A DNA stretch of 63,803 nucleotides from Planctomycetota bacterium (GTDB lineage Bacteria > Planctomycetota > Phycisphaerae > Sedimentisphaerales > Anaerohalosphaeraceae): NCBI GenBank assembly GCA_013349435.1, contig DUZQ01000008.1, positions 1-63,803 of the forward strand. Direction: 5' to 3'. Shown here piece by piece: positions 1 through 63,803 of this stretch (its first letter is position 1; every line of letters starts with the position of its first letter). A model generated the notes under the pieces. The model searched no databases. It was not told the DNA's origin and saw only the letters and a list, made by a program, of their open reading frames with translations. Position numbers and translations under genes: made by a program.

Positions 1-242
1 GTAAATAAAGGTTATTGTGGCCCGCTTCCTGCGGGACCACGGAAAATTAAATACTTGGGGCGTAACGCACGACCCCGCATATTATAACCTCTTGCGGGAG
101 GCTCCGGTTTCATAGCTTATCCGTGTGCTCTGCGGTGAATTATTCATTTTGGTAATACACTTCCATAAAAAACCAGTGGAATTCTCACCCAAATCATATA
201 TACTACCATCTGTTTCAATTGTATTTGAATTTCGGAATAATT
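1..242. other. Upstream region of lysA with short hairpins
   Basis: No convincing gene lies here. A compact inverted repeat at 17-40 pairs GTGG-CCCGC with GCGGG-CCAC around a TTCCT loop, with one bulged A. A second small GGGG/CCCC pairing lies near 57-76. These could be the end of an upstream transcript or a structured leader, but I cannot assign a known RNA family. The short minus-strand frame across 144-362 is a shadow of lysA. Confidence 0.35.
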
Positions 243-1544
243 ATGGACCATTTTAATTACGAAAAGGGCAGGCTGTTTGCCGAACAGGTCGATGTCGGCG
301 ACATCGCAAGCGAGGTCGGTACGCCTGTCTATATCTACAGCAAGGCAACCTTCGGCGATCATCTTGGCAAGGTTCAGGCCGCCTACGCCGGCGTTGAAAA
401 TACGATTTGCTACTCCATAAAGGCCTGCGGGAATATTAATATCCTGAAATTTTTAGCCGAGGCCGGCAGCGGTTTTGACATCGTAAGCGGTGGTGAGCTA
501 TACCGTGCAAAATCGGCCGGTGCCGATTGTTCAAAGATTGTCTATGCAGGTGTCGGCAAAACAGATGCCGAGATTACCGAAGCGCTTAACGAGAAAATCG
601 GTTATTTCAATATCGAGTCGGAAGCCGAGCTTGAAAACCTTATTAAACTGGCGAAAAAAACCGGGCAAACAACCAAAGCAGCTCTTCGTGTAAATCCTGA
701 TGTTGACCCCCGGACACATACGTACACGGCTACCGGTCAAAAGGAAACGAAGTTCGGCGTTGATATTGAACGCGCCGGACAGGTGTTTTCGAAATACGGC
801 GCAAATGAAAGCGTTCGACTTTGTGCGATTCATGTTCACTTAGGTTCCGCGGGAAAGACGGTGGAGCCGTATGCCGAAGCGATGCAAAAGACGATAAAAC
901 TCATCGAGAAATTAAGAGATGACGGCTTCACAATAGAGGCAATTGATATAGGGGGAGGTTACGGCGCCGATTACGAAACGGATACCGCACCGACGGCGGC
1001 CGACTACGCCGGGGCTATTATCCCGTTTGTGCAAAACAAAAACCTCAAGCTCATCCTTGAACCCGGTGCAAGCATCGCAGCTAATTCAGCGATATTGGTG
1101 ACGAAGGTCTTGTATCTTAAGACGGGCGGCGCCAAGAAATTTGTGATCGTCGATGCCGGAATGAATGACCTTATCCGTCCACCATTGTATAATGCATTCC
1201 ATTTCATCTGGCCGACGGCGGTGGACAAAGGTTTCGTGCCGGGCAAAAGGGAAAGAGAGCCACAAATCAACGGACTCGAGGTAGTCGATATTGTCGGTCC
1301 GGTTTGCGAGAGCGCCGATTTCTTTGCGCAGGGGCGCGCGATTCCGCCCGTGAAGCGGGGCGATTTGATTTCTATCTTCACAGCAGGTGCCTACGGCTTC
1401 ACGATGAGCAGTAATTATAACACCCGTCCGCTGGCCGCTGAGGTGCTTGTCGATGGCGACAAATTCACGGTAATAAGGAAACGTCAGAATTACGAAGATT
1501 TAATCAGCCTGGAGAAAGACCCAAAAGACCTTAGCACACCATAG
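243..1544 (+). CDS. lysA: Diaminopimelate decarboxylase
   Basis: This is the PLP-dependent last step of lysine synthesis, converting meso-diaminopimelate to L-lysine and CO2 in the cytoplasm. The 433-residue length fits the family. The PLP lysine is K60 in CYSIKACGN. Further family landmarks are HVHLGS, a glycine-rich IDIGGGYG phosphate-binding turn, EPGASI, and CESADFF, which carries the active-site cysteine from the partner subunit. A start at 219 is possible, but the ATG at 243 gives the usual N-terminus (MDHFNYEKG). A cytochrome gene follows 13 bases after the stop. The family call is firm; the start is moderately sure. Confidence 0.95.
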   Translation: MDHFNYEKGRLFAEQVDVGDIASEVGTPVYIYSKATFGDHLGKVQAAYAGVENTICYSIKACGNINILKFLAEAGSGFDIVSGGELYRAKSAGADCSKIVYAGVGKTDAEITEALNEKIGYFNIESEAELENLIKLAKKTGQTTKAALRVNPDVDPRTHTYTATGQKETKFGVDIERAGQVFSKYGANESVRLCAIHVHLGSAGKTVEPYAEAMQKTIKLIEKLRDDGFTIEAIDIGGGYGADYETDTAPTAADYAGAIIPFVQNKNLKLILEPGASIAANSAILVTKVLYLKTGGAKKFVIVDAGMNDLIRPPLYNAFHFIWPTAVDKGFVPGKREREPQINGLEVVDIVGPVCESADFFAQGRAIPPVKRGDLISIFTAGAYGFTMSSNYNTRPLAAEVLVDGDKFTVIRKRQNYEDLISLEKDPKDLSTP

Positions 1545-1557
1545 TAACAACAAGCGT

Positions 1558-2106
1558 ATGATTGATATGTTGGCTCGAAAGATATTTAAGTTTATAAAAG
1601 TACATATAATCGCATTTTCACTCGGCTTTGGCTTTGCCGTACTGACCTTTGTCGGTGTAAACGCTGCAACGGCACCTTTTTCTACTTCGGACTATTGTGG
1701 GCGCCAATGCCATGAGATGCGAACCTCATACGACACCTGGGAGATTTCCGAGCACGGAGCGGGCAAAATCGGGGTCCGCGTTGAATGTATCGATTGCCAC
1801 CTGCCGCCGAAAGAAAAGTTCTTCTCACACCTGGCGGTCAAAGCATACTACGGTGCCAGAGATGTTTACAAGCACTACTTCGGCGACGAATACGATTTGG
1901 AAAAGTTCCAGAAAAAGGTTTTTGAGTCGATGCGTGACCAAACGTGCCTTTACTGTCATGATAATTTGCTTGCAAATCCCAGCGGACCTGCAGCAAAAAT
2001 CGCCCATGTCGCTTCTTTAGCCGGTCCGGATTTGCCGGAAACCCGATGTCTCGCCTGTCACGAACAGACCGGCCATCATCGCAAGGATAAAGCTGATGAT
2101 GATTAG
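1558..2106 (+). CDS. NapC/NrfH-like membrane-anchored tetraheme cytochrome c
   Basis: This 182-residue protein has one N-terminal membrane anchor (about residues 15-36) followed by four haem-attachment sites: CGRQCH (47-52), CIDCH (77-81), CLYCH (130-134) and CLACH (164-168). The CHEM after the first site matches the CHxM arrangement of NapC/NrfH quinol dehydrogenases, which pass electrons from the quinol pool to periplasmic reductases. The first site has three residues between the cysteines (CX3CH) instead of two. No nrfA, nap or other terminal reductase lies nearby, so the electron acceptor is unknown. It may share the lysA transcript. The start could also be the ATG at 1567. Confidence 0.85.
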   Translation: MIDMLARKIFKFIKVHIIAFSLGFGFAVLTFVGVNAATAPFSTSDYCGRQCHEMRTSYDTWEISEHGAGKIGVRVECIDCHLPPKEKFFSHLAVKAYYGARDVYKHYFGDEYDLEKFQKKVFESMRDQTCLYCHDNLLANPSGPAAKIAHVASLAGPDLPETRCLACHEQTGHHRKDKADDD

Positions 2107-2210
2107 CTCAGAGAACGCCGGGCACAGGAATTTTTCTTGAAATGATTTTATCTGATATTATACTCATGGTCTGAACTGGTATGTACCATTTTTAAAAAGG
2201 ACTGTTGACG

Positions 2211-2693
2211 ATGTCGGAAAATAAAGAAACGAAATTACAAAGGGTAAAAGAACTGGTCGAACTTATGAAGGCCAATGACCTTGTGGAGCTTGAGATTGCC
2301 GACGGCGACAGCAAGATACTGCTTAAGCGCCCCCAGCCTGTCGGTCCCACCATAACCCAGCTATCGCCGGTGCCGGCCCCGGTTATTACACCTGCAGTAC
2401 CTGTTGAGCAAACGGTTCAGGCACAAACACCGGCCGAACAGCAAGACGTGGGTCTGGCTGAGATTAAATCGCCGATAGTCGGCACATTCTACTCGGCATC
2501 GAGTCCCGACTCACAGCCTTATGTTGACATCGGCACAAGGGTCAGCCCCGACACCGTTGTGTGCATTGTTGAGGCGATGAAGGTGATGAATGAAATCAAG
2601 GCTGAGACCAGCGGTACGATTGTTGAAGTACTTTGCGAGACGGGCGAGGCGGTCGAGTACGGCCAGTTGCTGTTTAAGGTCAAACCGGATTGA
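2211..2693 (+). CDS. accB: Biotin carboxyl carrier protein of acetyl-CoA carboxylase
   Basis: This carrier subunit holds biotin during carboxylation of acetyl-CoA, the first committed step of fatty-acid synthesis. The biotinylation motif EAMKVMNE is present with K124 as the modified lysine. Before it lies a Pro/Ala/Val-rich flexible linker (about residues 43-76), and the C-terminal 80 residues are the biotinyl domain. ATG 2211 is preferred to the TTG at 2205, because AAAAAGGA ends about 10 bases upstream of the ATG and would crowd the TTG. accC follows 75 bases later, the classic accBC arrangement. Confidence 0.96.
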
Positions 2694-2767
2694 TTGTTCG
2701 ATTGAATTTTTGAGCGGAGCAGCTTAAGAAATATCCATGTGAGCAGATACGAGCAGAGCAGGTCTAT

Positions 2768-4108
2768 ATGTTTTCAAGAATCCTTATTGCAAACAGAGGT
2801 GAGATAGCGCTTCGAATAATTCGAGCCTGCCATGAGCTTGGAATTGAGGCGGTGGCTGTGTACTCCCAGGCTGATGCCGACGCTGAATATCTCCGACTGG
2901 CGGACGAAGCTATTTGCATCGGTCCCGCAAGACCGGCTGAGAGTTATCTTAGTATCCCGAGAATCATCAGTGCAGCGGAAATCGCCGATGTTGAGGCTAT
3001 CCATCCCGGGTACGGTTTTCTGGCCGAGAACGCTCACTTTGCCGAGGTATGCGCGGAGTGCGGGATAGCCTTTATCGGTCCGACCCCTGAATCAATGCAA
3101 CTTTTGGGGGACAAAATCGCCGCCCGCGAGCTTGCTGAACGCGCCAGAGTTTTCATCATACCAGGCTCGGAAGGGGCGATTGAAGATGAGGCTGAGGCGA
3201 TTAAAATTGCGAACAAAATCGGTTATCCTGTTATCATAAAGGCGGCTGCCGGCGGTGGTGGTCGGGGGATGCGTGTTGTACATAACGACATAACCCTGCG
3301 CGCGGCGATTGGAGGGGCAAGGGCTGAAGCTGAGGCGGCGTTCAAAAATGGCGCCTTGTATTTGGAGAAGTTTATTTCCGAGCCTCGGCACGTCGAGGTC
3401 CAGGTTATTGCCGACAAGGCCGGTAATGTACTGCACTTCTACGAGCGTGACTGCACTATTCAGCGAAGGCATCAGAAACTCATCGAAGAATCGCCGTGCC
3501 CGGTGCTCGAAGAAAAGAGAAGAGAAGAACTTTGCAAAGCCGCGTTAAGGGTGGTAAAGGAAGCAAATTATGTCAACGCCGCTACGGTGGAATTCCTCCT
3601 CGACAAGGAAAACAGGTTCTACTTTATGGAGGTCAATACCCGCATTCAGGTGGAGCATCCGGTAACAGAGATGGTTACCGGCCAAGACCTTATCAAATGG
3701 CAGTTGAAGATTGCAAGCGGCCAGACTATAGACCTCCGTCAAAAAGATATTAAGCATACCGGTGTAGCCATCGAATGTCGTATCAATGCCGAGGACCCGG
3801 CTAAAGATTTTTCACCCTGCCCCGGCAGGATAACAAAGTTCATACTGCCCGGCGGCATAGGTGTGCGCGTCGATACGCATCAGTGCCAGGGGTGTACGGT
3901 ATCGCCCTACTATGACTCAATGATCGCTAAGCTTATCGTTCACAAAAAAACCAGAGACCAGGCCATTAACACTATGAAGCGGGCACTGGCGGAATTCAGA
4001 ATCGAGCCGATAAAGACAACCATACCAGCCTGCATGGAGATACTGTCCCACAGCGATTACGCAAGTAGCCGAATCGACACAGGCTTCGTCGAACGCCTGC
4101 TTGGCTAA
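2768..4108 (+). CDS. accC: Biotin carboxylase subunit of acetyl-CoA carboxylase
   Basis: This enzyme carboxylates the biotin of AccB using ATP and bicarbonate. The 446-residue length is typical. The N-terminal domain opens with [14 protein letters not shown]. The ATP-grasp domain shows the glycine-rich loop [14 protein letters not shown] and the bicarbonate/biotin-site motif [14 protein letters not shown]. The C-terminal biotin-carboxylase domain includes [12 protein letters not shown]. It is co-directional with accB and probably co-transcribed. The carboxyltransferase genes accA/accD are not in the window. Confidence 0.97.
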
Positions 4109-4276
4109 CCTGCGTTTTTAGCCACAGAGAGGCCACAGGGAGCACAGAGGAGAAAGAAAAAAAGTCATTTTGAATTAGCCTTTAATCCCGTCGGGTCGAA
4201 GGAGTTTCAACCTTCGAGCCACGAGCGACCGGCGACGAGCAATGAAGCATGCGATGAATCACACCGGCTTGCTGCT
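4109..4276. other. Convergent intergenic region with hairpin
   Basis: This gap lies between accC (plus) and the end of the type III RM locus (minus). It holds purine-rich text of the CCACAGAG...CACAGAGG kind, a dispersed motif often seen between genes in such genomes. A 7-bp inverted repeat TCGAAGG/CCTTCGA lies at 4196-4217. Neither strand has a T-tract after the hairpin, so a rho-independent terminator is not clearly supported. Confidence 0.4.
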
Positions 4277-4576
4277 TTATTTTTTCTCCTTTTTGCGCTG
4301 AAGTTCATCAAACAAAGAAAGCTGTACCGGCTGGGAATAAAAACCGTACTTTTCAAGAAGCTCCATATACTTCGCCTTTGACAACAACACAAAATTCGCC
4401 ATATCCGCCTCTATCTCCGAATCCCAGTAATTGTCATAATCCAGCATCTGTGCATCTATATCGCTGCTTAGCAGCGGTCCACATGAAGACACAACCTGCC
4501 CAACCTCATCAGTCTCTATCGCAAACAAATCACCAGTCTTCTTATGCTTGTATATCGCTTTCTTCGTCTTAGTCAT
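4277..4576 (-). CDS. Hypothetical small protein linked to the type III RM locus
   Basis: This 99-residue product is not recognised. It is charged and lysine-rich at both ends. The middle is acidic (DIDAQMLDYDNYWDSEIEAD), and there is a short QLSLFDEL motif near the C-terminus. It starts 27 bases after the res stop codon on the same strand, so it is likely the last gene of that operon. Small acidic proteins in this position can be accessory or control proteins of restriction systems, but nothing in the sequence proves this. Coding status is supported by position and frame only. Confidence 0.55.
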   Translation of the reverse strand: MTKTKKAIYKHKKTGDLFAIETDEVGQVVSSCGPLLSSDIDAQMLDYDNYWDSEIEADMANFVLLSKAKYMELLEKYGFYSQPVQLSLFDELQRKKEKK

Positions 4577-4603
4577 GTCTTTTGCCCAAGATCTTAAAAT
4601 CTA

Positions 4604-7243
4604 TCAACCAATTACAATATCTCTGAGTTTACTAATAGGAGCCTCAAAACGAACTCCTGGAAAGTTTTCAAAGTGTTTTTTTCCGCACTGTATTTTTTGC
4701 TGTTCTACAATGGTTAGTTGATCAAGCTCAGTAGTCCCTTTTGTTTCTGCCACAAAGTAAATTTTCCTGTCATTTTCAAACACGATAGCCCAATCAGGAT
4801 TATATTTTCCTATTGGCGTCTGAATCTTAAACCAGAACGGAAGCTTGATATAGAATTTAATATCTTCTCTCGTTTCCAGCTCTTTGACGAATTTTCTTTC
4901 AACACCACTGTCCACAGGGACGTAATCATACAGTGTTTTGTCTTTATTTGTCACAGTGAACAAGCTCTCAAGATAATCTTCTAATTCCTCATTTTCGAAA
5001 AGCCGCATATCCCAATAATCCCCTGCTATCTTCTCATATTTGATCCCATCTACCATCATCTGTCGTAGTATTCTTAGTGTCTCGTAGACAGCTAAATCCA
5101 TGAATTGCTGTGGATTTCGTGGTATCTTGGATATTTTTCCAGAAGATTGAAGAATTTTCAGTATCGTTCCTTTAGTGAGTTTTGTTCTTTCCTGAATATA
5201 GCTCAAAATATCAGGGATGTCATTTATCGGAGTCTTAATATCAAGGCTTTTTTCTCTTATGACACTTCCTTCAACACCTTCATCAGCAATATCGATACTG
5301 GCCCTTCGGCTGACGAGTTTTGGCGTCGTAACTCTTATGTTAGAAATAGCTCTGCCTGCTTTTTTAATCAACTCGTCCGTGCTGTATTCTACGCGATAGC
5401 GCGTCTTGTTTTTTATCCGTGCCCAAAGCTTCTTAAAATTGGGGTCAAGAAGTAACCGTTTTTTGAGTTTTAGCCTTTTCCTTCTCCGTTTATCTTTGAT
5501 TCTTTCTTTGCTGAATGTAACGCCGCATTCATCCTCAATTTCAGTTTGCAAACTCCTGGCAAAATCTTCGTAACTTTCATTTGCAGTTACCGTCAATATG
5601 TTTATAGTCTCGTCCCAGATTCGTTGCCCGTCCTGATTTACAGGAAGCCTCATCCCCCGACCGATTTCCTGTCGTTTTTTAATATTGGACTGTGTTTCAT
5701 TCAACGTGCAGATTTGAAATACGTTGGGATTGTCCCATCCCTCGCGCAACGCTGAGTGAGAGAATATGAACCTTAACGGCTCTTTAATATCTAACAGTTT
5801 CTCCTTGTCCTTCATTATCAGCGCATAAGTATCGTCATCCGCCTGACTATCGCCCCTCGTATCCTTCCAAATTTCCTTCTTATCCTGCGAAAAATAGCCA
5901 TCGTGTACTTCTTCTGCTCTGTAGCGTATCAACCCTTTGTATTTATGGCTGCCGCAGAGTTCTTCATAAGCCTCCTCAAACCATTTTGCCAACTTCCCTT
6001 TTACAGCGTTACCGTCCTCATATTTCCTGTAGTTGGCTACCCTGTCAATAAAGAACAAAGATAACACCTTGATCCCTTTTTCCTTAAGCCTTGCTTCTTT
6101 ATCTAAGTGGTTTGCAATCGTGCTTCTGATTTGAAATTGCATAACCTCATCCGTCAAGCCGCCCTCCGCTTGTCCGACGTGAATTACTTTACCGTTGCTG
6201 AATGTAATTGTTTGTTGACCAACGTCAATTTCATTGACAATATATCCAACCCTGTAAATTTCTCTTTGGTTGCTCAACCTGTATAAGTCCTGTCCCACCC
6301 GAACAGTTACGGCCTTTTTCTTTACTCCTTCATTAGTAGCAACGTCAATCTTCATACTCGCTGTAACGGTGTTTTTCTTCGACCTGACCGATTTCAATTG
6401 AACAAATGCTGCGTTCTGAGCGTCCTCGCTTTCAATTCCATCGACCTCAATCTTTTTCACGAGTCCTAAATCATAAGCCCTTACAGGATTAAGATTATAA
6501 ATCAGGTTATAATGATACTTATGCGTGGCTGAATAACGCAGTGTACAGAGTGGATTCAGATTTTCTATAGCCTGTCTCCGATTTTCGGTCTCCATATTCT
6601 GGGGTTCGTCAACTATAACTATAGGCCGGACACTCTGTATAAAATCGATTGGTATGCCCCAGTCGCTGTCCTGGTAAATAATATTCCCTGCTCGCGCAAA
6701 CTGGTCTATGTTCATTACAAGGATTTGAAGCGAATTAGTAGTCGCAAAATTCCTGCTCAATCCCCTTTTCTTCGGGTCATATACGTAAAAATCCATCTCA
6801 GGATTCTCGTAAAGCAAATCAAAATGTTCCTTTGTTATCTCAAGATTCTTAAGAACCCCCTCTTTAATTGCAAGGCTGGGTACAACAATTATGAACTTCT
6901 TAAAGCCGTAAGTTTTATATAGCTCATGTATTGTCCGAAGATAAACGTATGTCTTACCCGTCCCCGTCTCCATCTCAAGCGAAAAATGTAAGCCTTGCAG
7001 CTTTGCACTAACCTCAATATCGTTCTGCTTTTGTACTTCCTGCAAGTTAGAAAGCATTGTCTCTTCTGTAAGGTTAAGCCTGTTTCCTACCACAAAACAA
7101 CTGCTGTACAGATAACCATCCTCAGGAAGGCTTATCTCGCTTGTGAGCGAACCGAAACCAGCCGGCTGACCCTTAAATAAATCAACCGCCGACTTTATCG
7201 CTTCTAATTGATATTCCTGATTTGCGTCAAATTGAAGTTTCAT
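4604..7243 (-). CDS. res: Type III restriction endonuclease subunit (helicase-nuclease)
   Basis: This is the Res subunit, an ATP-driven translocase that works with Mod to cut unmodified DNA. The 879 residues contain Walker A METGTGKTYVYL, the DEAD-box variant DEPQ typical of type III Res, YSATHKYHY (motif III), and the C-terminal helicase motifs REGWDNP and EIGRGMRLP. Near the C-terminus YNPDWAIVF...FVAETKG fits a PD-(D/E)xK nuclease. Its ATG overlaps the dinD-like stop by one base (TAATG), showing translational coupling. The protein looks intact, whereas its partner mod is frameshifted, which matters for whether the system is active. Confidence 0.93.
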   Translation of the reverse strand: MKLQFDANQEYQLEAIKSAVDLFKGQPAGFGSLTSEISLPEDGYLYSSCFVVGNRLNLTEETMLSNLQEVQKQNDIEVSAKLQGLHFSLEMETGTGKTYVYLRTIHELYKTYGFKKFIIVVPSLAIKEGVLKNLEITKEHFDLLYENPEMDFYVYDPKKRGLSRNFATTNSLQILVMNIDQFARAGNIIYQDSDWGIPIDFIQSVRPIVIVDEPQNMETENRRQAIENLNPLCTLRYSATHKYHYNLIYNLNPVRAYDLGLVKKIEVDGIESEDAQNAAFVQLKSVRSKKNTVTASMKIDVATNEGVKKKAVTVRVGQDLYRLSNQREIYRVGYIVNEIDVGQQTITFSNGKVIHVGQAEGGLTDEVMQFQIRSTIANHLDKEARLKEKGIKVLSLFFIDRVANYRKYEDGNAVKGKLAKWFEEAYEELCGSHKYKGLIRYRAEEVHDGYFSQDKKEIWKDTRGDSQADDDTYALIMKDKEKLLDIKEPLRFIFSHSALREGWDNPNVFQICTLNETQSNIKKRQEIGRGMRLPVNQDGQRIWDETINILTVTANESYEDFARSLQTEIEDECGVTFSKERIKDKRRRKRLKLKKRLLLDPNFKKLWARIKNKTRYRVEYSTDELIKKAGRAISNIRVTTPKLVSRRASIDIADEGVEGSVIREKSLDIKTPINDIPDILSYIQERTKLTKGTILKILQSSGKISKIPRNPQQFMDLAVYETLRILRQMMVDGIKYEKIAGDYWDMRLFENEELEDYLESLFTVTNKDKTLYDYVPVDSGVERKFVKELETREDIKFYIKLPFWFKIQTPIGKYNPDWAIVFENDRKIYFVAETKGTTELDQLTIVEQQKIQCGKKHFENFPGVRFEAPISKLRDIVIG

Positions 7244-8127
7244 TATACATCTTTTTTCTTTGATGCTTGTTTCTTTTTGGATAAACCCAAAGTTTTGGCT
7301 TTAGCTGTCAGCTTCTTTTGCTCGGAAACCAGCCTGCGTTCTATTTTTTTGGCATCTTCTGCCGGAGGCAGTTCTTCAGGTTTGATATTCCGTTTGACAA
7401 GAAGTTTCCTGACCTCCTCATTGTTTTTGACATGTTCTTTCGTAATACCAGCCTCAGTATGCAGGTCGTCTCGTTTAATATTAAAATTGCTTATTTCGTT
7501 GGCAAAGTCTTTTGCTTTTATCGTAATTGTAGGAAGAAAATCCGCCAACGCCCTGCCCCTTGGGACGTCAAGACGCTCTTTCATTTGCCTTGTGGTCTTG
7601 CCTCCGAATAAAGCCCGGTCACCCTTACTTCTTATACGGCCAAAACTCTGGCCATCCCCTAACCTCTCGAAAATAATCCCTGAAAGTTCCTTTTCAGATA
7701 ATGTCAGTTTCCTTCGGGCATTTATCCGTTCAACCTCGGCAATCCTTTTCTCGATTATCTCCTGTTTGCGGGTCTGGACGGCAAAATATGTCTGTGCAAA
7801 AGCAATAGCGTCTTTTGAGGGGTCTCCGTTCTGGGCAATCAGATAACAGGCATAACGAGTCAGGGCAATATCGTCAATTTCCCGAACCGCTCCGGAGCCG
7901 AGTCCGACCTTTTTCCTGATGTCAAGAAAATGGTCTGAAATCTCAAAACCGGCGTTTTTGCAGGAAATTTTGGCTTTTTCTATAACCTTCGCAAAATTCT
8001 CCCACTTGGAATAACCAAGCAGTTTTTGCAGGTTCCTTGCTAACCAAAATTCCGTCCCCGTATCTTCTGATACATAAAGGCTCTTCTCAAAATCGTTATG
8101 CAGTTGAACAAGAACTTCTTTTTCCAT
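7243..8127 (-). CDS. DinD-like protein (BRO-N/antirepressor-type N-terminus)
   Basis: This 294-residue protein resembles DNA-damage-inducible protein D. The N-terminal half carries a BRO-N/KilA-type region (TEFWLARNLQKLLGYSKW), followed by GSGAVREIDDIALTRYACYL, a DinD hallmark. The C-terminus is very lysine-rich. It lies between mod and res in one operon, 20 bases after the mod C-terminal frame, and overlaps the res start by one base. DinD of E. coli is SOS-induced and has been linked to RecA filament disassembly; a role here in sensing or tuning restriction is inference. Such cargo genes inside RM operons are known. Confidence 0.85.
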   Translation of the reverse strand: MEKEVLVQLHNDFEKSLYVSEDTGTEFWLARNLQKLLGYSKWENFAKVIEKAKISCKNAGFEISDHFLDIRKKVGLGSGAVREIDDIALTRYACYLIAQNGDPSKDAIAFAQTYFAVQTRKQEIIEKRIAEVERINARRKLTLSEKELSGIIFERLGDGQSFGRIRSKGDRALFGGKTTRQMKERLDVPRGRALADFLPTITIKAKDFANEISNFNIKRDDLHTEAGITKEHVKNNEEVRKLLVKRNIKPEELPPAEDAKKIERRLVSEQKKLTAKAKTLGLSKKKQASKKKDV

Positions 8128-8147
8128 AGTTTCCCTGCCGCCTCTTT

Positions 8148-8642
8148 CTATATCACCTTAAAATCGATTTTTCCTGATTCCATTTGCAGGCTCGTGTTAG
8201 TCTTTAGCTGGTCGTTACCACTAAAGGCCTTATCCAGACATAGGAATTTTTCAGGCTTGGCTTTTATAATATTGTCTATGAGCTTTTGCGTAATTTTGTC
8301 CTCAAGGCAGATAATGAGTCTGCCTTCATCAACCGAAAAGTACTGCTTACCGTTTGACCTTTTTGCTTCAACCGAAACGTTAAGGTCAAGACCGCTTTTT
8401 AATATAAGTTCGTAAAGTATATTTTCCTGCTTGGCCTCCGGCTGGACATTATCTACAAAAAGACCCATCTGCTTCTCAAGTTCTCTCGGTGCCTTGACAT
8501 CACTTCTCCATATCTTGAAATTACTTTCTGAGAGCCTGAAAACTTTGAATCCCAAATCAAGCTTTCCTTTGTCAAAATCGAGCTTATTCTTCTTTTCCTT
8601 CTTTAATCTTCTTCGCTGCCCTTCGGATTCTTTCCTTCCCAA
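8148..8642 (-). pseudogene. mod: C-terminal fragment of type III methyltransferase Mod (out of frame)
   Basis: This reading frame encodes the missing end of Mod. From about 8600 downward it reads LDLGFKVFRLSESNFKIW, a conserved C-terminal stretch of type III Mod proteins. The ATG at 8642 lies inside the upstream mod frame and is probably not a real start. The upstream frame ends at TAA (8584-8586) within an AAGAAGG-AAAAGAAGAATAAG purine tract. Moving one base forward there joins the two frames into a normal-length Mod of about 630 residues. Causes could be a one-base insertion in the A-run, phase variation, programmed frameshifting or a sequencing error. Confidence 0.8.
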
Positions 8643-10059
8643 TATCGGCTATTGTCTTATAACCTGCCTTATATGCCTCGCTATCAGTATCACAAGGTTC
8701 AGCTAATTGAACACAAATATGTTTTCGATTGCCGCCATCCTCTGCATTTAATGCCATCACTGCGTGTGCAGTGGTGCAAGCACCTGCAAAAAAGTCTAAG
8801 AAAATACCTTCTCTATTGTCCTCTTGATTTAGTCTTAGCTGGAATAGCTTCTTAATCAAACTACTTGGTTTGGGAAAATCATATATCCTTGTTTCAAAGA
8901 GTTTATCTAATTCTTTAGTACCTTCGTGTGTATAAGGTCCATCAAGGAAAGACGTTGGTCTTCCCAATCGAATTTTACCTTCTTCGTCCTTTAAATATCT
9001 TTTGAATCTCACAGACCATGTTCCATCTTTTTTGCGATTGAAGACCAATTCGTTCTTCTTCAGAGCTTTTTCGACTCTCTCACTACTCCACAGCCATTGC
9101 TTTTCAGGCCAAATCTCCTCGCCTTCATAATAAACGGGAAACCGCAGGTTCGGTCTATCATCCATACTTGTAGTTGAAAGTGCCCAAGTACCGTAGGGGC
9201 CTCGTTTTTCAAAATGAGCATCTTTTTTGTTGTAAAGTTTCAGAAGCTTTTCCGAATAAGGTGTTGTAATTTCGTCTATGCAGTCGGCGTTTTTAGCGTA
9301 GCAAAGGATATATTCGTGTACTGTGATAAATCCTCTAGGCTTTGCCCCAGCACCTGCTTTGTTCTTCAAAACAATTTGCTCGATGAAATTTTGTTCCCCA
9401 AAGATTTCATTCATCACCATTCGTAGGTTTTGAACTTCATTATCATCTATTGAAACAAATATCACACCGTCCTGTCGCAGTAAATTTCTTGCAAGAAATA
9501 ATCGTGGGTACACCACAGAAAGCCAGTTTGAATGGAAGTGCCCGCTGTCTTTGTTGTTTTTTCTAAAGAACCCGTCCCTTATCAAATTACCTTCTACATC
9601 CTTGTCGCCGATTCTCTGTAAATACTCGTCCTGACTTTCCTGAAAACGGTCGGGATAAATAAAGCTGTCATTACCCGTATTATAAGGCGGGTCAATATAA
9701 ATCATCTTGATCTGGCCGTAGTAGGATTTTTGCAGGATTTTTAAGACGCCAAGGTTATCGCCCTCGATGAATATATTTTGGGTTTTATCAAAATCAACGG
9801 ATTCTTCTCTTGCCGGCACCAACGTTGCCGTTGTCGGCTCCTGTATATGCCTGAAACAGTCCGACTTGCCCGCCCACGATAATCCATATCGTTCCCTCCC
9901 AGTCTCTACCTCATCCCCAAGGCTTTGGCGAAGTTTTTCCGCGTCAACCTTGCCCTCCGTAAAAACTTCAGGGCATTTTTCTTTCAGCAACTCCAGAAGT
10001 TCCGTTTGGGGCGTAAGCGAATTTGGGTCCAGCCTGTTAGCCTCCATATTCAGCCTCAT
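8584..10059 (-). CDS. mod: Type III DNA adenine methyltransferase Mod, truncated by frameshift
   Basis: Mod recognises DNA and methylates adenine N6 for the type III RM system. This 491-residue frame has the catalytic motif IDPPYNTGND and VIFVSIDDNE, typical of N6-adenine beta-class enzymes. The SAM motif I is LDFFAGACTTAHAV near the C-terminus, giving the beta-class order with the catalytic motif first. The frame stops at 8584 and the conserved end continues in another frame down to 8148. The recognition region (middle third) appears complete. A second possible start is the ATG at 10047. It is the first gene of the mod-dinD-res operon. Confidence 0.9.
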   Translation of the reverse strand: MRLNMEANRLDPNSLTPQTELLELLKEKCPEVFTEGKVDAEKLRQSLGDEVETGRERYGLSWAGKSDCFRHIQEPTTATLVPAREESVDFDKTQNIFIEGDNLGVLKILQKSYYGQIKMIYIDPPYNTGNDSFIYPDRFQESQDEYLQRIGDKDVEGNLIRDGFFRKNNKDSGHFHSNWLSVVYPRLFLARNLLRQDGVIFVSIDDNEVQNLRMVMNEIFGEQNFIEQIVLKNKAGAGAKPRGFITVHEYILCYAKNADCIDEITTPYSEKLLKLYNKKDAHFEKRGPYGTWALSTTSMDDRPNLRFPVYYEGEEIWPEKQWLWSSERVEKALKKNELVFNRKKDGTWSVRFKRYLKDEEGKIRLGRPTSFLDGPYTHEGTKELDKLFETRIYDFPKPSSLIKKLFQLRLNQEDNREGIFLDFFAGACTTAHAVMALNAEDGGNRKHICVQLAEPCDTDSEAYKAGYKTIADIGKERIRRAAKKIKEGKEE

Positions 10060-10182
10060 ACCTTAAACAACAATTTAAAACTCCCCAATATTTTTCAAGA
10101 GCACATTTACGCACGTTTTACAATGTCAATTTGAATAATGCAATGAAAATATTTTTATAGGGTATAGGGTATAGGGTGTGAG

Positions 10183-11025
10183 TTATTGCAGGATTTCCAG
10201 GCCGATTGCGGTCATATCGTCGATTTGACTCTTCGGCGGTGCGTTGTTTTCGGCGAGTGAGCGGAATTGAGACATCATTTGCTCAACCGGCATTTTAATG
10301 ACGGAATAAAACTGGTTACTGAACGCAAACTCGCCTTCGTCGTCGCAGGTGCCTACTAATTGCTCGCAGCCGTCCGAATACAGAAAGAGTTTATCGCCCG
10401 GTGTAAGTTGGGTGGACTGCTCTTCGAACTCTGCATCGTTAAAAACGCCTAACAATCCGCCGCGACACTGCAATTGCCTGGGGTCAGCACCCGGGTTAAT
10501 CAGGACAGGGTATGGGTGTCCCGCGCGGGCGTAAGTCAACTGAAGTGTAGTAATGTTCAGCAGACAGTAACAACAAGTGGCAAAAAGGCATCCCGTCAGG
10601 TGTTGAGCCAACATTTTGTCGTTCAGATTAGTGATTACCTCGGCGGGAGTGAATATTTGATATTGATTGCCTTTTGTCTGCCGCATGGTCAAGGCGTGCT
10701 TAAGAAACATAGTCAAAAGGGCCGCGGGCATCGAATGGCCCACGGCGTCGGCAATATAGAAGCCTATGTGTTGTTCGTCCAGTCGGGCAATGTCATAGAT
10801 ATCGCCGGAGACCCAGTCAGCCGGCTCAAAAACCGTCGCCCACCTGAGAGTATCGCTGTTGGGAAGCCGGCCCGGCAGGAAATTTTTCTGCACCTGCCCA
10901 GCCATTTTGAGCTGCTCGACCGTATCTTCGGCAAGACCGGTAAATTCTTCCGAGCCGGCAGATTCGGTGTTTTTGTTTTTTATTTGAGACATATTTTTCG
11001 GGTTTTTCAGGTTTATGTCGCCCAA
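10183..11025 (-). CDS. PP2C-type SpoIIE/RsbU serine phosphatase
   Basis: This 280-residue cytoplasmic protein has the metal-dependent phosphatase fold used in partner-switching control of sigma factors. Landmarks are FEPADWVSGDIYDIARLD (metal aspartate region), YIADAVGHSMPAALLTM and, near the end, LFLYSDGCEQL and DDMTAIGLEIL. Each is a SpoIIE/RsbU signature with its metal-binding aspartates. The N-terminal 40 residues are polar and lack a receiver or sensor domain, so its input signal is not visible. The alternative start at the ATG encoding MSQIKN would remove 11 residues. No anti-sigma or antagonist gene is adjacent. Confidence 0.9.
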   Translation of the reverse strand: MGDINLKNPKNMSQIKNKNTESAGSEEFTGLAEDTVEQLKMAGQVQKNFLPGRLPNSDTLRWATVFEPADWVSGDIYDIARLDEQHIGFYIADAVGHSMPAALLTMFLKHALTMRQTKGNQYQIFTPAEVITNLNDKMLAQHLTGCLFATCCYCLLNITTLQLTYARAGHPYPVLINPGADPRQLQCRGGLLGVFNDAEFEEQSTQLTPGDKLFLYSDGCEQLVGTCDDEGEFAFSNQFYSVIKMPVEQMMSQFRSLAENNAPPKSQIDDMTAIGLEILQ

Positions 11026-11391
11026 AATCAGGTTTCCCTGACCGTATCACCTATCTATTTCGACACGCTAACTTTGCAACTTAACCCATAAGCAGTGCAG
11101 ATTATCGGTATTTGGTGTGATATATTTGTTTGGGATTAACGATATTTTTCTATCGTCCTGGCATAGTTTTGACAGAACGACATCTCACATTAAAAAGTTG
11201 GTAACCGAGACAGAGGTAAAGAGGGTAAAATTGTGTTTGATTTGCTTTGATTTTCTAAAAAAGTTCGTAGTTCGTTGTTCATCGCTCGTATCTCGTGATT
11301 GGAATCTCGGCCACAGGTGCCGGGGCTAAACAGCCCCACAGGCACCCTTTTTAGAGAAAAGGATGCACAGAAGAAATTTCGGACTTTTTTA
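11026..11391. other. Intergenic region between phosphatase and sulfatase genes
   Basis: No gene is supported in this gap between two minus-strand genes. The right part holds a strong hairpin (listed separately). The rest is AT-rich and would contain the promoter of the phosphatase gene. No clear -35/-10 pair was found. Confidence 0.4.
11316..11352 (+). terminator. Strong two-part hairpin followed by TTTTT
   Basis: GGTGCC-GGGGCT pairs with AGCCCC-ACA-GGCACC around an AAAC loop and is followed by CTTTTTA on the plus strand. It has the form of a rho-independent terminator, but the T-tract is on the plus strand while the neighbouring sulfatase transcript runs on the minus strand. It lies about 40 bases past the sulfatase stop and might still stop or stabilise that transcript. 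No plus-strand gene feeds into it. Confidence 0.45.
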
Positions 11392-12924
11392 TCAGGTTTT
11401 CATAGACCGACTGTAGCCTTGGGACATTTGTTTTTTCAAACGTTTTGTCAACCGGTCAACAATAACCGGACGTTGGTCGTAAAGGTCGTACTTCTCATCC
11501 GGGTCATCTTTCAGATTAAACAGTGCTTTTCGGCCTCCTTCGGTGCCGTTGCCTCGAATACCTGGAATTAACTTCCAGTCGCCGGCGCGAATAGCCAATT
11601 GGCCGTTGTGGTGGATGAGTGAATGTCGAATAGGCCCGTTGAGCTTCTCACCCAGCAGTGCAGGTAAGATATTGAAGCTGTCGGGGCCGGCCTTGTCGGG
11701 TAAATCGGCGCCGACGATTGCGGCGAATGTGGCCATCATATCCGTGAAACATGTAAGCTCATTACAGGTTGTGCCGGGCTTTATTTTACCAGGCCAGCGG
11801 GCGATAAAGGGCATGCGGTGCCCGCCTTCCCAAAGGTCGCCCTTCTGGCCGCGGTAGTGCCAACTCGATTTATGCCCATTTACACCTTCTCGCGGGCCAT
11901 TATCGCTGGTGAATATAAGCAGTGTATTATCGCTTATTTTCAAGCGGTCCAGGACATCCATAATCTGTCCAAGGCTCCAGTCGGCCAGAACTACCTGGTC
12001 GCCGCGGGGGCCGGCGTCGCTTTTGCCCTTTACCATGTCCGGGGGGAACCAGGGTATGTGCGGGACGGACAGTGGAAAGTAAAGGAAGAACGGTGTGTCG
12101 GGTTTTTCCTCTACATGTTTTTGGATAAATTCAACGGACTTGTTTGTGAACTTAATATCCGCATCTTCATGCCGCCACCCGGGAACCATCAAAAGTTCTC
12201 TGTCTTCATTTGCGGGGTCAACCGGACATATTTCACTTGGTATTCCTACGGTGCGGTCGTTTTCAATAAAGACCATCGGCGGGTCGTCTGTAGTACAGCC
12301 GCTCGTGCCGAAGAAGTAATCGAAGCCGCGTGTCGCAGGTCCTTCTTTGATGGGTTTGGAAAAATCGATGTTGAACTGGTCGTAGGGTTCATCGTGGGGG
12401 ACGTGCCGTTTTTGTTTTTGTGCCCAGTCCATGCCAAGGTGCCACTTACCGACACAAGCCGTTGAATACCCATGCTTTTGCAGCATCGAAGCTATTGTCA
12501 TCCTGTCCTTTTTTATAAGGGGGCGGTCGTATCCGCCGTAGACACCGCGCCACAGCCAGGTTCTCCAGCAGTATCGGCCGGTAAGCAAGGCGTAACGGGT
12601 GGGGGTGCACATAGACGACGGCGAGTGGGCATCTGTGAAGACTACACCCTGAGCTGCGAGCCTTCCGAGGTTAGGGGTGGGAATCTTTGACTGTGGATTA
12701 TAAACGGTCGTGTCGCCGATTCCCATATCATCAGTCATAATGAAGATAATATTTGGATTTTGAAAACTACCATCCCTTTCGCCTCCGGCCCCGGGTCGAC
12801 GCCCGGGACAGGCTCCAAGGCTGCCACCCAACCTCGTACTAACATTGCATCCGGGTATTGTCAGGGCTGCTGCGGTCAGGCCGACGGTTTTCAGAAACTC
12901 TCTGCGATTTTGATTGTTCTTCAT
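11392..12924 (-). CDS. Tat-exported lipoprotein sulfatase (arylsulfatase family S1)
   Basis: This 510-residue sulfatase removes sulfate esters, probably from polysaccharides. The N-terminus has a twin-arginine motif NRREFLK and a lipobox-like IPGC (C26), so a folded, lipid-anchored exported enzyme is likely. IFIMTDDMG supplies the first metal aspartates. SMCTPTRYALLTGRY contains C106, the cysteine converted to formylglycine (CxPxR), and FTSDNGPRE supplies later metal ligands. Residues 38-54 are an unusual Gly/Arg/Pro-rich insert encoded by a GC palindrome. It is followed in the same direction by no close gene; upstream lie two secreted FVFW-module proteins that may act on the same substrate. 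Confidence 0.95.
   Translation of the reverse strand: MKNNQNRREFLKTVGLTAAALTIPGCNVSTRLGGSLGACPGRRPGAGGERDGSFQNPNIIFIMTDDMGIGDTTVYNPQSKIPTPNLGRLAAQGVVFTDAHSPSSMCTPTRYALLTGRYCWRTWLWRGVYGGYDRPLIKKDRMTIASMLQKHGYSTACVGKWHLGMDWAQKQKRHVPHDEPYDQFNIDFSKPIKEGPATRGFDYFFGTSGCTTDDPPMVFIENDRTVGIPSEICPVDPANEDRELLMVPGWRHEDADIKFTNKSVEFIQKHVEEKPDTPFFLYFPLSVPHIPWFPPDMVKGKSDAGPRGDQVVLADWSLGQIMDVLDRLKISDNTLLIFTSDNGPREGVNGHKSSWHYRGQKGDLWEGGHRMPFIARWPGKIKPGTTCNELTCFTDMMATFAAIVGADLPDKAGPDSFNILPALLGEKLNGPIRHSLIHHNGQLAIRAGDWKLIPGIRGNGTEGGRKALFNLKDDPDEKYDLYDQRPVIVDRLTKRLKKQMSQGYSRSMKT
12788..12810. repeat. GC palindrome inside the sulfatase coding region
   Basis: CCCGGGTCGACGCCCGGG (about 12790-12807) resembles the dispersed CCGGGTCAAGCCCGG palindromes seen elsewhere in the window. 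It encodes part of the unusual Gly/Arg/Pro-rich linker after the sulfatase signal region, suggesting in-frame insertion of a repeat. Confidence 0.4.
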
Positions 12925-12987
12925 TTATTAATTTCTTTCTTATCTAAATCTTGTTTTATCAACTTCGGCAAAGACATTCATCCGCTA

Positions 12988-15105
12988 CTATTGAGCGGTG
13001 ATGACAAACTGAGTTCTTTTGTCAATCGTGGTATTTATCCAGACCAAGAGGTCTTTGCCGTCCAACAAATCGAAGCGGTAATTCTTTTTGGGCAGTATTA
13101 CATCATTAATCTTTATTGAACCGAGCGGATACGGGCCCCAGTTATTAATTCGAAAAGCGGGATTTATCAGAATCAGGCAGTTTTCATCGGTGCTAATCTC
13201 GAACCGGCAGAGCTTTTCGGAACCGGTGTTTTCAAAAACAAGCACTTTTTTGCTATAATTATTCTTCAGGAAGTGACTGTTGTTATCAAGCATTTTAATC
13301 TTTCCGCGATACAGCCAGCTTCTGGTTTTATTTCGGATACCGTCGTAATCGCCCGGCTCGTCAGTACCTACCAGGGAGACCCAATCTCTGTATTTGCGTC
13401 CTCGTTTGTCAATCTTAAAATGGTCAATCCAATCGGCTCCTTTTATTACACCACAACTTACGAGGCAGGAATGGGAGACCTCGGCCTTCCAGGTTCCTCC
13501 GCTGCCGTTATTGCCGGTAAAGGGACGTTTGCTCACCGGCCAGTGCGTGCTCTGGCCGTTCGTACTCTGCCATGCTATCTCGTATTCGATATTATAACCT
13601 GAATAAGTTTCGGGGATTTGTTTGTCGGTTGAAAAGGCACAGAAGATATCCGGCTCATTTTTGAGGTGTATCGCCATAATCATCTGGTCCCAGTCATCCA
13701 AGTGCGAGCCGTAATCAAACTTCGGACCGGGGTGAGCATCCTGCAGGTCGCCATCGAGATTCAGAAAGGTAAGTGCCGGCGACGAGAAGAAAGGTTTTGA
13801 GTGGGATAAAGATCCGGCAATTGTGATATATTCGGCCAGTTCGTGTCTTGACCTGAAATCCGTATCGAGCTTCGGTGTATAGACAATATGGCGAGTGCCG
13901 CTGCCGTCGGGATAGAAGGTCCAGTATTCATCTACCTCGGGCAATTGAGTGCCCTTGCCATCGTCGGGGACTTTATAGTCGGGATTGCAGAGGACATAAT
14001 GCCAGCGGACAACTTTTCTTACAGCGTTATCCTCGATGATGTCTGCCCTGCACCAGCGAAGCAAACGGTCACTCATCGGCTCATGACAACCGCGGTTTCC
14101 GCCCCCCCAGGTCTCCACAAACTCGTAGGTAAACATCAACTGGTTATGCAGATACCATGCGGGCACATAATTTGTCTCGGACCAGAATACGAACTTGATA
14201 TCTTTATTTTGATACTTGAACTCATCGCCGAATGTAATCACCACGGCATCGCCGAAGAAACCGGACCAGTTAAATTCGCGCCGGCTTGCTGCAAATCCCG
14301 TCATTTGGTCGTTTTTATCCGATGTCGGTTTGGGCACAATATCCAAGCCTTTGAATACAGCTTTTCCATCCGAACATGCAACGAGTGCGACATAAAATTT
14401 TTGACCTTCTTTTGCCCAGTCTTTTGAAGGTGCAAGCTCCATCCAGCCGGCTGCATCTTTGCCGCGAATTTTCTTTTTGACGGCGTAGTAGAAATGAAAG
14501 AACCCGGCCGGGGAATCTCGAAAAATTCTGATTCGCTTATTCGTCTGATCAAAGGGCACCGAATATTGCTTGCCGGTAAGGACGTGTTCGTAAGTGTCGG
14601 TATTTCGGGAGGAGCTTCTGCGTCTTCTTTCAATGGCCCGCTTCAATTTTCCGGTATTGTCCAGGACGTTATACACACCGTTTTGCCGGTCTTTGACGCC
14701 GACAACCACAATCCCCTCATCGTTGGTATCTACAAAGAGCATCGTGTAATTATCAACGTCCGGCCTGCCGTCTTTGGCCTGAATAATCGCCAGCCCGATA
14801 TGCTTATCCGCCTCAAAGGCCGCCTCGGCAAAGAAATGGCCGGACACCGGCACCGAGTGATAAACTCCGTACTTCGCACCATTGTCTGTATTGATAACCA
14901 GCTTGCCGCCCAAAAAAGCGGCACCACCCCCGCTGTCACCCTGCACATAGAATTCGTGCCAATCGGCGCCTGGGGCCGCAAAATTTTCCTGAATCAGCGT
15001 TGCGCCGGCTTTATGGGCCTGTCCGCAGCCGACAAACAGAGTCAGGCTCAACGTAAACGCTATAAGCACAGACAAAACTTTCGTTAGCCACCGGCTAAGT
15101 TTCAT
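12988..15105 (-). CDS. Secreted lipoprotein with ConA-like N-terminus and FVFW module
   Basis: I do not recognise this 705-residue family by function. It has a signal peptide with lipobox-like LFVGC (C27). Residues about 33-256 look like a ConA/LamG-like beta-sandwich (ADWHEFYVQGD, KLVINTDNGA). From about residue 300 a module starts with IKFVFW, continues with TNYVPAWYLHN and GCHEPMSDRLLRWC, and ends in beta-rich sequence. The same module occurs in the 908-residue protein next door (FVFWRG, GYIP, GCQEPMSDK). Aromatic-rich surfaces and the nearby sulfatase suggest polysaccharide binding or cleavage. That is inference; no catalytic residues can be named. Confidence 0.75.
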   Translation of the reverse strand: MKLSRWLTKVLSVLIAFTLSLTLFVGCGQAHKAGATLIQENFAAPGADWHEFYVQGDSGGGAAFLGGKLVINTDNGAKYGVYHSVPVSGHFFAEAAFEADKHIGLAIIQAKDGRPDVDNYTMLFVDTNDEGIVVVGVKDRQNGVYNVLDNTGKLKRAIERRRRSSSRNTDTYEHVLTGKQYSVPFDQTNKRIRIFRDSPAGFFHFYYAVKKKIRGKDAAGWMELAPSKDWAKEGQKFYVALVACSDGKAVFKGLDIVPKPTSDKNDQMTGFAASRREFNWSGFFGDAVVITFGDEFKYQNKDIKFVFWSETNYVPAWYLHNQLMFTYEFVETWGGGNRGCHEPMSDRLLRWCRADIIEDNAVRKVVRWHYVLCNPDYKVPDDGKGTQLPEVDEYWTFYPDGSGTRHIVYTPKLDTDFRSRHELAEYITIAGSLSHSKPFFSSPALTFLNLDGDLQDAHPGPKFDYGSHLDDWDQMIMAIHLKNEPDIFCAFSTDKQIPETYSGYNIEYEIAWQSTNGQSTHWPVSKRPFTGNNGSGGTWKAEVSHSCLVSCGVIKGADWIDHFKIDKRGRKYRDWVSLVGTDEPGDYDGIRNKTRSWLYRGKIKMLDNNSHFLKNNYSKKVLVFENTGSEKLCRFEISTDENCLILINPAFRINNWGPYPLGSIKINDVILPKKNYRFDLLDGKDLLVWINTTIDKRTQFVITAQ

Positions 15106-15132
15106 GATGTTACCTGTTCTTTTTTATTGCAC

Positions 15133-15254
15133 TGTTGAAAAGGCTCCCGGTTCTGGTCATTGCGAGCGAAGCGAAGCCATCTCAATATTCTGAAACGTCG
15201 AGATTGCCACGGCCCCTTCTGGGCCTCGCAATGACATTGATGACGTTTTCAACA
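15133..15254. repeat. Palindromic MITE-like element (TCATTGCGAG family)
   Basis: The ends TGTTGAAAA (15133-15141) and TTTTCAACA (15246-15254) are inverted repeats. Inside is TCATTGCGAGCGAAGCGAAG with its inverse GGCCTCGCAATGACA, a widespread dispersed repeat type in bacteria. The element is about 122 bp, non-coding, and sits between two minus-strand genes for secreted proteins. Confidence 0.7.
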
Positions 15255-15281
15255 AGGCACTTTTTTATCTTGATTTATTTT

Positions 15282-18008
15282 TTAGTCAGCCGTTGCAATT
15301 GTAATTTCAACGGGTTTAGTTGACTCTTTTTCGAACCAGACAATCAGGTCGGTCCCTTCGAGCCTGCGGCGATGACCCTGGCGGAAATCCTTGCCGCATT
15401 CGATTTTCTCACCGTCAACAGTCAAAGTCGCATCCTTTTCGCCCCAGTTTTCGATAACAAGGGCGGGATTAACGACCGGAGATTCCTCGCTCGCCTCAAC
15501 CACAACAGAGATTTTCGTACCTTTAGCCGTCAACAAATATGCGCGCTGGCCTCGGTCATAACCTTCGCTGGTGCAGCCGCTTTTTACCTCAAGCCCGGCG
15601 GGTGTCAGCCATGACCTTGCCAGCGGCACCAACTCTTTAGCTGACTTATTCGAGACTCCTTCCATCAGGATTTTTTCCTGATAGGGTCTGTCGCCGAAGT
15701 CTTCTTTGTAAGTAGGCAGCTCAACATGAGTAAGGGAGCTATGGCCGGTTCTGTCCGGAAAGCTCGCATATCTGCCGTCAGAGGGCATCTGGCCCACGGG
15801 CCAGTGATTCCATGTCGGAAAAACCGCGTAGGGAGTAAGCTCGCCTCCGTAAATATCTCCCCCTCTAAAGTCTCCTATGGTGAACATATCATAATCCGAC
15901 CGGTAGTTAACGATATGAATCTTCTTTTGTCTGTAACTAATATCATCAGGTGGAGCCTTGGTCCAGTTGTATTCGTCTGTATTGCCTTTGAGGTCAACAA
16001 GCATCAGAGCCGGTTCTTTTTCAAGAACATCCTCAGGGTGCTGGTCGGGCCCGAATACGGCGATACTCTCATGCCACTCGTGATTCCTTTCACCATGCGT
16101 CCATAAATGCATTGTCTTGACTGCAACACCATCGGGATAGATATAGTAATACCAGTCGGACCAGTCGCCCCAGCCGGTGTCTTCATTATAGTTGGCTGTT
16201 ACGTGAAGGACGTCGATGAGAGGATATCGCCATTGCACAACGACTCTTGCCGGCGTATTTTCAATAATCTTTGCATGATTTGTATAGGATTCCTTGTCAC
16301 TCATCGGCTCCTGACAACCCTGGCCGCCGCTTGTGTTCCATGTTTCATTGAACTCGTTTGTGTACCAATGTCCTTTATCGTTGACCATCATAGGAATGTA
16401 TCCGACACCGCGCCAGAACACGAATTTTGAAGGAAGTTCATCAAATTCCACAACGACGTCGGGATGTTCGCTGAAGCGCCACATATTGTCCCATGTCTCG
16501 TAGAAATCCAAGTGATCATAATATGCACCGAATTTACCGGTTCCTTTTCCTTCCGGCAGCACTCTGTCAGCCATGTCAGCAAGGTCTTGGTCTGGTTTGA
16601 AAATCTTATACGATTGGGATACCTGAGAACCGTTGAGTGCCACATCGTGTATTCTGACCTCGTCTATCAAGCCGTCAAATCCATAGGAATCAATAAATGT
16701 ATTTGACCTGACCGGCTTAATCGGCCTTCTGGGCTTGCCTTTTCCTATCTGAACGTCTTTTGTTGAGGTAACAATATTGGATTTGGCTACATTTTTATCT
16801 CCTGCGGGCTTTCCATCCACGTACACTATCATCTTGCCTGTTTCTTTATCATAAGTACCCGCAACGTGATACCAATTCCTGCGCTGAAGAACCACATCGG
16901 TAACAAGCTCTTCCCATTTATCCCCGATTTTGATTTTCAAGCCCGGATGACCAAGCCCGTCAATTCCCAAAAAATATCCGACATCATCTTCTTCTTTAAG
17001 CACGAAAGTGAAATCATCCGAAGGCTCTTCCATATCTTCCCTCTCATCTTCACCGGTAACAAAAGCCTCAGGACCTTCCTTCCTCAATAATACCTCTTCA
17101 ACATCATCAGCTTGTTGTATGATGGGAGTCCAGCTCCACGGATATGCGCCGATGGCGACCCATCCCTCAAGAGTTAATGCCGAAGAAACCTTCGGTGCTT
17201 TGTCCGCCGGAAAGCGTATCAGGGAATTATATCCGTCGAACTGAAGCGCCGTTCCGGAGACGCCTTTTTTCCACAGACTCTTATGTCCTTCAACGATGCA
17301 GCTTTGCCCGCTCACGCTCTCAACCGTAACATCGCCCTGTGCTTCGTTGAACTTCCACCAGGCGACGGGATTTCCGGCAGCCTTTGTCTTCACCGGCGTA
17401 CCTTTTGCGGCTTCGGGTTTGCCGGACAAACCCGGACACCGAGTTTTCTTGTCCACAAGGCCGTCGGGTGTGAGGCGAAATGTCTGTACAATCTTATTGG
17501 CAGGTTCCCTCCAATCGTCGATCTTTGCCGTGCCCCGCCTGATGGTACGCACCACATTGCCGTCCGGTGAAATGGTGAAGTACTCATCCACAAACTTCGT
17601 TGCATCGACCCCGGTATGTGGATTTTTCCCGCCGAACTGCGGCAGGTAACGCCAGTACACTACCACCTCTTCCGGGCCGTCCTTGATAATGGCAACGCGG
17701 GAATATGTGTTTACGATGTCAGGCCTTCCGGGCGGTCCGTCACCTACGCGCAGTATCAGTTCTTCAACATAAGTTTTGCCTTTTTTCGTTTCCCAGTAAG
17801 GCAGGTAACTCGATCCCCGCCAGAAAACGAACTTTCCGGACTCCAGAACGACTACGATATCAGCGTAAGGACCTGTTCTGGAATACTTCTCAAATTCCTG
17901 CCCGGAGTCAACCTTGGTGTAGTAGGCGTTGATTTTACCGGCTGTGGCGATATCCGATACCGCCAAAAACGCCACACAAATTCCAATAATAGTTAACCAT
18001 ATCTTCAT
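15282..18008 (-). CDS. Large secreted protein with two FVFW modules around a LamG domain
   Basis: This 908-residue protein has a cleavable signal peptide (cleavage near ATA-GKI). A first FVFWRG-containing module lies at about 25-190 (FVFWRG 60-65, SSYLPYW). A LamG-like jelly-roll domain spans about 214-470 (VAWWKFNEAQGD, LTLEGWV, WYHVAGTYD, GLIDEVRIHD). A second module begins near 490 (FVFWRG 529-534, GYIPMM, GCQEPMSDK). The LamG carries an acidic insert around 320-332. The start has a good site, AGGAAGACGAAG before ATG. Its neighbour at 12988-15105 shares the module. A carbohydrate-related role is likely from LamG and the nearby sulfatase. No characterised family was recognised. Confidence 0.78.
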   Translation of the reverse strand: MKIWLTIIGICVAFLAVSDIATAGKINAYYTKVDSGQEFEKYSRTGPYADIVVVLESGKFVFWRGSSYLPYWETKKGKTYVEELILRVGDGPPGRPDIVNTYSRVAIIKDGPEEVVVYWRYLPQFGGKNPHTGVDATKFVDEYFTISPDGNVVRTIRRGTAKIDDWREPANKIVQTFRLTPDGLVDKKTRCPGLSGKPEAAKGTPVKTKAAGNPVAWWKFNEAQGDVTVESVSGQSCIVEGHKSLWKKGVSGTALQFDGYNSLIRFPADKAPKVSSALTLEGWVAIGAYPWSWTPIIQQADDVEEVLLRKEGPEAFVTGEDEREDMEEPSDDFTFVLKEEDDVGYFLGIDGLGHPGLKIKIGDKWEELVTDVVLQRRNWYHVAGTYDKETGKMIVYVDGKPAGDKNVAKSNIVTSTKDVQIGKGKPRRPIKPVRSNTFIDSYGFDGLIDEVRIHDVALNGSQVSQSYKIFKPDQDLADMADRVLPEGKGTGKFGAYYDHLDFYETWDNMWRFSEHPDVVVEFDELPSKFVFWRGVGYIPMMVNDKGHWYTNEFNETWNTSGGQGCQEPMSDKESYTNHAKIIENTPARVVVQWRYPLIDVLHVTANYNEDTGWGDWSDWYYYIYPDGVAVKTMHLWTHGERNHEWHESIAVFGPDQHPEDVLEKEPALMLVDLKGNTDEYNWTKAPPDDISYRQKKIHIVNYRSDYDMFTIGDFRGGDIYGGELTPYAVFPTWNHWPVGQMPSDGRYASFPDRTGHSSLTHVELPTYKEDFGDRPYQEKILMEGVSNKSAKELVPLARSWLTPAGLEVKSGCTSEGYDRGQRAYLLTAKGTKISVVVEASEESPVVNPALVIENWGEKDATLTVDGEKIECGKDFRQGHRRRLEGTDLIVWFEKESTKPVEITIATAD

Positions 18009-18158
18009 CTTCGTCTTCCTTTCTTTTGTCTATTTTAGTTTATATGTGTTCCAGCATGACCCAGCCTGAGCACATGCCGACACTTTGCTTCCACGCACCC
18101 TGATGATTTTATTCGGCGTTGTCGGGTATGTCAACCTGCAACTAACGATGTGTAATAT

Positions 18159-19451
18159 CTAATTTTCAGCGGGGATTTCACCCGCCTTTTTCAGGGCGAT
18201 TTTTGTGAGTATTGGGCCCACTATTTCAAAGAAAACGCATGTAGCCGTTATAGTGGTTAGTACTGAAGCGCCAATTCCGGCTGCGTAAGGGAGGTTGTAC
18301 TCAGTACTTAATGCCTCGAATTCGTGCTTGATGATTAACGACAGCCCTATTGCCACGCCCGCCTGTGAGAGGATACCAAGGCCGATATATTTTTTTATTT
18401 TCGGTTCAACATGACCGACCATCGCCCCCAGACGTGCCCCCCCAACCAAACCGACTGTACGAGCAATAATATATATTCCGCCCAGCAGACCCAGCTTAGG
18501 CAGGGCTGACAACTGCATATGTGCACCTGCAAGACAGAAAAATAGAACAAACATCAAAGGCATAAAATCCATTATCGGCGAAGTTACCCTGTGAACCAGC
18601 GCCTCGCGTCTTGTGTTAGCCAGCGTGAATCCAATTACCATATTTGTCAAAATCAACGACAGGTTCCACCTCGCCGACAGCCCTGTTCCAAGCAAAATTG
18701 CACCGAAAACGACAATAATAATGTCGCCGGGATTGTGCAGTTTTCTGACCATCAGGCAGAAAACAAAGCCGATGATTCCACCGACAATAAGGCTAAGTGC
18801 AATCTCCCCGGCAGGAGCTGCAATCACAGATGCAAATCCCCCCGACTGCCCGCCGGCCTGATGAATCAAGAGGGTTTTGGCAACCGCCGCGGCGAAACCG
18901 AAGATAATAATCGCCAATCCATCGTCAAATCCCACCACTGCATACAAAGCCTTTGTTAAAGAGCCCTTGGCTTTATATTCCCGAATAACCGCGACCGTTC
19001 CGGCCGGTGCGCTGGCAGGAGCCACCGCACCAAAGACTATCGCCACAGGCAAATCCCGTGTCAGGAGGTAAACCGCAATTGAAACTACTATAAATGCAGC
19101 AAAAGATTCGGCTAAAATTATCGATATGATTCCGGGTCCGAGCCGCTTAAGACTGGACAAACTCAGCTCCGAGCCGATGCTGAAAGCAACAAATCCAAGG
19201 GCTATCTGTGTGATGAATGAAAGTCGCTCCAGAGCCGATTCATTGAACATATTCAGCAGCGAGGGGCCAAATATAATTCCGACAAGCATGTATCCTAAGA
19301 TGGATGGCAGCTTGATTTTGCGGGCGCCTCTTCCCAGGTAGAATCCTGCAATTGCCGCGACACCCACACAGGTAAGCAGGCACATATTGTGAAATGGAAG
19401 GTCTGATGACATTAGCTGTTGCCTTTTCTTGTGATTACGCTCATCCGTCAA
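18159..19451 (-). CDS. Cation:proton antiporter, CPA2/KefB type, membrane domain only
   Basis: This 430-residue protein has about 12-13 hydrophobic segments and an Na+/H+ exchanger fold. Landmarks are YMLVGIIFGP near the start, FGAVAPASAPAGTVAVIREYKAKG, GFDDGLAIIIFG (acidic transport-site residues) and GILSQAGVAIGLSL. It exchanges Na+ or K+ for protons across the inner membrane. Unlike KefB/KefC it has no C-terminal TrkA-N nucleotide-binding domain. Instead its ATG overlaps by 4 bases (ATGA) the end of a PTS-IIA-like gene upstream, which may supply regulation. The conserved transport motif departs from the standard DD arrangement of NhaA, so the cation cannot be assigned. Confidence 0.9.
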   Translation of the reverse strand: MTDERNHKKRQQLMSSDLPFHNMCLLTCVGVAAIAGFYLGRGARKIKLPSILGYMLVGIIFGPSLLNMFNESALERLSFITQIALGFVAFSIGSELSLSSLKRLGPGIISIILAESFAAFIVVSIAVYLLTRDLPVAIVFGAVAPASAPAGTVAVIREYKAKGSLTKALYAVVGFDDGLAIIIFGFAAAVAKTLLIHQAGGQSGGFASVIAAPAGEIALSLIVGGIIGFVFCLMVRKLHNPGDIIIVVFGAILLGTGLSARWNLSLILTNMVIGFTLANTRREALVHRVTSPIMDFMPLMFVLFFCLAGAHMQLSALPKLGLLGGIYIIARTVGLVGGARLGAMVGHVEPKIKKYIGLGILSQAGVAIGLSLIIKHEFEALSTEYNLPYAAGIGASVLTTITATCVFFEIVGPILTKIALKKAGEIPAEN

Positions 19452-20272
19452 AAACCGTCAAGCATGTTCAGCGACCCGGCCGAGTAGAAAATCTGCTGAA
19501 CTGTTACCATAATGTCCCTGCGATTGTTGAGGTCGCCCGTAATGCCTTCTATCCTTCTAATGGTTTCGTTGGTAAGTCCTTTTTCGACCACAGCGATAAT
19601 AATCCTGCTGAATCTTGCGCTGCTGTCGCGCCAAATTCCTGCGAACAACGGGACCTTTGCAAGGTAAGCGCCGGCGTTTTCTGCATCGAGAATCACAAGT
19701 GAACTCGAAGCTACGCCCGCCAACACACTGAGGATATCCCTGAACGCTTCCTCCTGCTGTATGAAGATATGGAAGAGGCTCTTTCCTTCGGGTTCGGCGG
19801 TCTCTAAATGGACGCGACTATGCCTGAGGAAGCTTTCAACAACAGCCTGGTTCGATTGGCCGGCCAAAATTTCCTCAACCGCACCGGGAACCAGCAGCGT
19901 TTGCGAAACGGCGGAAAGCAACCTGATATGCTCGTTTGATTCCTGTTGTGGAGCTATGATGAAAACGATTAGTTTTACATCTTTTTTGTCCGGTGCCCCG
20001 AAATCCACACCAGTCGGTACAGTGATCAGCCCGACGACAAAATCAGATACCGAGCCAAGACGACAGTGAGGGATAGCTATGCCGCCACCAAAACCTGTTG
20101 AGCCTAAAGATTCGCGCTCCTGCAGACCTTCGAGTATCTCAGCCTCGCTAACATCTTTTAATATGGGGCTGTTTTTGGCCACCTGCCCGATACGGCGCAA
20201 GGCCGCGGATTTATCAGCCGGGCTCTCGCCGACGGCGACACACTCTTTGCGCAAAACCTCCACAAGCTTCAT
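19448..20272 (-). CDS. PTS EIIA-type regulator (PtsN-like) coupled to the antiporter
   Basis: The first about 145 of 274 residues match the fructose/nitrogen EIIA domain, with the phosphorylatable histidine H69 in GGIAIPHCRLG. The remaining about 130 residues (VLAGVASSSLVILDAENAGAYL, IIIAVVEKGLTNETIRRIEGI) form a separate small domain that I do not recognise; the sequence pattern would fit a PII-like alpha/beta fold. No sugar permease EIIB/EIIC is nearby, so a regulatory role is more likely than sugar transport. Its end overlaps the antiporter start by 4 bases, which ties the two in one translational unit. Confidence 0.85.
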   Translation of the reverse strand: MKLVEVLRKECVAVGESPADKSAALRRIGQVAKNSPILKDVSEAEILEGLQERESLGSTGFGGGIAIPHCRLGSVSDFVVGLITVPTGVDFGAPDKKDVKLIVFIIAPQQESNEHIRLLSAVSQTLLVPGAVEEILAGQSNQAVVESFLRHSRVHLETAEPEGKSLFHIFIQQEEAFRDILSVLAGVASSSLVILDAENAGAYLAKVPLFAGIWRDSSARFSRIIIAVVEKGLTNETIRRIEGITGDLNNRRDIMVTVQQIFYSAGSLNMLDGF

Positions 20273-20393
20273 AATGACCTCACTATACTAACACCTGAAT
20301 TGTTGTTATAAATAAACGGTTTATTTTACCGATCCGGGCCGGTTATACAAGTAAGTCTTTTCACAGCCGTCCTGAACCTGTCCGGAAAGCCGA

Positions 20394-22112
20394 CTACCTC
20401 AACTTTCGGATACGCACCTCAATCTGCTTTTCGCTCTTCAACAATTCAACGAGTTTTCCGGGGTTGGTGTCGCTATAGTGGTAAGGGTAAAGAATCTTCG
20501 GCTTGAAGGCCTTTGCGGCATCGGCCACCATTTCAGGAGACATAGTGTAAGGCAGGTTCATCGGCAAAAAAGCGATGTCGATTTCTTTTAGCTTTTTCAT
20601 TTCAGGCGTGTTTTCCGTATCGCCGGCCACGTACACACGTTTGTCGCCGAAAGTTATTACATAGCCGTTACCCCTGCCCTTCGGATGGAAAGGCTCCCCG
20701 CTCGACCGTTTATGCTCAATATTATACGCCGGCACCGCCTCTATCTTCAGGCCTGATATGGTTTTGGTATCGCCGTTTTTCATAACGATACCGCCGGCAA
20801 TATCTTCTGTGCACGGCTTTGTCAATACTATCTGCGTTTCTTTGTTTCTTATGGCATCTATTGCTTCGGGATCAAGGTGGTCGCCGTGCTCGTGGGTAAC
20901 CAGAATAAGGTCCGCTTTGGGGAGCTTTCTGTAGTCGGCAAATCTGCTCCACGGGTCAACGTGAATGACCTTGCCGTCAAATTCGAACATCAACGTTGCG
21001 TGGCCAAGAAAGGTGATTTTCAAATCGCCCTTGCCCGTCTCGATGACATCCTTTTCAAATTTGCCAAGTTCGCCCGAAATCAGCGTTTCTTCTTCGCTCG
21101 CAGGCTCGATATATCCACCACCTATCAAGTTACGTTGCAATATCGCATACTGGACCGCCATCGAAAGCGCAACCTCGCGCCACCAGTATGATTCATTATG
21201 CCCGCCCGCCGATTCGGCATAGGTGAACGGAATCTTCTTTTCCGACAACAGCTTCATAAAATCCTGCGAGCCTTTTAGCAGGTCATCTTCGGTTCCGCAG
21301 TCAAGATAGATATGCGGCATCTTTTCGGGTGGGATATTTACAACCAGCTTGAATGGGTCGGCGGCTTCGACATCTTTTGTGGTAACAAATATCTCGCCCT
21401 TTGGCGTTCGCTCTTTGTGCGTACTGAACCCGGGCACATTGATGCCTAAGTACCTGGAATCTTCCTCCAGCGCCTCGGGCCAAATAACAAAAGGCTTCTC
21501 GCCTTTGTTCAGCGCCTCATACCAACCTTCGGGAATACTCAAGGCGCCGCTATGGCTTGCAATCGAACAGAACATATCGGGGTGCCTGAGGCCCACCGCC
21601 AGGGCCCCGTAGCCCCCCATGCTCAGGCCGGTGATTGCACGGGCCTGTCTTTTTGCTATTGTGCGATAGTGGCTGTCCACATATCCAATCAAATCTTTTG
21701 TAATATAATCGTCCCAGTTGTTCTTCTGACCGTCATAGCTCTTTGCCCAGTTGACATACCACGAGTTGCCGGCATCGACCATCACCACGATAAGGTCGTA
21801 GCGATTCAGATACTTGGGCACACCGAGTTTCGTCCACTCTAAGTAGTTGGCTGTTAAGCCGTGAAGCATGTAAAGCACAGGATAATGTTTTTCGCTTGTG
21901 ATATAATCTTTCGGCAGGACAATGTTAAACCTCATATCCCTGCCTACGGCTTCGGAGTGAAGTTTGACCTCCAGCACCTTGAGCGGTCTTGCGGCTATGA
22001 AGCCGACGTTCTCTGCGATTGCCCTTTCATCGGCAGCTCTGCTGTCGCTGCAAAAGCCGATGACCACAAGAAGCATAATAATGGCCGGCACCGTTTTTTT
22101 TACTTTTTTCAT
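20394..22112 (-). CDS. Exported esterase fused to UPF0173-like metallo-beta-lactamase domain
   Basis: The 572-residue product joins two enzymes. After a signal peptide (residues 1 to about 26) comes an EstA/S-formylglutathione-hydrolase-like alpha/beta hydrolase with YMLHGLTANYLEW, the nucleophile motif GLSMGGYGAL and a closing histidine in GGHNESYWW. From about residue 345 follows a metallo-beta-lactamase fold: ITFLGHATLMFEF, the metal motif THEHGDHLD and VYVAGDTENTPEM. The start at ATG 22112 has AAAGGAG six bases upstream; the in-frame TTG at 22118 is less likely. Substrates are unknown. I see no stop or gap between the domains, so the fusion looks genuine. Confidence 0.88.
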   Translation of the reverse strand: MKKVKKTVPAIIMLLVVIGFCSDSRAADERAIAENVGFIAARPLKVLEVKLHSEAVGRDMRFNIVLPKDYITSEKHYPVLYMLHGLTANYLEWTKLGVPKYLNRYDLIVVMVDAGNSWYVNWAKSYDGQKNNWDDYITKDLIGYVDSHYRTIAKRQARAITGLSMGGYGALAVGLRHPDMFCSIASHSGALSIPEGWYEALNKGEKPFVIWPEALEEDSRYLGINVPGFSTHKERTPKGEIFVTTKDVEAADPFKLVVNIPPEKMPHIYLDCGTEDDLLKGSQDFMKLLSEKKIPFTYAESAGGHNESYWWREVALSMAVQYAILQRNLIGGGYIEPASEEETLISGELGKFEKDVIETGKGDLKITFLGHATLMFEFDGKVIHVDPWSRFADYRKLPKADLILVTHEHGDHLDPEAIDAIRNKETQIVLTKPCTEDIAGGIVMKNGDTKTISGLKIEAVPAYNIEHKRSSGEPFHPKGRGNGYVITFGDKRVYVAGDTENTPEMKKLKEIDIAFLPMNLPYTMSPEMVADAAKAFKPKILYPYHYSDTNPGKLVELLKSEKQIEVRIRKLR

Positions 22113-22290
22113 CGACAACTCCTTTCAGGAAGTTAATGATATTGAACAGTCGTGCCCCCGCTTTTTCAACTTTAGTTTGAGAAGGCTATTGGTATTGCCT
22201 AAATACCGAAACCGCTTTAATCCTAACGATCCCGACAGATTTTGTCAAGTTTTAGCGCACCGCCTGAAATTTCAGCCTAAAGCAGAAAAG

Positions 22291-23670
22291 TCATTTAGCG
22301 TCTGCTCGTCCGGAGTTGTGTATATCACGCTGCACCTTCGGCCAGGGTGAATCTGCCATAGGTTGGGTTCCTTTAAGAGCATACAGGCCTCCCGAATGCC
22401 CGCCGCTGACGTAGATTGTATATGTTACAGGATCGATTAAAGGCTCTGTCTTGGCCTCTTTCTCATCGAGCTGGCCCACCGGCTCCGATTCCCATTGCTT
22501 TACAAGGTTTCCATTCACCAACTTCACAGAGATATATCGATTGCCCTGCTCACCTCCGAAGACAACCTCACCATTAGCCAAGGCAGTTGCCCCATTCGGC
22601 CAGCGGTCTTTCCAGAAGTAACGGGCAATTGGCGCCACGGGAGTTGATGCAGGCCCGGCAGGCGGTTTCCAAACATAGAGGTAGTGGTCTTCTGCACCTG
22701 CATAGATATTGCCGTCGGCTCCGATTACCGGCGCACCGGAAATCTCGCCGCCGGTCTTTTGTGTTTCCCACCTTAACTTACCGGTGTCAGGATTAATCGC
22801 GTGCACCTTTCCCGCATTTGAACCGATATATATTGTCCCATCGGAGTCTATAGCAGGTGAGCCCCATATTTCCTGATGAAACGGCTCTTTACTGGTGTAC
22901 CCGGCGGCGTTTTTGTCGATCAACTCGAAATCCCATACCATTTCAGCGCGGTTGTCGCGGTCTCTGAGGCAATAGAGGTGCCCACTGAATGTAGCAGCTA
23001 CAATCCGACCATCGGCGAGAACGGCAGGGTCGCAGAAAAACGAGCCGTAGTTCGAAGCGCCACTTTCACCTTGAGCCGGATGGGTCTGTGATTTGTAAAT
23101 CCATTTGAGCCGACCGGTTACTGTATCGATAGCATATAACCTGTTGTCCGCAAGGCTTTTATCCTCCGGCCAGGCGCCCGAACCGATATAGAATGTGCGC
23201 TCGTCATGAGACAAAGCCCCGCATGACATAAAAGCCCCTGCATCCGAAGGCAAACCGCTTGCTGTCCAGATAATATGCCCGTCAGATGTATCCACACAAA
23301 ACACCCTTCCGGGCTTGCTCCCCTCTCCAAAATAAACTCGCTTTTCGTCTGAACTTAAGGTGGCAGGAGAATTCCCAATCGGGCCTTCAAAGACAACCGG
23401 CCCCCAAACATCCTTGTGAGTATCGGCATCGACCGCGTAAAGCCGTCCGCCGCCGACTTCATCTCCGTCACCAAAGATTATAATTCGTCTGCCCGTCTTT
23501 TTATCCCAGACAATAGCCGGCTGACACCAGTCAAAGACATCGCTGCCGGCAGGTTTATAATGCCACAACAAACGCCCCTGTCCGTTAGGTCCGTAGTCAG
23601 TGCCACAGCCCTGCAAGGTAAATACAATCACCGCTGACAGCAAACAAAATGATACTGCTTTTTCGCACAC
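22291..23670 (-). CDS. PQQ-like beta-propeller lipoprotein
   Basis: This 459-residue exported protein has a signal peptide ending in LQGC (lipobox), so it is probably lipid-anchored. It contains repeated propeller blades: VFCVDTSDGHIIW, LYAIDTVTGRLKW, VHAINPDTGKLRW and LYVWKPP, each the A-x-[DN]-x-x-T/S-G-x-x-x-W blade of PQQ/BamB-like propellers. Such proteins are common and functionally diverse in Planctomycetes. It lacks visible quinoprotein active-site context, so enzymatic activity is doubtful. The start is GTG at 23670 with a weak upstream site; a later start would damage the signal peptide. Confidence 0.85.
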   Translation of the reverse strand: MCEKAVSFCLLSAVIVFTLQGCGTDYGPNGQGRLLWHYKPAGSDVFDWCQPAIVWDKKTGRRIIIFGDGDEVGGGRLYAVDADTHKDVWGPVVFEGPIGNSPATLSSDEKRVYFGEGSKPGRVFCVDTSDGHIIWTASGLPSDAGAFMSCGALSHDERTFYIGSGAWPEDKSLADNRLYAIDTVTGRLKWIYKSQTHPAQGESGASNYGSFFCDPAVLADGRIVAATFSGHLYCLRDRDNRAEMVWDFELIDKNAAGYTSKEPFHQEIWGSPAIDSDGTIYIGSNAGKVHAINPDTGKLRWETQKTGGEISGAPVIGADGNIYAGAEDHYLYVWKPPAGPASTPVAPIARYFWKDRWPNGATALANGEVVFGGEQGNRYISVKLVNGNLVKQWESEPVGQLDEKEAKTEPLIDPVTYTIYVSGGHSGGLYALKGTQPMADSPWPKVQRDIHNSGRADAK

Positions 23671-23768
23671 TGTATGTTGTCGCTCCCGAATGAAACGTCG
23701 AATTTTTTTCTTCTCGTAACAAATATACCGGAATCGCTATTGTGGTGAAAAGCAACATCAGTTGAAAC

Positions 23769-24491
23769 TTATCCTGCGAATATCGCCGATCCGATACGGA
23801 GTATTGTCGCACCTTCTTCAACGGCGATTTCGTAATCCTGGCTCATACCCATACTAAGTTGTGTAAACTGGGCTCCGGCAAGGCCCTCCAGCTTGATTTC
23901 CTCAAACAATTCCTTTGCCCGCAAGAAGCACGCCCGTACAACATCTTTATCTCTTGTCAGCGGCGCCATTGTCATCAGGCCTGTGAGCCTGAGGTTCTCC
24001 ATACCAGCAAACTGCTCGGCAAGGTGTGTTGCCGCCCCGACCGGGACGCCGTACTTTTGCGGCTCACCGGAACAATTGACCTGCAAAAGTATGTCCGGCC
24101 TGATGCCCAGCTTGCTTGAAGTAGTGTTGATTTCTTCGGCAAGGCGCAAGGTGTCCACCGAATGTATTATCGATGTTATCCTCAAGACCTGCTTTACTTT
24201 ATTCCGCTGCAAATGGCCGATCATGTGCCATTTGACCCCGACGCTGCTTTTTTCTTTACTGTTACCCTCTCCCAGAAACTCCGCTATGTCCTGGGCCACC
24301 TGCTTTAGTCGCTGGACACGGTTCTCGCCGAGTTCGATGTATCCTAATTCGACAACTTCTTTCACACTCGCCAGCGGCGCTGTTTTGGTCACCACCACAA
24401 CCTTCACTTCACTGGTATCTCTGCCGGCCCGTGCGCACGCGGCAGCGATATTTTCTTCTATTTGCCTTAATCTGTCGGATATCTTTGACAT
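23769..24491 (-). CDS. YggS/PROSC family PLP-homeostasis protein
   Basis: This single-domain PLP-binding protein (240 residues) is of the YggS family, which buffers pyridoxal phosphate and has no known catalytic activity. KVVVVTKTAPL carries the PLP lysine in the first strand (usually VAVSKT). GENRVQRL, KWHMIGHLQRNKVK, ILLQVNCSGEPQKYG and LSMGMSQDYEIAVEEGATILRIGSAIF are all hallmark stretches. The ATG at 24491 (MSKISDRL) is chosen because the upstream extension to 24533 is hydrophobic and atypical. It stands alone among minus-strand genes. Confidence 0.95.
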   Translation of the reverse strand: MSKISDRLRQIEENIAAACARAGRDTSEVKVVVVTKTAPLASVKEVVELGYIELGENRVQRLKQVAQDIAEFLGEGNSKEKSSVGVKWHMIGHLQRNKVKQVLRITSIIHSVDTLRLAEEINTTSSKLGIRPDILLQVNCSGEPQKYGVPVGAATHLAEQFAGMENLRLTGLMTMAPLTRDKDVVRACFLRAKELFEEIKLEGLAGAQFTQLSMGMSQDYEIAVEEGATILRIGSAIFAG

Positions 24492-24582
24492 AAACCACAT
24501 TATAAACAAAAATGCCGCCTTGCCAATGAACAAAAAACATCAAAAGCACCGGCGCGCATCCCCCCGGTGTTTGTCAAACGCT

Positions 24583-25677
24583 CTAAGGCAGAAATTTCGA
24601 CGGATTCTTCAGTTTCGCGGGCAGATAATTATTGACAACAAAATCCAGTCCGTGCTTGGCAAAAGCCTGCTGCTCCACACGTACCCCCATCTTGAGCATC
24701 TGGTTTATAGCCGACTGCCACGGCTTGTGGTGCCTGACAAACGGGTCGTTTTTCAGGGCGTCTTTTGCGCGTTTGATATCAACTTCTTTAAGCGGGTGTG
24801 TGGGCAGCTTATAATCCACAACATCCTGCGGTGTAACGCCCAGAAATGAAACCTTGGGCACACAAAAATACTGATTCAGATGCGCGGCATTGCCCGAGCC
24901 GACCTTCAATGTCCGGTAAATATTAAAGTATCCGTAAGGGTCGCCGTCAACGAAGGCATAAACCGGAATCTTCAGTGAATCGCTCAGCCTGCGGATGAAT
25001 CTGCGACAAGCCCGGGTAGGCACACCGCCCATACTGATAAGAATACAATTTTTCTTGTCCCAGTAGTCATACTTGACCAGGCGTTGAAACATTCCGGCCG
25101 TTTCGATCGCCAGAATGAATTTCGCCTTGCTCCGGAACTTCAGATTTTCCACATCAGTTGGGATTGAGTACGCCCCCGACCCGAATTTCGTACAGTCTAT
25201 ACGAAGCCTTTTTCCTTTTGAATCGGTATCGATAACAATCAGCTTGCCGGCTATGTCGCCACCCTTTTCCTCCGGCACAAATTTCAATTGCTCCCTGTTG
25301 ACCCCGAACATGGCCTCTACATCATCCATTATCGAGTCCGATTCGACCTGCTCTGAAAAACCCGCCTTGCCCCAGTTCTTTGAAATGTAATACGCCTCTC
25401 GCTTGGTAGCCATGTTGTCGGCATCAATAAGCTCCTTGGAAAGCGCCATCATCTTGAGGGTCTGTGCAAAGTTCTTAACTGTGCTTACCGTCAGGGTTCG
25501 TTTTTTAAACTTACCTAACATTTCGAAGTAGCCCTTTCGGGCGTGATACTTTACGTTCGACAGCGACCGAACGGGTGTGCTCATTGTGGGTTTCTGACTC
25601 TTCAATATCTTGTTATAAACATCCCCGGCATTTTCCTTGATTTTATCGGACACCGATATTTTTTTGGTCGTTACCAT
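24583..25677 (-). CDS. DNA topoisomerase VI subunit A-like (Spo11/Top6A)
   Basis: This 364-residue protein is the DNA-cleaving subunit of a type IIB topoisomerase. It has the winged-helix active-site motif TKREAYYISKNW (Y96/Y97, the second being the expected catalytic tyrosine). The Toprim metal residues are in FILAIETAGMF (glutamate) and VYAFVDGDPYGYFNIYR (DxD). Full-length Top6A proteins are of this size. The ATPase partner Top6B is usually encoded next to it, but no such gene lies within several kb on either side. Topo VI occurs in archaea, plants and scattered bacteria including planctomycete lineages. A strong hairpin region lies upstream. Confidence 0.92.
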   Translation of the reverse strand: MVTTKKISVSDKIKENAGDVYNKILKSQKPTMSTPVRSLSNVKYHARKGYFEMLGKFKKRTLTVSTVKNFAQTLKMMALSKELIDADNMATKREAYYISKNWGKAGFSEQVESDSIMDDVEAMFGVNREQLKFVPEEKGGDIAGKLIVIDTDSKGKRLRIDCTKFGSGAYSIPTDVENLKFRSKAKFILAIETAGMFQRLVKYDYWDKKNCILISMGGVPTRACRRFIRRLSDSLKIPVYAFVDGDPYGYFNIYRTLKVGSGNAAHLNQYFCVPKVSFLGVTPQDVVDYKLPTHPLKEVDIKRAKDALKNDPFVRHHKPWQSAINQMLKMGVRVEQQAFAKHGLDFVVNNYLPAKLKNPSKFLP

Positions 25678-26149
25678 TTGATACTCCAGAAAAAATAAAA
25701 ATGAGACATTTAAGCACTACTTTACCAAAGTTAAGTTAAACATCACCTTTGGTCAAGGATTATTAAGCGTAACCACCCATATTTTGTTCCTGCCTTGATG
25801 TGGGCATCTTTCTCGTTTACCTCACAACAGGCTTAAAATCCAACGCCGAAAAAAAATTTTTTCCAGAATTAGCCTATTTTAGACTTGACTTTTTATCATT
25901 TTGCCGATATATTAGGTACTACTGACTGTGATGCTGCTTTATGTAGCTTAACTAAGCCTCGGCGAGGCTACGTGGGATACCGTTTTCCCCCCCAGACGGT
26001 CCCACCACCTCGCCATTTTTACGCGCTTACCTTTACTTCCTATTTTGACGTTATATGTTTTTGCATGCACCAGAGAAATAAGAACCTCTTTTCCGGGCAC
26101 CCTAACAAGCTCAATACAAAACAAACTCAACCTGCTTACAAATCAAAGG
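25678..26149. other. Intergenic region with nested palindromes
   Basis: No believable gene was found in this gap between yjbQ and the Top6A gene; frames crossing it lack family resemblance. Positions 25946-26020 hold a cluster of overlapping hairpins (listed separately). Confidence 0.45.
25946..26020. other. Possible structured RNA or palindromic repeat
   Basis: A long hairpin at 25961-26014 pairs GGCGAGG/CCTCGCC, GTGGG/CCCAC and ACCGT/ACGGT around a C-rich loop and is followed on the plus strand by ATTTTT. A competing hairpin AGCCTCG-G-CGAGGCT (25955-25969) uses the same GGCGAGG arm, and GCTTAACTAAGC (25946-25957) is a further palindrome. Mutually exclusive stems are the layout of an attenuator, but no plus-strand gene follows. 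On the minus strand it would lie about 300 bases upstream of the Top6A gene. It could equally be a repeat relic. Confidence 0.4.
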
Positions 26150-26560
26150 CTATTGGCCACGAATTTGGACAATCACCTTTCTGCTTCTCGGCCCGTCGAA
26201 CTCACAAAAATATATCCCCTGCCATGTCCCGAGCACAACTTGACCGTCTCTTATCAGGATTTGCGTGCTCGTGCCTACCAAGGAGCTTTTTGTGTGTGCG
26301 TCACTGTTGCCCTCGGAGTGTCGGTAGCCTCGCCGCCTCTGTGGAATCAGCTCCTCAAGCGTAAGCAGCACATCATGGGTAACGCTCGGGTCGGCGTTCT
26401 CGTTAATGGTTATTGCCGCGGTGGTATGCGGACAGTAAACGGTCGCCTCGCCTGCAGTGATTTCGGCCTGGCGAACCAACTCGGCAACCCTGCCTGTTAT
26501 ATCAATCATCTCACAACGCTTTTGACTGCTTACGCCGAAAACTTCGTTAAAAACCTTCAT
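26150..26560 (-). CDS. YjbQ family protein (UPF0047)
   Basis: This small single-domain protein of 136 residues has the family signature YCPHTTAAITINENADPSVTHD, with the conserved His and Asn/Glu, then YRHSEGNSDAHTKSSLVG and GTWQGIYFCEFDGPR near the end. E. coli YjbQ has weak thiamine-phosphate synthase activity; the cellular role of the family is unsettled. AAGGAGATAAA precedes the ATG, a strong start. It is a monocistronic-looking minus-strand gene between dnaK (upstream, with its own terminator) and the Top6A gene. Confidence 0.95.
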   Translation of the reverse strand: MKVFNEVFGVSSQKRCEMIDITGRVAELVRQAEITAGEATVYCPHTTAAITINENADPSVTHDVLLTLEELIPQRRRGYRHSEGNSDAHTKSSLVGTSTQILIRDGQVVLGTWQGIYFCEFDGPRSRKVIVQIRGQ

Positions 26561-26747
26561 TTTATCTCCTTGTCTCTGACTTAACTTTTTTTATGACAAA
26601 AATTATACCAGAACAAAGAGCTTTTTTCAACGGAGCCGTGACAAATGCAGAATAGCGGAAATTTGAAATTATCGGGGAAGCCTTAAATCGTCTGGCAAAG
26701 ACTGATTCATATCGCCGCTACACTTACCGAGTGAACACAGTTTAAGT

Positions 26748-26782
26748 CGCAAAGAAAGGCCCCCGGCACCGATGCCGGGGGC
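26748..26782 (-). terminator. Rho-independent terminator of dnaK
   Basis: On the minus strand, GCCCCCGGCA and TGCCGGGGGC form a perfect 10-bp GC-rich stem with a 4-base loop (26759-26782). CCTTTCTTT follows on the minus strand. It lies 38 bases past the dnaK stop and is oriented to end dnaK transcripts. Confidence 0.8.
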
Positions 26783-26819
26783 GGGGGTGTTCGATAAGGA
26801 GTCAAATTGTTAGCGTTCG

Positions 26820-28778
26820 TTATTCGTCTTTCGCCTCGAACTCGGCGTCTATTACATCATCACCGCCTTTTCTTCTGACCTCGCCTTCAGGCGGAGGTGG
26901 TTGTTCGGTCGTACTTTTTGTGGCGGAATCTGCGGCACCTGAGGCGGCCTGCTTCTTGGCGGCCTCCTCATAGAGCACTTTGCCAAGCTCCTGTGCGGCA
27001 TTGCCCAGATTTTCAATCGCCTTCTTTATGGCGTTGCCGTCCTGGCCCTTGGCTACCTCCTTGAGATTATTCAGGGCGTTTTCAATCTTGCCCCGCGTCT
27101 CGGAAGAGACCTTCTCGCCGTGCTCTTTGAGGGTCTTTTCCGTTGAATAAACCAGTTGGTCGGCCTGGTTCTTAAGGTCAACGACCTCCCTGCGTTTCTT
27201 GTCATCTTCGGCGTGGGACTCGGCCTCTTTTGTCATCTTATTGATTTCTTCTTCGCTCAGGCCGGAGCTGGATTTAATCACAATAGACTGTTCCTTGCCG
27301 GTACCCAGGTCCTTCGCCGAGACGTTTAATATACCGTTGGCGTCGATGTCGAAGCTGACTTCAATCTGTGGTATTCCCCGCGGCGCCGGCGGAATATCGG
27401 TTAGCTGGAATCTGCCGAGCGTCCGGTTGTCGCCGGCAAATTCGCGTTCGCCCTGAAGGACGTGGATATCCACACTCGTCTGGTTGTCTGCGGCAGTGGA
27501 AAAGACCTCCTTTTTGCTTGTGGGGATAGTCGTATTGCGCTCGATGAGTTTTGTCATAACACCGCCTAATGTCTCAACGCCTAATGATAGCGGTGTAACA
27601 TCCAGCAGGAGAATATCTTTTACGCCGGCATCACCCGCCAGGACACCCCCCTGAATAGCGGCGCCAAGGGCGACAACTTCATCCGGATTAATGCTTTTGT
27701 TTGGTTCTTTGCCGAAGATATCCTTGACGATTTGCTGTACCTTTGGAATTCTCGTTGACCCGCCCACAAGCAGAACCTCCGATATGTCTTTACCGGTCAG
27801 CTTGGCGTCTTCGAGGGCCCGGCGGCACGGTGCTTTAAGCCGTTCGAAAACGTGCTCGACAAGGGCCTCGAATTTGCTTCTTGTGATAGTGAGCTGCAGG
27901 TGCTTTGGGCCGGAGGCGTCTGCAGTGATAAAAGGCAGATTCACGGTAGATTCGACCTGGGTGCTCAGTTCACATTTGCATTTTTCGGCGGCTTCTTTGA
28001 GTCGCTGGTGTGCCATAGGGTCATTGCGAAGGTCAATACCCTCGGTCTTCTTGAATTCATCTGCCAGATAATTTATAAGTACCTCGTCGAGGTCGTCGCC
28101 GCCGAGGTGTGTGTCGCCGTTGGTACTGAGCACCTCAAGAACGCTGCTTTCGTCCTCGAAGCCACCTATGTCGAGGATGGATATGTCGAAGGTTCCGCCG
28201 CCGAAGTCGAAGACGGCGATTTTTTCATCCTTTTTCTTTTCGATACCGTAAGCCAGCGCCGCGGCTGTCGGTTCATTGATGATGCGCTCGACCTTAAGCC
28301 CGGCAATCTTGCCGGCGTCCTTTGTTGCCTGCCGTTGCGAATCATTGAAGTATGCAGGGACGGTGATAACGGCCTGCTCCACTTTTTCACCAAGGTAATC
28401 CTCAGCGGTTTTCTTAAGGTCCTGCAGAACCATAGCAGATATCTCCGGCGGGGTGTATTCCTTGCCGCGGACACCCACCTTGACCAGCTCATCGGAACCG
28501 CCGGTTATCTTGTAGGGGACCGTCTTTTCTTCGGAGCCTACCTCGTTGTGGCGCCTCCCCATAAACCGTTTGATGGAGTAAACGGTGTTTTGAGGATTTG
28601 TAACCTGCTGATGCCGGGCTATCTGGCCGACGAGGCGTTCGCCCTTGTCGGTAAAACCCACTACAGACGGTGTAAGTCGAGAGCCTGATGAGTTGACAAG
28701 AACCTTCGGTGCAGAACCTTCCATTACGGCAACAACCGAGTTTGTCGTTCCCAAATCTATTCCAATGATTTTGGCCAT
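26820..28778 (-). CDS. dnaK: Chaperone DnaK (Hsp70)
   Basis: This is the ATP-driven protein-folding chaperone, 652 residues. The nucleotide-binding domain opens with [16 protein letters not shown] and shows [24 protein letters not shown] and [14 protein letters not shown]. The substrate domain follows ([27 protein letters not shown]), then the helical lid and a charged C-terminus ending [12 protein letters not shown]. The start at 28778 gives the canonical N-terminus and has GGAG nine bases upstream; the frame extends to 28793. Neither grpE nor dnaJ is adjacent, and I could not find a CIRCE element in the upstream gap. Confidence 0.98.
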
Positions 28779-29057
28779 GATAAGCAACTCCATATTGGAA
28801 CCATATTGATTTTGACTTTTATATATCCCTGTTCACAAAAAAACGCACTCGCTTTGTGCACTACCTTAACATATATTGCAAAGGCCGTACCAAACAGGCG
28901 AAAAAGTGTATCTTTCTGCCACAAAAGCAGTTACAGTCTTTCGATGGTTGATGTCTGGTATGCCATTTTGGCAGATGAAGGTTTTTTAGGCAAATCACTT
29001 CCCTTAAGGCCTGACGGTTGGCCCTTGCCTCTGTGATATTTGCCGCCTCGGAGCGTT

Positions 29058-29933
29058 TCAGTCACCCACTCCCGTACAGGCAATTAAAAACAGCCGAATC
29101 AACTCAACATCTTTTTGCAATTTGTAGGTTCTTGTGCCCCGGGTTTCTTCGGAACTGTCATCTTGTTGAGGCAGGGGAAAGGCAAAATCTCCGCGTGAGG
29201 TGAAAAACAGACTCCCTAATGTAATATCGGTCTGCCTGTATTCACTCGGCCCGATAAGGACAAAATCTCCGCTGCTCATTGTCAGTTCAAACTCTCCAAC
29301 GTCAAAAACAATTTCGTTGTCTTGGCGTCGGCCTAACATTCGAGCGATAGTATTCCTCATCGGGTCTTTGAACACGGGGCAAAGCTTGACTTCGCATGCA
29401 CCGCGAACTTTTGCAATGGGCTCTGCTTTTATACGCCACCCAAGCTGTCCGTTGCCAAGACTTGTTCCCGCCAATTTACCGTCGCCGGTTGTGTAGAAAA
29501 CATTTTGCTCGGAAGCCAGGGTGGTAAAAATTACATCGTTACCCTTATCATCAAAGACTATCAAACGATTGGTCCCTTTATTTTTTGCCCCGGCCCGGGC
29601 GAGTCTTGCCGAGATTTCATTCCACATTTCGCTTCGCCCGAATCCCGCAAAGAAACCGTTGGCTTCAAAAGCCCTGGCATCCGTAAAATGCAGAGGGCTT
29701 CTTATAAGCCCTAAAAAAAGCTCTCTCGGACCGGCTAAACTCTCAACGGGCGCCTCGAAGATAAAGACCTGGAAAGTTATCTGTCTCGGCAGTGTCATCG
29801 CAGAAGAGGCTTTAAGGTCATTAATTTTTATGCCCTCGACAGCCGGTCCCTCCGACCGCACGCGTTTCTGCCCACAGCCGATTATGCACAAACCCGTCCC
29901 TGCCAGAAAAATATACAAAAAAACCCGCTTCAT
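29058..29933 (-). CDS. Hypothetical lipoprotein
   Basis: This 291-residue exported protein has a signal peptide (MKRVFLYIFLAGTGLCIIGC) with a lipobox cysteine at residue 20. The mature part is predicted mostly beta-strand with no motif I recognise; the central part mentions no enzyme signature. The ATG at 29933 is chosen over 29975 because it starts the signal peptide directly. It lies upstream of dnaK on the same strand with a 279-base gap that holds no gene. Function unknown. Confidence 0.65.
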   Translation of the reverse strand: MKRVFLYIFLAGTGLCIIGCGQKRVRSEGPAVEGIKINDLKASSAMTLPRQITFQVFIFEAPVESLAGPRELFLGLIRSPLHFTDARAFEANGFFAGFGRSEMWNEISARLARAGAKNKGTNRLIVFDDKGNDVIFTTLASEQNVFYTTGDGKLAGTSLGNGQLGWRIKAEPIAKVRGACEVKLCPVFKDPMRNTIARMLGRRQDNEIVFDVGEFELTMSSGDFVLIGPSEYRQTDITLGSLFFTSRGDFAFPLPQQDDSSEETRGTRTYKLQKDVELIRLFLIACTGVGD

Positions 29934-29979
29934 AACATAAGATAATTTAGCTCCCACACCCCGCAATGTCAACAAACCA

Positions 29980-30075
29980 CAATGTTATTGCGCCACGTTC
30001 CAACCGCGCCCAATGTTATTGCGGTGGTTCTTTTTCTTTGTCACCCCGGATTTGATCCGGGGTACAGGTCCTTGG
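29980..30075. repeat. Direct repeats and CCCCGG palindrome
   Basis: CAATGTTATTGCG occurs twice (29980-29992 and 30011-30023). It is followed by a palindrome, CACCCCGGATTTGATCCGGGGT, of the kind dispersed in many bacterial genomes (around 30043-30064). Non-coding, between the lipoprotein gene and the PilZ gene. Confidence 0.5.
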
Positions 30076-30201
30076 CCTTGCCGAGGACGGGACAGTCGGT
30101 TATCGGACATTCGGTGTTCGATACTCGAAATTTGTTCTTGTTTTTGCTGCGAAAGCGCTTCGCTAAATATTGATTTAACGCGATACGCAATAAGCATGAC
30201 G

Positions 30202-30555
30202 TTATACTCTGAGTTTTGGAGATTCGCAGAATTCCAGCGCCACCGCCCGCGTTGCCGAATGAGACTGGATGGTTCCCAACAAGTGCGTCCGGTTAACCCT
30301 GACGATCCTTGCGTAGCTGGAAAACCTGCCCCCGTAATCCAATAAACCTTCAGTCGGTGGAACCGTCATGTCAATGCTGACTAATTCTCCTTCTTCCAGC
30401 CGGCAATCGCGGAACTCGGCCAGCAAACCACCCGGGCTTACATTAACAGTATTACCCGTATAGACCGTACCGCCGAGTCGACCGACTTTCTGGCACAGAA
30501 CGGTAAGCCTGAGCGGCTGGCGCTGATATTTTCTTCTGTCTTTATCTGCCTTCAT
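30202..30555 (-). CDS. PilZ domain protein (possible c-di-GMP binding)
   Basis: This single-domain 117-residue protein has the PilZ pattern: an arginine-rich start RRKYQRQP supplying the RxxxR motif and, about 30 residues on, NVSPGGLL matching (D/N)xSxxG. These bind cyclic di-GMP in known members. It stands alone, so the controlled process is unknown. A Shine-Dalgarno-like AGGGACG precedes the ATG. The family call is reasonable; ligand binding is inferred from the motif only. Confidence 0.85.
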   Translation of the reverse strand: MKADKDRRKYQRQPLRLTVLCQKVGRLGGTVYTGNTVNVSPGGLLAEFRDCRLEEGELVSIDMTVPPTEGLLDYGGRFSSYARIVRVNRTHLLGTIQSHSATRAVALEFCESPKLRV

Positions 30556-30835
30556 AAGCGTCCCTGCCTAAATGGAAGTATTTTAATGTATCCTAAATCC
30601 TACCTCAACGAAGAAACCTTAGCAAGTCCTATACCAAAACGGTTCGCGAAAAGATACTTCAAATTTTACAGCTCCAAGGTTTTGTAAACAAGGGAGTTAG
30701 AGGCTCCTTTTCAGAAAAGAGATAAAATGTGACCACCATGTCCTTCAAAAATGTTGACAAACAGCAACAAAGACCAAATATATGTACTTTTTTCGCAAGA
30801 TTGTTCACAAATCAACAGTTTTGCAAATCAATTAT

Positions 30836-30851
30836 ATTGGTGCTCACCAAT
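30836..30851. promoter_or_regulatory. Perfect 16-bp palindrome, candidate operator
   Basis: ATTGGTGCTCACCAAT is a perfect inverted repeat in the AT-rich region 130 bases before the histidine kinase start. Its dyad symmetry fits a dimeric regulator site. The regulator is unknown. Confidence 0.4.
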
Positions 30852-30944
30852 TTATCGGACCAACAAAACCTTATGTTCTTTTCAAGTAACCAGGAATTTG
30901 TTCCGAAAACAAACAAAAATGTTGTTTTTTTCCAACATAGCCGC

Positions 30945-30973
30945 TTGACAGAGTTTGGCTGACGTAGTTAAAT
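30945..30973 (+). promoter_or_regulatory. Candidate sigma-70 promoter of the two-component operon
   Basis: TTGACA (30945-30950), a 17-base spacer and TTAAAT (30968-30973). The -10 ends only 8 bases before the kinase ATG, so a transcript from here would have almost no leader. Confidence 0.4.
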
Positions 30974-30981
30974 GACTGCAA

Positions 30982-32130
30982 ATGTGCTATCAACACCAGA
31001 AAAAACCTGATAAATCAACAAAAGCTCAATGCGACCAACAGCAAAACGCCGCGCCTGAGGCGTACCTCCCCGACAACCTGGCTGAGTTGATAATCGAATC
31101 AATCTGCCCCGGAATTGTGGCATTTGACCAACAGTTCAGGATAATCCGGGCCAACAGCCGGGCCGCCCAGCTTATAGATGTCGGTGAGTACATTGACCGG
31201 TCCCTGGCTGCCGGTACCGATGCCAAAGTCTGGGGAAACTGGAACAGGTTGCTTGAATCGGTACTTAAAACCGGCCAAAAGACTGATTTTAAGGCGGTAA
31301 GATATAACCTTAACGGACGAAAGAGGCTTCTTAACATAGGCTGTACACCGCTAAAGGAAACGTCAACCCAACAGGTCAGAGGCGCGGTGGTGGTTATCGA
31401 GGATGTTACCGAAAAATCCGATATCGAGGCTCAATTAGCCCGAGCCGAGCGTTTCGCAGCCGTTGGTAAGGTAGCCGGAAAAGTGGCACACGAATTGAAC
31501 AATCCTATGGACGGGATACTCAGATATATTAATCTGGCCTTACGCGTTATTGAGAAGCAGGACCTTGAAAAGGCCACCCGGTATCTTCATCAGTGCCGTG
31601 CGGGCCTGACGCGGATGTTGCAGATTATCAGTGAACTGCTTGAATTTTCCCGCGGTACGTACCCGGCCTTTGGGCTCGGGCCGGTCAATCAGATGGTCGA
31701 AGCGGCCGTAAAGACCATGGAATCGCACGCCAAGGGCATAGACATTGAGGTCATTGAAGACTTTCAAGGCGATATGCCGAGTTTCAAAGGCTCGAACCTG
31801 CTCCAGGTGTTCAACAATCTGATTAAAAACGCTGTTGATGCCATGGAAGGGGCCGGCCGGTTGACTATTACGATATCAGGCGAAAGTGACATGCTGAATG
31901 TGGAGTTTCGCGATACAGGCCCCGGCTTTGCCCACGAAAACGCCGAAGTTATATTTGAACCTTTTTTTACGACCAAACGCCGCGGACGAGGTGCCGGGCT
32001 GGGGCTGGCAATATGCAAGGATATCGTTGAAAAGTACAACGGCCGGATTAGAGCGAGAAATGCTCCTGAGGGCGGCAGCATATTCACTGTCTGTCTGCCG
32101 CTGATGCAGGAAAAACCTCCAAAAGGATAA
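30982..32130 (+). CDS. PAS-domain sensor histidine kinase (NtrB-like, soluble)
   Basis: This 382-residue protein has no membrane segment. A PAS domain spans about 35-145 (PGIVAFDQQFRIIRANSRAAQL). HisKA follows with the phospho-acceptor H170 in KVAHELNNPMDGILRY. The HATPase domain has the N box FNNLIKNAVDAME, G1 RDTGPGF, F box and G2 GRGAGLGLAICKDIVE. It phosphorylates the sigma-54 activator encoded 13 bases downstream. The first ATG is used because no other methionine occurs before the PAS domain. The signal sensed by the PAS is unknown. Confidence 0.93.
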   Translation: MCYQHQKKPDKSTKAQCDQQQNAAPEAYLPDNLAELIIESICPGIVAFDQQFRIIRANSRAAQLIDVGEYIDRSLAAGTDAKVWGNWNRLLESVLKTGQKTDFKAVRYNLNGRKRLLNIGCTPLKETSTQQVRGAVVVIEDVTEKSDIEAQLARAERFAAVGKVAGKVAHELNNPMDGILRYINLALRVIEKQDLEKATRYLHQCRAGLTRMLQIISELLEFSRGTYPAFGLGPVNQMVEAAVKTMESHAKGIDIEVIEDFQGDMPSFKGSNLLQVFNNLIKNAVDAMEGAGRLTITISGESDMLNVEFRDTGPGFAHENAEVIFEPFFTTKRRGRGAGLGLAICKDIVEKYNGRIRARNAPEGGSIFTVCLPLMQEKPPKG

Positions 32131-32143
32131 TAAGGCAAAGATA

Positions 32144-33529
32144 ATGGAAAAAGCGAACGTTCTTGTTGTTGACGACGACCGGATAATACTTGATTCGTTA
32201 TGTGAGTTCCTGAATCTCGAAGGCTACATTACGACCGCAGCCGAGTCTTTCGCAGAAGCCGCCGCAGCCCTGCAGAAACGGTTTTTCTCACTTGTTATCG
32301 CCGATGTGAATATACCTGACGGCAGCGGAATTGATTTGTTGTCGGTGGTCAGGAAGAATTATCCACAGACCGTAGTCATCATCATCACCGGTTACGGGAC
32401 AATCGAAAGTGCTGTTGAGGCAATCAAGATGGGGGCCTATGAGTACCTTACCAAGCCGATTGTCGATGATGATTTGCTCTTGTGCGTTGAGCGGGCGCTG
32501 CGCCAGCAATCTATTCTGAGCGAGAATCGCCGGTTGCGGGGGCAGCTCGAACAAAAGCACACCCTCGACAATATTATAAGCCAGGACTACAAGATGGCCA
32601 GGATATTCGACCTTGTGCAGGCCGTGGCTGATACCACAACAACGATATTGATGACCGGGGCTTCCGGGACGGGCAAGAGCATGTTGGCAAAGGCCATCCA
32701 CTACCATTCGTCCAGAAAAGAAAAACCCTTCGTTGAGGTTAGCTGCGGGGCACTGCCGGAGACATTGTTAGAGAGCGAGTTGTTTGGCCATGTAAGAGGC
32801 GCCTTCACCGGGGCAGTAAGGGAAAAAGACGGTAAATTCTTAGCTGCCGACGGCGGCACCGTCTTTCTTGATGAGATTTCGGTGGCATCACCCGTCATGC
32901 AGGTTAAGCTGCTGCGGGTTCTACAGGACCGGCAGTTTGAAGCGGTGGGCAGCAATGAAACTATAAATGTTGATACCCGTATCATCCTTGCATCCAACAG
33001 TAACCTTGCCGAGGAGGTTAAGGCCGGCCGGTTCAGAGAAGACCTTTATTATCGAATCAACGTGGTTACGATTCATCTGCCGCCGTTAGCCGAAAGAATA
33101 GGCGACATCCCGCTGCTTGTGGAACATTTCCTTAGACGGTTTTGCCGGATTCACGGTAAGGAAAAACGCAACATAACCGCCGAAGCGATGGATTGCCTGC
33201 AGCGGTATTCATGGCCCGGAAATGTGCGTGAGCTGGAAAACATTATCGAAAGGACGGTTCTGCTGTGCAAAGATACGCAGATAGATACAGACGACCTGCC
33301 TTCGGAACTGGTGATGCAAAGCCGTGTAGTCAGCGGGCCCGGATTTAAGCAAATGGGACTGAAGGAAGCCCTCGCTGAGCCGGAAAAGGCAGTTATTCGT
33401 GCCGCTTTGGACGCAAACAACTGGAACAGGCAAAATACCGCCAGGGCGCTGCAGATTAACAGGACCACATTATATAAAAAGATGAAACGTTACGGGCTGG
33501 AAGATGAAGCCGCGAAATTGGGGCTGTAA
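32144..33529 (+). CDS. NtrC-family sigma-54 response regulator
   Basis: This 461-residue activator has three domains. The receiver (1 to about 120) has the phosphorylated D54 in VIADVNIPDG and the conserved lysine in YLTKP. The AAA+ domain has Walker A GASGTGKS, the sigma-54-contact motif GAFTGA and Walker B VFLDEIS. A Fis-type helix-turn-helix ends the protein (NRQNTARALQINRTTLYKKM). It activates sigma-54 RNA polymerase at unknown targets and pairs with the kinase gene immediately upstream. The GAFTGA motif is intact, so it should be a true activator. Confidence 0.95.
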   Translation: MEKANVLVVDDDRIILDSLCEFLNLEGYITTAAESFAEAAAALQKRFFSLVIADVNIPDGSGIDLLSVVRKNYPQTVVIIITGYGTIESAVEAIKMGAYEYLTKPIVDDDLLLCVERALRQQSILSENRRLRGQLEQKHTLDNIISQDYKMARIFDLVQAVADTTTTILMTGASGTGKSMLAKAIHYHSSRKEKPFVEVSCGALPETLLESELFGHVRGAFTGAVREKDGKFLAADGGTVFLDEISVASPVMQVKLLRVLQDRQFEAVGSNETINVDTRIILASNSNLAEEVKAGRFREDLYYRINVVTIHLPPLAERIGDIPLLVEHFLRRFCRIHGKEKRNITAEAMDCLQRYSWPGNVRELENIIERTVLLCKDTQIDTDDLPSELVMQSRVVSGPGFKQMGLKEALAEPEKAVIRAALDANNWNRQNTARALQINRTTLYKKMKRYGLEDEAAKLGL

Positions 33530-33828
33530 CTTAGCGGCATCAACCCCGCCTAAGATACAGTCTGTAATTCCGGCCGAAAAGTACAATTTTACCCCTTATG
33601 TATTTAACTTCTTTGTTATGAAGAACTTGTGTTAAGGAAGGTCCGGTTTTACAATAACGCTGGATGGAATGACAGCTATAGTGTATTTTGATGGAGTGTT
33701 GGCGTTCATCTTGGAAAATCCTTTTTTTGTCCGGCCTGAAAATTGGCTTTACTGTCGTTAAAAGCAAGATTTTGGGAGGGGTTTGTCAAAGTATCAGTGG
33801 TTTTATGTCGATAGAGTAGGTGTTAGAT

Positions 33829-33855
33829 AACCGCACACGGGGGGTGTGTGCGGTT
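33829..33855. other. Hairpin in the clpC upstream region
   Basis: AACCGCACAC pairs perfectly with GTGTGCGGTT around a 7-base G-rich loop. Neither strand shows a T-tract, so it is not a typical terminator. It sits about 100 bases before the clpC promoter and could be a regulatory site. Confidence 0.35.
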
Positions 33856-33950
33856 TGACCGCAACATCGTGAACATTTATTGCCCGTAAACATAATAAGA
33901 ATAAGGAACATATTGGCTGCTGATTTAGTTGAAACATCTTTGGCAAAAAT

Positions 33951-33978
33951 TTGACAAGCGATGCCGATGTGATAGAAT
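33951..33978 (+). promoter_or_regulatory. Candidate sigma-70 promoter of clpC
   Basis: TTGACA (33951-33956), a 16-base spacer and TAGAAT (33973-33978), 49 bases before the clpC ATG. Together with GAGGTGA just before the ATG this gives a complete-looking expression signal. Confidence 0.6.
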
Positions 33979-34027
33979 TTTGGTGTGTTGCGGGTAGCCT
34001 TAATATTGATTTGCTGATGAGGTGATT

Positions 34028-36556
34028 ATGTTTGAGCGTTTTACAGACCGGGCGAGGAAGGTAATGGCGCTGGCCAATCAGGAAGCGCAGAGATTCAACC
34101 ATGAGTATATTGGTACCGAACACATTCTGCTGGGACTTGTCAAAGAGGCCAGCGGAGTAGGTGCTAATGTGCTCAAGAACCTCGATGTGGACATAAAGAA
34201 GCTTCGGCTTGAAATAGAAAAGCTCGTCAAAAGCGGTCCGGATATGGTGACTATGGGTAAACTGCCTCAGACGCCCCGGGCCAAGAAGGTTATTGAATAT
34301 GCGATAGAGGAGGCTCGGTCGCTGAATCATAATTATGTGGGGACCGAACACATATTGTTGGGACTGCTGCGGGAAACCGAGGGTATCGCGGCGCAGGTAC
34401 TGATGAATATCGGGCTGAAGCTTGAAGATGTTCGTCAGGAGGTGCTTAACCTGTTGGGTGCCGGTGTGGATAATACGTACCAGAATATGGGGATAAAGAT
34501 GGGTTCACCCGCGGCGCAGAAGCAAAAAAGCAAAACGCCTGCGCTGGATAGTTTTGGAAGGGACCTGACGGAGCTGGCTTTGAAGGACGGGTTGGATCCG
34601 GTAATAGGCAGAGTAAATGAAATTGAGCGGCTGGTGCAGATTCTGTGCAGGCGTACAAAGAACAATCCGGTGTTATTAGGCGAGGCTGGTGTCGGTAAAA
34701 CGGCTATCGTTGAAGGTTTGGCACAGAGAGTAATCAACAAAGAAGTTCCTGAAATTCTAAAGAACAGGCGTCTGGTAGTGCTCGATTTGGCAATGATGGT
34801 GGCGGGCACAAAGTACCGGGGCCAGTTTGAGGAGCGGATAAAGGCGGTGATAAACGAGGTGAGAAGAGCGGGCAACGTAGTGTTGTTCATTGACGAGCTG
34901 CATACCCTTGTGGGTGCCGGTGGCGCCGAAGGTGCTATCGATGCGTCGAATGTTCTTAAACCGGCTCTGGCAAGAGGTGAGGTCCAGTGCATAGGTGCGA
35001 CAACTTTTGATGAGTATCGCAAGTATATAGAAAAGGATGCGGCGCTTGAAAGACGTTTCCAGACGATACCCGTTGAGCCGCCGTCAAAAGACGAAACTGT
35101 TGACATATTGCGGGGCTTGCGCAGCCGGTATGAAGAACACCACAGGGTTCACTTTACGGACGAAGCTCTTTACCAGGCGGTGGAGCTTTCGTCTCGATAT
35201 ATATCCGGCCGATGCCTGCCAGATAAGGCGATAGATGTGATTGACGAAGCCGGTGCCCGGGTGCGATTGAAGAACATGACACCACCGCCGGATTTGGCTG
35301 ATATTGAAGCGAAGATCGAAAAGCTTCAGGTCGATAAAGATGAGGCGGTCAGGAATGCCGACTACGAGCGTGCCGCGGCCCTGAGAGACCAGGCACAGCA
35401 GTTGTTGGCCCAGAAGAACGAGATTCAACACGAGTGGCACGAGAAGAACAAGGAGGCGGCCGGCGAAGTTAACAATGAGGTTATCGCAGAAGTTGTAAGC
35501 AAGATGACCGGTGTGCCTCTGACCCGGCTGGAAAAACAGGAGGCGCAGCGACTGCTGGAGCTGGAGGCCGAACTGCACAAGACCGTTGTATCACAGGATG
35601 AGCCTATCTCCGCGGTTGCCAAGGCTGTCCGAAGGAGCAGGAGCGGTCTGAAAGACCCGAATCGTCCTATGGGAAGCTTTATTTTCATCGGGCCAAGCGG
35701 TGTGGGCAAGACGCTTCTGGCCAGGGCATTGGCTGAATTTATGTTTGGTGACGCCGATGCACTGATACAAATAGACATGAGCGAGTACATGGAAAAGCAC
35801 AATGTCAGCAAGCTGGTCGGAGCGCCTCCCGGATACGTGGGATATGAAGAAGGTGGTCAGCTTACAGAAAGGATAAGGCGGCGTCCGTATGCGGTGCTGT
35901 TGTTGGATGAGATTGAAAAGGCACACTCGGATGTTTACAACATGCTGCTGCAGATAATGGAGGAAGGCAGGCTGACAGACAGCTTCGGGCGCAAGATTGA
36001 CTTTAAGAACGTCATACTCATAATGACGAGCAACATCGGAGCCGACCTTATCAGGAATCAGTCCGGCTTCGGCTTCGGCAAACGTACCGAGGAAGCGAAC
36101 TATGAGAAGATGAAGGAAATGCTCGACAAAGAGATTGAGCATCACTTCAGGCCGGAGTTTTTGAATCGTCTTGACGCTCAGATTGTCTTCAGAGCTCTTA
36201 CCAGAGAGGACCTCAAAACTATCGTTGAATACGAGTTGAAGAAGGTCTTCAAACGTATTATTGAGCACGGACTTAACCTGGAGTTGGACAGCACGGCGAA
36301 AGAATTCTTGATTGACAAAGGTTACAGTACGGAATACGGCGCTCGTCCTCTGCGTCGGGCGATTGAGCACTACATAGAAGACCCGCTCTCGGAGGGCCTT
36401 CTCAAGGGCCAGTTCAAGGGCAAAAGCGTCATAAAAATCAGCGTACAGGACGAAGAGCACTTAAAATTCGAAGGAGTCAAGGAATCAAAAAAGGCCAAAA
36501 AATCCAGGGAGCTTAAGGAACAAGACGCTGTGGCGCATTCTGAAGGGAAAGGGTAA
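34028..36556 (+). CDS. clpC: ATP-dependent Clp protease ATP-binding subunit ClpC
   Basis: This Hsp100 unfoldase of 842 residues feeds ClpP. Two Clp-N repeats span about 1-145 (RFNHEYIGTEHILLGL and SLNHNYVGTEHILLGL). The first AAA+ domain has GEAGVGKT, a UVR-type helix follows in the middle (DYERAAALRDQAQQL), and the second AAA+ domain has GPSGVGKT. A C-terminal D2-small domain and charged tail end it. The ATG at 34028 is preferred to the GTG at 34022, because GAGGTGA lies at the right spacing only for the ATG. ctsR and mcsAB, its usual partners in Firmicutes, are absent. Confidence 0.96.
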   Translation: MFERFTDRARKVMALANQEAQRFNHEYIGTEHILLGLVKEASGVGANVLKNLDVDIKKLRLEIEKLVKSGPDMVTMGKLPQTPRAKKVIEYAIEEARSLNHNYVGTEHILLGLLRETEGIAAQVLMNIGLKLEDVRQEVLNLLGAGVDNTYQNMGIKMGSPAAQKQKSKTPALDSFGRDLTELALKDGLDPVIGRVNEIERLVQILCRRTKNNPVLLGEAGVGKTAIVEGLAQRVINKEVPEILKNRRLVVLDLAMMVAGTKYRGQFEERIKAVINEVRRAGNVVLFIDELHTLVGAGGAEGAIDASNVLKPALARGEVQCIGATTFDEYRKYIEKDAALERRFQTIPVEPPSKDETVDILRGLRSRYEEHHRVHFTDEALYQAVELSSRYISGRCLPDKAIDVIDEAGARVRLKNMTPPPDLADIEAKIEKLQVDKDEAVRNADYERAAALRDQAQQLLAQKNEIQHEWHEKNKEAAGEVNNEVIAEVVSKMTGVPLTRLEKQEAQRLLELEAELHKTVVSQDEPISAVAKAVRRSRSGLKDPNRPMGSFIFIGPSGVGKTLLARALAEFMFGDADALIQIDMSEYMEKHNVSKLVGAPPGYVGYEEGGQLTERIRRRPYAVLLLDEIEKAHSDVYNMLLQIMEEGRLTDSFGRKIDFKNVILIMTSNIGADLIRNQSGFGFGKRTEEANYEKMKEMLDKEIEHHFRPEFLNRLDAQIVFRALTREDLKTIVEYELKKVFKRIIEHGLNLELDSTAKEFLIDKGYSTEYGARPLRRAIEHYIEDPLSEGLLKGQFKGKSVIKISVQDEEHLKFEGVKESKKAKKSRELKEQDAVAHSEGKG

Positions 36557-36619
36557 CGCGCTTTTACCGAAAGGGCATCGGAGCAAAACGAAAGAGCGGA
36601 TACGCGTTGAGTATTTGGC

Positions 36620-37075
36620 CTAAAATCCCTTTGGTTTTTGGAGTATTTCGATTTCGGCCTGGGTTTGTTGCCTGCTGAGTAGTTCATTAAACTCGGTACT
36701 TCCCATCCATTCAACACTTCCGTCCAGCCGCATCACAATGTAACCTCTTCCAATAATGAACTGATAATTTTTGCGGGTGTAAGCCAAAATTGTGTCGGGA
36801 CTTGCACCGAATTCTATCCACGGCGCCCTGTACTCGAAATCACCCAGCCTGGCGTCTCGAAATTCCGTCCTTTGGCCGGTCAGATAGGATTTGGGGGGGG
36901 TCGAGTTATATGTGGCCCGATACTGCCGCACCTTTTCGCCGAGATACTCCATCGTTCTGACGGCTTCGGCCCTGTTGACGTAGTCCCTGACATTAAGCAT
37001 CACCACAACAAAGGCGAGCGTGCTCAAAATCACAACAACGGACCTGACTATTGTTGATTTTTGTCGCTGGTTCAT
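36620..37075 (-). CDS. Membrane-anchored hypothetical protein
   Basis: This 151-residue protein has one N-terminal membrane segment (VVVILSTLAFVVVMLNV, about 13-29) followed by a soluble part with a helix and several strands. The arrangement of hydrophobic helix then QYRATYNSTPP resembles pseudopilin-like proteins but lacks their prepilin cleavage signature, so I leave it unassigned. It is the last gene after the zinc-ribbon/RNase H-PurN pair, 77 bases downstream of the latter. Function unknown. Confidence 0.7.
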   Translation of the reverse strand: MNQRQKSTIVRSVVVILSTLAFVVVMLNVRDYVNRAEAVRTMEYLGEKVRQYRATYNSTPPKSYLTGQRTEFRDARLGDFEYRAPWIEFGASPDTILAYTRKNYQFIIGRGYIVMRLDGSVEWMGSTEFNELLSRQQTQAEIEILQKPKGF

Positions 37076-37152
37076 TCTGAATCGGCACCAGTATAAAACA
37101 TCTTTCGGTATCAGTGCTTTCGACAGGTTTCAAACGAAGCTTTTTCGCCTGC

Positions 37153-38223
37153 TCAGCGTCCGGCTTGGAGGTGTTTTACTACGCCGTTTTCAATTACCAG
37201 CCGGTTCTCACAAAACAGGCGAATCGCCTCAGTATAAGCGATGCATTCCTGCTCGAAGACCCTGGCTGCCAGCGAATCGGTATCGTCGTCATCCTTTACC
37301 ACGCAACTACGCTGTACGACAATAGGCCCCACGTCATACTCATTCGTGCAGAAATGGACGGTACAACCGCTGATTTTGCATCCTGCTTTAAGCACCGCCT
37401 CGTGGACGTGACGGCCCCACATACCCTGTCCGCCGAAGCTCGGCAACAGTGCCGGGTGGATGTTCATAACCCGGTTCTCGTATTTTTCCGGTATGTGCCA
37501 CAGACAGAGCCAACCGGCCTGTATAACCAAATCCACCTCGGCCTCTCTTAGTTCCCTGGAAATTTCATCACTGAACGACTCAATATCATCGAAGTCTTTT
37601 CTGCGTATGATCCTTGGTTCAAGGCCGATGTTCCTGGCCCGCTCGATGCCCATGGTGGCTGTGCGGGAGCTTATAACAAGTACGATTTTAGCGTTAAGCC
37701 GGTCTGCTTCGATTTGGTTCTGTATATTGACCATTGTCCTGCCGCCGCCGCTTATGAGTACTCCCAGCCGGGTCGGCTTGCCTTTTTGCCGAGGTCGGGG
37801 CTTTTCGAGTGTAATGTTTTTTTGCAGATCCATTGCACGATTAACCAGTTCATCAACCTGTTTGTTTTGCTCTCTGGGTATGTGTGTTACCTTCCAGCTT
37901 GAAAATCCTGCCAACAATCCTGTACATTCAGCGAACAGCTCTTTAAGTTTTTGGTTTTTAACCCTGTAGCGGCCGTTAATTTGCCTGACTATAAGCTCAC
38001 TGTCGCTGAAAACATCAATCCTTTTTGCCCGGGCTTGTTTTGCCGCAGACAACGCTATTAACAGGCCTGTGTATTCTGCCACGTTGTTGGTTGTATCGCC
38101 CAAAAAGGACGCTTTACCTTCGATTATGTTCCCCTCCGTGTCTGCTAAAATGAAAGCCGCTGCTGCAGGCCCCGGATTACCCCGGCTTCCTCCGTCGGTG
38201 TGTATGATTATATGCTCGTGCAA
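37153..38223 (-). CDS. Fusion of RNase HI-like domain and GAR formyltransferase (PurN)
   Basis: The 356 residues hold two domains. Residues 1 to about 133 are RNase HI-like: HTDGGSRGNPG, NVAEYTGLLIAL, FSDSELIVRQI and a final aspartate in VDELVNRAMD, so all acidic metal ligands are visible. From about 150 the PurN fold follows: LGVLISGGGRTMVNI, MNIHPALLPSF with catalytic Asn/His, and a final DVGPIV aspartate. PurN makes formyl-GAR in purine synthesis. The start is TTG at 38223 with GGGGAGAG seven bases upstream, three bases after the zinc-ribbon gene stop. A PAP2-like linker of about 15 residues joins the domains. Confidence 0.9.
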   Translation of the reverse strand: MHEHIIIHTDGGSRGNPGPAAAAFILADTEGNIIEGKASFLGDTTNNVAEYTGLLIALSAAKQARAKRIDVFSDSELIVRQINGRYRVKNQKLKELFAECTGLLAGFSSWKVTHIPREQNKQVDELVNRAMDLQKNITLEKPRPRQKGKPTRLGVLISGGGRTMVNIQNQIEADRLNAKIVLVISSRTATMGIERARNIGLEPRIIRRKDFDDIESFSDEISRELREAEVDLVIQAGWLCLWHIPEKYENRVMNIHPALLPSFGGQGMWGRHVHEAVLKAGCKISGCTVHFCTNEYDVGPIVVQRSCVVKDDDDTDSLAARVFEQECIAYTEAIRLFCENRLVIENGVVKHLQAGR

Positions 38224-38226
38224 ATT

Positions 38227-38961
38227 CTAACTCTCCCCGGTTTTGAGCACTAAAATCCGCGTGCAGTTTGAGCACCGGATAATATCGTCTTTGGTCATCA
38301 ATTGATTTACAGTTTCTGCAGGGAGTCTCATGAAACAACCGCCGCAACTGAATATCTCGATTTTCTCGTTTTCCTTATCGACAACGGCCAGGGCCTCCCC
38401 ATCGTAAGTTTCAGCGACTCGCTTGAAAACCTCCAGCGTGTCGGGAGGTATCGTCTTGGCTGCCAGGTCCCACTCGAGCTGTATCTGTTCAATTTCGGCT
38501 TCATACCCGGCTGCTTTAACCTCGGTGTCCTTGCGAAGCCGGCCAAGTTCACTCTTTTGCTCTTCAATCTGCTGTTGTATTTGACCACAGCCGGCTTCAT
38601 CGGCCTCGATGTTCTTCATCAAGTCAAGAACCTGATTTTCGAGCTTTGCATTATCGGCCTTGGAGGTATTAAGTTCTGTCAGGATAGCTGCATATTCTTT
38701 GTTTGTTTTTGCCATATTCAGAGCCGAACGCAGCTTGGCGATATGCTGGTCCCTGTCCTTAAGTTCCAGTTCGAGACGGTCAATCTGTATCCGTGCCAGC
38801 TTAATCTCTTCGTTTTTTGCCTCAAGGCCGTTTTGGAGAGTCCTCAACTGGTTTTCCTGGAATATTACGGTTCTTCTGCATCTTGCAAGCTTGGATTTGG
38901 CGGCACGGAGCCGGTTCTCAACACTTTGAAGTTTTATCAGCCCATGTAATACCGGTCCCAT
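38227..38961 (-). CDS. Coiled-coil protein with C4 zinc ribbon (DUF164/CdsZ type)
   Basis: This 244-residue cytoplasmic protein has a long antiparallel coiled coil (about residues 10-175, with the typical KTNKEYAAILTEL). A C-terminal zinc ribbon uses four cysteines in SCGGCFMRL and RCSNCTRIL. Members of this family are commonly encoded next to an RNase HI-like gene, as here; the molecular role is not settled. AGGGAGC precedes the ATG. The start codon of the downstream fusion gene lies three bases beyond its stop, so translation is likely coupled. Confidence 0.9.
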   Translation of the reverse strand: MGPVLHGLIKLQSVENRLRAAKSKLARCRRTVIFQENQLRTLQNGLEAKNEEIKLARIQIDRLELELKDRDQHIAKLRSALNMAKTNKEYAAILTELNTSKADNAKLENQVLDLMKNIEADEAGCGQIQQQIEEQKSELGRLRKDTEVKAAGYEAEIEQIQLEWDLAAKTIPPDTLEVFKRVAETYDGEALAVVDKENEKIEIFSCGGCFMRLPAETVNQLMTKDDIIRCSNCTRILVLKTGES

Positions 38962-39028
38962 TAAAGCTCCCTTTTTTAGTTTTTAATGCCCCTACAGCCG
39001 CAAAGCGGCATTATCTCAGAACAACTTG

Positions 39029-39065
39029 AGATTGCAATAAAAAAAATTCCGGTTTTTTCGGATTG
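39029..39065 (-). terminator. Possible terminator of the SIR2-GlnRS gene
   Basis: On the minus strand, about 100 bases after the stop, AATCCG-AAAAAAC-CGGAATT forms a small hairpin (about 39047-39064) and is followed directly by a run of eight T. The stem is short, so strength is uncertain. A second hairpin GCCGC-AAA-GCGGC lies further on (about 38997-39009). Confidence 0.45.
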
Positions 39066-39165
39066 TAAATTGCCCGCGAAGCAATCGGCGACGTTAAGGT
39101 ATATGCCGGCCAAATTCTGAGAATTTTAAGGTTCAATGGTAGTGATTATGTGTTTCTACTTTTGC

Positions 39166-41910
39166 TTATGTTTTTTGCTTATGTTGAGCTTTTTGGATTT
39201 TAGCCCATGTGTCGCGGAGTGTTACGGTCCGATTGAATATAAGTCTGTCGGCTGTACTGTCAGGGTCAACACAGAAATAACCGAGTCTCTCAAACTGGTA
39301 TCTGCTTAGCGGCTCGGCGTTTGCCTGCGAAGGTTCAATCCGGCAGTTATTTATGACTTTAAGTGAGTTTTGGTCCAGATTTGAGGTAAAATCGGCATCA
39401 TTGGCAACATCATCCGGGTTTTCCTTAGTGAAAAGATGATCATAAAGGCGTACCTGGGCGGAAAGTGAATGAGGCGCTGACACCCAGTGCAGGGTGGATT
39501 TTACCTTTCGACCGTCGGGGGCATCTCCGCCTCGTGTGGCGGGGTCGTAGTTGCAGTGCAGCTCGATGATTTCGCCATCGGGGTTTTTGACCGCCTCTTT
39601 ACAGGTTACAAAATATGCATATCGCAGCCTTACTTCCCGGCCTGGTGCCAGACGGTAGAACTTTTTCGGCGGCTCTTCCATAAAATCGTCCCGCTCAATG
39701 TAAAGCTCGCGCGAGAACGGCACGAGCCTTGTGCCGGCTGCGGGGTCTTCGGGGTTGTTAATTGCCTCTAATTGTTCGACCTTGTCTTGGGGGTAGTTGT
39801 CGATTACCACTTTGAGCGGTCTCAGGACCGCCATCACCCGCGGCGAGTTCCTGTTGAGATCCTGACGGACACAGTGCTCCAGTAGAGCGATATCTACCGT
39901 GCTGTTGAATTTGTTGACACCGATGAGCCTGCAAAATTCGCGGATAGCCGCCGGCGAATAGCCGCGTCTGCGCATGCCGGATATGGTCGGCATTCTGGGG
40001 TCGTCCCATCCGTTGACCAGGCCCCGCTGGACTAATTGCAGAAGCTTTCGCTTGCTCATTACGGTATATGACAGGTTCAGCCGGGCGAACTCGATTTGCC
40101 GGGGGTGGTGAACGCCTAACTGGTCAAGGAACCAGTCATATAAAGGCCGGTGATTCTCGAATTCGAGTGTGCATATCGAATGTGTGATGCCTTCGACCGA
40201 ATCTTCCAGACCGTGCGCCCAGTCGTACATCGGATATATACACCATTTGTCGCCGGTGCGATGATGGCTTGCGTGCAAAATCCTGTACATCACCGGGTCT
40301 CGCATATTCAGATTTGCAGAGGCCATGTCGATTTTGGCCCGCAGCGTTCGTGAGCCGTCGGGAAATTCACCCGCCCTCATACGCTCAAACAAATCAAGAT
40401 TTTCTTCTATACTGCGGTCGCGATAAGGGCTGTTTTTACCCTGTTCGGTGAGCGTGCCGCGATATTGTCTTATCTGCTCGCCGGTCAGGTCGCAAACGTA
40501 GGCTTTGCCGGCTTTTATTAACCGGACGGCGTATTCATACATCTGCTCGAAGTAATCGGAGGCATAGTACAGATGCTCGCCCCAGTCCCAGCCAAGCCAG
40601 CGGACATCAGCCATAATGGACTCGACATATTCGAGTTCTTCTTTGCACGGATTGGTGTCGTCGAATCGCAGGTGGCACCTGCCGTCTTTGTTTTCAGCGG
40701 CGATGCTGAAATTAAGACAGATGCTTTTTGCATGACCGATATGCAGATAGCCGTTAGGCTCCGGCGGAAACCGGGTTATAACCCGCCCGCCCCATTTACC
40801 GCTCCTGTTGTCCTCGGCCACAATCGCCCGAATAAAGTCAAGCCGTTCTTCACGGTCGGAATTCTTTTTGTTGTAATTTCCGTTCATATTTGTTTTTGCG
40901 ATTCTATGAATCCTTAACTCATTTGTCAATTGTTCTATACCGTCTTGAAAAGTTTTGGGAATACAGCATATAGTAAAATGGTCAGTAGCACCTGTCCAGT
41001 AATTGGCAATTCTTGCCTTTATTTGATCGCACTGTGAAGGGTCAATTATAATCAACTTCTTCGTACTTTGCAGCCTTCTGTTTAGGAAACTCGCCAGAAT
41101 CAGCCACAAAGACATATCTTCTCTCCTGAGTCCGCAACCACCGATTACGAGGTTCTTTGCATCTCTTGCAATTGCAATGAGTTTATTAACCATATTTGCC
41201 ATCTCAAGACGCTGAAATTTTACAAAGCTCGGGGCAATGATATATTGCCTGACTTCAGTTTGACCACCCCCGTACCCAAAGATTCTACTTTGTCCAGACC
41301 TCGGAAATATACTTTCGTTGACAACCAAGGCGATGCACCTCTGCTCCAATTTTGGGCCATTCTTGTCAAACGGAGGCGCTTCATAAAAATTTTCTGATCC
41401 ATGAATCTTGTAGATAAGAATGTTATTGGCATTGGTTGGCGAACCAAGCAGTATGTTCTCGACGTTAGCATAACCCCTATTTGGCGACCAGACTTCATAG
41501 TAGTCCAGCAATCCCTCGAGAAAGCAATCGTAGTTTAGGTTGATAATTGCATCATATGGCCGAAATAATTTTACAAAATCTTCAACCCAAGTGTTGTTGG
41601 CTATAATTTCTTTTTTAAACCGGAAATTGCCAAAAAATTCTGCGATTTGCCGCTCAATCTCTTTTCGGTCTTGCTGTAAAGCGGTTTGTTTATGGTTAGG
41701 CAGAAGTATATCTAAGTCTAAACGCGTCAATAGAATTTCGATGTCATTGGTTTTATATTCTCTGTAGTATTTGTTTATTGTGGTGTGTGAGCTGCCTGTA
41801 CATAATTTCGATAGTAGGTCCTTGTTCAGCGGCGCAATGGGGAAGACAGCTTTGGTAAAACCAGCGCCCAGAAGGAATAGGTTATTAGATTTTGATTCAG
41901 AATCCTTCAA
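39166..41910 (-). CDS. glnS: SIR2-like domain fused in frame to glutaminyl-tRNA synthetase
   Basis: One frame of 914 residues contains two complete parts. Residues 1 to about 340 form a SIR2-like (NAD-binding) domain with [14 protein letters not shown] (GAGxS-type, 15-19), IINLNYD (124-128) and YKIHGSENF (H170). From Met 342 (ATG 40887) a full-length GlnRS follows: [18 protein letters not shown] (class I HIGH), RFDDTNP, and VMSKRKLL (KMSKS variant), with the anticodon-binding half. The TTG start at 41910 has GAGG six bases before it. No stop separates the parts. Whether cells make the fusion, GlnRS alone or both is open; see the internal promoter. Standalone GlnRS normally begins near Met 342. 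Confidence 0.85.
40901..40929 (-). promoter_or_regulatory. Near-consensus promoter inside the SIR2 end, just before the GlnRS start
   Basis: On the minus strand TTGACA (40929-40924), a 17-base spacer and TAGAAT (40906-40901) lie within codons 328-337 of the fused frame. The ATG of the GlnRS part is 13 bases beyond the -10, which would give an almost leaderless transcript. There is no Shine-Dalgarno sequence before that ATG. This may be the original glnS promoter, now overlapped by the SIR2 coding end. Confidence 0.55.
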
Positions 41911-41979
41911 CCTTTACCTCGATCCTTCCATATCCAAATATACTGGTTAAGCTACCTTGAATAAGTTTTTAGACAATGT

Positions 41980-42100
41980 TTGAGGCTTTGCCTCAAGCTA
42001 CTTTATTTCTGGATTCCCGCCTCCGCGGGAATGACATTTTCCTGGATTGCGGGTCCACCCTTCGCAGAAGGCTACGGATGGCAGGCAAGCCCGGAATGAC
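41980..42100. repeat. Dispersed palindromic repeats between SIR2-GlnRS and MTase genes
   Basis: TTGAGGC-TTT-GCCTCAA (41980-41996) is a hairpin. It is followed by two copies of the CTGGATTCC/GGAATGAC type: CTGGATTCCCGCC-TCC-GCGGGAATGAC (42009-42035) and a longer copy ending AAGCCCGGAATGAC (42051-42100). Related text is found at 56369-56433, so this is a dispersed family in this genome. Confidence 0.65.
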
Positions 42101-42119
42101 AAATACAAGAAGTTAGTTT

Positions 42120-43220
42120 CTATGTTCCTATTATAAGAGCTTCTTTTGAGTTGCCATTTTTTGAAAGAACATATTTATATCGTCCGAATGTTTCTATGCG
42201 AACGGCGGACTTATATCTTTTAAGAAGAGTTGACAGTTCATTTATTGAAGGGACGCCGTCGCTTCGATAAGAAACGACAATAATGCTCTTCGAGAATTTG
42301 GAGAAAAGCTCGTCGAACGCCTTGTGAACGGTTTTTTTATCGGTCCAGGGGTTGGGGTTCCGCAACATACGGCGGTGTTTAGATTCCCAATCGATAAGTT
42401 CCTTCCATCGGTCATAGAAGCACAGGCCTTCAAGAAAATGGTAGAAGTCGGCATAATCCACCGCGACCCCCTGTCTGGAAATATAGGGTGTATCGATATA
42501 AACAAGGTCATATTCTTCATCTATTTCCATCGCGTCCTTATTTGATGCCCTGCATGGAAAGATACCCGGAGCTACCGCCTGATTGGCCTCATGCGCAAAA
42601 TACTTAAACCATTCGGGAAAAGGTCTGTCCCATGATGCCTTATTCCCGAAACTCCGCTTGACATCGGCAAGGCGCACGTAAAGATTCTTGCGGTGAAAAA
42701 GATTGTAGGGCCTCTTAACAATGCAAGATTGAGCAAGCGCAAAAAAGGACAAAGCAAAAAGAAACCTGTCGTCTAAATGCCGTGTATTGGTAATTGTTTG
42801 GTCTAACCAGGCGTTTTCTTCATCTGTGAAGTAGATGCCGCCGAATGTGTCCTGGATGAAGGTGGGATAGTCGATGTCTTTATGCCTTTTCAGAACCCAT
42901 GAGATGTCTTTATCTTCTAAAAATACATTATCGTTTTCAACAAGAGCCAGCCCGAAGTAATAGTTGAATCTAAGGATGTCATTGTATGTAACTTGTTTGC
43001 CTTCTTGCTTTAACCGGCTGCTTACTACACCCGTGCCTCCAAATGCATCAAGGCAGGTACAAAAGTCGAGGCCCGCCAGATGACTCCATATCCAGTCTGT
43101 TAATTTTGCTTTACTTCCCTGGTATCTCGTTGACGGGAAGCGTGCTGTCACTTCCGGGGGGAACAGACTATTTCTTGTTAATCGGTTCATAATGACAGGA
43201 TATTCCAAGTCGGCTCTCAT
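42120..43220 (-). CDS. D12-class DNA adenine N6-methyltransferase
   Basis: This 366-residue protein resembles Dam-type D12 enzymes. The N-terminal RYQGSKAKLTDWIW precedes the SAM motif LDAFGGTGVVSSRLK. The catalytic motif is YIDTPYIS, a DTPY form of DPPY, and TYNDILRFNYYFG is typical of the family. No restriction gene sits beside it; the SIR2-GlnRS gene follows 209 bases downstream on the same strand. It may be a solitary methyltransferase or the modification part of a defence islet with the SIR2 domain. The start may be 43190 (MNRLTRN) instead of 43220. Confidence 0.88.
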   Translation of the reverse strand: MRADLEYPVIMNRLTRNSLFPPEVTARFPSTRYQGSKAKLTDWIWSHLAGLDFCTCLDAFGGTGVVSSRLKQEGKQVTYNDILRFNYYFGLALVENDNVFLEDKDISWVLKRHKDIDYPTFIQDTFGGIYFTDEENAWLDQTITNTRHLDDRFLFALSFFALAQSCIVKRPYNLFHRKNLYVRLADVKRSFGNKASWDRPFPEWFKYFAHEANQAVAPGIFPCRASNKDAMEIDEEYDLVYIDTPYISRQGVAVDYADFYHFLEGLCFYDRWKELIDWESKHRRMLRNPNPWTDKKTVHKAFDELFSKFSKSIIVVSYRSDGVPSINELSTLLKRYKSAVRIETFGRYKYVLSKNGNSKEALIIGT

Positions 43221-43302
43221 TGCAATCAGAAAATGAATATACCCTTTCCGAGCATAGAGTTACACAGCGGGGTCTGGATTTGTAGCGAACATATATCACC
43301 CT

Positions 43303-43331
43303 TGACAATGCCGGTTAGGTAACTTACTGTT
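43303..43331 (+). promoter_or_regulatory. Candidate promoter of gltX
   Basis: TTGACA (43303-43308), a 17-base spacer and TACTGT (43326-43331) lie 50 bases before the gltX GTG. The -10 is weak. A second TTGACA occurs closer to the start without a good -10. Confidence 0.35.
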
Positions 43332-43380
43332 AGCGGTTTGTATGTTTGACAAACACTTTTGAGGTTTCAGGAGTTCTGCT

Positions 43381-45015
43381 GTGGTTCAAGAGCCGGTTGT
43401 AACGCGTTTTGCACCTTCGCCGACTGGTTACCTGCATATAGGCGGGGCCAGGACCGCTCTGTTCAACTGGCTTTTGGCTCGAAAAACGGGCGGTAAGTTC
43501 CTGCTACGAATTGAGGATACCGACCAGAAGCGCAACACCCCCGCGGCGGCAAGGCAGGTGATGGATGATTTGCGTTGGCTGGGCATCGGGTGGGATGAAG
43601 GTCCGGAGGTCGGCGGGCCGAATGGACCTTATTTCCAGTCCCAACGAAAAGAAATCTACGATAAGTACATAAAACAGCTTATAAATGATAAGAAGGCGTA
43701 CTATTGCTTCGACACACCCGACCAATTGCAGCAGATGCGCGAAAAGGCCCAGGCCGAGAAGAAAAATCTGATATATCCACGCCCGGATAAATTTCCCGAC
43801 GATAAGGATGTTGCAAAGGCCCGCGCTCAGGGCAAACCCGTAACGGTCCGCTTTGCCATGCCGACTACGGGGGATATTATCGTCAGCGATGTAGTGCGCG
43901 GCGAGGTTATCTTTGCGGCTCGTGAAATCGGCGATTTTATTATACAAAAGAGCGACGGCTTGCCTACATATCATTTCGCCTGCGTGGTTGATGATGAGTT
44001 GATGGGCGTTACACACGTCATCCGCGGCCAGGAGCACCTGATGAATACGCCCGGCCATCAGGCGCTTCAGGATGCCCTGGGCTTTCGCAGTCCGGTATAT
44101 GCACATATGTCGGTAACCGTGAGCGACAGCGGCGGCAAACTCTCGAAGCGCGAACGGCCAAAGGCCTTGAGACAGGCGATTAAGGCGCTGGGCGATTTAG
44201 ATACTCAAAAGCTTGCCGGGGCCGCAAATATTTCGGTTGCAGAGGTCGAGGAGTTTGTTAAAGGTAAAAACACACCTGATATGTCCGCGGTTGACGCAAT
44301 GGCTGAGTACCTTGGTATCCGGTTGCCGGAGATAAACGTGGTTGATTTCTTCAAAAGCGGCTATCTGCCCGAGGCGGTAGTCAATTTCCTCGCGTTTTTG
44401 GGCTGGAATCCCGGCGACGAGCGTGAAATTATGCGGCTCGACGAGTTGATTGATGCATTTGATTTGGGGCGTCTGACGAAATCGAACAGCCTTTTCGACC
44501 GTCAAAAACTTATAGCCTTCAATACCGAACATATAAAAATGCTTCCTGATGACAGGCTGCTGGGCCGGTTCAGGGATTATCTCAAGGCGATTGGCTCACC
44601 CGCGGCCGGCGGCGATGATAAACTTCTTGCGAGGCTGATAAAGATAAACGCCGGGGCCAGGACCTTAGCGGATATTGAGAAAAAGTGCAGATTTGTTTTT
44701 ATCGACAACGAAGATGTTCAGTATGATGAAAAAGCCGTCAAAAAAGTCTTGCTCAAACATGACGGATTGGCTATCCTGCGTGCCGTCGGAGAAAGACTTG
44801 CCGGGCTGGAAGTGATAACACCGGAGACTGTCGAAAAGCTGCTTCGGGATCTAGCAGGTGAAAGGCAGGTGGGTCTCGGCAAAGTCGCTCAGCCTTTACG
44901 TGTGTCAATTTGCGGCACGACGGTAAGTCCGCCGATTTTCGATTCGGTCGATGTGCTTGGAATACAAAATACTTTGCAGAGAATAAAAAATACGTTGAAA
45001 AAATTCGGAACCTGA
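43381..45015 (+). CDS. gltX: Glutamyl-tRNA synthetase
   Basis: This class I enzyme of 544 residues charges tRNA-Glu. TRFAPSPTGYLHIGGART carries the HIGH motif and GGKLSKRERP the KMSKS motif (KLSKR). An insertion of about 60 residues after KLSKR (GDLDTQKLAGAANISVAEVE...) precedes the anticodon-binding half. The GTG start is set by CAGGAG seven bases upstream. The presence of glnS as a separate gene suggests direct Gln-tRNA charging is available, so GltX may be Glu-specific, but its discrimination cannot be judged from sequence alone. Confidence 0.96.
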   Translation: MVQEPVVTRFAPSPTGYLHIGGARTALFNWLLARKTGGKFLLRIEDTDQKRNTPAAARQVMDDLRWLGIGWDEGPEVGGPNGPYFQSQRKEIYDKYIKQLINDKKAYYCFDTPDQLQQMREKAQAEKKNLIYPRPDKFPDDKDVAKARAQGKPVTVRFAMPTTGDIIVSDVVRGEVIFAAREIGDFIIQKSDGLPTYHFACVVDDELMGVTHVIRGQEHLMNTPGHQALQDALGFRSPVYAHMSVTVSDSGGKLSKRERPKALRQAIKALGDLDTQKLAGAANISVAEVEEFVKGKNTPDMSAVDAMAEYLGIRLPEINVVDFFKSGYLPEAVVNFLAFLGWNPGDEREIMRLDELIDAFDLGRLTKSNSLFDRQKLIAFNTEHIKMLPDDRLLGRFRDYLKAIGSPAAGGDDKLLARLIKINAGARTLADIEKKCRFVFIDNEDVQYDEKAVKKVLLKHDGLAILRAVGERLAGLEVITPETVEKLLRDLAGERQVGLGKVAQPLRVSICGTTVSPPIFDSVDVLGIQNTLQRIKNTLKKFGT

Positions 45016-45039
45016 GTTTATTCTATGGAGCCTTGTTAA

Positions 45040-45945
45040 ATGTCGCTTTTGGTAACCGGTTCGATCGGTATTGATACTGTAAAAACGCCCTTTGGTTTCA
45101 ATGAAGATAGCATCGGCGGCTCTGCGGTGTACTTCAGCATGGCTGCCAGTTTCTTTTCCCCCGTTCGTTTCTTAGGTGTCGTCGGCGATGACTGCCCTTT
45201 TAACCTGGCTGAAGTATTCGAGGGCAGGGATGTTGACCTGGAGGGACTTGAAGTTCGTCCGGGCAGCAAGACCTTCCGCTGGGCCGGCTCATACGAAGAA
45301 AATATGAATGAACGACAGACCGATAGCGTTGAATTGAACGTTCTTTCCGAAGCACCGCCGTCTGTTCCGGCGGCATACAGCGACAGTGATTATGTCTTTC
45401 TGGCTAATACCGCTCCGGCCCTGCAAATTGAGCTTTTGGAGCAGATTTCAAGGGCCGGTTTTATAGCTGCCGACACAATGAACCACTGGATTGTAACAGC
45501 CGGTGAAGATTTGAAGGAATTGCTGGACAGGATAGACTTGTTAGTGTTGAATGAAGAAGAGGCCAGACTGCTTACAGGACAACGCAATTTAGTAACGGCC
45601 GCTGCGCGTATTCTGGAGATAGGGCCGAGAGTCGTTATTATAAAAGAAGGTGAATACGGCTCGATGATGGCCAACAACGACGGTGATTGCTTCATTCTCC
45701 CCGCTTATCCGACAAGGGTTGTAATTGACCCGACAGGCGCCGGTGATTCTTTTGCGGGGGCATTAATGGGTTATCTGGCCCAGGCCGGTAAAGTCGATGG
45801 CACCAGCCTGCGTAACGCGATGGTTTATGGTACGGTGGCGGCGTCATTCACTATCGGCGATTTCTCAATTTACGGGATAAAAGGGGCCGGCATGGACGAT
45901 ATGGAGGAAAGATTTAATACCTTGCGAAAAGTAACACAGTTTTGA
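45040..45945 (+). CDS. PfkB-family carbohydrate kinase
   Basis: This ribokinase-like sugar kinase has 301 residues. It starts LLVTGSIGIDTVKTPFG and has the substrate-side GSAVYFSMAASFF. Near the C-terminus the catalytic signature PTGAGDSFAGAL includes the base Asp. The sugar substrate cannot be told: the family includes ribokinase, adenosine kinase and fructokinase. It follows gltX after 24 bases and precedes thpR. There is no sugar transport gene nearby. Confidence 0.88.
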   Translation: MSLLVTGSIGIDTVKTPFGFNEDSIGGSAVYFSMAASFFSPVRFLGVVGDDCPFNLAEVFEGRDVDLEGLEVRPGSKTFRWAGSYEENMNERQTDSVELNVLSEAPPSVPAAYSDSDYVFLANTAPALQIELLEQISRAGFIAADTMNHWIVTAGEDLKELLDRIDLLVLNEEEARLLTGQRNLVTAAARILEIGPRVVIIKEGEYGSMMANNDGDCFILPAYPTRVVIDPTGAGDSFAGALMGYLAQAGKVDGTSLRNAMVYGTVAASFTIGDFSIYGIKGAGMDDMEERFNTLRKVTQF

Positions 45946-46002
45946 GGAGCTGGAAGTTCGCAGCGGTTTCTTCATTCGTAGAAGTGGAGTCTGGATATAT
46001 CG

Positions 46003-46563
46003 ATGCGGTGTTTTATTGCAATAGATATTGACGATAATATCAGAAGCCAAATAGGCCGTGTCCAGCGCAAGTTGCGTGAAATGACCGGCTTGACGAGGCC
46101 TGATGTAAAGTGGGTGGACCCCGCCCTTATCCACCTTACCCTAAAATTCTTGGGCGAAGTGAGGGACGCCGACATCGCTGAAGTTTGCAGTATTGTCGAG
46201 GATGTCGCAGATAACCATAAAGGCTTTTCCATAGATGTCGCTGGGATCGGCACCTTCGGCACATCAGCCCGGGTGCTGTGGGCCGGTATCGAATCAAATG
46301 ATACCCTGTTTGCTCTGCAAAAGGACCTGGATGAGCGGCTCTGTGAGGCCGGGTGGGGAGGCGACAAGAAACAGTTTTCCGGGCACCTTACACTGTGCAG
46401 GATAAAGAATCCCCGGGCCGGCAGAATACTGAAAAACATGATAAAAGATTACGGCGACTTAAATCTTGGCTCCTTTTCAGTTGATTCGATTTGCGTCTAT
46501 AAAAGCGAATTGACAAGCAGCGGACCGATCTATACAACGATAAGCAGAAGTTCACTGCAATAA
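46003..46563 (+). CDS. thpR: RNA 2',3'-cyclic phosphodiesterase (LigT/ThpR family)
   Basis: This 186-residue 2H phosphoesterase has the two catalytic HxT motifs, IHLTLKFLGEV in the first half and SGHLTLCRIKNP in the second. The N-terminal RCFIAIDIDDNIR is typical. It hydrolyses 2',3'-cyclic phosphates of RNA, and in vitro members can also join tRNA halves. It starts at ATG 46003. The next gene, after a relic, is recA, which in many genomes lies close to thpR. Confidence 0.94.
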   Translation: MRCFIAIDIDDNIRSQIGRVQRKLREMTGLTRPDVKWVDPALIHLTLKFLGEVRDADIAEVCSIVEDVADNHKGFSIDVAGIGTFGTSARVLWAGIESNDTLFALQKDLDERLCEAGWGGDKKQFSGHLTLCRIKNPRAGRILKNMIKDYGDLNLGSFSVDSICVYKSELTSSGPIYTTISRSSLQ

Positions 46564-46655
46564 AGAGAAGCGAAAAGTGTAAAGCGGGAAGTGCAAAACC
46601 ATAGCTTAAAATTCAAAAGTTGTCGCCCCTGTGTTGTTACGGCGTGTTCTATAAG

Positions 46656-46838
46656 ATGCAAAATTCAAAAAGCAAGATTGAATTAAAATACAGAGCTTAT
46701 GAATATTCTATTAAGCTGATAGGATTTCCGGATACTCTGCCGAAAGATGAGTCCAACCAGGTTGTCACGTTAGGAGAAACCAAGGAATCGGCAAACATAC
46801 TCGGTTCAAGTATTTTGACGCTTAAAGGGAAAAGATAG
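46656..46838 (+). pseudogene. Relic of a four-helix-bundle (23S IVP-like) protein
   Basis: MQNSKSKIELKYRAYEYSIK and LPKDESNQVV resemble the start of the short four-helix-bundle proteins scattered in many genomes. The conserved GANI-like helix region that should follow is replaced by GETKESANILGSSILT with deletions, and the frame ends at 46838. The flanks contain the low-complexity text typical of such insertions. Most likely non-functional. Confidence 0.5.
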
Positions 46839-46914
46839 GTTTCGAGTTTTGAATTATGGTTTTTCGCTTTTAGCTTTGAGTTTTTAGTTTTATTGATGTA
46901 TGGAGATTATGAAC

Positions 46915-47955
46915 ATGGGTAAGAAAAAAAAGTCAGCTGCAACAAATCAGAAAGCGGCTTCCAAAGCCGGCGCCCTTGAACGTGCGATAGCCCAGATAGA
47001 AAAGCAATACGGCTCGGGTTCGATTATGCAATTGGGCCGGGATCAATTAGCACGTGTTGACGGCATCAGTACGGGCGCTATTTCGCTTGATATGGCTTTA
47101 GGTGGTGCCGGCATCCCAAGGGGCAGGGTAGCCGAGCTGTATGGGCCGGAGTCCAGCGGCAAGACCACCCTTGCGCTTCACGTCATCGCCAACGCTCAAA
47201 AGGCCGGGGGAGTTGCCGCTTTTATCGATGCCGAGCACGCTCTGGATACGACATGGGCCAAGAAACTGGGAGTAGATATTAATAGTATGCTCGTCAGTCA
47301 GCCGGACACGGGTGAACAGGCGTTAGACATAACAGAAATGCTCATAAAATCAAACGCGGTGGATATAATTGTTGTTGACTCTGTCGCCGCACTTGTGCCC
47401 GCCGCCGAGGTTCAGGGCGAGATGGGCGCAACCCACGTCGGTCTTCAGGCCCGACTGATGAGCCAGGCGATGAGAAAGCTGACAAGTGTTATAAGTAAGA
47501 GCAAGACCTGCCTGATATTTATAAACCAGATTCGGATGAAAATCGGCGTGATGTTCGGCAATCCCGAAACAACGCCCGGCGGCAACGCCTTGAAATTCTA
47601 CAGTTCAGTCAGGATTGACGTACGGCGCATATCAACCATTAAAGATTCGACCGGCCAGGCAGTGGGCAACCGCGTCCGGGCGCGCGTTGTTAAGAACAAG
47701 GTCGCCCCACCCTTCAAAACATCCGAATTCGACATAATGTTCGATTCCGGAATAAGCTATGAAGGCGACCTGCTCGACCTCGGTACCACCTGTGATGTCA
47801 TCCAAAAAAGCGGCGCCTGGCTCAACTACGGCCAAATGAGATTGGGCCAGGGAAGAGAAAACGCAAAGACTTTTCTGTCTGACAATCCCGAACTTGCCGC
47901 CGAGATAAAGGAAAAAATCTTGGTCGCTAAAGGAATGATTGAAGCTAAGCAGTAA
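46915..47955 (+). CDS. recA: Recombinase RecA
   Basis: This homologous-recombination and SOS protein has about 346 residues. [13 protein letters not shown] is Walker [13 protein letters not shown] is Walker B, the L1/L2 DNA-binding loops include [22 protein letters not shown] and [28 protein letters not shown], and the C-terminal domain is normal. Three in-frame ATGs lie close together (46900, 46909, 46915); GGAG lies nine bases before 46915, which gives MGKKKKSAA. No LexA-type box was recognised upstream. alaS follows 24 bases later. Confidence 0.97.
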
Positions 47956-47979
47956 ATCGATGTTTTCAGGTGAGATTAG

Positions 47980-50742
47980 GTGCTTACAGCCAAAGAGATA
48001 AGAAGCGGGTTTATTGACTTTTTCAAAGATAAAGGCCATCAGTTCATCCCCAGCGCTCCGGTTGTGCCGATTGGTGACGAGACACTGCTTTTTACAAATG
48101 CCGGGATGAACCAGTTCAAGGACATCTTCTTAGGGCTGAAGCAACCCGACTATCCGCGAGCGGCCAACAGCCAGAAGTGTATCAGGGTCAGCGGCAAGCA
48201 CAACGACCTCGAAGAGGTCGGCCTTGACACCTACCACCATACCTTTTTTGAGATGTTGGGCAACTGGTCCTTCGGTGACTACTTCAAGGCCGAGGCCATT
48301 GAGTGGGCCTGGCAGCTTCTTACCGAAGTTTACCGAATAAATCCGGACAGCTTGTGGGCGACCGTATTTGCCGGAGATAAGGATGAGAACCTGCCTCCTG
48401 ATGAAGAAGCTCGGGATCTGTGGCCCAAGATAACGCCGATACCGGTGGACAGGGTTCTTAAATTCGGCAAAAAGGATAACTTCTGGGAGATGGGCACCAC
48501 CGGTCCGTGTGGGCCATGCAGCGAGATACATATAGACCTGGGCCCGGACTGCTGTGATATGAAAAACGTCCCCGGCCACAGGTGCCGGGTCAACGGCGGC
48601 TGTGCAAGGTTCATTGAGCTGTGGAACCTTGTATTCATACAATTCAATCGCAAATCGGCTGCTCAACTTGACCGGCTTAGCGCCAATTACGTTGATACCG
48701 GCGCGGGGCTGGAGAGGATAGCCGCCGTTTTGCAGAATAAATCCAGCAACTACGACACGGATCTGTTCAGTCCCATAATCTGCGCCATCGCCGATGCAAC
48801 CGGACACAAATATACTTCTCAGTTGCAAAGTGAAACAGATAGTGCCTTCCGAGTTATCGCAGACCACCTCCGCTCGGTAGCGTTTGCGATTGCTGATGGT
48901 GTTACCCCTTCGAACGAAGGCAGGGGCTACGTCATCAGGCGAATACTCAGGAGGGCGGCAAGGTTCGGCAGAGTCCTCGGTATGCACGAGCCTTTTCTAT
49001 ATAAACTTGTCAATGTTCTTTCTGATGTGATGGGCAATGCCTTTGGTGAGATAAAAGAAAGAGCCGATTTTGTCGCAACCGTTATCGAGAATGAGGAGGC
49101 AAGCTTCGGAAGGACATTGGACAGAGGCCTGGAAATTTTTACCTCCGCTGCTAAAAATGCGAAAGGTAAAACCATCAGCGGCCAGGACGCCTTTATGCTT
49201 TATGATACCTACGGCTTCCCACTGGACCTGACCGAGCTTATGGCAAGGGAACAGGGTTTAAGAGTCGATACCGGCCTGTTTAATGAGCTTATGGAGGCTC
49301 AGCGTGAACGCGCCCGAGCCGCACAAAAATCATCCACCATTGCAATTGATTTAACCGGTTTTCAATTGTCCAAGACCGATGACTCATCAAAGTACAAAAC
49401 CGATAGTATAACAACACGAATACATAGTTGGATTAAACCCAGAGGTCGTTTCGGTGCAGACCATATCTCCGGAACCCTTAGTACCCAAGAAGCATCTCCC
49501 CCAGACAATAACGTTTACGGTGAAACAATCGGACTAATCTTAGAAGAAACCTGCTTTTATGCTGAAGCAGGTGGACAGGTGGGAGACGGGGGGGAAATTA
49601 AATCGGGCGTTGATAAGTTTACGGTTGAAAGAACTGAAAAAATTGGTGATTGTGTAATCCACTGGGGAAAGCTTGCCGGGAGCATGTCAAGTGGACAAGA
49701 AGTAACCGCTATAGTTGATAAAGAAAGAGCAGACAGCAAGAAGAATCATACGGCCACGCATCTTCTGCAGTGGGCTTTGCGTGATGTTTTGGGCGGATCG
49801 GTAACCCAGCAGGGCAGTCTGGTTTGTCCGGATTATTTGCGGTTTGATTTCACCTGTCCCAAGGCCCTGACAAGTGAGCAGATAAGGTTAGTCGAGGGCC
49901 GTGTTAACGAAAGAATCGCTGAAAATATCCCCGTTGCCTGTGCGGTAATGCCGATTGACGAAGCCAAGAAACTCGGCGCAATGGCACTATTCGGTGAAAA
50001 GTACGGCAACGAGGTTCGCGTTGTGGCGATAGGTGCCGAAGATGAAAGCTCCATTAAGGAGGCATTCAGCCGGGAGTTTTGCGGTGGGACGCATGTAGCT
50101 AATACCGGTGAAATCGGCGGTTTTAAGGTGATAAAAGAAGAGAGCATCTCCGCCGGTGTCCGCAGGATAACCGCGCTGACCGGAAGGGCACTGAACGAAT
50201 ACATCACCCAGCAAAGTAAAATAATTGATGACCTCGTCGAAATGCTAAAAGTCCCTGTCGAAGAGCTCCCCCATCGCGTCCGGAAGTTAATCGACGATAA
50301 CAAGGATTTGAGCAGGCAGTTAAAGTCCGCCGCCAGAGAAGGTAAAAACGCCACAATCGACGAAGTCAGCAGCTTGTTGGCTGGGGCCGAAAAAATCGCA
50401 AACACGGCTTTAATAGTAGGCAGGCTCTCGCCCGCACCGGTTGCACAGGTGCGAAATGCTATCGACAGCCTGAAGAAAAAAGCTAAATCCGCTGCTATTG
50501 TTTTAGGTTTTGCTGAAAGCGAAGATAAAGCCCTGCTGCTGGCTGCTCTGACCGATGATATTGTAAACAAAGGCATTAGCGCCTCTGATATTATCGCCGA
50601 GATCGCCACGGTTATTGGCGGTAGTGGCGGCGGCAGGCCGCATTTGGCCCAGGCCGGCGGCAAAGATGCCGCCAAGCTCAATGAAGCGCTCGAAATCGCG
50701 GTCAAAGCCCTCGAGAAAAAACTAAAAGCCCTGTCAACTTGA
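47980..50742 (+). CDS. alaS: Alanyl-tRNA synthetase
   Basis: This class II enzyme of 920 residues has a catalytic domain at the N-terminus (FFKDKGHQFIPSAPVVP, TNAGMNQFKDIFLG, KHNDLEEVGLDTYHHTFFEML). The editing domain carries the zinc motif HTATHLLQ and later FCGGTHVANTG. A DHHA1-type C-terminal domain follows (VIGGSGGGRPHLAQAGG). An irregular stretch near residues 445-515 (KTDDSSKYKTD...) is a lineage insert between the catalytic and editing parts. The GTG start at 47980 has AGGTGAG upstream. The last gene of the recA-alaS group. Confidence 0.97.
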   Translation: MLTAKEIRSGFIDFFKDKGHQFIPSAPVVPIGDETLLFTNAGMNQFKDIFLGLKQPDYPRAANSQKCIRVSGKHNDLEEVGLDTYHHTFFEMLGNWSFGDYFKAEAIEWAWQLLTEVYRINPDSLWATVFAGDKDENLPPDEEARDLWPKITPIPVDRVLKFGKKDNFWEMGTTGPCGPCSEIHIDLGPDCCDMKNVPGHRCRVNGGCARFIELWNLVFIQFNRKSAAQLDRLSANYVDTGAGLERIAAVLQNKSSNYDTDLFSPIICAIADATGHKYTSQLQSETDSAFRVIADHLRSVAFAIADGVTPSNEGRGYVIRRILRRAARFGRVLGMHEPFLYKLVNVLSDVMGNAFGEIKERADFVATVIENEEASFGRTLDRGLEIFTSAAKNAKGKTISGQDAFMLYDTYGFPLDLTELMAREQGLRVDTGLFNELMEAQRERARAAQKSSTIAIDLTGFQLSKTDDSSKYKTDSITTRIHSWIKPRGRFGADHISGTLSTQEASPPDNNVYGETIGLILEETCFYAEAGGQVGDGGEIKSGVDKFTVERTEKIGDCVIHWGKLAGSMSSGQEVTAIVDKERADSKKNHTATHLLQWALRDVLGGSVTQQGSLVCPDYLRFDFTCPKALTSEQIRLVEGRVNERIAENIPVACAVMPIDEAKKLGAMALFGEKYGNEVRVVAIGAEDESSIKEAFSREFCGGTHVANTGEIGGFKVIKEESISAGVRRITALTGRALNEYITQQSKIIDDLVEMLKVPVEELPHRVRKLIDDNKDLSRQLKSAAREGKNATIDEVSSLLAGAEKIANTALIVGRLSPAPVAQVRNAIDSLKKKAKSAAIVLGFAESEDKALLLAALTDDIVNKGISASDIIAEIATVIGGSGGGRPHLAQAGGKDAAKLNEALEIAVKALEKKLKALST

Positions 50743-51185
50743 GAAAAAAATTATTTGGCAACGACAATATGTAGCTCTTGTGGATTTCGGTTACAAGTTA
50801 ATTTGCATTGCTTACCGCTGAGACCGCAGGGGGTGCAGAGATTCCTTATTACAATGACTTATATAAAACCGCAAAGTTTATCATCATAAGCACAATGTTG
50901 CCGTTGGTAAAAGCCGGTTTCGGTCATAACTTCTTTACTATGAATCAACTCTGTAATACAATCTTTCAACTTCTTGTTTTTTATGCGTGTTTTTTCAATA
51001 AGACTAATGTAACCATTTACATAATAAAGAGTTATCCCGGCTTGCCGGGATTTTGAAGTTTTGCGTTTTACATTTTAATTTTTGAGTTTGGTTGCGGCCA
51101 AAGGCCGCGTCAAGTTCTCAGCGCCCCCGGCGGTGAAATATCCGGTTTAGGTAAATGTTGCTCTTGATTGCGTTCCTGCGGCCCT
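50743..51185. other. Convergent intergenic region after alaS
   Basis: No gene is supported between alaS (plus) and the TolC-like gene (minus); the short plus frame around 50808-51056 lacks any family resemblance. The left part holds CGCAGGGGGTGCAGAGA-type filler. The one notable signal is a terminator-like hairpin at 51034-51054. Confidence 0.5.
51034..51054 (+). terminator. Hairpin followed by TTTT, possible end of alaS transcript
   Basis: ATCCCGG-CTTG-CCGGGAT is a perfect 7-bp stem with a 4-base loop followed by TTT on the plus strand. It lies about 290 bases after alaS, so it could end read-through transcripts. Confidence 0.45.
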
Positions 51186-52835
51186 TTATTCACTCACCGG
51201 GACGATGGGCTCCCACCGCACCTTCGCGGCTCCTAACAATGTGCCGGTGGCAAAGGCCAGGTCAACCTGTGCTATCTGGTACTCCGCCAGCGCGAGAATT
51301 TCAGCGCTTTGTGCCTCGGCGAACTTGGTCTGGGCATCAAGGACGTCGGTAGAAGTGCGAAGCCCGAGCTCAAACTGCCTTTTCTCCGCCTGAAAAACCC
51401 TGCTCGAGAGAACGGCGTTTTGCCTGCTGGCCAGGATTCGCTGCCAGTTTGCTTCCAGTTGGTCAACGGCTCTGAGCACTTCGACTTCAATTAGCTTACT
51501 TCGGTTCTGGCGGGAGGCGAGATGTTGCTGCCGCTGGTAGAAGGCCCGACGGAGGCGGCTTTTGGCGGCTGCATTTCCCAACGGAACATGCAGTTGCAGG
51601 CCAAGAGTATGGTCTTCAAAATTTTTGTCGTAAAGCAGGTCGTACGCATCGGATCTTGTCGGGCCGAGACCATTGATGTTATATGTATAATTCAGAGTAA
51701 CAAGCGGAAGCGCCTGGTTGCGGTAGTAGTCAATAGTGCTGGCATCCCTGGCAAGCTGAAGTTCAAGCTCGAGCATTTCCATGCGATTTTGGATAGCAGT
51801 TTTGACTACGCGGTCCGGGGCCAAATCATAATGTACGGGGTTGGCCTCAGTGGCGCAAATTAACACCGTAGGGCTTTGAGTTTCCAGTCCGGGCTTATTC
51901 AATATCTGCTTAAGTTCACGTTCTCTGTCTCGGACGCTGTTTTCGGCGATAATAATCGCCTCGAGCTGGGCGGCGACTCCCGCTTCGGCACGGATGCCCT
52001 CCACTTGCGCACGCTCACCCAAATCGACAAAACGCTGAGCCTGCTCGAGCTGGGCTTGGGCCAGATCGTACTGTTGTTTGCGCACCGTGAGGTCTTTTCT
52101 GGCGGCATACAACCGCCAATAGGCACGGTCCGCAGCAGCTATTACCCTTATTACCTCAAGCTTGGTCTGGGTCTCGCTTATCCGGCGGTCATATTCGGCG
52201 ATACGGATGGAGTAGGTGTTGGCGCGGTTGCCTGCGTTTTGCAGCAGGGGCTGACTGATTGAAATTACAAAATCATTACTGTATCGTGGATTAAGGGATT
52301 CACTAAACTCAGAGAACACTTCGTCTGTTTTTACACGTCTGTCGATAACATCGAAGCTGACAGTTCCACCGGTACGCAGGGGAATCTGGACGCCAAGGTC
52401 AACATTTGAGGCATCGACCGCCGAACCTGAAAGAGTTGACTCGGTGGGTGTATCGGTCTTTGAGTAAGAGGCGTTTGCTACAAAGGCGGCCTCGAACTTT
52501 GCCTCCTGCTCACTCACTGTCTGGGCGGCGATGGCAGGGGCGATAAGTTGAACCTTTAAGCTCAGGTTGTTGGCCAGTGCCAGCGTGCGGCACTGTTCCA
52601 AAATAAGCTCAAGCTTTTGGGGTGATTCCTGGTTGGGATCGGGCGGCTTTTTGACAGGGGCCTTCATTTTCTCCCAGTCAAACCGTTCTATGTGGCGCAG
52701 TTTGGCAGGTGGGGTTTTTAACTCGTAAAATTCTGTAGGGACCTTTTCACAACCGGCATATAGTAATAGCCCAAACGCAAAGCATTGCTTTATAGAAAAT
52801 ACAAAGAATCCTTTTAGTGATAATTTGCTACTCAT
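51186..52835 (-). CDS. TolC-family outer-membrane efflux protein
   Basis: This outer-membrane channel component has about 549 residues. A signal sequence with a cysteine (FGLLLYAGC) ends near residue 29, so a lipoprotein is likely. The protein then has two repeated helical halves of the OEP type, with long coiled-coil helices (AERDRELKQILNKPG-like; QLEANWQRILASRQNAVLSSRV; KFAEAQSAEILALAEYQIAQVDLAFATGTL). The start ATG 52835 overlaps the permease end by 8 bases; the frame continues to 52901 but the extension is unlikely. Works with the membrane-fusion protein and ABC transporter encoded just upstream. Confidence 0.9.
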   Translation of the reverse strand: MSSKLSLKGFFVFSIKQCFAFGLLLYAGCEKVPTEFYELKTPPAKLRHIERFDWEKMKAPVKKPPDPNQESPQKLELILEQCRTLALANNLSLKVQLIAPAIAAQTVSEQEAKFEAAFVANASYSKTDTPTESTLSGSAVDASNVDLGVQIPLRTGGTVSFDVIDRRVKTDEVFSEFSESLNPRYSNDFVISISQPLLQNAGNRANTYSIRIAEYDRRISETQTKLEVIRVIAAADRAYWRLYAARKDLTVRKQQYDLAQAQLEQAQRFVDLGERAQVEGIRAEAGVAAQLEAIIIAENSVRDRERELKQILNKPGLETQSPTVLICATEANPVHYDLAPDRVVKTAIQNRMEMLELELQLARDASTIDYYRNQALPLVTLNYTYNINGLGPTRSDAYDLLYDKNFEDHTLGLQLHVPLGNAAAKSRLRRAFYQRQQHLASRQNRSKLIEVEVLRAVDQLEANWQRILASRQNAVLSSRVFQAEKRQFELGLRTSTDVLDAQTKFAEAQSAEILALAEYQIAQVDLAFATGTLLGAAKVRWEPIVPVSE

Positions 52836-54087
52836 GTCTAAGGGCCTCAATGGGATCAAGTCTGGCAGCTTTAATCGCCGGAAACAGGCCGAAACATACA
52901 CCTATGAAGCCGGCAAAACCAAATGAAAGCACAACCGCCCAGAGCGGAATATAAGTTTTTTCGAGAAGAGGATTTATCCTTGATATTCCAAAAGTCAAAA
53001 GTTTGCCCAAGCCAACGCCTATCAGCCCGCCGAAGAAACACAAAATAACCGCTTCAACGAGAAATTGTGTGAGGATTGCGGATTTTTTTGCACCGACAGC
53101 TTTTCGAAGGCCGATTTCGCGGGTGCGTTCCGATATTGAGACGAGCATTATATTCATGATGCCCACACCCCCAACGAGCAAAGAGATGCCTACTATTCCA
53201 CCCGCTACCAACGTTACCACAAGAGCTATGTTGTTGAAGGTTTTTATGGCGCTCTTTAAAGATTGAACTCTAAATGTATCAGGATCACCGGGCTTGATAC
53301 GGCGGGTACGCCGCAGGAAAAACTTTATTTCTGCAACGGCTTCTTCCAGAACCTCGGTCGATTTGCTCTCGGCAAGGACCGCTATCCAGGGTTCGCCAAA
53401 CTTATAACTTGTCCTGAAAGGGATAATAACTTCATAATCTTCACGGTCTGAAACCATTCCGATGAAACCCATTTGTACTTTTGGTTCAATTACTCCGACG
53501 ATTCGAAACCTGTTATGGCCGACGCGAATTGACTGGCCAATGCAGTCGGTATCCAATCGAAGTTTGTCGCGTAATTTAGGGTCGATGATACAGACGTGAT
53601 GCGTCAGGTCAACCATGGAAAGTTTCCTTCCGAGGATAAGAGGCCGGCTTTCAATTTCGTGCCATGAAGGCTCCACTCCACTGACATCTACATTCCTGAC
53701 GGACCTTTCGCCATAGCGAACGGTTTGGTTGTTTCCACTGATGCGCGAGTATCTCTGAACCGAAGGACAATGTTCGAGCATACCATCAAAATCCTCCTGT
53801 TCAAACCGAACAAGCCACCAGGGCAAATGGCTTAAGGGTCCGGTGTCGGGTCTTTGGGGTTGTATAATTATTGTGTTGGTTCCGAAAGTTTCGACCTGAC
53901 TGAGAATAGTGGCCTTTAGTCCGGTCAAAGCGGCGATAACGGCAGTAACGGAAGCTACACCAATTACGATTCCAATTGTGGTGAGCAATGACCTTGTTTT
54001 ATTAGCCCAAATCTGACTGAGCGCAAGATGGGCGCTTTGATACAACAGTTGTGCACAAACCAGAGGCACCGAAAACAGTCTTCTCAT
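52828..54087 (-). CDS. MacB-like ABC transporter permease
   Basis: This 419-residue inner-membrane protein has the FtsX/MacB layout: one N-terminal membrane helix (RSLLTTIGIVIGVASVTAVIA), a large periplasmic domain of about 220 residues, and three helices at the C-terminus ending ARLDPIEALRHE. The coupling motif SERTREIGLRKAVGAKKSAIL is a MacB/LolCE signature. Its start overlaps the ATPase stop (ATGA). MacB pumps act by mechanotransmission, moving substrates from periplasm through a TolC channel. The substrate here cannot be told. Confidence 0.93.
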   Translation of the reverse strand: MRRLFSVPLVCAQLLYQSAHLALSQIWANKTRSLLTTIGIVIGVASVTAVIAALTGLKATILSQVETFGTNTIIIQPQRPDTGPLSHLPWWLVRFEQEDFDGMLEHCPSVQRYSRISGNNQTVRYGERSVRNVDVSGVEPSWHEIESRPLILGRKLSMVDLTHHVCIIDPKLRDKLRLDTDCIGQSIRVGHNRFRIVGVIEPKVQMGFIGMVSDREDYEVIIPFRTSYKFGEPWIAVLAESKSTEVLEEAVAEIKFFLRRTRRIKPGDPDTFRVQSLKSAIKTFNNIALVVTLVAGGIVGISLLVGGVGIMNIMLVSISERTREIGLRKAVGAKKSAILTQFLVEAVILCFFGGLIGVGLGKLLTFGISRINPLLEKTYIPLWAVVLSFGFAGFIGVCFGLFPAIKAARLDPIEALRHE

Positions 54088-54839
54088 AAGGACACCTCCG
54101 GCTCAGAGTTGCACGGATTTGACATACCTGTTATGTTCCGGTTTGTCGGTATATCACTGCATATCAGGCCGTCTTTGAGCTGAATCACCCGCCTGGCATG
54201 CTTGGCGACGTGTTCTTCATGCGTTACCATTACGATTGTTTGGCCCTCTTTATGAAGCTGGTCAAAGAGTTTGAGTATGCTTTCACTGGTTTTGCTGTCC
54301 AGATTTCCCGTAGGTTCGTCCGCAAGCAGTATGCTCGGATTGCAGATTAATGCCCTTGCGATAGCAACGCGTTGTTTTTCACCTCCAGAAAGCTGATTGG
54401 GTTTATGTTTTACCCGATCAGCCAGTCCTACTCTCGCAAGTGCCTGCTTTGCCCTTTTTCGTCGGCTGAACCAACCATTGCGTGAATAAATTAGAGGCAT
54501 CTCCACATTCTTAAGTGCCGTAATCTGACCGAGTAATTCAAAAGATTGAAAGACAAAACCTATACGTTCATTCCGAATCCGTGCCAGTTGTGCATCACTC
54601 AGTTTTGTTGTGTCCTGTCCGTCCAACTCATAGCAGCCGGCAGTCGCCCTGTCGAGACATCCCAAAACGTTCATTAATGTACTTTTTCCGGAGCCTGATT
54701 GACCCATAATCGCAACATATTCATTTTCGTAAAGCTCCAGGTCGATACCATCAAGCGCGTTGATACTCTCGACGCCGACCTTGTAAATGCGTTTGACGTT
54801 TTTGAGCCGAATTATTAACTTGCCGTGTTGTGCAGTCAT
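54084..54839 (-). CDS. ABC transporter ATP-binding protein (MacB/LolD type)
   Basis: This 251-residue ATPase has Walker A MGQSGSGKSTLMN, the Q loop in FVFQSFELLGQ, signature LSGGEKQRVAIARAL and Walker B ILLADEPTGNLD. The DEPTGNLDS box is typical of the LolD/MacB export class. It overlaps its two neighbours by 4 bases (ATGA) on each side. The separate ATPase and permease differ from E. coli MacB, where they are fused. Confidence 0.96.
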   Translation of the reverse strand: MTAQHGKLIIRLKNVKRIYKVGVESINALDGIDLELYENEYVAIMGQSGSGKSTLMNVLGCLDRATAGCYELDGQDTTKLSDAQLARIRNERIGFVFQSFELLGQITALKNVEMPLIYSRNGWFSRRKRAKQALARVGLADRVKHKPNQLSGGEKQRVAIARALICNPSILLADEPTGNLDSKTSESILKLFDQLHKEGQTIVMVTHEEHVAKHARRVIQLKDGLICSDIPTNRNITGMSNPCNSEPEVSL

Positions 54840-56218
54840 TTTTTAGCTTTGTCGGCCACAGCCTTGTCACTGTCTGGTTTGACCTGGCGTTCATCTTTCA
54901 GCTTCTGGTCATGCTCGAGAGTATCGAGCACCTTGAAAGGCCCGGCCACAATTTCGTCTTCTTCAGAGATGCCGGCGGTTATTATGGTATGGGTCAGGTC
55001 ACTGGAACCGATTTTGACGGGTGTTACAACGGCCTTGCCGTCAATGTAACGATAAACGACAATAGCATGCGTCTTACTCTTGTCTAAATGTGGGCTGTTT
55101 TCACGAATTCCCAGGGGCAGCAGGTCAATTTCCCGTGCCAACACCGCCTGACTGGGCACTTTGAGAACGTCCTTGTGTGTGCGGGTCTGGATATCCACGT
55201 CAGCGGTGAGGCCCGAGTAAAGCTTAGCTACATCAGGACTGTTGTCGAGCAGTATTTCGGTCCTGAAGTATTTTGTTCTGTTATCCGAGAACCTGTGTGT
55301 AAGAGCGATTGTGTCAACCGTTCCGGTGAAATCAATGTCGGAAAAGGCGCGGACAGAGACTTTGGCCCTTTGGCCGACCTCCAGTTCTCCGATGTCGGCC
55401 TCATCCACTTGTGCTACTACCAACATCTGTGACAGGTCCGCGACCTGCAATATGACCGTTCCCGGATTGTTCATTGTCCCCGTCATGACCACCTCACCCA
55501 CCTCGGCATTTATCAAAGTGATGACACCATTGATGGGAGAGGTAATGGTCGTATAGCTCAGGGCCTCTTTTGCCTGGGCGATTGCAGCATCTGCGGCCTC
55601 AATATTATGCTTAAGCACCACCAGGTTTAACCGGGCCGATTCGAGGGTATGCTTGGCCGCGGCAACCTGTGCTCTTAGTCCTTCGGCCCTGTATTTTGCC
55701 TGGTCAAACACCGACTGACTTATATCCTGTGAGTTGAGCAGACCCTTCTTGCGTTCAAAATCGCGTTTTGCTTCTTCGAAGGAAGCTGCAAGACCTTCAA
55801 GGTTGGACTGTTGACTGGCAATTGTCGCCTTTTCAACTTCCACGCGTGCAGCCTGGGCCGAACGGGTTGCCTGGGCCGAACGCAGGTGACTTTCAAGGTC
55901 TTTTGCGTCGAGCTGAACGAGTATCGACGCAGGCACCGGTGGATTTGCCTCCGGGTCGCCGCGGGTTACGCGGTCTCCTTCCTTATGGGGCAATTCCACT
56001 ATCCGGGCTGAGACCTTGGCGCTAATATCCACCTTCTTTTTAGGTTCGATTTCACCGGGGGCACTGACTAACTCAACCAAAACCCCGCGCTCGGCTTTTT
56101 CGATACGAACGGTCTCTATCTTTTTGTCCAGGCGAGCCTTGCGAATCATTGAAACACCAACCACAAGGACCACCAGTACTATGATAATCGCAACAATAAT
56201 TTTACGTGATTTTTTCAT
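54836..56218 (-). CDS. MacA/HlyD-type membrane fusion protein
   Basis: The adaptor has about 460 residues. One N-terminal membrane anchor (IIVAIIIVLVVLVVGVSMI) is followed by a biotinyl-lipoyl half (VDISAKVSARIVELPHKEGD), a long alpha-helical hairpin (about 90-220, with SAQATRSAQAARVEVEKATIA), the second lipoyl half (VVAQVDEADIGELEVGQRAKV) and a beta-barrel domain. The true start is ATG 56218 (MKKSRKII); the open frame extending to 56422 reads through the palindromic element and is not coding. It is the first gene of the four-gene export operon. The stop overlaps the ATPase start. Confidence 0.9.
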   Translation of the reverse strand: MKKSRKIIVAIIIVLVVLVVGVSMIRKARLDKKIETVRIEKAERGVLVELVSAPGEIEPKKKVDISAKVSARIVELPHKEGDRVTRGDPEANPPVPASILVQLDAKDLESHLRSAQATRSAQAARVEVEKATIASQQSNLEGLAASFEEAKRDFERKKGLLNSQDISQSVFDQAKYRAEGLRAQVAAAKHTLESARLNLVVLKHNIEAADAAIAQAKEALSYTTITSPINGVITLINAEVGEVVMTGTMNNPGTVILQVADLSQMLVVAQVDEADIGELEVGQRAKVSVRAFSDIDFTGTVDTIALTHRFSDNRTKYFRTEILLDNSPDVAKLYSGLTADVDIQTRTHKDVLKVPSQAVLAREIDLLPLGIRENSPHLDKSKTHAIVVYRYIDGKAVVTPVKIGSSDLTHTIITAGISEEDEIVAGPFKVLDTLEHDQKLKDERQVKPDSDKAVADKAKK

Positions 56219-56278
56219 CTCAAGATTAACCCCGCCTTGTTCATACCTTAATTTCTTAAAAATTATTTTTTTCGGCTT

Positions 56279-56525
56279 GTAGAAAACCTTGTGGATGTCA
56301 TTCTGAGCAAAGATAGCCTTTAGCCCTGAGCGTAGTCGAAGGGGAAGAATCTCGATCCTTTGGCTTTTGTCATTCCAGCGGAAGCTGGAATCCAGATGTT
56401 GAAGTACTGGATTCCGGGTCAAGCCCGGAATGAAAAATTATACGCACGAGATTCTTCACCCCGCGTGTCCCAATATCTCTGGGATAAATCAGGATTCAGA
56501 ATAACAATTTTTAGAAGTTTTCTAC
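56279..56525. repeat. Nested palindromic MITE-like element
   Basis: GTAGAAAAC (56279-56287) and GTTTTCTAC (56517-56525) are perfect terminal inverted repeats. Internal inverted arms are GAAGAATCTCG (56344-56354) and CGAGATTCTTC (56447-56457). Between those arms lies another element, GTCATTCCAGCGGAAGCTGG... to ...CAAGCCCGGAATGA (56369-56433), related to the repeat at 42009-42100. No transposase. The outer element is about 247 bp, between the efflux operon and the fucosidase gene. Confidence 0.7.
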
Positions 56526-56548
56526 AGAGCAATTTTTTTATTTACAAA

Positions 56549-58342
56549 TCACTTAATCTTCGGATGGTGGTAGCGCTCTATCTTGATGACGTGGGCATAG
56601 TCGCTCGGCTTTTTGTTCGGAGTCTTGATGACCAGTCCCTTTTCTGTTCTGTGCCACTCAAGGCTTTTGCCGTCACCTAACATGCTGATGCGCTTGACCT
56701 CTTCTTTGTAGAAGCCCTCATGACGTGGAGCACCCGCCGCACGTGCGAAGTTCTCGCCGTCGTATGTCGCCTGCATCTCATAGTCACCTATTGCGATGGT
56801 TATGTCGGTTCGGTCCTGCGTGTATTCGGCCTCCCTGATTCTCGGCTCGCCGCCTTGGCGCCGGGATGGTGAGGTAATTGTAACACTGCCGTCGTCTTTA
56901 AACTCGTATGTAGACTTTCGGCCGCGTCGCTGGAGAGTTAAGGTTTTGCCGACAACCGACATTTTGGGGTCGACAGGGCCAGAATCTTGGCGGGGGATCT
57001 CAAATTCCTCGGCCTGGTCTCCTTCCCCCCGAAGGGTACGGATTACGGCATATTCGCCGGGCCAGGCTAAGAAGGTGGCATAGAGTGTGTCGCCCTTGAC
57101 CGTGAAGCGAACGTCTTTTTTGGTGTAAACAGTATCTGCCTCATTAAAGCCGATGTCGCTGGCTTCTCCGAGATTGGTCGGGCCCTCACCTGCAATCGTC
57201 CACGGACTGGTGCCGTAGATGCCCTCGCCGTTGACGTCCAGCCATTCGCCCAGTTCCAGCAGCAGTTTGCGGGCACCATCCGGGATAGTGCCGTCAGGCT
57301 TGGGACCGACATTGAGCAGCAGGTAGCCGTTCTTGCTGACCCGGTCAACAAGGTTGTCAATCACCCGGTCGGGCGTTTTGAAAACCAGGTCGTCCGCGTA
57401 GCCCCAAGCACCGCGGTCGTCAACAGTCGAGTCGGTAATCCACTCATGATAGGTAATCTTTGACTCCTGGCCAAGTTCCAGGTCGCGAACCCCCGTGGCG
57501 GGCACAAGGTCGTTGCCCTTGTAAGTAACGACTACCTCTTTATTTTTGGCCTCGGCATCGTTGTAATAATATGCGAGGAAATCCTTGACGTAACCTTCTG
57601 GAATCGAATCAAGCGCGAAGTCAAACCAGATAAAATCAGGGCTGTAGTTGTCGATAACCTCGATTATCTTGCCGTACCACTCATCGAGAAACTCCTTGTT
57701 GCGCATCGCGCCTTCTTTATGTGGCTGACCGTACAGACCGGAGTACTTAGGATCTCCTGTATCATAGCGCTTATCCCAGACCGGGAAGAAGAACCAATTG
57801 GCAGCGTGGTGAAACGCAGTAACGAACTTCATGCCTCGCTTCCTGACCGCCTTTTCAAATTCGGCAACGACATCGCGCCTCGGACCCATCTTTGCAGCGT
57901 TCCAGTCGGAATACTTTGTGTCCCACATGGCAAAACCATCGTGATGCTCTGCGACAGGGCCGGCAAACTTCGCACCTGATCTTGCGAACAGGTCGGCCCA
58001 TTCATCGGCGTCAAACTTCTCAGCCGTGAACTTCGGAATCAAATCCTTGTAGCCGAATGTCGGTGTCAATTTGCCGAAGTTTTTCTCGAAATGCTTACGG
58101 GCTTCTGAATCCGGCCTTCCATACATGGCATTCGAGTACCATGTCGTATTCGATCCATAAGCGTGGACTGCATAAGGCCCCCAGTGGGTGTAAATCCCGT
58201 ACTTGCCTTCACGCAGCCACTCGGGAATCTCCTTGTACTCGCGGAGAGATTCCCACGTCGGCTCATACTTTTTTGCCTGGGCCTGCTGGAGGCAAACCAA
58301 AACAACACTTAACACAATCAAAATCAATCCTACTTTTTTCAT
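56549..58342 (-). CDS. Secreted alpha-L-fucosidase (GH29)
   Basis: This 597-residue exported enzyme releases alpha-L-fucose. A signal peptide (cut near AQA-KKY) precedes the catalytic barrel with YTHWGPYAVHAYG, EHHDGFAMWDTKYSDWNA and IWFDFALDS, where the Asp of WFD is the expected nucleophile. The C-terminal about 180 residues form beta-sandwich domains ending YAHVIKIERYHHPKIK. AAAGGAAG precedes the start. It lies next to an export operon rather than the sulfatase group, but both may take part in using sulfated fucose-rich polysaccharides. The family call is firm; substrate is inference. Confidence 0.94.
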   Translation of the reverse strand: MKKVGLILIVLSVVLVCLQQAQAKKYEPTWESLREYKEIPEWLREGKYGIYTHWGPYAVHAYGSNTTWYSNAMYGRPDSEARKHFEKNFGKLTPTFGYKDLIPKFTAEKFDADEWADLFARSGAKFAGPVAEHHDGFAMWDTKYSDWNAAKMGPRRDVVAEFEKAVRKRGMKFVTAFHHAANWFFFPVWDKRYDTGDPKYSGLYGQPHKEGAMRNKEFLDEWYGKIIEVIDNYSPDFIWFDFALDSIPEGYVKDFLAYYYNDAEAKNKEVVVTYKGNDLVPATGVRDLELGQESKITYHEWITDSTVDDRGAWGYADDLVFKTPDRVIDNLVDRVSKNGYLLLNVGPKPDGTIPDGARKLLLELGEWLDVNGEGIYGTSPWTIAGEGPTNLGEASDIGFNEADTVYTKKDVRFTVKGDTLYATFLAWPGEYAVIRTLRGEGDQAEEFEIPRQDSGPVDPKMSVVGKTLTLQRRGRKSTYEFKDDGSVTITSPSRRQGGEPRIREAEYTQDRTDITIAIGDYEMQATYDGENFARAAGAPRHEGFYKEEVKRISMLGDGKSLEWHRTEKGLVIKTPNKKPSDYAHVIKIERYHHPKIK

Positions 58343-58441
58343 TTTCTTCCTTTCTTAAATTTGTTGTTATTACTACTTCAAAAACACTTAAACCTGTTTC
58401 TGTTACGCTTTGCTTGCCATATATAGACCCCAGCCGCCGAT

Positions 58442-58681
58442 TCATTTAGTCTCGCCGGGTATTTGCGGGTTGGTTTCGTTTTCCGGAACATATTCAAGCA
58501 GATCGCCCGGGGCACAATCGAGTGCTTTGCATAACTTCTCAAGGGTAGAGAAACGAATAGCACGGGCCTTGTTGGTCTTTAGAACAGAAAGGTTATTTAC
58601 GGCTATGCCTGTGGCTTCAGCAAGCTCTTTAAGCTTCATTCTGTTATCTAACAATACATAGTCGAGTCTTATACGAATCAT
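58442..58681 (-). CDS. Small XRE-family HTH transcription regulator
   Basis: This 79-residue protein is almost entirely a Cro/C1-type helix-turn-helix (RMKLKELAEATGIAVNNLSVLKTNKARAIRFSTLEKLCKALDCAPGDLLEY), as in the YozG group. ATG 58681 is preceded by GGAGAGGGGAAGAA, a strong site, so the extension to 58735 is rejected. The upstream gene for a four-TM membrane protein ends 13 bases before it. Such regulators are often paired with DUF2975-type membrane proteins. Confidence 0.88.
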   Translation of the reverse strand: MIRIRLDYVLLDNRMKLKELAEATGIAVNNLSVLKTNKARAIRFSTLEKLCKALDCAPGDLLEYVPENETNPQIPGETK

Positions 58682-58694
58682 TTCTTCCCCTCTC

Positions 58695-59201
58695 CTAAAC
58701 CAACGTTTTCGATTCTTCGATGATGGGCATAACACGTTTTAAGATCAGAGCGGCGGCTATCAAAAGCATTATCTTTCCTGTACCCCAGATAACAGCCGCC
58801 AACAAGCGAATCGTTCTTTCTGGCCAATCACCCCAATGTGGAAATACCATGACTGTGGTAAAGATTGTTAACATCCCGAATATCACAGCGTAGATATAAA
58901 GAAGTTTCCCAAAAGTCCTGAGAATCCAGCCGGGCTTGTAGTTGTCATCATACACATATCGTATAAATTGTCCTATTCCCAATGCCAATAGTCCGACGGG
59001 AATCCCATTAATGACATCCCACGGAACCTCGTAGAAATAATATTCCTTGAACTGGCCCCAATCGCTAATTCTTGAAATCAGTGCAACAAAATGCCCGGTC
59101 GCTGCTAAACACCCCAATACCAATAAAAACCAGCCTAAGATAATTGCAGCCAGATAACATGCCCTTAGCAATCTTTTGTTTTCGTCGATAAAGGTATTCA
59201 T
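58695..59201 (-). CDS. Hypothetical membrane protein, DUF2975-like
   Basis: This 168-residue protein has four predicted membrane helices (ACYLAAIILGWFLLVLGCLAA; GIPVGLLALGIGQFIRYVY; LYIYAVIFGMLTIFTTVMV; AAVIWGTGKIMLLIAAALIL). The context, a small HTH regulator gene directly downstream, matches DUF2975 membrane proteins. ATG 59201 with AAGGAAC upstream is the start. Its function is not known; the pair may form a membrane-linked regulatory module. Confidence 0.75.
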   Translation of the reverse strand: MNTFIDENKRLLRACYLAAIILGWFLLVLGCLAATGHFVALISRISDWGQFKEYYFYEVPWDVINGIPVGLLALGIGQFIRYVYDDNYKPGWILRTFGKLLYIYAVIFGMLTIFTTVMVFPHWGDWPERTIRLLAAVIWGTGKIMLLIAAALILKRVMPIIEESKTLV

Positions 59202-59650
59202 TGAAGTTCCTTTCAAAATGCCTTTTCTTCACAATTTTCATATTGACATACACGATTTTCGTGTATTTGTCAACCAAAAAGATTAAATAAATAATTTTTT
59301 CTGCTAAGACCATCAGATAAAATAGCCATAATCGTTGTTTTTGAGCCAAAAAGCCGGAAATGAGCATCCAACGGGCAACAAGGGTAATAAGGATTGCAGT
59401 TGTCCGCAGATATATTTTATTCTTTGCTCGTAACTGTCTGCTTGTGAAAAAAACAAAGCGGATTTTTCCCGAGAACCAGCATAAAACCAGAATCGAGGTT
59501 TCCAAGACAGACATCTCTATAAAGAATTTTACTTTCAACAGGAATTGTGGTATATTCCCGGTCAAATCAGACAGTTAGTCAAAGAAAAGGTCAAGATGTG
59601 CTTTTTTCAAAGATATTTATAATCGTACAGGTTAGTAATAAGGAAAAGAG
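59202..59650. other. Divergent intergenic region upstream of secG
   Basis: About 450 bases of AT-rich sequence with no supported gene. The minus frame 59065-59565 overlaps the preceding gene and has no family resemblance. A TATAAT at 59618-59623 could be the -10 of the secG operon, but no matching -35 at 16-18 bases was found. Confidence 0.45.
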
Positions 59651-59992
59651 ATGATGTTTTTGCCTGTTGCGGCTGTGCCGCTTGTTATGAAAGTGGTTGG
59701 TGTTTTATGGATACTTATCGCCCTTGCTCTGATTTTGATAATACTGCTTCAGAAGGGCAAAGGCGCCGGATTGGGCGCGGCATTCGGGGGTGGTGCCGGC
59801 AGTCTGTTGGGCACGAAAACCACTGATTTTCTGACGAAGGTTACTATTGTGCTCGTGCTGCTGTTTTTGTTTTTGGCAGTGATAATGGTCAAGTTCTACA
59901 AGCCGACCTCGAGCAAGGACCTGTCTGCACCGGCCGGAGCCCAACAAACACTGCCCGCCCCAGCCGAATCAGGCGGCCCGGCAGGCCGATGA
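59651..59992 (+). CDS. secG: Protein-export membrane protein SecG
   Basis: This small subunit of the SecYEG translocon has 113 residues with two membrane helices (about residues 10-31 and 55-80, VTIVLVLLFLFLAVIMV). The cytoplasmic loop GKGAGLGAAFGGGAGSLLGTKT is the SecG hallmark. A Pro/Ala-rich tail follows. AAGGAAAAGAG precedes the start. It heads the yicC-gmk-rpoZ-coaC string, so promoter activity upstream probably drives them all. Confidence 0.93.
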   Translation: MMFLPVAAVPLVMKVVGVLWILIALALILIILLQKGKGAGLGAAFGGGAGSLLGTKTTDFLTKVTIVLVLLFLFLAVIMVKFYKPTSSKDLSAPAGAQQTLPAPAESGGPAGR

Positions 59993-60017
59993 TGGTTTAA
60001 CTAAGAGATATTGCGCA

Positions 60018-60902
60018 ATGATAAGTAGCATGACAGGTTTCGGCGAGGCAGCCACTGAGGCTGAAGGTATCAGCTACACCGTTGAGATAAAGACGGTTAA
60101 CAACCGCTATTTCAAAGCACACCTGAGATTGCCGGATACGGTTTCGTTTCTTGAGTGGGATATTGAAAAGCTCCTCCGAGAGCAGATTCGGCGAGGTACG
60201 GTGAGTTGCTCTGTTCATATGAAAAATGTATCCGGTGAGGCGCTGTTCGAGCTTAATGAAAATACGCTGACCGACTACATAGGCAAGCTTCGGAATATCG
60301 CCGAAGCCAACAAAATAGACAGCAGGATTGAGCTTGCCGCATTACTGAATTTGCCCGGAGTGATACAGCCTCTGTCACCGGATTCGGAGCAGACCGGTAG
60401 AATGAAAGAGGTTGTTCTGGACTTAGTCAACCGTGTAATAGACCAGGTAAAACAGATGCGACGGGCCGAAGGCGCTACCTTGGCTCAAGACCTGACCGCC
60501 AACTGCCGGGTTATAAAGGAAAAGCTGCAATTGATTAGCGACCGAAGGGATGTCGTGATTGAAGAATATCACGACAAATTGAAAAAGAGGGTTGATGATT
60601 TGCTGGCCGGTGCACAACTGAACATTGATAAGGAGCTGCTGGCAAGAGAAACGGCGATATTGGCCGATCGTTGTGATATAGCCGAGGAGCTGGCAAGGCT
60701 AAACTCGCATTTGAAGATGTTCTCAGAGTACTGTCAGAAAGAGCAAAGCGCCGGTAAAAGGCTGGATTTTATCAGCCAGGAAATGCTAAGAGAGGCAAAC
60801 ACGATTGCAAGCAAGGCCTCTGACTCCCAAATAGCGAGTTGGGTAATCGATATGAAGTGTGCGATAGACAGGATTAAGGAACAAATCCAGAACGTGGAGT
60901 GA
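60018..60902 (+). CDS. YicC family protein (endoribonuclease-like)
   Basis: This 294-residue protein starts with the highly conserved MISSMTGFGEA and has NNRYFKAHLRLP and, at the end, FISQEMLREANTIASKASDSQIA. YicC has been reported as an RNA endonuclease affecting RNA turnover in E. coli. The gene precedes gmk and rpoZ, the standard order in many bacteria. Fully intact. Confidence 0.95.
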   Translation: MISSMTGFGEAATEAEGISYTVEIKTVNNRYFKAHLRLPDTVSFLEWDIEKLLREQIRRGTVSCSVHMKNVSGEALFELNENTLTDYIGKLRNIAEANKIDSRIELAALLNLPGVIQPLSPDSEQTGRMKEVVLDLVNRVIDQVKQMRRAEGATLAQDLTANCRVIKEKLQLISDRRDVVIEEYHDKLKKRVDDLLAGAQLNIDKELLARETAILADRCDIAEELARLNSHLKMFSEYCQKEQSAGKRLDFISQEMLREANTIASKASDSQIASWVIDMKCAIDRIKEQIQNVE

Positions 60903-60914
60903 CAGTGGGGCAAG

Positions 60915-61502
60915 ATGAGCGATAAGAACGAAAAAAAAGGTAAAGTAGTGATTATCAGCGGTCCATCGGGCGTTGGAAAAAGCACCGTGTGCCTGGAACT
61001 GGTCGAGCAAATCGGCGCATTTCTTAGCATATCGGCCACGACCAGACCGCAGTCCGAAAGTGAAGTTGACGGTAAAGACTACCGGTTTATCACGCAGGAG
61101 CAATTCCAGGAAAAAGTTGAAAGCGGAGATTTTCTCGAACATGCCGAAGTTTTCGGAAATCGCTACGGCACGCCTCGAAAGGATGTAGAGCAGGCTTTGG
61201 CAAAAGGCAAAACCGTTATTCTCGAAATAGACGTCCAGGGTGCACTTATCGTCAAGAACTCGTACCCCGATGCGCTGATGATTTTTATCCTGCCGCCGAG
61301 TCAGGCCGACCTCGTGGATCGGATGGCCGGCAGGGGCAGAGGAGAGGACGGAAAAACGGCCAGGCGCAGACTGGATAGTGCCAGTGTCGAAATCGCCTCG
61401 GCCTGGCAGTATTACGACCATATGGTCATCAATGCCGATGTTAATCAGGCGGTGGAAGAAATAAAACAGATTATACAAAGAAGAGCCGGAGACGAAGAAT
61501 GA
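60915..61502 (+). CDS. gmk: Guanylate kinase
   Basis: This enzyme phosphorylates GMP to GDP with ATP. The 195-residue length is typical. IISGPSGVGKSTV is the P-loop, and ATTRPQSESEVDGKDYRFIT and FGNRYGTPRKDVE include the GMP-binding residues. The LID region follows (GRGEDGKTARRRLDSA). Its stop overlaps the rpoZ start by 4 bases (ATGA), the usual coupled order. Confidence 0.97.
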   Translation: MSDKNEKKGKVVIISGPSGVGKSTVCLELVEQIGAFLSISATTRPQSESEVDGKDYRFITQEQFQEKVESGDFLEHAEVFGNRYGTPRKDVEQALAKGKTVILEIDVQGALIVKNSYPDALMIFILPPSQADLVDRMAGRGRGEDGKTARRRLDSASVEIASAWQYYDHMVINADVNQAVEEIKQIIQRRAGDEE

Positions 61503-61729
61503 TAGAAGACCTCAAAAGCACGGATATTATTAACAAGGTCGGAGGCAGGTTTAAGCTTTCCGCGTTGATCCAGAAACGTATGCTCGAAATCATGCAGGGC
61601 GCTCGTCCGCTGATCGAGGATACGGAGGGCAAAACACCAATGGAGATTGTAGTTGCCGAGATATTACAGGACAAAATTGCTGTTGATTACGGCACGGGTG
61701 AAGAAGGGACCGAAACACCGAAACTGTGA
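61499..61729 (+). CDS. rpoZ: RNA polymerase omega subunit
   Basis: This 76-residue protein stabilises the RNA polymerase beta' subunit. The conserved core is KVGGRFKLSALIQKRMLEIMQGARPLIE, followed by MEIVVAEILQDKIAV. It overlaps gmk by 4 bases and lies 12 bases before the coaC start. Small size and acidic tail are normal for omega. Confidence 0.92.
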   Translation: MIEDLKSTDIINKVGGRFKLSALIQKRMLEIMQGARPLIEDTEGKTPMEIVVAEILQDKIAVDYGTGEEGTETPKL

Positions 61730-61741
61730 CAAGGGGTATTG

Positions 61742-62326
61742 ATGGAAAAGACCGGTTCAGGGCTGGCCGATGTGAATATCCTGTTAGGTGTTACCGGAGG
61801 TGTTGCAGCATACAAGGCGGTTGACCTGGCAAGCAGGCTGACCGCGGCAGGTGCAAAAGTCGATTGCATCTTGACCGAAAACGCCCGCAGGCTTATCAGG
61901 CCCAAAAGCTTTGAGGCTGTAACCGGGCGGGCGGTTCATACGAGCTTATGGACGGGGCAGGCCGATTTCAAGATAGACCACATCGCCCTTGCCGGCTGGG
62001 CTGATATTGTCGTTGTTGCGCCTGCAACGGCAAACATAATCGCCAAAATCGCAAACGGTATATGTGATGACCTTCTGAGCACAACGCTTTGCGCATGCTG
62101 GGATAAACCTGTTCTGCTTGCACCTGCGATGAACAGCAAAATGTGGGCCAACCTTGTCGTTCAGAAAAACATAGAGACGATAAAGCAGATTGGCTTCAAA
62201 ATCATCGGCCCGGAGACCGGACGCTTGGCCTGTGGCACCGAGGGCATAGGCCGTATGACCGAACCGGACGATATCCTCAAAGAGATTGAAGACATCGCCG
62301 CGAGACGGAAAGCTCAGGACACCTAA
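61742..62326 (+). CDS. coaC: Phosphopantothenoylcysteine decarboxylase (CoaC part only)
   Basis: This flavoprotein of coenzyme A synthesis has about 194 residues. ILLGVTGGVAAYKAVDLASRL is the FMN-site start, HIALAGWADIVVVAPATANI carries the catalytic His, and LAPAMNSKMW is the PAMN substrate clamp. GRLACGTEGIGRM is the cysteine-containing lid. The synthetase half (CoaB), fused to CoaC in most bacteria, is missing here; the frame ends in a normal stop at 62326. The ATG at 61742 has AAGGGG six bases upstream. Confidence 0.92.
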   Translation: MEKTGSGLADVNILLGVTGGVAAYKAVDLASRLTAAGAKVDCILTENARRLIRPKSFEAVTGRAVHTSLWTGQADFKIDHIALAGWADIVVVAPATANIIAKIANGICDDLLSTTLCACWDKPVLLAPAMNSKMWANLVVQKNIETIKQIGFKIIGPETGRLACGTEGIGRMTEPDDILKEIEDIAARRKAQDT

Positions 62327-62330
62327 TAAA

Positions 62331-62398
62331 TATTTCGCCGCGGCTTGCGCGGAAAGTAAAAAAGACCACAAAAGCCGAGCCGCGCAAGCGGCCGAATA
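62331..62398. repeat. Large imperfect inverted repeat after coaC
   Basis: TATTTCGCCGCGGCTTGCGCGG pairs with CCGCGCAAGCGGCCGAATA, with two small bulges and a loop of about 27 bases. It starts four bases past the coaC stop. It could be a transcription end or a mobile palindrome; there is no strong T-tract. Confidence 0.5.
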
Positions 62399-62439
62399 AT
62401 AATATGTTAGTGTACGTCAGTATATCCTGTTTTGAAAGA

Positions 62440-62456
62440 AGAGGTATAATACCTCT
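62440..62456. promoter_or_regulatory. Perfect palindrome over a TATAAT box
   Basis: AGAGGTATAATACCTCT is a perfect 17-bp palindrome centred on the A of TATAAT. It looks like an operator overlapping a -10 box, though no standard -35 lies at 16-18 bases. The nearest downstream gene is the ECF sigma factor, about 270 bases away. Confidence 0.4.
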
Positions 62457-62720
62457 ATTCGTTGCTATGGAAAACAAAAGTCAAGAAAAAACACTCCTAA
62501 AAAACATCTTGTGGAGTTTGTTATATTGTGTTGCCAGAACGATTCATAATATCCTATAACACAAGCAGTTATGATATTTGACCAGGATCTGTTTTAAATT
62601 TGTGTACCGCGACACAGAGTCTGCACATAAATTTTATATTTTGTCCGCAAAAATTTGGCTTTACGGCATCTTTCTAATTAGAAAGGACATGTTTTTTCTG
62701 TTGTTGTTGATCACAAGAAT

Positions 62721-63308
62721 GTGATTAAAAATGACATTAATTGTAGAGTTTTTATGGAAGACAAATCTTCGTATTCGAGTCGTCCGGGGGATGATATCAA
62801 AACCGAAGGGTTTCTGCATCTGCTAACGGCTAACAATAAAAGGATTTACGCATTCATTTTTACATTAGTGCCGAACTATTTTGATGCTGACGATATTATG
62901 CAGGAAACCGTGACATTTATGTATAGAAATTTCAAGGATTTTGAACCAGGTACTGATTTTTTTGCTTGGGCGATGCGTATAGCACATTACAGGGTGCTTT
63001 CATTTTTGCAAAAACAAAAAGGCAGACGCATTAAATTTGACAATGAACTTATTGAGCTTATTCAGTCAGATGCAGTACCAATACTTTCAAATATGACTAT
63101 CCGTCTCGAGACATTGCGAGTTTGCCTAAAAAAACTAATTGAACAAGATCGTAAGTTACTCCGGATGCGCTATGAACAGGGTATTACAGTTAAGGATATT
63201 GCCAACCATATAAACAAATCTACCCACAGTGTATATAGATATATAGCCCGGATTCACGATACATTACTGCGATGTATTCGCAGGACATTGGCCGAGGAAG
63301 TGGCATGA
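62721..63308 (+). CDS. ECF RNA polymerase sigma factor
   Basis: This 195-residue sigma-70-type factor has region 2 (FTLVPNYFDADDIMQETVTFMYRNF, FFAWAMRIAHYRVLSFL) and region 4 (LLRMRYEQGITVKDIANHINKSTHSVYRYIARIHDTLL). It resembles the sigma factors of Planctomycetes and Verrucomicrobia. The true start may be ATG 62754 rather than GTG 62721, since neither has a strong site. Its stop overlaps the next start by 4 bases (ATGA), tying it to the downstream regulator-like gene. The regulon is unknown. Confidence 0.88.
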   Translation: MIKNDINCRVFMEDKSSYSSRPGDDIKTEGFLHLLTANNKRIYAFIFTLVPNYFDADDIMQETVTFMYRNFKDFEPGTDFFAWAMRIAHYRVLSFLQKQKGRRIKFDNELIELIQSDAVPILSNMTIRLETLRVCLKKLIEQDRKLLRMRYEQGITVKDIANHINKSTHSVYRYIARIHDTLLRCIRRTLAEEVA

Positions 63309-63803
63309 ATGGGAATAAAAAGAACAACACTGAGATTGCAGAGCTAATATTAGCGTTGGTGAACCACTCGATTAGTGATGAGCAGTTTACTCGTCTAAAA
63401 GAGATGCTTACTCATGATTTAGCAGCAAGAAGATACTACGTGGAATTTCTGTTGGTTAATATAGGGTTATGCAAACATAGTGAAACTCGTACATCTGTGT
63501 TACCACCTCGGAGTGCTTTTGATTCAGATGATGAATTTTTACTTTTGGAAGAGTTAACTGAATATGAGAAAAACGGTACACCTGTTGAGGTTGAAAGAAA
63601 AAAAGAGCCGGGCGAAAGGATTTTAACAGAAAAAGAACGCGAAGCTAAGATTCAGGCCTTTCTCAGGGAAGAGAAAGTTATGGAAGAACAGGAGAGGCGC
63701 CTGGAGCAAGAGGCTCGTCGTAAAATTCGTGAGCGAGAATTGCGTCGCAGGCGACGGATTGAGACAGCACATAATATCGCTGATAAGGTACGAAGGTACA
63801 TCA
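63305..63803 (+). CDS. FecR/anti-sigma-like partner of the ECF sigma factor (cut by window end)
   Basis: The frame runs from ATG 63305 past the window end, so the protein is partial. The N-terminal LILALVNHSISDEQFTRLKE with DLAARRYYVEFLL resembles the start of FecR-like proteins of Planctomycetes/Verrucomicrobia. After that comes a very charged stretch rich in Glu, Lys and Arg (from about residue 90 to the cut), probably a long helix. A membrane segment and extracytoplasmic LamG-type domain are expected beyond the cut but cannot be seen. It is translationally coupled to the sigma gene. Confidence 0.65.
   Translation, partial: MNGNKKNNTEIAELILALVNHSISDEQFTRLKEMLTHDLAARRYYVEFLLVNIGLCKHSETRTSVLPPRSAFDSDDEFLLLEELTEYEKNGTPVEVERKKEPGERILTEKEREAKIQAFLREEKVMEEQERRLEQEARRKIRERELRRRRRIETAHNIADKVRRYI

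Follow-up and report, generated by a model that had tools for sequence, protein, structure and literature searches.

In the 63,803 nucleotides of Planctomycetota DNA analysed here (contig DUZQ01000008.1 of assembly GCA_013349435.1, in the following called the window), a SIR2-like domain precedes a glutaminyl-tRNA synthetase (GlnRS) in one and the same reading frame. This raises the question of whether the two are made as one protein, and of how a SIR2 gene came to lie directly in front of glnS.

The joined frame and its junction

The frame comprises 914 codons on the minus strand (39166-41910), starts with TTG and contains no internal stop codon; the plus strand across these positions is rich in stops. 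The ORF call and the GlnRS domain matches confirm the continuous frame with an intact GlnRS that the initial annotation had reported, at the correct coordinates. Residues 1-341 (40888-41910, minus strand) form a predicted SIR2-like NADase domain, assigned by alignment with relatives and by fold. The native glnS of 573 amino acids (39166-40887, minus strand) begins with an ATG at 40887, which is Met342 of the joined frame, as judged from the GlnRS matches and from the start position in relatives. A Shine-Dalgarno-like GAGGT (41916-41920, minus strand, read from the sequence) is located 6-10 nt ahead of the SIR2 TTG.

We considered a chance open frame as the source of the SIR2 part and rejected it. 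The probability that 341 open codons arise by chance, given the local base composition, is about 8e-11, so the SIR2 frame is taken as coding. The join itself, for which a single stop has to be missing, is less remarkable than the open SIR2 frame. At least 13 in-frame open codons precede the glnS start in 36 of the 110 relatives with a usable start.

At the junction (40885-40930, minus strand) the SIR2 tail continues into the ATG of glnS without an in-frame stop. In the predicted structure the last SIR2 helix ends at residue 331 and is followed by a tail of about 10 residues, which together with the GlnRS N-terminus gives a linker of about 20 residues. Stops are present in both other frames near the junction, and the join thus hinges on the exact base count: one base of difference would separate SIR2 and glnS.

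The fusion rests on one assembly. The join might be a one-base assembly error or a strain-level variant, the majority genome having a 4-nt overlap or abutting genes and no fusion, which we hold to be unlikely. Such an error would fit with the stops in both other frames, one of which is a TGA overlapping the glnS ATG as in genome G476 described below, and with a run of five A within the junction; furthermore, the assembly consists of 139 contigs, of which the window is one, and no other genome was seen joined. However, 88% of the window lies in ORFs of at least 100 amino acids, and gltX and pfkB alongside are full length, which does not suggest an assembly rich in errors. Short reads also seldom miscall a run of five A, which would speak against an error if such reads were used here.

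Properties of the SIR2 and GlnRS parts

The three motifs named in the initial annotation are all present (minus strand). GAGFT, the nucleotide-binding motif, occupies residues 15-19 (41854-41868) in sequence and alignment, NLNYD ends with D128, and KIHGS contains H170. The catalytic pocket residues N126-Y127-D128 (41527-41535) and H170 (41401-41403) correspond by motif to N133-Y134-D135 and H171 of DSR2. N126, Y127 and H170 were found in all six aligned SIR2 sequences and D128 in five of them (E in G483). According to an excerpt of PMC11263360, the pocket that DSR2, ThsA and SIR2-HerA have in common is made up of Asn, Tyr, Asp and His. Among alignment columns that otherwise do not vary, the window SIR2 keeps 48 of 51, and the other intact or partial SIR2 sequences keep between 31 of 31 and 48 of 59. 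These columns together with the retained pocket give no sign of decay in the window SIR2.

PF13289 (SIR2_2, cut-off 24.5 bits) scored 21.9 bits in the window and 24.0 in G483, and G476 passes with 34.9. The SIR2 assignment is carried by the alignment with relatives and by the predicted fold. An AlphaFold2 model of the SIR2 part, built from five sequences, is of middling confidence (pLDDT 66.7, pTM 0.72). All eight PDB matches obtained with Foldseek at E <=0.001 were antiphage SIR2 chains, six of them SIR2-HerA/PsSIR2 and the others SPARSA and KomB (TM 0.42-0.52, rmsd 8-16); the next PDB matches were ThsA, DSR2 and Avs5 (E 2.7e-3 to 1e-2). PADLOC gave weak matches alone for the SIR2 part, the best being PDC-S25 at 27 bits. 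Fold and pocket support the view that the window SIR2 is an NADase of the antiphage SIR2 type, its activity being predicted from these two features.

The GlnRS part matches PF00749, PF03950 and PF20974, and the HIGH and VMSKR motifs were read. TIGR00440 matched residues 377-904 with 754.7 bits over 524 of 524 model positions, and the GlnRS family models together cover residues 352-912. By these domain matches both the class I catalytic and the anticodon-binding regions are complete, and the identity to GlnRS from genomes of the order is about 68-84%. Met342 is positioned 48 codons before HIGHA, and the starts in 29 relatives lie 42-60 codons before it.

A sigma-70-like promoter sequence, TTGACA-17-TAGAAT (40901-40929, minus strand; a consensus match only, 11 of 12 positions), lies within the last SIR2 codons, 13 nt from the native glnS ATG. 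When the SIR2 gene was shuffled 500 times, 1.4% of the shuffled sequences contained any site this good, and the whole window contains five such sites on both strands. Within 120 nt of glnS, an 11/12 site was detected in 9 of 112 relatives and no 9/12 site in 68 of 112, and the other four SIR2 carriers belong to these 68. The 2.8 kb around the junction hold 11 weaker promoter-like sites vs 5.2 expected (sd 2.6). Because of the near-consensus promoter before the native ATG, a separate GlnRS is probably made from this ATG, too, on its own short-leader transcript.

The genome of the window contains one GlnRS match besides gltX, and gatB and asnS are also present. GatCAB together with a relaxed GluRS could make Gln-tRNA. 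With gatB and asnS present, neither the essentiality of GlnRS nor a lethal glnS loss as a barrier to SIR2 loss is established. The initial annotation had proposed an abortive-infection device that is addictive because it cannot be lost without glnS. This is possible but not favoured, given that no other joined genome was seen, that gatB and asnS are present and that the promoter suggests a separate GlnRS.

Genes in front of glnS in related genomes

A profile search with SIR2 in 161 genomes of the order gave matches in 17, of which four were strong (window, G476, G483 and G503). G519 contains two short SIR2 pieces of 50 and 44 bits, has a large internal deletion and scores near the best unrelated match (G030, 45 bits); it was counted as a carrier because of the place of these pieces and their identities of 48% and 88%. 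In all five genomes SIR2 lies directly before glnS on the same strand; the pairing of SIR2 with glnS is genuine and recurs. The 12 weaker SIR2-type matches (up to 45 bits) do not lie before glnS as far as seen: ten of these genomes have glnS on another contig or about 0.6 Mb away (G470), and glnS was not found in G497 and G039.

With the 914-residue protein as query, 58 of 59 relatives were matched, none starting before query residue 300, so none of the 58 covers the SIR2 part. The SIR2 part alone matched 4 of 392 genomes of the phylum, window included; its best match outside the window was a separate 309-aa gene in G070 (31% identity), a genome without a glnS match. G070, which is one of the rows that make up the profile, was also the only strong SIR2 profile match besides the window in the 392 phylum genomes (next G297, 77 bits), and in 397 genomes of the class nothing above 56 bits was found besides the window. 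The window protein alone gave no match in a first scan of genome contigs, and a scan with a two-row alignment gave four SIR2 relatives. A 47% identical SIR2 overlapping glnS by 4 nt is encoded on contig DQCG01000686.1 of Phycisphaerales bacterium UBA9295, which by length and sequence corresponds to G476. A 45% identical SIR2 of a deltaproteobacterial MAG (L072) is cut by the contig end and holds a stop. As glnS was not found in the genome of this MAG, the SIR2 subfamily is not tied to glnS everywhere. The congener G001 gave neither a glnS nor a SIR2 match. A plasmid or phage home for SIR2 was considered and discarded, with no match at E 1e-3 in 72,556 plasmid and 50,697 phage records and nothing in viral contigs.

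The junction takes several forms. SIR2 of G476 (348 codons) ends with a TGA inside ATGA, and in G483 (336 codons) a TAA abuts the ATG, in frame with glnS. In G519 a TGA abuts the glnS ATG in the same frame and SIR2 is broken by the internal deletion; in G503 the overlap with glnS is 17 nt and the broken SIR2 contains stops near its N-terminus. A separate SIR2 is hence intact in two other carriers and broken in two, and the stop is missing in the window only. The joined form would be a small change from these existing junctions, which makes its evolution credible and yet leaves the one-base error discussed above a real rival.

None of the four other carriers has a joined SIR2-GlnRS frame, and among the glnS frames listed for the 161 genomes of the order none besides the window exceeds 800 codons. 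A search for the same architecture in related planctomycetes, suggested in the initial annotation as a check, thereby yielded no second joined genome among those inspected. Long open frames before glnS elsewhere in the phylum, among the stronger GlnRS matches, were rejected as further fusions. Eleven of 15 such loci (ten at G+C 0.59-0.76, one at 0.38) were inspected by eye and none is SIR2, and the other four (G089, G321, G076, G381) are absent from the SIR2 profile matches in the 392 phylum genomes. A joined frame of 602 codons in G044 was dismissed, too, its extra residues being an unused frame of a HepT-like gene.

The broken copies in G503 and G519 might suggest that the window SIR2 is a silent remnant as well, unexpressed and with a frame still open because little time has elapsed; a promoter ahead of the native ATG would make glnS independent of SIR2. 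We regard this as highly improbable, as at about 49-50% identity to the nearest relatives all 341 codons are intact, 48 of 51 conserved columns are kept and a Shine-Dalgarno-like start is present.

The SIR2 proteins are 40-50% identical in pairs vs 83-91% for the adjoining GlnRS (48% and 91%, respectively, for G476 and G483), and the deltaproteobacterial SIR2 is as close as the SIR2 copies beside glnS. Judged by these identities, either SIR2 would evolve very rapidly, which is conceivable for an immune gene, or it would have been gained more than once at glnS. In a GlnRS tree of 99 rows the window stands on its own branch among family f7 and three f1 genomes. The SIR2 carriers are scattered in this tree, and a single SIR2 origin is thus neither shown nor excluded.

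The DNA before glnS was inspected in 122 genomes, namely 121 relatives, four of them with less than 700 bp, and the window. Three of the other four carriers have MNT ahead of SIR2, in the order MNT, HepT, SIR2 in G483, MNT then SIR2 in G476 and MNT then broken SIR2 in G503. In 12 further genomes of the 122, MNT and/or HepT-like genes lie before glnS on its strand without SIR2. Eight of these have both (G044, G052, G498, G458, G481, G464, G520, G484), G457 has MNT and part of HepT, in G518 MNT overlaps glnS, G522 retains an MNT piece, and in G495 MNT is found about 0.9 kb ahead of glnS, a PIN-like gene separating the two. G020 carries an MNT-type gene of another kind. Searched with MNT and HepT of the relatives, the window yielded matches of E 0.35 at best. 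An excerpt of PMC7641770 describes HepT/MntA as a toxin-antitoxin pair: HepT is an RNase to which MntA transfers AMP, and the pair is said to outnumber all other modules of its kind. The SIR2 carriers together with the MNT/HepT genes of 12 further genomes make the glnS 5' flank look like a swap site. As the MNT/HepT carriers are related, this count, taken at glnS alone, is not one of independent events.

HepT-like genes (L111 1792-2136; L003 1220-1579; L045; L145; L148) were mapped in the glnS flank. Those of G044, G052, G498, G464 and G520 end 8-28 nt before glnS and those of G481 and G458 122-159 nt before it, each with MNT ahead. The PIN-like gene of G495 (L121 1571-2062; 23.2 bits vs a cut-off of 23.6) is perhaps a further toxin type at this site. 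Two loci of family f1 (L039 and L055, genomes G029 and G014) have cysteine-synthase-like genes, identified by eye, before glnS.

Of 121 relatives, 21 have a divergent gltX no more than 460 bp from glnS, an arrangement that represents the cargo-free state. In the window this neighbour of glnS in many relatives lies at 43381-45015 (plus strand), and a D12-class adenine DNA methyltransferase, identified by domain match, lies between it and SIR2 (42120-43220, minus strand). The G+C content of SIR2 and the methyltransferase is 0.40 and 0.44 vs about 0.52 for glnS and gltX. The methyltransferase has SIR2-glnS and gltX, and not a restriction endonuclease, as direct neighbours. No relatives of it were found in viral contigs, and by eye the 3.2 kb before gltX of G001 contain no methyltransferase. 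The gap between methyltransferase and SIR2 (41911-42119, minus strand) includes a 27-base unit (42009-42035, minus strand) recurring with 3 mismatches at 56369-56395 (plus strand). A near-identical 27-base pattern occurs in loci of G029 (L039) and G475 (L164), possibly as a dispersed intergenic repeat. Near SIR2-glnS, a 356-aa frame (37153-38223, minus strand) joins an RNase H domain (3-130) to a formyltransferase (152-334), which is unusual.

Possible origin of the fusion and comparison with known systems

We assume, with a probability of about 0.6, that the glnS flank is a swap site for toxin or defence genes and that the window SIR2 is one such effector whose stop was lost, GlnRS being a passenger. 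Within the order, the site before glnS would receive MNT together with a HepT-like RNase, with SIR2 or with both, or else other genes. SIR2 in the relatives overlaps or abuts the glnS ATG and is probably co-transcribed and translationally coupled with it. In the window lineage the stop between the two would have gone, and a ribosome starting at the SIR2 TTG must then make the 914-residue SIR2-GlnRS, if the assembly is right. GlnRS alone would probably come from the native ATG by means of the promoter in the last SIR2 codons. The role of SIR2 would most likely be an inducible destruction of NAD in infection or stress, with GlnRS as passenger and not as sensor. That SIR2 lies upstream of glnS and lost its stop had been the second proposal of the initial annotation and is the better supported one, but a lone insertion falls short of the finding since the pair recurs in four other genomes as separate genes. 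Several points speak against the swap site: MNT/HepT modules are very common (excerpt of PMC7641770), the carriers are relatives of one another, a joined frame occurs in a single genome, the window lacks MNT, and the SIR2 model is middling (pLDDT 66.7, rmsd 8-16).

Alternatively, it might be that glnS is a docking gene for immune effectors which watch the status of GlnRS or tRNA-Gln, and that MNT, HepT-like and SIR2 genes came to be coupled to its start codon time and again for this reason. The window would then be the end state with an NADase wired to the synthetase, and a new MNT-SIR2 toxin-antitoxin pair would be included, in which MNT, which is known to transfer AMP to HepT and thereby silence it, took SIR2 as partner. 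We consider this quite unlikely. The MNT-SIR2 pairing is testable.

The fusion could also have been selected as such, GlnRS or bound uncharged or damaged tRNA-Gln sensing an attack on translation and switching the NADase, and the join guarding the toxin gene from loss. The intact, conserved SIR2 and the short linker would agree with this, as would the recurrent SIR2-glnS and MNT/HepT-glnS neighbourhoods, HepT being an RNase toxin (excerpt of PMC7641770). We nevertheless judge it very unlikely: there is no second joined genome, two of the other four carriers have a broken SIR2, a promoter-like site would serve a separate GlnRS, and gatB and asnS are present. An AlphaFold model of the whole fusion (pLDDT 43) is of such low quality that contacts cannot be read from it.

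If produced, the protein would be the first case of an NADase fused to an aminoacyl-tRNA synthetase, as far as the titles and abstract openings listed by searches of the open-licence PMC literature go; none of these names a SIR2-aminoacyl-tRNA synthetase fusion, in line with the initial annotation, which knew of none. Even if it is not made, the glnS 5' flank seems to be an unrecognised site that couples toxin-type genes to a core translation gene. The natural series from separate over overlapping to joined genes, with decayed ones beside them, may illustrate how immune effectors and housekeeping genes fuse.

Among known synthetase fusions, GlnRS-YqeY (NF011291) matches the GlnRS part with 880.3 bits at model positions 8-566 of 769. 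Its YqeY part is absent from the window, whose added domain is N-terminal and unrelated. The HEPN/MNT (HepT/MntA) modules are comparable to the MNT and HepT-like genes before glnS in the relatives, and the GSX10DXD motif quoted in the excerpt of PMC7641770 can be recognised by eye in MNT of G476. In G476 and G503 SIR2 occupies the place of HepT, whereas the window has neither MNT nor HepT.

The stand-alone SIR2 of G070 (L033; 309 aa) and of a proteobacterial MAG (L073; about 310 aa) share the motifs of the window SIR2 with 31% and 29% identity, respectively, but unlike the window those loci contain no glnS. The antiphage SIR2 NADases SIR2-HerA, SPARSA, KomB, ThsA, DSR2 and Avs5 match in fold with E values of 4.8e-5 to 9.3e-3 at 9-16% identity, and DSR2, ThsA and SIR2-HerA have the same N-Y-D/H pocket by motif. 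No partner gene or domain of SIR2-HerA, ThsAB, SPARSA or DSR was found in the ORF or the adjoining genes scanned. Unlike those antiphage systems, the window SIR2 is attached to GlnRS, and in the relatives SIR2 abuts glnS.
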